This document shows positions 1-21,072 of a DNA stretch of 21,072 bases, piece after piece. Both the position numbers and the translations under genes were made by a program. Where the stretch lies: the IMG/VR virus record IMGVR_UViG_3300006927_000103, positions 1 through 21,072 of that record; one strand, 5' to 3'. Numbering within the stretch: the first letter of the stretch is position 1; each line of letters opens with the position of its first letter. The notes beneath the pieces were generated by a model, which was given only the letters and a program-made list of their open reading frames with translations, ran no database searches and was not told the DNA's origin. Origin of the DNA: a virus.

Positions 1-1005
1 TAATTCTTTAGCTAAGTTCTTTAAAGTTCTAGTTACTTTACTAACTTCTTGTTCTCTAGTAGAGTTTTTATTATTATGAGAAACTAATTGTAAATAATCA
101 ACAAGAACTAACTTAACTTCTTTTTTACTAACATATTCTCTAACTCTATTTTTAAGATAGTTTAATGATGTTATATTACATTCATCAATACTAATAGGTA
201 GTTTTTCTAACATACCTATCGCTTGATTCACTCTTAGATATTCATCTTTACCAAGTGTTCCATTAATAATATAACTGTTATTAACACCAGATTCCATAGA
301 TATTAATCGTTTAAGTAATTGATTACTACTCATTTCATATGAGAATATCACAGATGGAGTATTAGAATATTTACAAGCATTCAATAGTATAGCAAGAGCA
401 AAGCTAGTTTTACCCATAGATGAAGCTCCACCTATGATTACTAAATCTGTTTCTTGCCAACCCCCTGTAAATTTATCTATTTTATCAAATCCTGTCGCAA
501 TACCTAACAAACCATCTGTTGACATTCTTTTGTTAATATCTTTTAATGTGTCTTGTATTTGTGAAGATATATTATCTAATGTTTTAATTTTTACAATACT
601 AATTTTAGATAAATCATTTTCAATAGAAGCTATGATATGATGTAAATTATCCTTGTTCATTATACCATTATCAATATTTTGAGCGATTGCTATTAACTTA
701 TTTTTCTGATATATATTATTTAAAGCTTCAATATAAGAAGTAGTGTTAGCTTCAAAATGTCCTTTTTGAACCATTGAAGATAATATGTAAGCTATATTCT
801 CATGATTTTTCTTTAACCCATTAGTTAATGTTATTAAATCTACTTCATTTCCATCGTTCTTATACTTTATAATAAGAGAATAGATTTCTTTATTTAAAGG
901 ATATTGAAATAAATTTTCATGTATTAAATTTGAGTGTTTTTCTAGAACTTTTGGCTCTAGTATTATTCTACCAAGTAGAAACTCTTCTAATTCTTTTTCT
1001 TCCAT
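1..1005 (-). CDS. dnaB: DnaB-type replicative DNA helicase (C-terminus beyond window edge)
   Basis: This is the hexameric helicase that unwinds the phage replication fork. I translated 335 codons by hand from the ATG at 1005; the frame is open to position 1, so the C-terminus with the arginine finger is missing. Residues 1-135 form the helical N-terminal (DnaB_N-like) region. The RecA-like domain follows: TGFDKIDKFTGGW at 171-183, Walker A GGASSMGKT at 192-200, the catalytic glutamate in FSYEMS (E224), and Walker B LVLVDYLQL at 299-307. All of these are hallmarks of the DnaB family. The gene follows a strong terminator by about 35 nt, so it should have its own promoter (box at 1022-1041). It marks this half of the window as the replication/early side. 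Confidence 0.95.
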   Translation of the reverse strand, partial: MEEKELEEFLLGRIILEPKVLEKHSNLIHENLFQYPLNKEIYSLIIKYKNDGNEVDLITLTNGLKKNHENIAYILSSMVQKGHFEANTTSYIEALNNIYQKNKLIAIAQNIDNGIMNKDNLHHIIASIENDLSKISIVKIKTLDNISSQIQDTLKDINKRMSTDGLLGIATGFDKIDKFTGGWQETDLVIIGGASSMGKTSFALAILLNACKYSNTPSVIFSYEMSSNQLLKRLISMESGVNNSYIINGTLGKDEYLRVNQAIGMLEKLPISIDECNITSLNYLKNRVREYVSKKEVKLVLVDYLQLVSHNNKNSTREQEVSKVTRTLKNLAKEL

Positions 1006-1021
1006 GTTTTAATTTTGAGAG

Positions 1022-1041
1022 GGTAAATATACTATAAAAAA
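1022..1041 (-). promoter_or_regulatory. Candidate promoter box upstream of dnaB (degenerate)
   Basis: Read on the minus strand, TATATTTACC lies 16 nt before the dnaB ATG and just after the upstream terminator. It resembles the TATTAACC box seen before the other minus-strand cassettes (for example at 7612 and 8005). It is a weak copy. The main argument is position: transcription has to restart here if the terminator works. Confidence 0.35.
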
Positions 1042-1064
1042 TTAAAAGGGGGTCAAAGACCCCC
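1038..1064 (-). terminator. Rho-independent terminator of the small-gene operon
   Basis: GGGGGTC (1048-1054), AAA loop, GACCCCC (1058-1064): a perfect 7-bp GC-rich stem with a 3-nt loop. On the minus strand it is followed by TTTTAATTTTTT. It sits 11 nt after the stop at 1076 and separates that operon from dnaB. Confidence 0.9.
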
Positions 1065-1075
1065 AAATAATCACA

Positions 1076-1588
1076 TTAATCCATTTCAAAGTTAGGTATT
1101 AATTCTGTATATCCTTCAGGTATAGAGTTTTCAACTGATATTCTGTGTCTTGCCCACGCTCCTATCCAATTATTATCTTTCCTGTAGTCTCCACCTCCTC
1201 TACCATTTCCTTCACAAGTTAATAGAGGTAACGGATGAACCTTCCAACCTTCTTCATCTTGAGGAACTATGTTTTTATCTACATAATCTTTATCTGTATG
1301 ATTGATTATATATCTACCAGTTGATTTTGGATGAACTTCTTCTTCTCCTTCTATTTCTTCAGCTAGTGTATATAGAGTGTCTCCAGATGGCTCTACATCT
1401 GCATAATCTCCAGCCCATACAAATCCGTTTTTATACCACTTTCCTTCAGGAGAAAGTAAATTTTCTGCTATAGCTACGAAATCATTACCTATGTAGCTAT
1501 GTTCCATTAATTTTGACATACTCCCATAATCATGTGAGTATAGTGATTCCATTTTGTCTACTGATGTAGGCTTATAATATTGTCCCAT
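1076..1588 (-). CDS. Conserved phage protein of unknown function (MGQYYKP family)
   Basis: This is a 170-residue acidic protein beginning MGQYYKPTSVDKMESLYSHDYG, with KLMEHSYIGNDFV at 27-39 and WAGDYADVE at 58-66. I recognise this N-terminal pattern (MGQYYK, YSHDY, KLMEHS, WAGDYAD) as a family found in many phages and some bacterial genomes, with no function known to me. No membrane segment or signal peptide is visible. It is rich in Trp and Gly, and its C-terminal half contains GNGRGGGDYR and NWIGAWARHR. It is the last gene of the operon, 22 nt after the previous stop and just before the terminator at 1038-1064. Confidence 0.85.
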   Translation of the reverse strand: MGQYYKPTSVDKMESLYSHDYGSMSKLMEHSYIGNDFVAIAENLLSPEGKWYKNGFVWAGDYADVEPSGDTLYTLAEEIEGEEEVHPKSTGRYIINHTDKDYVDKNIVPQDEEGWKVHPLPLLTCEGNGRGGGDYRKDNNWIGAWARHRISVENSIPEGYTELIPNFEMD

Positions 1589-1610
1589 TTTTTTTATTTT
1601 TAATTATTAA

Positions 1611-1970
1611 TTACCACCAAGAACTATAAACAACCTCATCTCCTTCCATAATAGCTTGTTTAGCTTCTTTTATGAATTTCAAATCATCTTCTTTCTGTTC
1701 TTTTAATTCATCTTTAGTATATTCATAAGAATCCATACCAAAGAAAAATCCTTCTGATTCAGGTAGTTCTTTATTAAGAATAGCTTTCTCTAAATTCGTT
1801 ATATCTATTAATTCTAATATAACTTCTTCACAGTTGAATACTTCTTCTTTTCCTGTTTTTTCTCTCCATAATTCTTCCATCCAACCATGAAGTCTATTGT
1901 GTTTTCTCCAATAATGTAATTCCTCACTTATTCTTGGAGCACGTCTTGATGCATACATGTCTAATCCCAT
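1611..1970 (-). CDS. Conserved phage protein of unknown function (MGLDMY / YWRKHN family)
   Basis: This 119-residue protein begins MGLDMYASRR and carries YWRKHNRLHGWMEEL at about 20-34. That arrangement is typical of a widespread phage family, sometimes mislabelled as an enzyme in databases; no activity is established as far as I know. The C-terminal half is charged and helical (EYTKDELKEQKEDD) and the protein ends SSWW. The ATG lies 1 nt after the stop of the 52-codon gene upstream, which suggests translational coupling. I see no catalytic motif. Confidence 0.85.
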   Translation of the reverse strand: MGLDMYASRRAPRISEELHYWRKHNRLHGWMEELWREKTGKEEVFNCEEVILELIDITNLEKAILNKELPESEGFFFGMDSYEYTKDELKEQKEDDLKFIKEAKQAIMEGDEVVYSSWW

Positions 1971-1971
1971 A

Positions 1972-2130
1972 TTATTTATTTTTTAATATTGATATTATTT
2001 TTTTAATTTCATCTATTTCATCAGAACCGATTCTATCACTCCATTCTAACATTCCTTCTAGCATATGAATAGCTATTTGTCTAGACTTTTTTTCAGTCCA
2101 TTCATTTATTGTATGTGATATATGTCTCAT
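1972..2130 (-). CDS. Small hypothetical protein, 52 aa
   Basis: This small frame is read by hand: it begins MRHISHTINEWTEKKSRQIA and ends KKIISILKNK. Its ATG (2128-2130) shares one base with the TAA stop of the 83-residue gene upstream, and its stop is 1 nt before the ATG of the 119-residue gene. The head-to-tail packing fills the only gap in this part of the operon and is the main evidence that it is real. The product is amphipathic and helical, with no membrane segment and no recognised family. Confidence 0.75.
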   Translation of the reverse strand: MRHISHTINEWTEKKSRQIAIHMLEGMLEWSDRIGSDEIDEIKKIISILKNK

Positions 2131-2381
2131 TATTGAAATTCATGATAATAGTCCTGCATTGTTTCTATTAAATATCTACCACCTGCAGTATGAAAACCAT
2201 AACTATGTGTATGTAAAGATGGTATAGGTGTGTTTTCTACTAATAAGTGGAATAAATCCCATTCATTGTCGTAATCCATATCTTGACAAGTTTGTTTTAT
2301 AGCGTCTGCCATAGCGTGAGCGTCGTGTCTACATTCTCCGTATTCTGTTGCTAAATATGTTGATATTTCAGTTGCTGTCAT
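2130..2381 (-). CDS. Small hypothetical protein, 83 aa
   Basis: This 83-residue acidic protein is rich in His and Tyr (HDAHAMADAI at 19-28, HTHSYGFHTAGGRY at 57-70) and ends in MQDYYHEFQ. The His cluster could bind metal, but no standard motif is complete. It overlaps the upstream HTH gene by 14 nt and the downstream 52-residue gene by one base, so the three are translated together. I do not recognise a family. Confidence 0.75.
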   Translation of the reverse strand: MTATEISTYLATEYGECRHDAHAMADAIKQTCQDMDYDNEWDLFHLLVENTPIPSLHTHSYGFHTAGGRYLIETMQDYYHEFQ

Positions 2382-2613
2382 AATTTATAAATTTATATTC
2401 TGAATAGTTAACACTATTACCAAATCGGTTTTTATTTGTTTTCATATTAGTTTCTATATCATAACCGTTTTCACGAAGGTCGTATATAACTGATGATAAT
2501 CTAGTTACACCATACTCTTTAATTGCTTCCCATGATGTAATAGTTTTGTTTTTATCAAGATGCCATAACACAGCTTCTCGTTGATTTGTTGGATTTTCTA
2601 CTAATTTTGTCAT
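2368..2613 (-). CDS. Small winged-helix / helix-turn-helix protein
   Basis: The 81 residues follow the pattern of phage HTH_39-like domains: NQREAVLWHLDKNKTITSWEAI (10-31), then GVTRLSSVIYDLRENGYDIET (35-55) as the recognition helix and wing. This family has the signature of a leading helix, ITSxEAI, and RLSxxIxxLRxxGYxI. Such proteins probably bind DNA. Here it could regulate early genes or assist replication, but no target is visible. The gene follows a 113-nt structured intergenic segment and overlaps the next gene by 14 nt. Confidence 0.75.
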   Translation of the reverse strand: MTKLVENPTNQREAVLWHLDKNKTITSWEAIKEYGVTRLSSVIYDLRENGYDIETNMKTNKNRFGNSVNYSEYKFINYDSN

Positions 2614-2635
2614 ATAATTATTTTTAGAATAATAA

Positions 2636-2720
2636 GGAGAGAGTTAAGTTTACGTCTGAGAGGCTCAAGAATTAACCTGACCTTTGTTCTTCCTCTGTAC
2701 AGTGTTTGCTTTCTCTCTCC
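2636..2720 (-). ncRNA. Candidate structured RNA or leader element
   Basis: On the minus strand the segment starts GGAGAGAG and ends CUCUCUCC, an 8-bp closing stem. Inside are AGAGG/CCUCU and AAGAA/UUCUU, separated only by a GAG bulge, plus an outer CUG/CAG pair. It lies between the stop at 2727 and the HTH gene start at 2613, and a promoter-like box sits directly upstream (2728-2748). A T-run after the element is weak (CCTTATTATT), so it may be a leader of the HTH gene rather than a free RNA. A 16-codon frame (MERESKHCTEEEQRSG) begins at the same point and is an alternative. Confidence 0.4.
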
Positions 2721-2726
2721 ATACTA

Positions 2727-2918
2727 TTATTGATTAATATATTTAATTGCTTCATCTAAATCTTCAAACCTTTTATGTTTAATAAATACATAAGGAATGA
2801 ATTTCTTGTATACATAGAATATATCTCTCTCAGATTTTATGTAATACTTTGATTTATACAAAGAAGTAGTTATGTCAATACTTAGAAAACATCTTAATAC
2901 TCTTCTAATTACCTTCAT
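2727..2918 (-). CDS. Small basic hypothetical protein, 63 aa
   Basis: This is a 63-residue basic protein rich in Lys, Tyr and Ile (CFLSIDITTSLYKSKYYIK, then FEDLDEAIKYINQ at the C-terminus). Its start overlaps the end of the DUF932 gene by 14 nt, typical of coupled phage genes. The short C-terminal helix FEDLDEAIKYI resembles the ends of small phage proteins that wrap onto a partner, but no family is recognised. Its last codons also contain the promoter-like box at 2728-2748. Confidence 0.65.
   Translation of the reverse strand: MKVIRRVLRCFLSIDITTSLYKSKYYIKSERDIFYVYKKFIPYVFIKHKRFEDLDEAIKYINQ
2728..2748 (-). promoter_or_regulatory. Candidate promoter box inside the end of the 63-aa gene
   Basis: The minus strand reads ATATTAATCAATA here, nearly identical to CTATTAATCAATA before the gene at 8722. 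It ends 11 nt before the GGAGAGAG that opens the structured element. Confidence 0.4.
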
Positions 2919-3786
2919 TGACTAACCATTTAAATGCATTATCATTCATTTTCTGACCTGAGCCAGTATACACAGATTCTTCTCTACCATTTTCTCTATT
3001 AGGTATAGATTTACTATGAGATGTATACTTAGTTACACCATTAAACAATCCCCATTTGTTGCGTCCAACTCTATTGAGTTCGCTTTCTACACAAAGTTGA
3101 AGGTCGTCTCTGATGTTTAACTTTCTAGTACTACAGTTGTCAGGCCATCCTTCTAGTGTAGAGTCTATACCTGTCATATAATCTATAAATCTAAGGATTT
3201 CACTATGATACGTAGGATTCATACTCATCTCTTGTAGCTGAGCAATTCTTTCTTCCTGTCCATCAAAGTTAAGAATTTCTGGTAGATTATCTACTTTGTC
3301 TTGAATAGATTGTTTATGAACATATCCTTTAAGTCCATTATTACTCATCCAAGCAAATTGATTTTGACAAAATACCACTTGATTCATAAATCCAAACTTT
3401 AAAGCTGATGTACCATCATGAGAGTTGATAGCATATACATATTGTTTAGTCTCTTGACCACCTATATCTACTGTGTTATCAGGTTTCTGCATTTGTACTA
3501 ATATCTTTCTACCACCATTAATTGGAACAGCTTTAGTAATTATTAAATCATTATTACCTGCTATTGATTGCATAGTATCTATTATTGTAGAGTTCTGTGT
3601 AGGAGTATATCCTTCTTTAACTGTAGTAAATACTTCTCCAGTATCTTCACGAACTATACCGTAGTAATCCGTGTGATGTAATCCATTGTTAGCACTAGGA
3701 GTACATTCGCCTGCATACATTAATCTTTCTTTGGTTACATTCCAATTAAGTCCGTTTTCATTAAGAATTTGTTCTGTTGATTTCAT
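2905..3786 (-). CDS. DUF932 family phage/plasmid-like protein
   Basis: This 293-residue protein has the layout of the DUF932 (TIGR03299-like) family: an N-terminal strand-rich part (LNWNVTKERLMYAG, 13-26), DYYGIVREDTGEVFTTV (40-56), GYTPTQN (59-65), then FGFMNQVVFCQNQFAW and a helical C-terminal half ending in NRENGREESVYTGSGQKMN. Members are common in phages and plasmids and their biochemical function is not established; some authors suggest a link to DNA metabolism or anti-restriction, which I cannot test here. It is the largest gene of the operon, 2 nt after the upstream stop at 3788, and is slightly short for the family. Confidence 0.85.
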   Translation of the reverse strand: MKSTEQILNENGLNWNVTKERLMYAGECTPSANNGLHHTDYYGIVREDTGEVFTTVKEGYTPTQNSTIIDTMQSIAGNNDLIITKAVPINGGRKILVQMQKPDNTVDIGGQETKQYVYAINSHDGTSALKFGFMNQVVFCQNQFAWMSNNGLKGYVHKQSIQDKVDNLPEILNFDGQEERIAQLQEMSMNPTYHSEILRFIDYMTGIDSTLEGWPDNCSTRKLNIRDDLQLCVESELNRVGRNKWGLFNGVTKYTSHSKSIPNRENGREESVYTGSGQKMNDNAFKWLVNEGN

Positions 3787-3787
3787 A

Positions 3788-3976
3788 TTATTTATAATTT
3801 TTATTTACCCATATTAAAAAGTCTTCCATCATATTGTGTTCGTCTAGGTATTCTAAACACATGGTTAATTCTACATCTTCTTCAGTGAAGTCTGGTTCAT
3901 CTTCATCATGTTCTCTTGGGTCGTCGCCATAAGTTGAATGAGTTCCTTTTATCCAATCTTCTTCATTAATCATCAT
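3788..3976 (-). CDS. Small acidic hypothetical protein, 62 aa
   Basis: This 62-residue protein is very acidic (DDPREHDEDEPDFTEEDVE at 18-36). Its C-terminal helix contains CLEYLDEHNMMEDFLIWVNKNY. The first two codons are both ATG; the start at 3976 overlaps the upstream gene by 11 nt. The extreme acidity is reminiscent of small phage proteins that mimic DNA or block host enzymes, but that is only a possibility. No family is recognised. Confidence 0.7.
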   Translation of the reverse strand: MMINEEDWIKGTHSTYGDDPREHDEDEPDFTEEDVELTMCLEYLDEHNMMEDFLIWVNKNYK

Positions 3977-4316
3977 CAGTAGGATTCTCTTCGTTCTCTA
4001 TCACTCTAAAATCTTTATCAATATGTCTGATAATATCATCACATAACTCTCCTTGTGATTGAAAGTTTAATCTATCTAAATCAACTCTTCTATCATAGTC
4101 CATACTAAGTTCATAATCAAAGTCATCTTGACTAAATTCAGTATTATCTATAGCTTCTCTAATAGTATCTTGTAGAAGTTCATAGATATTTTCACTCATA
4201 GTAGGTTTGCCTATAACTCCTAACTCATGTTGAGCGGTTGATAATTCATTGTTTAACTCTTGGAGTTTTGCTTCTAATCCATTTATTTGTGCTTCTAAGG
4301 TTTCTTTACTTTTCAT
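3966..4316 (-). CDS. Hypothetical coiled-coil protein, 116 aa
   Basis: I place the start at the ATG at 4316, giving MKSKETLEAQINGLEAKLQ. The longer frame from 4349 adds an 11-residue tail that lies entirely inside the 57-residue gene upstream. The chosen start overlaps that gene's stop by 11 nt, like the other junctions of this operon. Residues 4-38 form a heptad-rich coiled coil (LEAQINGLEAKLQELNNEL). The rest is acidic (DDFDYELSMDYDRRVDLDRL) and ends ENPTDDD. It is probably an oligomeric accessory protein of unknown role. Confidence 0.75.
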   Translation of the reverse strand: MKSKETLEAQINGLEAKLQELNNELSTAQHELGVIGKPTMSENIYELLQDTIREAIDNTEFSQDDFDYELSMDYDRRVDLDRLNFQSQGELCDDIIRHIDKDFRVIENEENPTDDD

Positions 4317-4479
4317 TTTTAATAATTTTATTATACATACAGTAATCAAACAGTATTTCTGTTTCTTTAATTAACTGTTCTATAGTTAATTGTTCATAAG
4401 GTGAGTTCAAGGTGGCGACTATCTGCGCACACCTTGCTCTTATGTCTGATTTTAGTTTTAACTCTTCAGTTATAATCAT
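4306..4479 (-). CDS. Small hypothetical protein, 57 aa
   Basis: This hand-read frame begins MIITEELKLKSDIRARCAQI and ends CMYNKIIKNEK. Its ATG overlaps the TGA of the 121-residue gene (ATGA, 4476-4479) and its stop overlaps the next gene's start by 11 nt, so it fits the operon exactly. It also explains the false N-terminal extension of the next gene. The product is helical, with no membrane segment or known family. Confidence 0.8.
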   Translation of the reverse strand: MIITEELKLKSDIRARCAQIVATLNSPYEQLTIEQLIKETEILFDYCMYNKIIKNEK

Positions 4480-4841
4480 ACATTATATTTTTCAATTAAG
4501 GATTGAAACTGCTCTTGTTTAGGAGCTTTGTTTTTATGCCTATTATTCCATTTTTCTATTACTTTATAATATCTTTTGATATACTTTCTTCTAGCAGTTT
4601 TATACCAAGAGTTCACTGCTTTTATTTCTGTCATTAATGCATTGTAAGAAGAGAATTTCTTTATATCTCCATTAATAAATTTGATTGTTAATTCTCTTTT
4701 ATCTGTAGAACTAATTATACAGTGTTGGTTTGCGTTTCTGAATGAGGCATGAGCCACATCATAAGAAGTAATCTTTTTCATTCGTAATAGTGTTTTCAAT
4801 TTTTTGATGTAATCATCAGATAATTCCAATTGCTTATTCAT
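4476..4841 (-). CDS. Hypothetical basic protein, 121 aa; first gene of the DUF932 operon
   Basis: This 121-residue basic protein has an N-terminal helix (LELSDDYIKKLKTLLRMK), a central strand-rich part containing RELTIKFINGDIKKFSSY, and a strongly basic helical stretch (WYKTARRKYIKRYYKVIEKWNNRHKNK, about 79-105), then a Gln-rich tail. Nucleic acid binding is plausible from the charge, but no motif is recognised. It opens the operon that runs to 1076; a promoter-like box lies 16 nt before its start (4856-4879). The next gene overlaps by four bases (ATGA). Confidence 0.75.
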   Translation of the reverse strand: MNKQLELSDDYIKKLKTLLRMKKITSYDVAHASFRNANQHCIISSTDKRELTIKFINGDIKKFSSYNALMTEIKAVNSWYKTARRKYIKRYYKVIEKWNNRHKNKAPKQEQFQSLIEKYNV

Positions 4842-4855
4842 AAATATACATTTAA

Positions 4856-4879
4856 GGGGTTAATAATGTATATGAAATG
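4856..4879 (-). promoter_or_regulatory. Candidate promoter box for the DUF932 operon
   Basis: The minus strand reads TATACATTATTAACCCC, matching the shared box (TTACATATAATTATTAACC at 7612), 16 nt before the ATG at 4841 and after a structured, T-run-ending intergenic segment. Confidence 0.5.
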
Positions 4880-5060
4880 AAAAGACGAAAGGAGGAACGA
4901 CGCTTCGCAAGCAAAAGAGAGCGTTAACCGATAGGCGCGTTAATACTATCCTATGTTGCATATGACGCTCTTTAAACGATAATACTCTCTCTTATTAATT
5001 GATTAGTGGCTTCTCGGACGCTACCGCTTCACTTAGTTTATTTATAGGCGTCAAATCAAT
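4880..5060 (-). other. Structured intergenic segment, possible small RNA with terminator
   Basis: No gene is seen in 4842-5064. On the minus strand, AAGAGCGT (about 4972-4965) pairs with ACGCTCTCTTTT (ending about 4914), enclosing GATAG/CTATC. The distal stem is followed by a short T-run and a CGAAGCG repeat. Further upstream GACGC/GCGTC (around 5047 and 5021) form another stem around a GAAGCGGTAGC segment. The layout (closing stem, inner hairpin, T-run, CGAAG repeat, box) parallels the candidate RNA at 7671-7742, but the 5' end has no clear box. Confidence 0.35.
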
Positions 5061-5064
5061 ATTA

Positions 5065-5442
5065 TTATGCAGTAACTTTGTTCTCTACTACTCTACTCTC
5101 TTTCTCAAAGTCTTCACTGAATACATCATCAGCTAAAGATTGAGCATCCTTATGCCAGTATTCATCTAACACTGGAACATGAGAACGATTTTCTTTACTT
5201 GATGGTATAAACTTGATGTTAACCCAAGAGTTGCCATCTTTACTTACTCTCTTATTGTTTCTAAGGAAGTCAATAAAGTCTGGTAATTTGATACCGATAT
5301 TTAATACAGTTGTACCAGTCTTATAGGTATGGTCTGTAATAAACATGTTAGGAACTAATGTAGATTGTGCCTTAGTAGTTTCTGCTTCTACTGTCTTTGC
5401 TACTGTCTTAGTAGCTTTCTTTGTTGTTTTAGCTTTTGCCAT
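5065..5442 (-). CDS. Hypothetical protein with Lys/Thr/Ala-rich N-terminus, 125 aa
   Basis: The N-terminus is low-complexity and basic (MAKAKTTKKATKTVAKT, 1-17). It is followed by a folded-looking part (about 28-110) with TTVLNIGIKLPDFIDFLRNN and SWVNIKFIPSSKE, and an acidic C-terminal tail (DDVFSEDFEKESR). A basic tail on a small beta-rich body is common in phage DNA-binding or accessory proteins, but no family is recognised. It stands alone between a terminator (5476-5498) with a promoter-like box (5456-5475) upstream and a structured non-coding segment downstream, so it is a single-gene cassette. Confidence 0.75.
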   Translation of the reverse strand: MAKAKTTKKATKTVAKTVEAETTKAQSTLVPNMFITDHTYKTGTTVLNIGIKLPDFIDFLRNNKRVSKDGNSWVNIKFIPSSKENRSHVPVLDEYWHKDAQSLADDVFSEDFEKESRVVENKVTA

Positions 5443-5455
5443 TTTATAATATTTT

Positions 5456-5475
5456 AATTAATACTTATGTATAAC
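5456..5475 (-). promoter_or_regulatory. Candidate promoter box before the 125-aa gene
   Basis: The minus strand reads GTTATACATAAGTATTAATT, 13 nt before the ATG at 5442 and directly after the terminator T-run. It is nearly identical to the box at 6007-6024. Confidence 0.55.
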
Positions 5476-5498
5476 AAAAAAAGAACCCAAAGGGTTCT
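5476..5498 (-). terminator. Rho-independent terminator after the 102-aa gene
   Basis: AGAACCC (5482-5488), AAA loop, GGGTTCT (5492-5498): a perfect 7-bp stem followed on the minus strand by a run of seven T. It begins 1 nt after the stop codon at 5500-5502. Confidence 0.92.
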
Positions 5499-5499
5499 C

Positions 5500-5808
5500 T
5501 TAATAATATTCTTCATAACAATAACAATGTGTTGTGGGTGGACATCCACAATCTCCTGTCCAAAGAAACCCCATTTCTCTATCCCATTCTTCAGAGGCTA
5601 ATTCTCCTTGAAATGGATTATGATTAGGGTCTTTCATTTCCCTTATCATTCTTTCTCTAGTAGTTTCTTCAGATTTAATACTATCGTTATGGTCTTCTAT
5701 TTTTCTCAATAGTAGTTTAAGACAATTCTTAGCATGACTTTCAGTCATATCATCTATATGAATTTTCTCGCCTGTAGCTGTTGTCCAAATATAATTATAT
5801 TCTTTCAT
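5500..5808 (-). CDS. Small phage protein with Cys/His-rich C-terminus, 102 aa
   Basis: The N-terminal half, WTTATGEKIHIDDMTESHAKNC (8-29), follows a pattern seen in many small phage proteins (WTT-x2-G-x-x-I-x-I-x-DM-x3-H). The C-terminus carries DCGCPPTTHCYCYEEYY, with four Cys and one His within about 12 residues, which could hold a metal ion. The middle is charged and helical. Function is unknown. The start is 6 nt from the stop of the 58-residue gene upstream, so the two form a pair between two terminators. Confidence 0.8.
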   Translation of the reverse strand: MKEYNYIWTTATGEKIHIDDMTESHAKNCLKLLLRKIEDHNDSIKSEETTRERMIREMKDPNHNPFQGELASEEWDREMGFLWTGDCGCPPTTHCYCYEEYY

Positions 5809-5814
5809 AATTAT

Positions 5815-5991
5815 TTATTTAATTAATTCTTTTAATTCTCCAATTCTTTCATCTATACGTTCTACATCAATAATATTTGGGATAAAAATATCATCGTGAG
5901 CCCAAGAATCTATAGGCTCTTCATAATTATAACTTAATTCTTTTAGTTTTTCTAATTCTTCAATAACTATTTTTGCTTCAGTTTTATTCAT
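5815..5991 (-). CDS. Small hypothetical protein, 58 aa
   Basis: This hand-read frame begins MNKTEAKIVIEELEKLKELS and ends RIGELKELIK. Both ends are helical with heptad spacing, and the middle holds EEPIDSWAHDDIF. It lies between a promoter-like box (6007-6024) and the 102-residue gene, 6 nt before that gene's ATG, and fills what would otherwise be a gap. No family is recognised. Confidence 0.75.
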   Translation of the reverse strand: MNKTEAKIVIEELEKLKELSYNYEEPIDSWAHDDIFIPNIIDVERIDERIGELKELIK

Positions 5992-6006
5992 AATTTTATT
6001 ATTATA

Positions 6007-6024
6007 TTAATATTTATGTATAAC
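6007..6024 (-). promoter_or_regulatory. Candidate promoter box before the 58-aa gene
   Basis: The minus strand reads GTTATACATAAATATTAA, 15 nt before the ATG at 5991 and immediately after the T-run of the terminator at 6025-6049. It differs from the box at 5456-5475 at one position. Confidence 0.55.
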
Positions 6025-6049
6025 AAAAAAAGAACTCTAACAGAGTTCT
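6025..6049 (-). terminator. Rho-independent terminator overlapping the 65-aa gene's stop
   Basis: AGAACTC (6031-6037), TAACA loop, GAGTTCT (6043-6049), then a run of seven T on the minus strand. The TAG stop (6039-6037) lies at the stem-loop border, so the last codons form part of the hairpin. Confidence 0.92.
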
Positions 6050-6234
6050 CTTAATTCACTATCAGCTATCTCTAGCAGTTGTTCCGATAAACTATCGTCT
6101 TGGAATAAGTTTGCAAATCTTTCAATAAGTATATAACACGCGTCAACGTGATGTTTAGTTGTTGATGTGCATATTGTATCTAATACTTTATTGTATGCCT
6201 TTATTTTCTTTAATGATATTTCTACTGTATTCAT
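6037..6234 (-). CDS. Small helical hypothetical protein, 65 aa
   Basis: This is a 65-residue, largely helical protein (VEISLKKIKAYNKVLDTI, then HHVDACYILIERFANLF and SEQLLEIADSELREL). It has no membrane segment, no catalytic motif and no recognised family. Its start is 1 nt from the stop of the secreted-protein gene upstream, so the two are co-transcribed. Its final codons double as the terminator stem at 6031-6049. Confidence 0.75.
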   Translation of the reverse strand: MNTVEISLKKIKAYNKVLDTICTSTTKHHVDACYILIERFANLFQDDSLSEQLLEIADSELRELC

Positions 6235-6235
6235 A

Positions 6236-6613
6236 TTATTGTATTATTATATCTCTAAGTGAATCATATATTATGTCTTCAGGTATGTGATAGAACTTTG
6301 CGTAAGTTTTACTTTCATGACTATATATATAAAATATTAAGTCAGCTTCACTGTCGTCTTCTCCAGGACATTGGCCTACAAGTGGTGATAAATACAATGT
6401 ATCATAGATTTCCCAATGTGGTTCAATTCTATTATATGTTCCGTTTTTATTTTTTGTATAAGTTCTAGGTATAAATACATAAGAATAAAATGTATCTTGT
6501 TTCTCTTCTATTTTAATTGTATCTATTTGTGTTGATGTTGTATCAGATTGTCCGTAGACTTGAATTGAAATCATTACTATTGCGAGTAATGCAAATCTTT
6601 TAATTCGTTTCAT
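6236..6613 (-). CDS. Secreted or periplasmic phage protein, 125 aa
   Basis: The N-terminus is a clear Sec signal peptide: MKRIKR, a hydrophobic core FALLAIVMISIQV (7-19), and a likely cleavage site after YG before QSDTT (about residue 21), a common arrangement in Bacteroidota exported proteins. There is no lipobox cysteine. The mature part is beta-rich and polar (FYSYVFIPRTYTKN, YDTLYLSPLV, ADLIFYIYSHES) and has a single Cys. A phage early-region protein exported to the periplasm could block superinfection or modify the envelope; that is inference from location only. It is first in a two-gene cassette with the 65-residue gene. Confidence 0.8.
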   Translation of the reverse strand: MKRIKRFALLAIVMISIQVYGQSDTTSTQIDTIKIEEKQDTFYSYVFIPRTYTKNKNGTYNRIEPHWEIYDTLYLSPLVGQCPGEDDSEADLIFYIYSHESKTYAKFYHIPEDIIYDSLRDIIIQ

Positions 6614-6648
6614 TTTATTTAATTTAGTTAAACATTTATTTGATTGTT

Positions 6649-6680
6649 ATAAAAATGAGAGGATTTGTGGCATCTCTCAT
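6649..6680 (-). terminator. Rho-independent terminator upstream of the secreted-protein gene
   Basis: ATGAGA (6655-6660) pairs with TCTCAT (6675-6680) and GAT (6662-6664) with ATC (6672-6674), with one bulged G and a 7-nt loop. On the minus strand it is followed by TTTTTATAAC. It closes the cassette at 6691-6822. Confidence 0.75.
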
Positions 6681-6690
6681 ATAGTTTTAT

Positions 6691-6822
6691 TTAATGTGTT
6701 TTTTTGTTAACCACTAACACTGTGTCGCTAAACCAAGCGATTCCTATTAACCTTAATAGTAATATATTGTGCTTGACTGTTAGCGTAAAGCTTAGTAAGT
6801 CTGGTATTATTAGGCCACACAT
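6691..6822 (-). CDS. Doubtful 43-aa hydrophobic ORF, or part of a structured RNA
   Basis: The frame begins MCGLIIPDLLSFTLTVKHNI and ends VLVVNKKTH; it is hydrophobic in the middle (LLLRLIGIAWF). It sits between two terminators, so something is transcribed here. Against a gene: the same stretch holds three nested stems (CTAACA/TGTTAG around TCGCT/AGCGA and CTATTA/TAATAG), which is a branched RNA pattern, and no clear box precedes the ATG. Either reading is possible. Confidence 0.3.
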   Translation of the reverse strand: MCGLIIPDLLSFTLTVKHNILLLRLIGIAWFSDTVLVVNKKTH

Positions 6823-6864
6823 ATATATCTATAGATAATATAAACTGAACGAACGAAGTGAGTT

Positions 6865-6889
6865 CTAAAAAGAGAGACTAGCTCTCTTT
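6865..6889 (-). terminator. Rho-independent terminator with stop codon in the loop
   Basis: AAAGAGAG (6869-6876), ACTAG loop (6877-6881), CTCTCTTT (6882-6889), followed by T's on the minus strand. The TAG stop of the 74-residue gene is inside the loop, so the codons for KES form one arm of the stem. Confidence 0.9.
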
Positions 6890-7102
6890 AGGTAACATTG
6901 ATGTGAATAGTGAGAACATAACTCCAGCTAGTACAGCTGTTGCTAGTCCACTAAATGTGCCGATGAATAGTATTGGTAGACCAAGTGTGAATAGTATATC
7001 CCATAAGATTTGTGTCTTTCTTAGTCTAGCTATACCTATCATCTTCCAGACTATTATAAGATAGCCTATAGCAGTGAAGAATGCGATTCCAAGTATACTC
7101 AT
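6878..7102 (-). CDS. Small two-helix membrane protein, 74 aa
   Basis: The product is almost entirely membrane-spanning: IAFFTAIGYLIIVWKMIGI (6-24), a short basic loop RLRKT, then WDILFTLGLPILFIGTFSGLATAVLAGVMFSLF (34-66). The C-terminus is MLPKES. Two helices with a basic loop and this length fit a holin or another phage inner-membrane protein; no lysis gene is adjacent, so holin is only one option. The codons for KES form an arm of the terminator. It follows the 24-codon frame by 21 nt. Confidence 0.8.
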   Translation of the reverse strand: MSILGIAFFTAIGYLIIVWKMIGIARLRKTQILWDILFTLGLPILFIGTFSGLATAVLAGVMFSLFTSMLPKES

Positions 7103-7115
7103 GATATTTAATTTA

Positions 7116-7136
7116 GGTTAATATTATTTTTGATAG
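7116..7136 (-). promoter_or_regulatory. Candidate promoter box before the 74-aa membrane protein
   Basis: The minus strand reads AATAATATTAACC, 13 nt before the ATG at 7102. The upstream half of the box (TTACATATA) is degenerate here, and the box overlaps the stop of the 24-codon frame. Confidence 0.4.
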
Positions 7137-7198
7137 AATATATATATGTATTGATATATATTTAAGATGTATTGGTGTATGATTACTATGTATTTCAT
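7124..7198 (-). CDS. Possible 24-aa microprotein
   Basis: The frame reads MKYIVIIHQYILNIYQYIYI and ends FYQK. It follows a strong box (7211-7231) by 14 nt, exactly the spacing seen for the real genes, which is the reason to list it. It is hydrophobic and very rich in Ile and Tyr. It also coincides with a 21-bp direct repeat (see 7146-7213), so the coding pattern could be a by-product of repeated DNA. Confidence 0.35.
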   Translation of the reverse strand: MKYIVIIHQYILNIYQYIYIFYQK

Positions 7199-7213
7199 AA
7201 TGCAAATGTATTG
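7146..7213. repeat. Iteron-like direct repeats of ATGTATTG
   Basis: ATGTATTG occurs at 7146, 7167 and 7206, with ATGTATTT at 7188. The spacings are 21, 21 and 18 bp, so the first three copies sit on the same face of the helix. Regular spacing like this is typical of replication iterons or operator arrays. The last copy abuts the promoter box at 7211. Confidence 0.5.
7203..7210 (-). promoter_or_regulatory. TAnnTTTG match (TACATTTG) on the minus strand
   Basis: TACATTTG matches the Bacteroidota -7 element and lies between the box at 7211 and the ATG at 7198. In this AT-rich DNA a chance match is likely. Confidence 0.25.
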
Positions 7214-7231
7214 GTTAATAATTATATGTAA
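7211..7231 (-). promoter_or_regulatory. Strong copy of the phage box
   Basis: The minus strand reads TTACATATAATTATTAACC followed by AA. It is identical over 19 nt to the copy at 7612-7632, and 14 nt before an ATG. Confidence 0.6.
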
Positions 7232-7239
7232 TCAAACCA

Positions 7240-7260
7240 CCGAAAGACGCAGTCGCTTCG
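7240..7260. repeat. 21-nt GC-rich hairpin repeat, copy 1
   Basis: The segment starts CCGAAAGACG and ends TCGCTTCG. CGAA pairs with TTCG and GAC with GTC around a GCA loop. It sits between the terminator at 7266 and the box at 7211. Related copies are at 7640-7660 and 7778-7798, with looser relatives near 4880-4911, 6848-6866, 8031-8056 and 8764-8782. Confidence 0.7.
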
Positions 7261-7265
7261 CAGGT

Positions 7266-7286
7266 AAAAGAGAGATTAACTCTCTT
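7266..7286 (-). terminator. Rho-independent terminator with stop codon in the loop
   Basis: AAGAGAG (7268-7274), ATTAA loop, CTCTCTT (7280-7286), then a short T-run. The TAA stop of the 107-residue gene (7278-7276) lies in the loop. Confidence 0.8.
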
Positions 7287-7599
7287 CATTATAATATTCA
7301 TAAAGATTATCAAGAAGACCTATCTCTGTGGTGTTTAATTTAATAACTCCTGATAGTTCAAGAGCTTTAATTCTTGATATAATTCTCTTTTGAGAATGAT
7401 TATAGTTCTCATCCCAAATTTTCCATTTCTTGGAAAAAGCAATATCATCAGAAGTAATAATCGTTTCATCATGATGAAGATTGTTTAATATAAACAAAAT
7501 AGATTTACACATTTCTTGTGTAGTGATACAATGTATGTTTCTATCTCTTTGTAATGCAACTGAAGCTGTTGTTAGCTCATCGTTAATTTTTATAAGCAT
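7276..7599 (-). CDS. Hypothetical protein, 107 aa
   Basis: This 107-residue soluble protein has an N-terminal helical half (TTQEMCKSILFILNNLHHDET, 26-46) and a C-terminal part with KRIISRIKALELSGVIKLN (71-89), which looks like the last helix and wing of a winged-helix domain. A DNA-binding role is possible but unproven. It is a single-gene cassette: box at 7612-7632 14 nt before the start, terminator at 7266-7286 containing its stop. It ends EES, imposed by the terminator stem. Confidence 0.75.
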   Translation of the reverse strand: MLIKINDELTTASVALQRDRNIHCITTQEMCKSILFILNNLHHDETIITSDDIAFSKKWKIWDENYNHSQKRIISRIKALELSGVIKLNTTEIGLLDNLYEYYNEES

Positions 7600-7611
7600 A
7601 ATAGTATTTTA

Positions 7612-7632
7612 TTGGTTAATAATTATATGTAA
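7612..7632 (-). promoter_or_regulatory. Strong copy of the phage box before the 107-aa gene
   Basis: The minus strand reads ATTACATATAATTATTAACC (20 nt), followed by AATAAAATACTATT and the ATG at 7599. Confidence 0.6.
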
Positions 7633-7639
7633 TATAATA

Positions 7640-7660
7640 CCGAAAGACGCAGTCGTTTCG
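7640..7660. repeat. 21-nt GC-rich hairpin repeat, copy 2
   Basis: This copy differs from 7240-7260 at one base. CGAAA pairs with TTTCG and GAC with GTC around GCA, with one bulged G; the change lengthens the outer stem. It lies between the terminator of the candidate RNA and the box at 7612. Confidence 0.7.
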
Positions 7661-7664
7661 TGAG

Positions 7665-7742
7665 CAAAAAAGGACATTGTCTTTACTTGAAGCACCCAAG
7701 TCAGGTTGTGTGTGTGCTCGTAAGTTTAGATAAAGATGTCCT
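7665..7742 (-). ncRNA. Candidate ~70-nt phage small RNA with its own box and terminator
   Basis: On the minus strand the sequence starts GGACAUCUUUA at 7741 and ends UAAAGACAAUGUCC followed by seven T (7671-7665). The ends pair: 7737-7742 with 7671-7676 (6 bp) and 7731-7736 with 7680-7685 (6 bp), with a 3-nt bulge. Inside, ACTTG/CAAGT (7685-7689/7697-7701) or AGCAC/GTGCT (7691-7695/7714-7718) can form. TTACATATA (7750-7742), identical to the first half of the box at 7612 and 8005, immediately precedes it. I find no convincing frame. Not a tRNA: no T-loop and no anticodon arm. Confidence 0.55.
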
Positions 7743-7750
7743 ATATGTAA
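7742..7750 (-). promoter_or_regulatory. Half box (TTACATATA) in front of the candidate small RNA
   Basis: The minus strand reads TTACATATA then GGACAT. The downstream half (TATTAACC) is absent, which would place the start of transcription at or near the GG if this half alone is enough. Confidence 0.45.
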
Positions 7751-7760
7751 CTTAAATGAA

Positions 7761-7773
7761 CATACGAAGTATG
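7761..7773. repeat. Perfect small inverted repeat with 3-nt loop
   Basis: CATAC-GAA-GTATG, a 5-bp stem with a 3-nt loop, about 11 bp upstream (on the minus strand) of the half box of the candidate RNA. Confidence 0.55.
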
Positions 7774-7777
7774 TGAA

Positions 7778-7798
7778 CCGAAAGTCGAAGACGCTTCG
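7778..7798. repeat. 21-nt GC-rich hairpin repeat, copy 3 (compensatory change)
   Basis: Same length and outer stem (CGAA/TTCG) as copies 1 and 2, but the inner stem is GTC-GAA-GAC instead of GAC-GCA-GTC. Both arms changed together, so pairing is kept. Confidence 0.7.
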
Positions 7799-7803
7799 TA
7801 GGT

Positions 7804-7825
7804 AAAAAGAGAGACAAGCTCTCTT
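7804..7825 (-). terminator. Rho-independent terminator after the 55-aa gene
   Basis: AAGAGAG (7807-7813), ACAAG loop, CTCTCTT (7819-7825), then five T on the minus strand. The TAA stop (7826-7824) is at the base of the stem. Confidence 0.9.
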
Positions 7826-7991
7826 AGAATGGTAAGTCATCATTTGATGTTTGTGTTGGTTCAGTGTGTATCCATTCATTAAATGATTTAGGTGTTTGAT
7901 TAGGAATGCATTTGATGCAGTACTTAATGTATTCTGATTCAAGCCAATTATTGTAATCGCCCCATACATGTTCCATTAATTCTTCGTCCAT
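7824..7991 (-). CDS. Small acidic hypothetical protein, 55 aa
   Basis: This hand-read frame begins MDEELMEHVWGDYNNWLESE and ends TSNDDLPF. It is acidic and Trp-rich, with a CxxC pair in IKYCIKCIPN (about 22-31). It has a strong box 15 nt upstream (8005-8025) and a terminator at its stop. An overlapping longer frame (to 7969, 117 codons) lacks a box at its start and ignores the terminator, so I prefer this one. No family is recognised. Confidence 0.75.
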   Translation of the reverse strand: MDEELMEHVWGDYNNWLESEYIKYCIKCIPNQTPKSFNEWIHTEPTQTSNDDLPF

Positions 7992-8004
7992 AATAATATA
8001 TTTA

Positions 8005-8025
8005 TTGGTTAATATCTATATGTAA
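8005..8025 (-). promoter_or_regulatory. Strong copy of the phage box before the 55-aa gene
   Basis: The minus strand reads ATTACATATAGATATTAACC, then 15-17 nt to the ATG at 7991. Confidence 0.6.
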
Positions 8026-8427
8026 TAGAATACCGAAGGAACGCAGTGACTATCGTATGTAATATAGGCAATGATTCCGCCGAACAGTGTAGTTCTGTGA
8101 GCCACAGGAAGACGGAGTTGCTCCGTAAATGTTTGTTAATCATATAAATACATACTGATGTAGTATTGTGATAAATTTGTGTAGTTTAATGCTTGACAAT
8201 GTCAATTATTTTGTATAACTTAGCTGCATATTTATATATTATGTTAAACAGTTAAATAAATATAATAGTTAGTTATTTAGTATATTTTATGATAGATATT
8301 CGATAACATATTGATACTCAATATATTAGATAGTTATTAGTTAGATAATACTAGTAAATAGTATAGTATTATAGAGTAGTAGGCTAGCTAGCAAGCTCAC
8401 ACTTTTACTTATGTTACACATATATTG
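8026..8427. other. Non-coding stretch: hairpin cluster and AT-rich segment
   Basis: No supported gene in about 400 bp. From 8082 to 8126 three hairpins follow each other: GAAC/GTTC, CTGTG-AGC-CACAG (8095-8107) and ACGGAG-TTG-CTCCGT (8112-8126). From about 8140 to 8390 the DNA is extremely AT-rich, with repeated TAG/TTAG units and AATACTA/TAGTATT (a 7-bp inverted repeat near 8347-8371). A replication origin or unread regulatory RNA is possible, but no defining signal is seen. A 44-codon frame on the minus strand crosses the hairpins and is probably not real. Confidence 0.5.
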
Positions 8428-8458
8428 TGCTAAAAAGAGAGATTACTCTCTCTTAGCA
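8428..8458 (-). terminator. Strong terminator overlapping the 29-aa gene's stop
   Basis: AAGAGAGA (8435-8442), TTAC loop, TCTCTCTT (8447-8454), extended by TGCT/AGCA (8428-8431/8455-8458); T's follow on the minus strand. The TAA stop lies in the stem. Confidence 0.88.
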
Positions 8459-8542
8459 GTCCCAGTAATAGTAAATACTGAAAGCAAAGCATAGATATAC
8501 AAAGTATATTGTATATTTTTCTAGTTTGTTGTAATGTTTCAT
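8453..8542 (-). CDS. 29-aa microprotein with a hydrophobic core
   Basis: The frame reads MKHYNKLEKYTIYFVYLCFA and ends FSIYYYWDC. It has a short basic start and one hydrophobic, aromatic segment (TIYFVYLCFAFSIYYYW), long enough to cross or lie in a membrane. It has a box 13 nt upstream (8555-8575) and a terminator containing its stop, the same arrangement as the neighbouring genes; that context is the main support. Unknown function. Confidence 0.6.
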   Translation of the reverse strand: MKHYNKLEKYTIYFVYLCFAFSIYYYWDC

Positions 8543-8554
8543 AATTTTATATTT

Positions 8555-8575
8555 AGATTAATAGTTATTAGTAAT
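8555..8575 (-). promoter_or_regulatory. Copy of the phage box before the 29-aa gene
   Basis: The minus strand reads ATTACTAATAACTATTAATC, then 13-14 nt to the ATG at 8542. Confidence 0.5.
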
Positions 8576-8577
8576 AG

Positions 8578-8602
8578 AAAAAAAGAGATGTTAATCTCTT
8601 TT
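8578..8602 (-). terminator. Terminator with stop codon in the loop
   Basis: AAAAGAGAT (8581-8589), GTTA loop, ATCTCTTTT (8594-8602): a perfect 9-bp stem with T's following on the minus strand. The TAA stop of the 43-residue gene is in the loop. Confidence 0.9.
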
Positions 8603-8722
8603 AGGTAATGATTTAGGATATTTATCTTTGATGTATAGATAAATAAGATAAGTTGCTGCTGCGAAGAAGAATAGTTTAGCTATCGCTAGGATAACAGATA
8701 GGATGACAAGTACATAGTTCAT
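8591..8722 (-). CDS. Small membrane protein, 43 aa
   Basis: This hand-read frame begins MNYVLVILSVILAIAKLFFF and ends YPKSLPKRD. Residues 2-32 form one long hydrophobic membrane segment, followed by a basic tail (KDKYPKSLPKRD), so the C-terminus is probably cytoplasmic. It is the first minus-strand gene beside the divergent region, with a box 11-14 nt upstream (8734-8757). The last three codons form one arm of the terminator. Function unknown. Confidence 0.75.
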   Translation of the reverse strand: MNYVLVILSVILAIAKLFFFAAATYLIYLYIKDKYPKSLPKRD

Positions 8723-8733
8723 AGTAGTATAGT

Positions 8734-8757
8734 ATTGATTAATAGTTATTTGTAATT
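8734..8757 (-). promoter_or_regulatory. Copy of the phage box before the 43-aa gene
   Basis: The minus strand reads AATTACAAATAACTATTAAT followed by CAAT, ending about 11 nt from the ATG at 8722. Confidence 0.55.
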
Positions 8758-8778
8758 GAAATGAGGAACGAAGTGACG

Positions 8779-8851
8779 AAAGCCCCGCCCCTGTCCAAGT
8801 TTTAGAAACGGAAGGGGGAGGTTTGCTATATCGTATCCCTCCCTCACAATA
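8779..8851. other. GC-rich island between the divergent gene blocks
   Basis: In a genome of about 30% GC this 70-bp stretch holds CCCCGCCCC (8783-8791), GGAAGGGGGAGG (8811-8822) and CCCTCCC (8838-8845 region). CCCCTGTCC can pair with GGAAGGGG, or GGGAGG with CCTCCC, so two exclusive hairpins exist. No gene is seen. It may insulate or regulate divergent transcription, or serve replication or packaging. Confidence 0.5.
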
Positions 8852-8887
8852 AAATAAAATTATAAAAAAAAATATAAAAAATTTTTA

Positions 8888-8895
8888 TATCTTTG
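8888..8895 (+). promoter_or_regulatory. Bacteroidota-type -7 element (TATCTTTG) for the plus-strand block
   Basis: TATCTTTG fits TAnnTTTG exactly and lies 27 nt before the first plus-strand ATG (8923). No TTTG/TTG is seen at the -33 position. Confidence 0.6.
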
Positions 8896-8922
8896 TATAT
8901 TATTAATTTAGAATAAAACGTC

Positions 8923-9177
8923 ATGTCTAAAAAAACATATAAAAAAGGTCCAGCAGTTAATCTACCTAAGTTTGATTCAGAGGGAAATATTATTAAAACA
9001 ATAAAAACGGAATCACAAAAAAAGGCAGAAAAAATAATGGATGAGGAAATTCAGAAAAAACTTAAAGGACAATTTAAGAAATATAAGGAAAAAGGGGGTT
9101 TTAAAAAAGGGGGTTATAAAAATGGAGGTAAATTAAAAAATAGATATCCAGGAGGAGGTAGACACCAACACGATTAA
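8923..9177 (+). CDS. Small basic protein with Gly-Gly motifs, 84 aa
   Basis: This 84-residue, strongly basic protein has an N-terminal region (MSKKTYKKGPAVNLPKFD), a charged helix (about 30-55) and a C-terminal tail of FKKGGYKNGGKLKNRYPGGG. The tail repeats the same FKKGG / YxxGG motif found in the 1112-residue protein at 10061 and in the 64-residue protein at 9864. It is first in the plus-strand block, after the promoter element at 8888, and has an A-rich leader. A virion or DNA-associated role is likely from charge and neighbours, but no family is recognised. Confidence 0.75.
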   Translation: MSKKTYKKGPAVNLPKFDSEGNIIKTIKTESQKKAEKIMDEEIQKKLKGQFKKYKEKGGFKKGGYKNGGKLKNRYPGGGRHQHD

Positions 9178-9185
9178 TTATAAGT

Positions 9186-9842
9186 ATGCCAATAAATCCT
9201 TATTCACTCAACACTATTATACCAGGAGGAGAACCAAATGGAGGATTAACTCTTGGAGGGACTAGTTTAGCATATGATATGTTAAATGAAAATCTTCTAA
9301 CTGCAGCTAATATTAATTTAATGAGAGGCAATTTAGATATAGGAGCAGAATATAGTGGTCTTCATAGTACTGAAAGAGATAGTCATGGTGTGTTAGTGGG
9401 AAATCCTTCAAGGAGTTTTTTAGGGGCTACTGGTGGACTTAATTTTGGAACATATGCTGGGTCACGTAAAGGAGATTGGGAAAATAGATTTATGGGAATA
9501 TTGAGTGGTAAACTAGGATATGGAGGAGCTGGCACAGGGCTTGATAGATATAACCTAGAGCCTCTTCAGGAATCAGATAAGGGGTTAGCGTATTCTGGAA
9601 GATTAGATTTAAAATCTGGAAGACCTGGAAGAACTTATTGCGTAGGAAGCTATTGTAGCGCTGCTCCAGTTCCATCTAGAAGTATTGGTCTTTTTGGAGA
9701 ATACGGAAATCCATATTCTCTTAATCCAGGACTAAGAGTGGGAGCTGAAGGACATTTTAGATTTCTTTCTGGAGGAGGTGGATATGATTTTGAATCTCAA
9801 TCTCCGTTTATAAATGCGGGATTACGAGTACCTATAAGATAA
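9186..9842 (+). CDS. Beta-barrel-like protein, 218 aa
   Basis: This 218-residue Gly/Tyr/Leu-rich protein has repeated short strands of alternating polarity (LRVGAEGHFRFL, GLFGEYG, LSGKLGYGG, NLDIGAEYSGL) separated by polar turns, and ends FINAGLRVPIR. The pattern resembles bacterial outer-membrane beta-barrels. It is also similar in style and ending to residues 60-256 of the protein at 10061 (GGFGLNIPLG). There is no signal peptide, so it is probably assembled into the virion rather than exported. The N-terminus carries PGGEPNGGLTLGG. A disulfide pair is possible in CVGSYCSAA (about 157-164). Function is inferred, not recognised. Confidence 0.7.
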   Translation: MPINPYSLNTIIPGGEPNGGLTLGGTSLAYDMLNENLLTAANINLMRGNLDIGAEYSGLHSTERDSHGVLVGNPSRSFLGATGGLNFGTYAGSRKGDWENRFMGILSGKLGYGGAGTGLDRYNLEPLQESDKGLAYSGRLDLKSGRPGRTYCVGSYCSAAPVPSRSIGLFGEYGNPYSLNPGLRVGAEGHFRFLSGGGGYDFESQSPFINAGLRVPIR

Positions 9843-9863
9843 TAATTTAAAAATATAGAAATT

Positions 9864-10058
9864 ATGATAGATATGCCAAAAGAACTTAAAGAGAAACTTG
9901 AATGGATGCAAAAGAATAGAGAACTTCAAGAAGAAGAAAATCTAAGAAAAATGAAGAAAAAAGAAATTCAAGATGCTTCAAGAGAAAAAAGTATTAAAGA
10001 CACTATGAATTATATGGGTGGTGGAAAATATAATAAGAAAAATCATAAAAACTTTTAA
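9864..10058 (+). CDS. Small helical protein with C-terminal GGG motif, 64 aa
   Basis: This 64-residue, highly charged protein has residues 3-50 predicted as one long helix (KELKEKLEWMQKNRELQEEE), followed by NYMGGGKYNKKNHKNF. The tail repeats the YxxGG-type motif of its neighbours. A second ATG at 9873 would give a start at MPKEL. The gene sits 2 nt before the 1112-residue gene, so the two are co-translated; it may be a chaperone or adaptor for it, which is inference. No family is recognised. Confidence 0.65.
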   Translation: MIDMPKELKEKLEWMQKNRELQEEENLRKMKKKEIQDASREKSIKDTMNYMGGGKYNKKNHKNF

Positions 10059-10060
10059 TT

Positions 10061-13000
10061 ATGGGATATAAAGATATGATGAGAATGATTGGGAACTTTA
10101 AACATGTTCCTGCAGTTATTGCAAATTCCGCACCTAAACAAGAATATAATAAATATGATAACGGAGGAACTTTAGATGAGACTGACCCATTTTGGCCATA
10201 TCAACAAACAAATTATTTTAATCCTTCTCTTAGTACGGGATGGTCTCCTTTTCACTTTGGTGACAATTTTGCGACAGGACTTTCAGGTTCTCTTAATTAC
10301 ACTTATCCACTTTTCTCATCGCGATATTCTACTCCAGAAGGTCAAGATAGATTTGATTTTGGACCAAGTCTTACAATGAGTGGTCTGATGGGACAAGAAG
10401 AAGATGCTTATACTTCTACTTGGCAAGGGGAACCTTATACATCAGATGAATCTTTCTGGAATAAAAGAACAAATATTGGGCTTAATGCTGCTTATCAATC
10501 TCTTATAGGTAATAAAGGATTAGTAGCTGGAGGAGAATTAGAAGGTGGTATTGGATTTGGAACAAACACAACACATGGTCCATATGGATTTGAAGAAACT
10601 CCTGTAGGAGGTAGTTATGCTTCAGGTCAATTTGGATTAGGATATTATCCTGAAGACTCTCCTTATAACGCTAGAGCTGTTTTAGGATATGGAACTGAAT
10701 TAGCTCCCGCTCATCGCCCTGGAGGATATTTTGGGTTATATGGAGGATTAGGTCCTGTTGAATTAGGAATAATTAAAGATAAACAAGGGTGGTCAGGAGG
10801 ATTTGGTTTAAATATTCCTTTAGGAAGTAGAAGACCAGAAGTTATACCTGAAGGAATATATGACAATGGAGGAATTATGCCTGTAGAAGGAGGAATGGGA
10901 AGTATTTCTTCTTCTTCATTTTCAGAAGCTGCTGATATAAAAAATAGAGGAGGAGGTCAATACAAAGGACTAACTCCATATAATATGGATGTTTCATTTG
11001 AACATGATTTAATTACATCTAATATAGGTTCTTTTAAGAAGGGAGGTAAAATATTGTATGATGAAGGAGGAATTGAAGATGTAACAGCGGCTGTCGCAGG
11101 AACCACTGAAGACCCAGGAGCAGAGACATTACTATTAGACGAATCTAGTAATTTAATGGGAGACATAAATCCTCATGTTTCTGATGAGAATTGGACTAGT
11201 TATTATAATCAATTAAAAATAAGTGAAAACGCAGCAAATAAAGGATATGATAAAGAAAAAGATTTATGGTTTCCTTTTGACGTAAGTGATGCAGAACGAA
11301 ATATTGGATGGGGAATTAATATGAGTACTTTTAGTAAAGAAGAACGAGAAAGAATATCAAAAGGTATAACTACTGTTGAGCTGGAACAGATGTATTCAGA
11401 TAGAATTGCTAATCATTTAAATAAAACTCAAGATTATATAGATACATGGCAAGGAGATTGGACAAGAGATGATAAAAGTGGTAATACTGGATATAAAGGT
11501 AAGGAAGGTAATTGGAATAAGTTGCCTGATAATCTTAAATTAGCTTTAACTGATTTTTCATATAATTTAGGTGGATTAGAAAAGTTTCCTAAATTTGTAA
11601 CAGCTGTTATGAATAATGATTTAGAAGGAGCTAAAGCAGAATATAAAAGATATTGGAAAAATAAGGGAGTGAAAACAGAATTAACAAAAAGAAATGAAGA
11701 GATTTATAAAATGATATTTGAAAACGCTAAAGGTGATGGTAAAATTTATAGAAAAGGAGGTTCATTCGCAGTCTATACTAAAGGAGGTTTATTTGACACT
11801 GGAGGTACAGTAGACGAAACAGACCCATCAAATAAAACAGAAGTTGTCTTAAATTATTCTCAATCATATGGTTCTAGGAGAAGAGGAGCTTTTCCTAGGA
11901 TGGTAAATGAAGACTCTGGTGAAAATCCTAATTTAAATCTTAGTGAAAATGCATATCTAGCATTATGTATGGCTCAATATTATGGATATACAGGAGAAAT
12001 AGAAATGACTAGTGGACAAAGAGGAGGTAAAGACCAAACAAGAGTATATAGTAAATATCAAAGAAATGACGCTCATGTATATAGAAGATTTCCTCAATAT
12101 CAACAAGCAATAGCGGATTCTTTAGGAGTTTCTTTACATGATTATAAAACTAATAATGTATCTGATGAACAATGGAAAAATCAAGATACAGAGGCGATTA
12201 GTGGTTGGATTGATGATATTTGGGCAAAAGTACAGTCTGAAGAAATGACTATGGATGAAGCTAATAAATTATATCCTATGCATCACATGACAGGAGATGC
12301 GGGTGATTTCACTGGAGATTTTAGACAATGGTTACAAAGCAGTAAAAGTAAAGAGTTTAGAGAAAATTTTAATATAAGCGTGTTAAATGAACGCGACCAT
12401 TTTCATGTAACTTTTGGAGAAAATGTAAATGTACCAGAAGAACATAAAATGGAATATGTAAATCATAAAGACCAATTTAATAGTCTTTCTATAGATAGTG
12501 AAGATGTAGTAGGTACTAAAGTTATAAATATGAATCCTTCTACTTATCAAGGAGAGCAACGTAATTTATTATATGGTCCCTATTTTCAACCAATAAAGAT
12601 TGAGTCTCAAGATGTCACATTAACAAGTGGTGTTGAACCTCCTGCTACATTAAAAAAAGCAACTCTACCTCCAGGATATAAAGAATACCAACAATATCGT
12701 TCTGAAATGAAAGATAAAGAAGAAAAAACTCTTGGATATAGAATACATAGCTCTTTAGAAAGTATGGATACATATACTACTCCAAAGCATCTTAAAGCTT
12801 TATCATTTGATGAATGGTTAAATGAAAATCCTGAATTTAAAGAAGTTCCAAAGGAGGATATAGATAAAGGAGAATCAAAAGAAAACGTGTCTGTAGTTCC
12901 AGGAGACCATGGAGTTCCTTTTCCAGGTTCGGTTGAAGATAAAATTGTAGAAGAACCTGACCATATAGAGACTATTATGAAAAAAACAGGTAAGACAAGA

Positions 13001-13399
13001 GAAGAAGTTATATCAATATTAGAATCAACTAGAGAGAAAACGCTTGAAGAACGAAATGATTTATGGAGGGGAAGATATTATAAGCCTGAAAAACCTTTCT
13101 CTCCAGATGATTTCCCTTGGAAGCCTGAAAAACTTTTCTCTCCAGATGCTTGGCCTACGCCATTTCCATTGCCTAATCCTGAGCAGCGTGGATATCCAGA
13201 TGATTTCTGGCCTAACCCAGTACCAAGAAAGCCTACACCTGGACCTTGGGAAACATTACCAGCCCCTCTCGCTCCACCAGCAGAAGTTAATCCATATCAA
13301 TTATTACAAAGACAACAAAACTTAAAAACATCTTATGATATAAATAGTCATATTGGTAATATAAAAAACATGATTAATAATTGGAAATCAAATAAATAA
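10061..13399 (+). CDS. Multi-domain virion lytic protein: barrel-like domain + GH24-type lysozyme + M15-type peptidase
   Basis: In the 1112 residues I see: a barrel-like, Gly/Tyr-rich region (about 55-256, ending GGFGLNIPLG); a GH24 lysozyme-like domain (about 380-553) with likely catalytic E389, an NIGWGIN segment where GH24 has TIGxGH, and ALTDFSYNLGG plus a C-terminal LTKRNEE helix; and an M15 zinc D,D-peptidase-like domain (about 628-795) with H742-xx-G-x-A-x-D749 and E777-xx-H780-x-H782. The C-terminus (1008-1075) is Pro/Trp-rich. Aromatic/basic-x-x-GG motifs (NKYDNGG 30-36, IYDNGG 266-271, FKKGG 325-329, YRKGG 563-567, FDTGG 578-582) lie at the domain junctions. The protein would cut both glycan and peptide in peptidoglycan. 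Predicted catalytic Thr/Asn variation in the lysozyme makes activity uncertain. Confidence 0.8.
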   Translation: MGYKDMMRMIGNFKHVPAVIANSAPKQEYNKYDNGGTLDETDPFWPYQQTNYFNPSLSTGWSPFHFGDNFATGLSGSLNYTYPLFSSRYSTPEGQDRFDFGPSLTMSGLMGQEEDAYTSTWQGEPYTSDESFWNKRTNIGLNAAYQSLIGNKGLVAGGELEGGIGFGTNTTHGPYGFEETPVGGSYASGQFGLGYYPEDSPYNARAVLGYGTELAPAHRPGGYFGLYGGLGPVELGIIKDKQGWSGGFGLNIPLGSRRPEVIPEGIYDNGGIMPVEGGMGSISSSSFSEAADIKNRGGGQYKGLTPYNMDVSFEHDLITSNIGSFKKGGKILYDEGGIEDVTAAVAGTTEDPGAETLLLDESSNLMGDINPHVSDENWTSYYNQLKISENAANKGYDKEKDLWFPFDVSDAERNIGWGINMSTFSKEERERISKGITTVELEQMYSDRIANHLNKTQDYIDTWQGDWTRDDKSGNTGYKGKEGNWNKLPDNLKLALTDFSYNLGGLEKFPKFVTAVMNNDLEGAKAEYKRYWKNKGVKTELTKRNEEIYKMIFENAKGDGKIYRKGGSFAVYTKGGLFDTGGTVDETDPSNKTEVVLNYSQSYGSRRRGAFPRMVNEDSGENPNLNLSENAYLALCMAQYYGYTGEIEMTSGQRGGKDQTRVYSKYQRNDAHVYRRFPQYQQAIADSLGVSLHDYKTNNVSDEQWKNQDTEAISGWIDDIWAKVQSEEMTMDEANKLYPMHHMTGDAGDFTGDFRQWLQSSKSKEFRENFNISVLNERDHFHVTFGENVNVPEEHKMEYVNHKDQFNSLSIDSEDVVGTKVINMNPSTYQGEQRNLLYGPYFQPIKIESQDVTLTSGVEPPATLKKATLPPGYKEYQQYRSEMKDKEEKTLGYRIHSSLESMDTYTTPKHLKALSFDEWLNENPEFKEVPKEDIDKGESKENVSVVPGDHGVPFPGSVEDKIVEEPDHIETIMKKTGKTREEVISILESTREKTLEERNDLWRGRYYKPEKPFSPDDFPWKPEKLFSPDAWPTPFPLPNPEQRGYPDDFWPNPVPRKPTPGPWETLPAPLAPPAEVNPYQLLQRQQNLKTSYDINSHIGNIKNMINNWKSNK

Positions 13400-13410
13400 T
13401 TGTAATTTTG
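13381..13410 (+). promoter_or_regulatory. Candidate host-type promoter after the lytic gene
   Basis: TTG (13381-13383), 19-nt spacer, TAATTTTG (13403-13410). Both the sequence and the spacing fit the Bacteroidota -33/-7 pattern. Transcription would start near 13416 and meet a terminator at 13447. Confidence 0.5.
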
Positions 13411-13446
13411 CAACTTCTTTTCTTTTCCATGTTTTCATACAGTTAG

Positions 13447-13476
13447 CCCCTTTATTACAAGGGGTTTTCTGTTTTT
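13447..13476 (+). terminator. Rho-independent terminator closing the lytic-protein block
   Basis: CCCCTT (13447-13452), TATTAC loop, AAGGGG (13459-13464), then TTTTCTGTTTTT. Plus-strand polarity. Confidence 0.85.
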
Positions 13477-13510
13477 GGAATATAAATAAAAATTTATACA
13501 ATAAATTCCT

Positions 13511-13518
13511 TATATTTG
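13511..13518 (+). promoter_or_regulatory. TAnnTTTG match (TATATTTG) directly before the packaging block
   Basis: TATATTTG ends 4 nt before the ATG at 13523. If it is a -7 element, transcription would start at or inside the start codon, that is, a leaderless message. No -33 partner is seen. Confidence 0.4.
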
Positions 13519-13522
13519 TAAA

Positions 13523-13786
13523 ATGAAAATATTAAATAGTAAACATGGTAAAATAATTAAAAGAGGAAGCTTTTATTATCTAGAAAAAAACTATAAGGAG
13601 TATTTTCAATTAATAAAAGAAGAAGATTTGATAATTGATAAAGTTCAAGAGAATAATTTTATTTATTTAGATAATGATATTTCTTTCTGTCGTAACCCTT
13701 ATTTTGAATTAGATAAATTATATGGTAAAAAACCAAGAAAAATATATTTTAAAAATACATTTAAATTAATACATACAGTAGAATAA
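13523..13786 (+). CDS. Small basic hypothetical protein, 87 aa
   Basis: This 87-residue protein is rich in Lys, Tyr, Ile and Asn, with short strands (GSFYYLEKNYKEYFQLI, NNFIYLDNDISFC, RKIYFKNTFKLIHTVE). It is the first gene after the terminator at 13447 and the TATATTTG element. It has only one Met, so the start is fixed. Its TAA overlaps the next ATG by one base (TAATG). No family is recognised; the location suggests a head or packaging accessory. Confidence 0.7.
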   Translation: MKILNSKHGKIIKRGSFYYLEKNYKEYFQLIKEEDLIIDKVQENNFIYLDNDISFCRNPYFELDKLYGKKPRKIYFKNTFKLIHTVE

Positions 13787-14316
13787 TGTATCTATTACAA
13801 ATTAATAAAAAGGGAAATATATACAAAGAAGATAATGGTGTTGTTCTTGTTCCAGAATTTAAAAATGTTTTAGAGACAGAAAAATTAGGACAAATAGCAA
13901 TGAAATGGATTGCTATGGTATTTGATTATGAAAGTCCTTATAGACATTATACTGAAAAAGAAAGAATAAAAGCTGTATCTAAAGATTTATATGATAGTTA
14001 CACTTGGTCTGGTTATAATAAACCAGAAATGAAGGAAGCTATAGAAAAATATAAAGAATTACAATTTGACCCATTAGACGAACAGCTTATAGCTTTTAAT
14101 AAAAAGATTAATGAATTTACAAACTTAATTGACAACATGTTCTTAAATGAGGAGAACGCTGAGCTATTACAAAAACTTATGATTGGAGTGGAAAAAATAT
14201 TAAAAACAAGACAATCTTTATTAGATTCTATTGAAAGAAGAGGAGAAAGACAAAAGATTGCTGGAGATAAAGGGTTGTCCTTTTTAGAAAATCGTAAGAA
14301 GATAAAAGAAATGTAA
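13786..14316 (+). CDS. Helical protein upstream of the terminase, 176 aa (possible small-terminase position)
   Basis: This 176-residue, largely helical protein has FDYESPYRHYTEKERIKAVSKDLY (about 48-71) and a long C-terminal coiled coil (LIAFNKKINEFTNLIDNMF, then EKILKTRQSLLDSIERRG). In many tailed phages a helical, oligomer-forming small terminase subunit occupies the slot before the large subunit. I see no HTH signature, so this is a positional guess only. It overlaps its neighbours by one base at each end. Confidence 0.7.
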   Translation: MYLLQINKKGNIYKEDNGVVLVPEFKNVLETEKLGQIAMKWIAMVFDYESPYRHYTEKERIKAVSKDLYDSYTWSGYNKPEMKEAIEKYKELQFDPLDEQLIAFNKKINEFTNLIDNMFLNEENAELLQKLMIGVEKILKTRQSLLDSIERRGERQKIAGDKGLSFLENRKKIKEM

Positions 14317-14606
14317 TGAAGAAAAGTATTAGAAAGCCTATTGAATTAAAAAATAAACCTATTAAGATAAACTCATCAGGAAGAACTGAAGAAATTAAGA
14401 AAAAAAATAATCTTACTTATTTAAAACAAAGATATTCTTATCATTATAAAAAAGGAAACTGGGAAAGAGCAAATGAATATAGTGAATACTCTATTCAAAA
14501 TTATCAAATGGATTTGAAAGAATGGATGGAAAATAAAGAATTAAGTAAAATGAATAATAAAAATATATTTGGATTTGACAATCCTAAAAAATTAAAATAT
14601 GGGTAA
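14316..14606 (+). CDS. Small basic hypothetical protein, 96 aa
   Basis: This 96-residue, Lys/Asn-rich protein has a disordered-looking N-terminus (MKKSIRKPIELKNKPIK) and a helical middle (TYLKQRYSYHYKKGNWERANEYSEYSIQNY, 39-68). Its end overlaps the terminase start by 8 nt. The basic charge suggests nucleic acid or terminase contact, but this is inference. No family is recognised. Confidence 0.7.
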   Translation: MKKSIRKPIELKNKPIKINSSGRTEEIKKKNNLTYLKQRYSYHYKKGNWERANEYSEYSIQNYQMDLKEWMENKELSKMNNKNIFGFDNPKKLKYG

Positions 14607-16416
14607 GATAAAATTTGACCCACAAAGATATAGACCAATACCCAATAAAGGATTTCCTGATTTAGAAGAAGGTTCTGTAGCATATCAAGAATGGTGGACA
14701 GAACAACAAGAAAGATGTGTTAATGGATTTAAACCTAAAGGTATGCCTAAGATTTCTGGTAAGTATTATTTTTATCTAAATTTTTATTTTATTTTAGGAA
14801 ATGATGGTTCAAAAGGTGGTCGTAAATCTTTAATACATCCATGGTATAGAGAAATGGATAGAGAATATTTTAATCTATTTGAAACATGTAAAGATGAAGG
14901 AAAAGGAATGATTGTTATTAAAGCAAGGGACAAAGGGTTCTCTTATATGAACTCTGGTATGGTTGCTCATGAATATACATTTTTTCCGTACAACGATATA
15001 GGTGTAGCAGCAGGATTACAAGCTACTGCTGACGCGTTCTTTGATAAAACAAAAAAGGGACTTAATGGTATACATCCAAATTTTAAACATTCTGTATTAA
15101 AAGACACTCAAACTATTATGAGGTCTGGATATAAACAAAAGAATAGAGATGGTAAATGGGAGACAGGAGGATATCAATCTACAATTATATGTAGAACAAT
15201 GGATAATCCAGAAGTGTTTAAAGGTGAAAGAACTTCATTAATGGTATTTGAAGAAGCTGGAGAATTTAAACATTTAAAAAATGCGTATATGTCTTCTAAA
15301 GCATGTTTTATGGATGGTAATATACAATTTGGAGTTCCTATTATTGGAGGTACAGGTGGTGATATTAGCGCTTCATCAAAAGACTTTATGGACATGTATT
15401 ATAGTTATGACGCGTATAATCTTATACCTATGTTTATTCCTGCCTCAAAAGCTTATTATGGATTTTTTGATATAGAAACAGGAGTAGAAGATGTTAAAGG
15501 AGCTGAAGAAAGTTTATCTGAAGAAAGAGAAGTTATTAGAAAGTCTGGAGATAATGAAGCTTATAACTTACATATACAAAATTATCCATTAACTATAGAA
15601 GAAGCATTTTTAAATACAAAACAAAGTAGATTTGATATTGCTTTGTTAAATGCTCAAAGAAGTAGAATACTATCAAGTAAAGATTACAAGAATCAAATAC
15701 AGTCTGGATATTTAGATTGGGCGTTAAATGATGATGATGAATTAAAGGTTTTATGGAGACCTCATCCTACTGGACCATTTAAAGTTTTATCTCATCCGAT
15801 GCCAGAATATCAAGGAATTGATATAGGAGGAGTGGATTCTTATGACCAAGATGAAGCAGGAGCGTCAGATTCTTTGGGAAGTGCAATAATTTATCGTAGA
15901 TTTGCAAATACAAATATTCCAAGCGATTACGTTGTAGCTGAATATACTGACAGACCTAAGAAAAAAGAAGATTTTTGGGATGGGTGTTTGAAGTTAGCTG
16001 TGTATTATAATGCTAAGATGTTGGTAGAATATACAAAGATAGGTATTTTGGATTATTTTAAACGTATGAATGCTTTAAAATATTTGAAAGAAAAACCAGA
16101 GTCTGCTCATAATCCAGGTTCTAGAACAAGAAATCAATATGGTGTTCATATGAATAAACAAGTGAAAGCTTTATTGGAAGATTTGATAGATGATTATATT
16201 AGAGAAAATATTAAAGAAATTTGGTTTTTAAGTTTAATAGATGAATTAGCTAATTATGGATTACAAAATACAGACCGAGCTATGGCTTTTGGTATATGTT
16301 TGATTCATAATATAGATAATTACAGAATGAGAGTTCAGGAAAAAGAAGAAACAATAGATATAGGTCTTAAATATTATACAAGAGGTTTAAATGGAACACC
16401 AATAAAATTAAATTAA
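14599..16416 (+). CDS. terL: Terminase large subunit (packaging ATPase and nuclease)
   Basis: This 605-residue protein packages DNA into the prohead and cuts it. The ATPase half has the deviant Walker A KARDKGFS (108-115), typical of terminases, Walker B LMVFEEA (214-220) with catalytic E219, and the coupling motif GGTGG (250-254). The C-terminal RNase H-like nuclease has GIDIGG with D408, further acidic residues in DSYDQDEAG, E477 in MLVEYTK and D559 in NTDRAMAFG, which fit the expected acidic triad. The length is normal. It is followed after 1 nt by the portal gene, the standard phage order. Confidence 0.93.
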   Translation: MGKIKFDPQRYRPIPNKGFPDLEEGSVAYQEWWTEQQERCVNGFKPKGMPKISGKYYFYLNFYFILGNDGSKGGRKSLIHPWYREMDREYFNLFETCKDEGKGMIVIKARDKGFSYMNSGMVAHEYTFFPYNDIGVAAGLQATADAFFDKTKKGLNGIHPNFKHSVLKDTQTIMRSGYKQKNRDGKWETGGYQSTIICRTMDNPEVFKGERTSLMVFEEAGEFKHLKNAYMSSKACFMDGNIQFGVPIIGGTGGDISASSKDFMDMYYSYDAYNLIPMFIPASKAYYGFFDIETGVEDVKGAEESLSEEREVIRKSGDNEAYNLHIQNYPLTIEEAFLNTKQSRFDIALLNAQRSRILSSKDYKNQIQSGYLDWALNDDDELKVLWRPHPTGPFKVLSHPMPEYQGIDIGGVDSYDQDEAGASDSLGSAIIYRRFANTNIPSDYVVAEYTDRPKKKEDFWDGCLKLAVYYNAKMLVEYTKIGILDYFKRMNALKYLKEKPESAHNPGSRTRNQYGVHMNKQVKALLEDLIDDYIRENIKEIWFLSLIDELANYGLQNTDRAMAFGICLIHNIDNYRMRVQEKEETIDIGLKYYTRGLNGTPIKLN

Positions 16417-16417
16417 A

Positions 16418-18712
16418 ATGAGAAAAACTACCCCTTTTCCATCTATGATGGTTTCAGAAAAAGAGAAAAATAAAGAATGGTGCGATAATGTGTTAAATGC
16501 AATTATAGGATTTATGTCATATGATGATAGTACATATCAATCTTCTAGAAATAAAGATATTGGAAATTATGCTGTATATAATGGTAAAATAAATCAAGCT
16601 GACTATACATATATTACAGAACAGTACGGATTAAGTTATCCAGCAAGACTTGTAAATTATCCTATTATAACTCCTAAAATTGATTTACTTATAGGAGAAG
16701 AATTAAAAAGACCTATAGATATGAAAGTTTCTACAGTTAACAAAGAAGCTGTAATTAGAAAATTGGACTATAAAGTTGCTTTAAAAATGAATGCTTTATT
16801 AAAAGATATACATCAAGAATTTGAAGAAACATATGGAGAACCTATAACAGACGAAGGTCAAGGCATGCCTGTGCCTGAAGATATAGATATATATATGAAA
16901 TATAACTATAGAGAAATGGTAGAAGAAGTTGCTCAAGACGGATTAGAATATATACTAAATAGATATAATTTAAAAGATAAATTTAAAGAAGGGTTTAGAG
17001 ATTTATTAGTAACAGGAAAAGAAATTTATAAAATTGATATATTGAATGGAGACCCTCAAGCTCGTAGAGTAGACCCGCGTTCAGTTATTTACGATTCAAC
17101 TATTCATTCTGATTATTTAGACGACGCTGCTTGGGTGGGAGAAGAAAGATGGTTATCTGTAAATGAAATTAATGATGAATTTAAACAATGGTTAACTGAA
17201 AAAGATTTAAAAGAATTAGATGTAATGAGAAGTATTTATGGTAACGATATAAATGATTATAATAGTGGATTTCAATGGATAGACCAATCTCATGGTCAAG
17301 AAAATCGTATTCGTGTAGTTCAAGTTGAATGGAAATCATTAAGAGCTATTAAATTTAAATTATCACCTAATAAATATGACCCAGATAGACCATTTAGAAA
17401 AATGGTAAAAGACACATATAAAAAGAGAAAAAAGGGAGAAGTTATAGAAACTAAGTGGGTAGATGATATATGGGAAGCTACTAAAATTGGAGGAAAAATT
17501 CTTGTTAGAGCAAAAAGAAGAGATAATCAAGTAAGAAGTGTAGACAATCCAGGAAGAACTCCATTATCATATATTGGGTGTATAAAAGGAAATACTACAG
17601 GAACTTCAAATTCTATGGTTGATTTATTACATAATGTACAGATGTTATATAATATTGTAATATATCAAATAGAATTAGCTATGGCTCGTTCTGGTGGAAA
17701 AGCTGTTGTTTACGATACTTCTCAAATACCTACAAATGTAGGAATGGATATGCAGACAGTATTATATCATTTAAAAACAGATGGTATTATACCTATTAAT
17801 TCAAAAGATGAGGGAGGTCAAGTACAATCATTTAATCAATTTCAACAAGTTGATTTTACTCTATCTCAATCTGTTCAGCAATTAATTAATTTAAAAATGA
17901 TGCTAGAGGATATGGCTGGTCAATTGTCTGGAGTTACAAGACAAAGAGAAGGAGCTGTTGAACAATATGAATATGTTGGTAATGTTCAAAGAAGCGTAAT
18001 GCAATCTTCAACTATTACAGAAAGTTGGTTTTATTCTCATGGAGAAGTTAAACAAAGAGTATTAGAATGTTTATGTAATAGCATGAAAATAGCTTGGGCT
18101 AATGGCAAAAAAGCTGCAATGATATTAGGAGATGGAGCTTATAAATTTTTAAATATAATGCCTGATGTTGCTTTGCAGGATTTCGGAGTATATATAGGAG
18201 ATAGTGGAAAAGACGACGCAATGAAACAAGTTGTACATCAATTAGCTCAATCCGCTTTACAATCAGGAAGTATTGATTTATTAAATATACTTAAAGTATT
18301 AAAAGCAGACACTATGACAGAAGCTGAAAAGATTTTAGAAAGAGGCATGGATGAAATGCAAAAACAAGCAGCTGCTCAACAAGAACAAGCTATGCAGCAA
18401 ATGCAAGCTGAACAACAAGCTGCTCAGGCTAAATTCCAAATGGAATCTGAATTAAAACAAATGGATAATGAAGCAAAAATTCAAGTGGCTGAAATTGGAG
18501 CTGAATCAAGATTAGAAGTAGCTAAAATACAATCAGATGATAAAAGAGATTTACATGACGCTTCTATAGACGCTGAGTTTTCTAAGAAATTAGCAGACCA
18601 CGAAATTGATAAAGATAGAGAAGATAAAGACAAAGATAAATCAAAACTAAAAGCTGTTAAAGAGTCAACATACGAAGATAAAATTAGAGCGAAGGATAAA
18701 ATTGTAAAATAA
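16418..18712 (+). CDS. Portal protein
   Basis: This 764-residue protein forms the dodecameric ring at the capsid vertex through which DNA passes. The body has portal-like features: YPARLVNYPIITPKIDLLIGEEL (74-96), DGLEYILNRY...FREGFRDLLVTG (about 174-200), DPRSVIYDS (219-227), and a helical part (400-530) with LEDMAGQLSGVTRQREGAVEQYEYVG. The C-terminal 640-764 is a long Gln/Lys/Asp-rich coiled coil (QQEQAMQQMQAEQQAAQ, then DREDKDKDKSK). Long coiled-coil tails of this type occur in large Bacteroidota phage portals. Position directly after TerL and before the scaffold and capsid genes confirms the call. Confidence 0.9.
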   Translation: MRKTTPFPSMMVSEKEKNKEWCDNVLNAIIGFMSYDDSTYQSSRNKDIGNYAVYNGKINQADYTYITEQYGLSYPARLVNYPIITPKIDLLIGEELKRPIDMKVSTVNKEAVIRKLDYKVALKMNALLKDIHQEFEETYGEPITDEGQGMPVPEDIDIYMKYNYREMVEEVAQDGLEYILNRYNLKDKFKEGFRDLLVTGKEIYKIDILNGDPQARRVDPRSVIYDSTIHSDYLDDAAWVGEERWLSVNEINDEFKQWLTEKDLKELDVMRSIYGNDINDYNSGFQWIDQSHGQENRIRVVQVEWKSLRAIKFKLSPNKYDPDRPFRKMVKDTYKKRKKGEVIETKWVDDIWEATKIGGKILVRAKRRDNQVRSVDNPGRTPLSYIGCIKGNTTGTSNSMVDLLHNVQMLYNIVIYQIELAMARSGGKAVVYDTSQIPTNVGMDMQTVLYHLKTDGIIPINSKDEGGQVQSFNQFQQVDFTLSQSVQQLINLKMMLEDMAGQLSGVTRQREGAVEQYEYVGNVQRSVMQSSTITESWFYSHGEVKQRVLECLCNSMKIAWANGKKAAMILGDGAYKFLNIMPDVALQDFGVYIGDSGKDDAMKQVVHQLAQSALQSGSIDLLNILKVLKADTMTEAEKILERGMDEMQKQAAAQQEQAMQQMQAEQQAAQAKFQMESELKQMDNEAKIQVAEIGAESRLEVAKIQSDDKRDLHDASIDAEFSKKLADHEIDKDREDKDKDKSKLKAVKESTYEDKIRAKDKIVK

Positions 18713-18716
18713 TTTG

Positions 18717-18724
18717 TATCTTTG
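18717..18724 (+). promoter_or_regulatory. Bacteroidota-type -7 element (TATCTTTG) before the scaffold/capsid genes
   Basis: TATCTTTG lies 4 nt after the portal stop and 28 nt before the ATG at 18753, identical to the element at 8888. It would raise scaffold and capsid expression separately from terminase and portal. Confidence 0.6.
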
Positions 18725-18752
18725 CGAAATAGGGACCAATAAATAAAATAAT

Positions 18753-19733
18753 ATGTCAGAAGAAAAATCAAGCTTAGTAGAAGAAGTAGAAGAAACTACA
18801 TCTACTAGTGAAACAACAGAAAACAAAGATTCATTTAATCCATTAGCGTTTACATCAGATTCTCCTACAGGAGATTTAGGACCTGATGTACCTGTAAACG
18901 AGGGTGAAGAAAAATCGTCTAATGTAGAGACAAACGAAGAAGATGGATGGGGATGGAATAAAAAAACAGAAGACCCATCTGAAGAAGAGACAGAAGAAAA
19001 TTATGAGTGGGAAGTTAATAATAACCCCGAAGAAAATATTGATTGGGAAAAAGTTTCTAAACAATTAGGATTAGAAGGAGCTTCTAAAAATGAAATTAAA
19101 AGCGCTTTAGACGCTATGAAGGGCGATGAACAAAGTTCAGAACCTACATCTCCTCAAATTGAAACATTAGAAAATTATTTAACATATTCTAATAAAGAAT
19201 TAGTTATAGAAGAATTGAAAGCAGACGGACTATCTAATGATGAAATAGATGATTCAATAGACAAAATGCAACGTAATGGAATGATTGCAATTAAAGGGAG
19301 AGAAATAAAAAGAACAATTAAAAACGCCGTTAAACAACAAAAAAATACATTATATAATCAACAACAAGAAAATGTAGCTCAAAGAGATAAAATTGTTAGA
19401 GAGGCGAGAGAAGGTCTTCAAGGCCACTTAAAAGATATGGATAGGTTCATGGGAGGAAAAGTAACAAAAAAACAGAAAGAAGAAGTTTATAGATTTGCTA
19501 CTAAAGATATGGCAAAAGAATTATGGTCTAGTCACGCCAATGTCGCTGACGTCGCTATGTTTCTGCTATATAAAGACCAAATCAAAGACATTCTTCGTTC
19601 TCAAGGTCGTAACGAAGGTAGTAAGAGTCTAATGGATAAAATACAATCGCCAAGCCTTAACAGTGGGAAAAATCACAATCCTTATCAACCGAAAGGGACT
19701 GCGTTTGACCCAAAGACGTTCATGAGCGAGTAG
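18753..19733 (+). CDS. Probable capsid scaffold protein
   Basis: The 326 residues start with a very acidic, low-complexity region (1-100: SSLVEEVEETTSTSETTENK, EEDGWGWNKKTEDPSEEE), followed by a charged helical half (about 200-300: NTLYNQQQENVAQRDKIVREAR, VTKKQKEEVYRFATKD). An acidic N-terminus, coiled-coil body and position between portal and major capsid are typical of phage scaffolds, which guide capsid assembly and then leave. No protease motif is visible. Family identity is not recognised; role is inferred from position and composition. Confidence 0.75.
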   Translation: MSEEKSSLVEEVEETTSTSETTENKDSFNPLAFTSDSPTGDLGPDVPVNEGEEKSSNVETNEEDGWGWNKKTEDPSEEETEENYEWEVNNNPEENIDWEKVSKQLGLEGASKNEIKSALDAMKGDEQSSEPTSPQIETLENYLTYSNKELVIEELKADGLSNDEIDDSIDKMQRNGMIAIKGREIKRTIKNAVKQQKNTLYNQQQENVAQRDKIVREAREGLQGHLKDMDRFMGGKVTKKQKEEVYRFATKDMAKELWSSHANVADVAMFLLYKDQIKDILRSQGRNEGSKSLMDKIQSPSLNSGKNHNPYQPKGTAFDPKTFMSE

Positions 19734-19814
19734 ACAAAAGTAAGACAAGGTCTAATATAGTTGAAAGTTAATTGAGCAAATTAAAATAATGTTTAATTAA
19801 TAAATTTAAAAAAA

Positions 19815-21071
19815 ATGGCAACAATTTATACAGGTACCTACGGAAGTGGTACGACTGCGGAAAATGCCTTGAATACAGCTCTAATGCAGTATCCAGAAAT
19901 TGCTCGGACTTTGATTCAGCAATATCCTAGATATGCAGCTACATATTTATTAGAGCGTACTGGTAGATACGCAAAAGAAAAAGTGTTAGGTGATAACTCT
20001 TTTGAATGGAAAGTAATGGGTAGATATAATGCTCCTACATATATGACAGGACATTTCTCTACAACTGGTGTTGGTGCATTTACTGCAGCTGGTTCAGTTA
20101 CAACAACAACTGGAGCACAAATTGATGATGCTGATGCAAATGGTGACCAATTCTATTTAATTTGTGATGATACTACTGCTGGAAGAACTGGTAATTTTCT
20201 AAATAAATGGGACATGGTAAGATTTCAATCTGGTGCAGTAGCACTTGTTATTGAAGACCCTGTTCCAAATACCTCTGGTTCAGCTGCTACTACAGATTTT
20301 GTAGTAAAATTTGAAATGGTTAATGCTGTTGTAGGAACTACAATTACTAATCCATTAGTTACTTCTGATATCACTGATGAAGCTATTGTAGCTTCTATTG
20401 GTTCAGCTTTCCCTAACGGTTCTGATGGAGCTGATGTAGGTGAAAATTGGGTGTATCCAACCACTCATAAAAATTGGTTAACTACCATGAGAAAAAAATG
20501 TACAGTTACTGGTAAAGATTTAACTGATGTTACTTGGATTGAAAATAATGGTTCAAGATTATGGTATTTTACTAGAGAACAACAAATGATGGATGAGTTT
20601 ATGTACCAACAAGAGCTTCAAAGATGGTACGGAAGAGCTTCTATATCTCAACCATATACTGATTATACATCTTACGCTACCGCAACTTCAACATCTGCTA
20701 TAGGTACTTCTGGTACTATGGCTTCTTCAGTTGTTAGTGGAGATGGTCTATTAGCTCAAATTAATTCTTCTAATCAAGCTTCATATTCTATGGGGTCTTT
20801 AACAGAAGATATTATCACTGAGTTTATAGCTAAGATTTCATTAAACGCAACTGCTGCTGAAGGTAATGAGTGGGTTGTATTCACTGGAACTGAAGGTAGA
20901 TTATCGTTCCATAGAGCTATGAAAGACCTTATTGTTGCTCCTGCTGGTGCAATGACTGGTGGTTCTATGAAAGGAACAAATGGTGATGTATCTTTAGGTG
21001 CTAATTTCGTTTCATATAGCGCGTTAGGTAACAAAATTACTGTTGCTCATAACCCTGTATTTGATGACCCA
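19815..21071 (+). CDS. Major capsid protein (C-terminus beyond window edge)
   Basis: The frame begins MATIYTGTYGSGTTAENALN and stays open for 419 codons to the window end. It is rich in Thr, Ala and Gly with even composition, typical of abundant capsid proteins: RTLIQQYPRYAATYLLERTG (31-50), FEWKVMGRY (63-71), REQQMMDEFMYQQELQRWYG (256-275), EFIAKISLNATAAEGNEWVVFTGTEG. The position directly after a scaffold-like gene, in the order TerL-portal-scaffold-capsid, is the main support; the fold is presumably HK97-like. The 80-bp gap before it has an A-rich leader but no TAnnTTTG match. Confidence 0.8.
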   Translation, partial: MATIYTGTYGSGTTAENALNTALMQYPEIARTLIQQYPRYAATYLLERTGRYAKEKVLGDNSFEWKVMGRYNAPTYMTGHFSTTGVGAFTAAGSVTTTTGAQIDDADANGDQFYLICDDTTAGRTGNFLNKWDMVRFQSGAVALVIEDPVPNTSGSAATTDFVVKFEMVNAVVGTTITNPLVTSDITDEAIVASIGSAFPNGSDGADVGENWVYPTTHKNWLTTMRKKCTVTGKDLTDVTWIENNGSRLWYFTREQQMMDEFMYQQELQRWYGRASISQPYTDYTSYATATSTSAIGTSGTMASSVVSGDGLLAQINSSNQASYSMGSLTEDIITEFIAKISLNATAAEGNEWVVFTGTEGRLSFHRAMKDLIVAPAGAMTGGSMKGTNGDVSLGANFVSYSALGNKITVAHNPVFDDP

Positions 21072-21072
21072 A

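Follow-up and report, generated by a model that had tools for sequence, protein, structure and literature searches.

We describe a 1112-amino acid (aa) protein, encoded by a virus whose capsid, terminase and portal genes place it among marine crAss-like phages related to the gut crAssphages, which carries two different cell-wall hydrolase modules on one chain behind a beta-rich module and is probably a cargo (ejection) protein of modular build, serving to open the peptidoglycan at entry. The gene lies in a window of 21,072 nucleotides, the whole stretch of DNA analysed here, taken from the 21-kb virus record IMGVR_UViG_3300006927_000103. Comparison with relatives indicates that its domain arrangement represents one of several states of a cassette system. 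Nature thus provides a series of phages, otherwise near-identical, that have exchanged their wall-cutting enzyme, and the enzyme also moves between two places, a gene upstream of terL and the genes adjoining the muzzle gene. With such a series the enzymology of entry can be tested, as can its match to the wall chemistry of the host, and it bears on how crassviruses cross the peptidoglycan. Two-domain virion hydrolases are already known (HydH5; PMC3150257) and modular lysins are common; what is new is that this occurs in crassviruses, that modules are exchanged between two places in the genome, that the lysozyme site has an Asn form and that a previously undescribed beta-rich module is attached. 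The features of the window referred to below are as follows, with the evidence for each.

8923..9177, + strand: ORF of 84 aa whose tail consists of xxGG repeats, KGGFKKGGYKNGGKL; it leads a row of three adjoining genes (motif read directly)
9186..9842, + strand: free-standing beta-rich (barrel-like) protein of 218 aa (BLASTP E=9e-18 to the 210-aa protein of contig L102)
10061..13399, + strand: modular protein of 1112 aa (ATG start; copy in contig L002)
10061..10135, + strand: conserved N-terminal segment MGYKDMMRMIGNFKHVPAVIAN, aa 1-25, retained whichever modules come next (alignment of relatives)
10172..10846, + strand: barrel-like module A, aa 38-262, with YDNGG flanks at aa 32 and aa 267 (homologues in contigs L102 and L110)
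11168..11740, + strand: lysozyme-fold (GH24-like) domain, aa 370-560 (VIA-align, hhalign, L102 homologue)
11225-11227, 11279-11281 and 11300-11302, + strand: lysozyme-site codons E389, D407 and N414 (alignment to GH24)
11747..11806, + strand: [YF]xxGG linker cluster YRKGG, YTKGG, FDTGG, aa 563-582 (motif count against shuffles)
11873..12550, + strand: M15-type zinc peptidase domain, aa 605-830 (invariant zinc ligands, AlphaFold, VIA-align)
12284-12286, 12305-12307, 12389-12391, 12398-12400 and 12404-12406, + strand: zinc-site codons H742, D749, E777, H780 and H782
12578..13396, + strand: proline-rich C-terminal tail, mostly of low confidence, with a short final helix IKNMINNWKSNK (AlphaFold, relatives)
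14599..16416, + strand: terL, the anchor gene for finding relatives (PHROG 6681, E=3.6e-96)

Crassvirus-type capsid, terminase and portal are all present in the window; the capsid gene matches Pfam PF23898 (Crass_capsid, E=1.7e-21), and the TerL and portal genes match PHROG families. TerL is approximately 30% identical to that of gut crAss phages, with the TerL of Cellulophaga phi14:2 more distant, and closer sequences occur in hundreds of IMG/VR contigs, the best 80 of which are 79-100% identical. Three small ORFs lie between the gene for the 1112-aa protein and terL.

The reading frame of the 1112-aa protein contains no internal stops, and an assembly chimera is unlikely because a second, independent IMG/VR contig (L002) encodes the same fusion protein at 99% identity. 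An earlier note on this DNA, made from the sequence alone, had proposed that a single chain joins two different cell-wall hydrolase modules with a beta-rich module before them; this is borne out, and the residues it quoted (E389, FSYNLG at 499, TKRNEE at 542, H742 to D749, E777, H780 and H782) all occur at the positions given. With the whole protein as query, GenBank phages returned no match and PDB sequences only chance matches, while Foldseek with the whole AlphaFold model returned nothing significant. The N-terminal segment scores 52-61 bits in ten distinct family members and 10.9 bits in the next best protein. At the other end, the tail has pLDDT values mostly below 50 past aa 840, short helices excepted, and its terminal MINPY-type motif is retained in relatives.

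The M15-type domain is the best-modelled part of the protein, with pLDDT mostly 80-90. The exact zinc pattern that had been reported for it is confirmed: H742, D749, E777, H780 and H782, together with SGxR, do not vary among the six sequences aligned, and the pattern HxxGxAxD...ExxHxH appeared in none of 20,000 shuffles of the 1112-aa protein. Rows 9-31 of the VIA-align comparison are M15 peptidases (1lbu, VanXY and VanY among them) and their Hedgehog relatives, with Z of 3.5-4.2, values that are not decisive alone but which, combined with the independent zinc motif, make the assignment sound. The domain has no match in Pfam, its profile drew only chance matches from PDB sequences, and a search of GenBank phages with the domain alone found none. 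Compared with the zinc DD-peptidase 1lbu and VanX/VanY, motif, SGxR and structural rows agree, but the window domain lacks a Pfam match and places SGQR 87 residues from the first His ligand, a distance exceeding the usual M15 spacing.

The second hydrolase module probably has the lysozyme fold. Pfam PF00959 gives the window domain 14.5 bits against a cut-off of 22.3, with 23.1 bits (above cut-off) for the homologue in relative L009 and 42.2 bits in L018. Alignment by hhalign to the canonical GH24 type of L018 and L016 has a probability of 97.9%, and puts Asn414 on the canonical Thr and Asp407 beside the canonical Asp; the corresponding catalytic residues of T4 lysozyme are D20 and T26. For the AlphaFold model (pLDDT approximately 50-66 here) VIA-align ranks T4 lysozyme first, at a Z of 6.2 (<8) and an rmsd of 3.5 over 119 residues, and pesticin close after it; the A3 profile, searched against PDB sequences, gave weak best matches to a lysozyme and to gp5. 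The domain resembles T4 lysozyme and the gp5-type tail lysozymes (GH24) in its fold match and in the catalytic Glu (E389), which is kept in all four sequences, and differs from them in having Asn for the catalytic Thr in four of four, as had been suspected, and in that not all relatives have the Asp (three of four; Ser in L102). Since the Thr is replaced by Asn414 and the Asp is absent from L102, we name the domain GH24-like and not GH24, and a mechanism driven by the Glu is probable because Thr is Asn. The same substitutions could mean that the lysozyme half is dead or only binds, leaving M15 as the sole catalytic domain, which would be compatible with a cargo role; we consider this rather unlikely, given the unbroken conservation of the Glu and the purifying selection that acts on the domain (pN/pS 0.30-0.45). 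Some lysozyme-fold lytic transglycosylases, moreover, require Glu alone.

The same locus upstream of terL encodes homologous proteins in phages whose TerL is 89-95% identical to that of the window. These proteins have in common the N-terminal segment, a GYQGLTPY...FKKGG segment and often a C-terminal MINPY, while their middles differ: close relatives keep the [YF]xxGG linkers and both protein ends, but the glycosidase is swapped, M15 is gained or lost and the beta-rich module varies. The Asn-type lysozyme is found in the window, L009, L005 and L007, canonical GH24 in L016 and L018, and an SLT domain in L011, L017 and L085 (Pfam E=1e-8 in L011 and 2e-11 in L017). A fourth type, in L004, L006, L008 and L012, is labelled pesticin-like from its motif and a weak Pfam match (PF16754, E=0.083); the idea that it is a diverged Asn-lysozyme was rejected, hhalign giving a probability of 0.3% and no link. 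The proteins of the window, L008, L009, L011, L012, L017 and L085 include M15 and those of L004, L005, L016 and L018 lack it, so that L004 and L008, for instance, differ by M15. L004 and L005 are 96.9% identical in DNA over 3.4 kb downstream and 84-94% identical upstream, in the N-terminal part, but at the glycosidase between these stretches their DNA shows no detectable similarity, which indicates a clean cassette exchange.

Evidence for the role of these modules comes from their second location. A search with the Asn-lysozyme found a single 5.5-kb contig, L102, whose domain is 68.6% identical to that of the window (E=3e-93). Its first gene supplies the last 433 aa of a muzzle-type protein, with a C-terminal NKFNIFALRPKYRKSHR like that of the 2001-aa gene of relative G001; the second is a 210-aa homologue of the 218-aa ORF, placed between the muzzle-type and barrel-lysozyme genes; the third, of 802 aa, combines module A, a Gly-rich stretch, the Asn-lysozyme and a cargo-type C-terminus, for which the G001 muzzle-adjacent protein has a homologous C-terminus (E=1e-5); and the fourth begins with an M15-like domain. 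A search with module A found an 82-kb contig, L110, with a crAss_MUZ muzzle gene (E=2.9e-51) followed directly by a 794-aa protein containing module A and then by a 1269-aa protein, in which a barrel-like stretch accompanies a GH24-type domain sharing 43% identity with the L018 domain (E=8e-46). The SLT of L017 has a counterpart (45%, E=1e-38) in L094, in a protein of 522 aa at the cargo position, and the helical module of the upstream genes of L040, L032 and L058 recurs in the cargo-position protein of L132 (E=5e-29 for L040 and 4e-36 for L058); in L064, from the same phage as L132, the upstream gene is short and lacks most of the helical module. Several independent module types are therefore common to the terL-upstream gene and the post-muzzle genes, as the Asn-lysozyme, module A, GH24, SLT and the helical module all recur. 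The gene next after the gp45-type cargo position also has an exchangeable start in relatives, being M15-like in G001, L126 and L127, GH19-like in L129 (PF00182, E=0.0026, below cut-off) and a phage tail lysozyme in L095 (PF18013, E=1.4e-16).

In phi-crAss001 the muzzle gene gp44 is followed by the cargo proteins gp45 (C1) and gp46 (C2), which are injected, and gp45 lies partly within the tail and is expected to leave first (PMC10172136). Position likens the post-muzzle relatives of our modules to gp45 and gp46, as does a Gly-rich stretch of membrane type in L102 and L110; they differ from the phi-crAss001 cargo in that hydrolase and beta-rich modules are built in, in the window upstream of terL. 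Peptidoglycan and lysozyme do not come up in the text of the paper on the phi-crAss001 structure (PMC10172136). The muzzle-adjacent relatives have no match to a Pfam or PHROG cargo family.

A role in opening the envelope at DNA injection is suggested because the same modules, swapped around, adjoin the muzzle (tail) gene. From homology and position, the protein would be packaged in the virion and exit through the tail; in the periplasm the lysozyme-fold domain would cut glycan and the M15 domain stem peptides, which together would produce a local hole for the passage of DNA. The beta-rich module and the free-standing 218-aa protein might together sit in or span the outer membrane, which is the least certain step. 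The entry role put forward in the earlier note gains real support from module recurrence directly after the muzzle gene; the N-terminal membrane barrel stays a candidate, the region having pLDDT of approximately 20-31 and a strand pattern that fits outer-membrane barrels and fimbria-like beta proteins alike.

Another reading of the same domains is that the protein is an endolysin, made late, released by a holin and breaking the wall at the end of infection. The two muralytic domains and the late-gene neighbourhood agree with this, the PHROG matches of relatives include endolysin families, and domain shuffling is common among endolysins. We nonetheless think it improbable: the modules recur within muzzle-adjacent proteins, an endolysin would not usually have a long Pro-rich tail or a beta-rich module that is conserved, and G001, the one relative read through, encodes a separate pair of holin (1e-31) and endolysin (5e-13) elsewhere, the window being too short to show its own.

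Considerations pointing away from a cargo protein are that the N-terminal segment is unlike that of the cargo-type protein, that the link to phi-crAss001 consists of position and a Gly-rich stretch, that L102 is one short contig of 5.5 kb, and that the fold Z values are modest (4-6), with no Pfam match for the M15 domain. An N-terminal segment common to the family and the muzzle-adjacent cargo-type protein was tried as a candidate and rejected, its score of -7.8 falling within the shuffled range.

Module A has homologues in the 802-aa protein of L102 (E=1e-20) and the 794-aa protein of L110. What had been described as barrel-like repeats is indeed beta-rich and recurs in these two other phages, but it is one conserved module, and its scores, which lie in the range of E. 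coli outer-membrane barrels and also of fimbrial proteins, make the barrel a possibility. We scored amphipathicity as two-residue hydrophobic alternation, setting the phage modules against approximately 110 proteins of E. coli K-12; module A ranked 18 of 124 and the 218-aa protein 16 of 124. All six beta-rich phage modules score among OmpA, OmpW, FadL, OmpT, OmpX and PagP, and TerL, portal, capsid and enzyme domains fall outside the range of outer-membrane proteins. Fimbrial proteins equal outer-membrane barrels in this score, which consequently shows amphipathic beta structure and not specifically a membrane barrel. AlphaFold confidence is low on module A because homologues are wanting, reaching a pLDDT of 31 when the module is modelled alone from a single sequence. 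Neither module A nor the 218/210-aa proteins match Pfam, PHROGs, GenBank phages or species genomes, and the scan of species genomes, within its sensitivity, yielded no bacterial homologue of either beta-rich module. Module A and the 218-aa protein were considered as mutual relatives, a kinship that hhalign does not support (2.3%).

A bolder reading, which we think less likely than not, is that the beta-rich module and its free-standing partner are true outer-membrane-type barrels carried in the virion, inserted into the outer membrane from outside and fused or linked to wall-opening enzymes. Their fimbria-like scores and Gly/Asn/Thr-rich composition would also suit a structural or tail-decorating protein such as part of a fibre, in which the beta-rich module binds the cell surface and the hydrolases act locally at contact, but this is very improbable given that L102 and L110 carry the module at the post-muzzle cargo position, accompanied by a Gly-rich stretch that resembles a membrane hairpin. 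Were the module an outer-membrane barrel, it would be a novel type of phage entry pore, uniting a beta-barrel pore and a drill in one exchangeable kit, in contrast to the helical pores of T7 gp14 and DEV gp73 (PMC8954989, PMC10925440).

In T7 the pore through the outer membrane is made of gp14, and the transglycosylase is the N-terminal part of gp16 (PMC8954989). The proposed division of labour, an outer-membrane pore and peptidoglycan cutting by injected proteins, is alike; the T7 channel is helical and its functions are on separate chains, whereas in our protein a single chain combines both enzymes with a beta-rich module. The Staphylococcus phage phiIPLA88 has HydH5, which is virion-associated, as our protein is predicted to be, with CHAP and LYZ2 domains (PMC3150257), and which likewise joins an amidase/peptidase-type domain to a lysozyme domain on one chain; HydH5 differs in its Gram-positive host, its enzyme families and its lack of a beta-rich module.

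The 84-aa ORF at 8923..9177 has no match in Pfam or PHROG. The 1112-aa protein contains eight [YF]xxGG motifs, against a mean of 1.0 and a maximum of 5 in 1000 shuffles; they sit at module borders, and we considered them as possible protease sites of the GG-cleaving type or as packaging tags.

The module borders of the 1112-aa protein carry a short motif, [YF]xxGG[KTSMIL][FYLMIV], which in sister phages is also found at the C-termini of glycine-rich proteins. The motif may be cut by a protease, mark the protein for packaging or act as a linker that favours recombination. Its occurrences are as follows:

Window 10061-13399, + strand: the 1112-aa protein, motif at aa 32, 267, 325, 333, 563, 572 and 578
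Window 8923-9177, + strand: 84-aa ORF with a tail of xxGG repeats
L032, L034, L040, L053, L058, L069 and L021: contigs of related phages

The copy of the 1112-aa protein on a second contig, L002, is 99% identical except for a local block at aa 843-853, YFQPIKIESQ in the window versus SLKDLPV in L002, a hint from sequence comparison that gene conversion or selection may act in the tail.

Other genes are found upstream of terL in relatives. On five contigs (L040, L060, L071, L075 and L032) the gene there encodes an unrelated protein, beginning DKGGTPQQYNQLMDYIAYHETG...GRGLFMFE, which is without a Pfam match and looks like another type of lysozyme or transglycosylase. On a sixth, L022, the gene inserted upstream of terL (2350-5538) encodes 1062 aa that include Lcl_C domains (PF07603, E=1e-9); its product is perhaps a surface-binding protein.

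The large gene in the cargo position, second after the crassvirus muzzle gene, also has a start that is swapped among relatives (L126, L127, L129, L123, L125 and G001), being M15-like, GH19-like, a phage tail lysozyme or a further lysozyme-like domain. A MORN repeat (PF02493, E=2e-6) lies at aa 750-769 of a crassvirus cargo-position protein, L110 8124-11933.

The related contig G001 encodes the following, in reverse-complement coordinates:

G001 49397-50403: holin (PHROG 3427, E=1e-31), then endolysin-like protein (PHROG 33083, E=5e-13)
G001 45878-46912: protein of 344 aa that apparently starts with a signal peptide and whose strand pattern is like that of outer-membrane proteins

The endolysin-like protein has an SxGC-type motif, resembling L,D-transpeptidases, and the 344-aa protein, judged by its sequence features, is possibly an outer-membrane protein produced in the course of infection.
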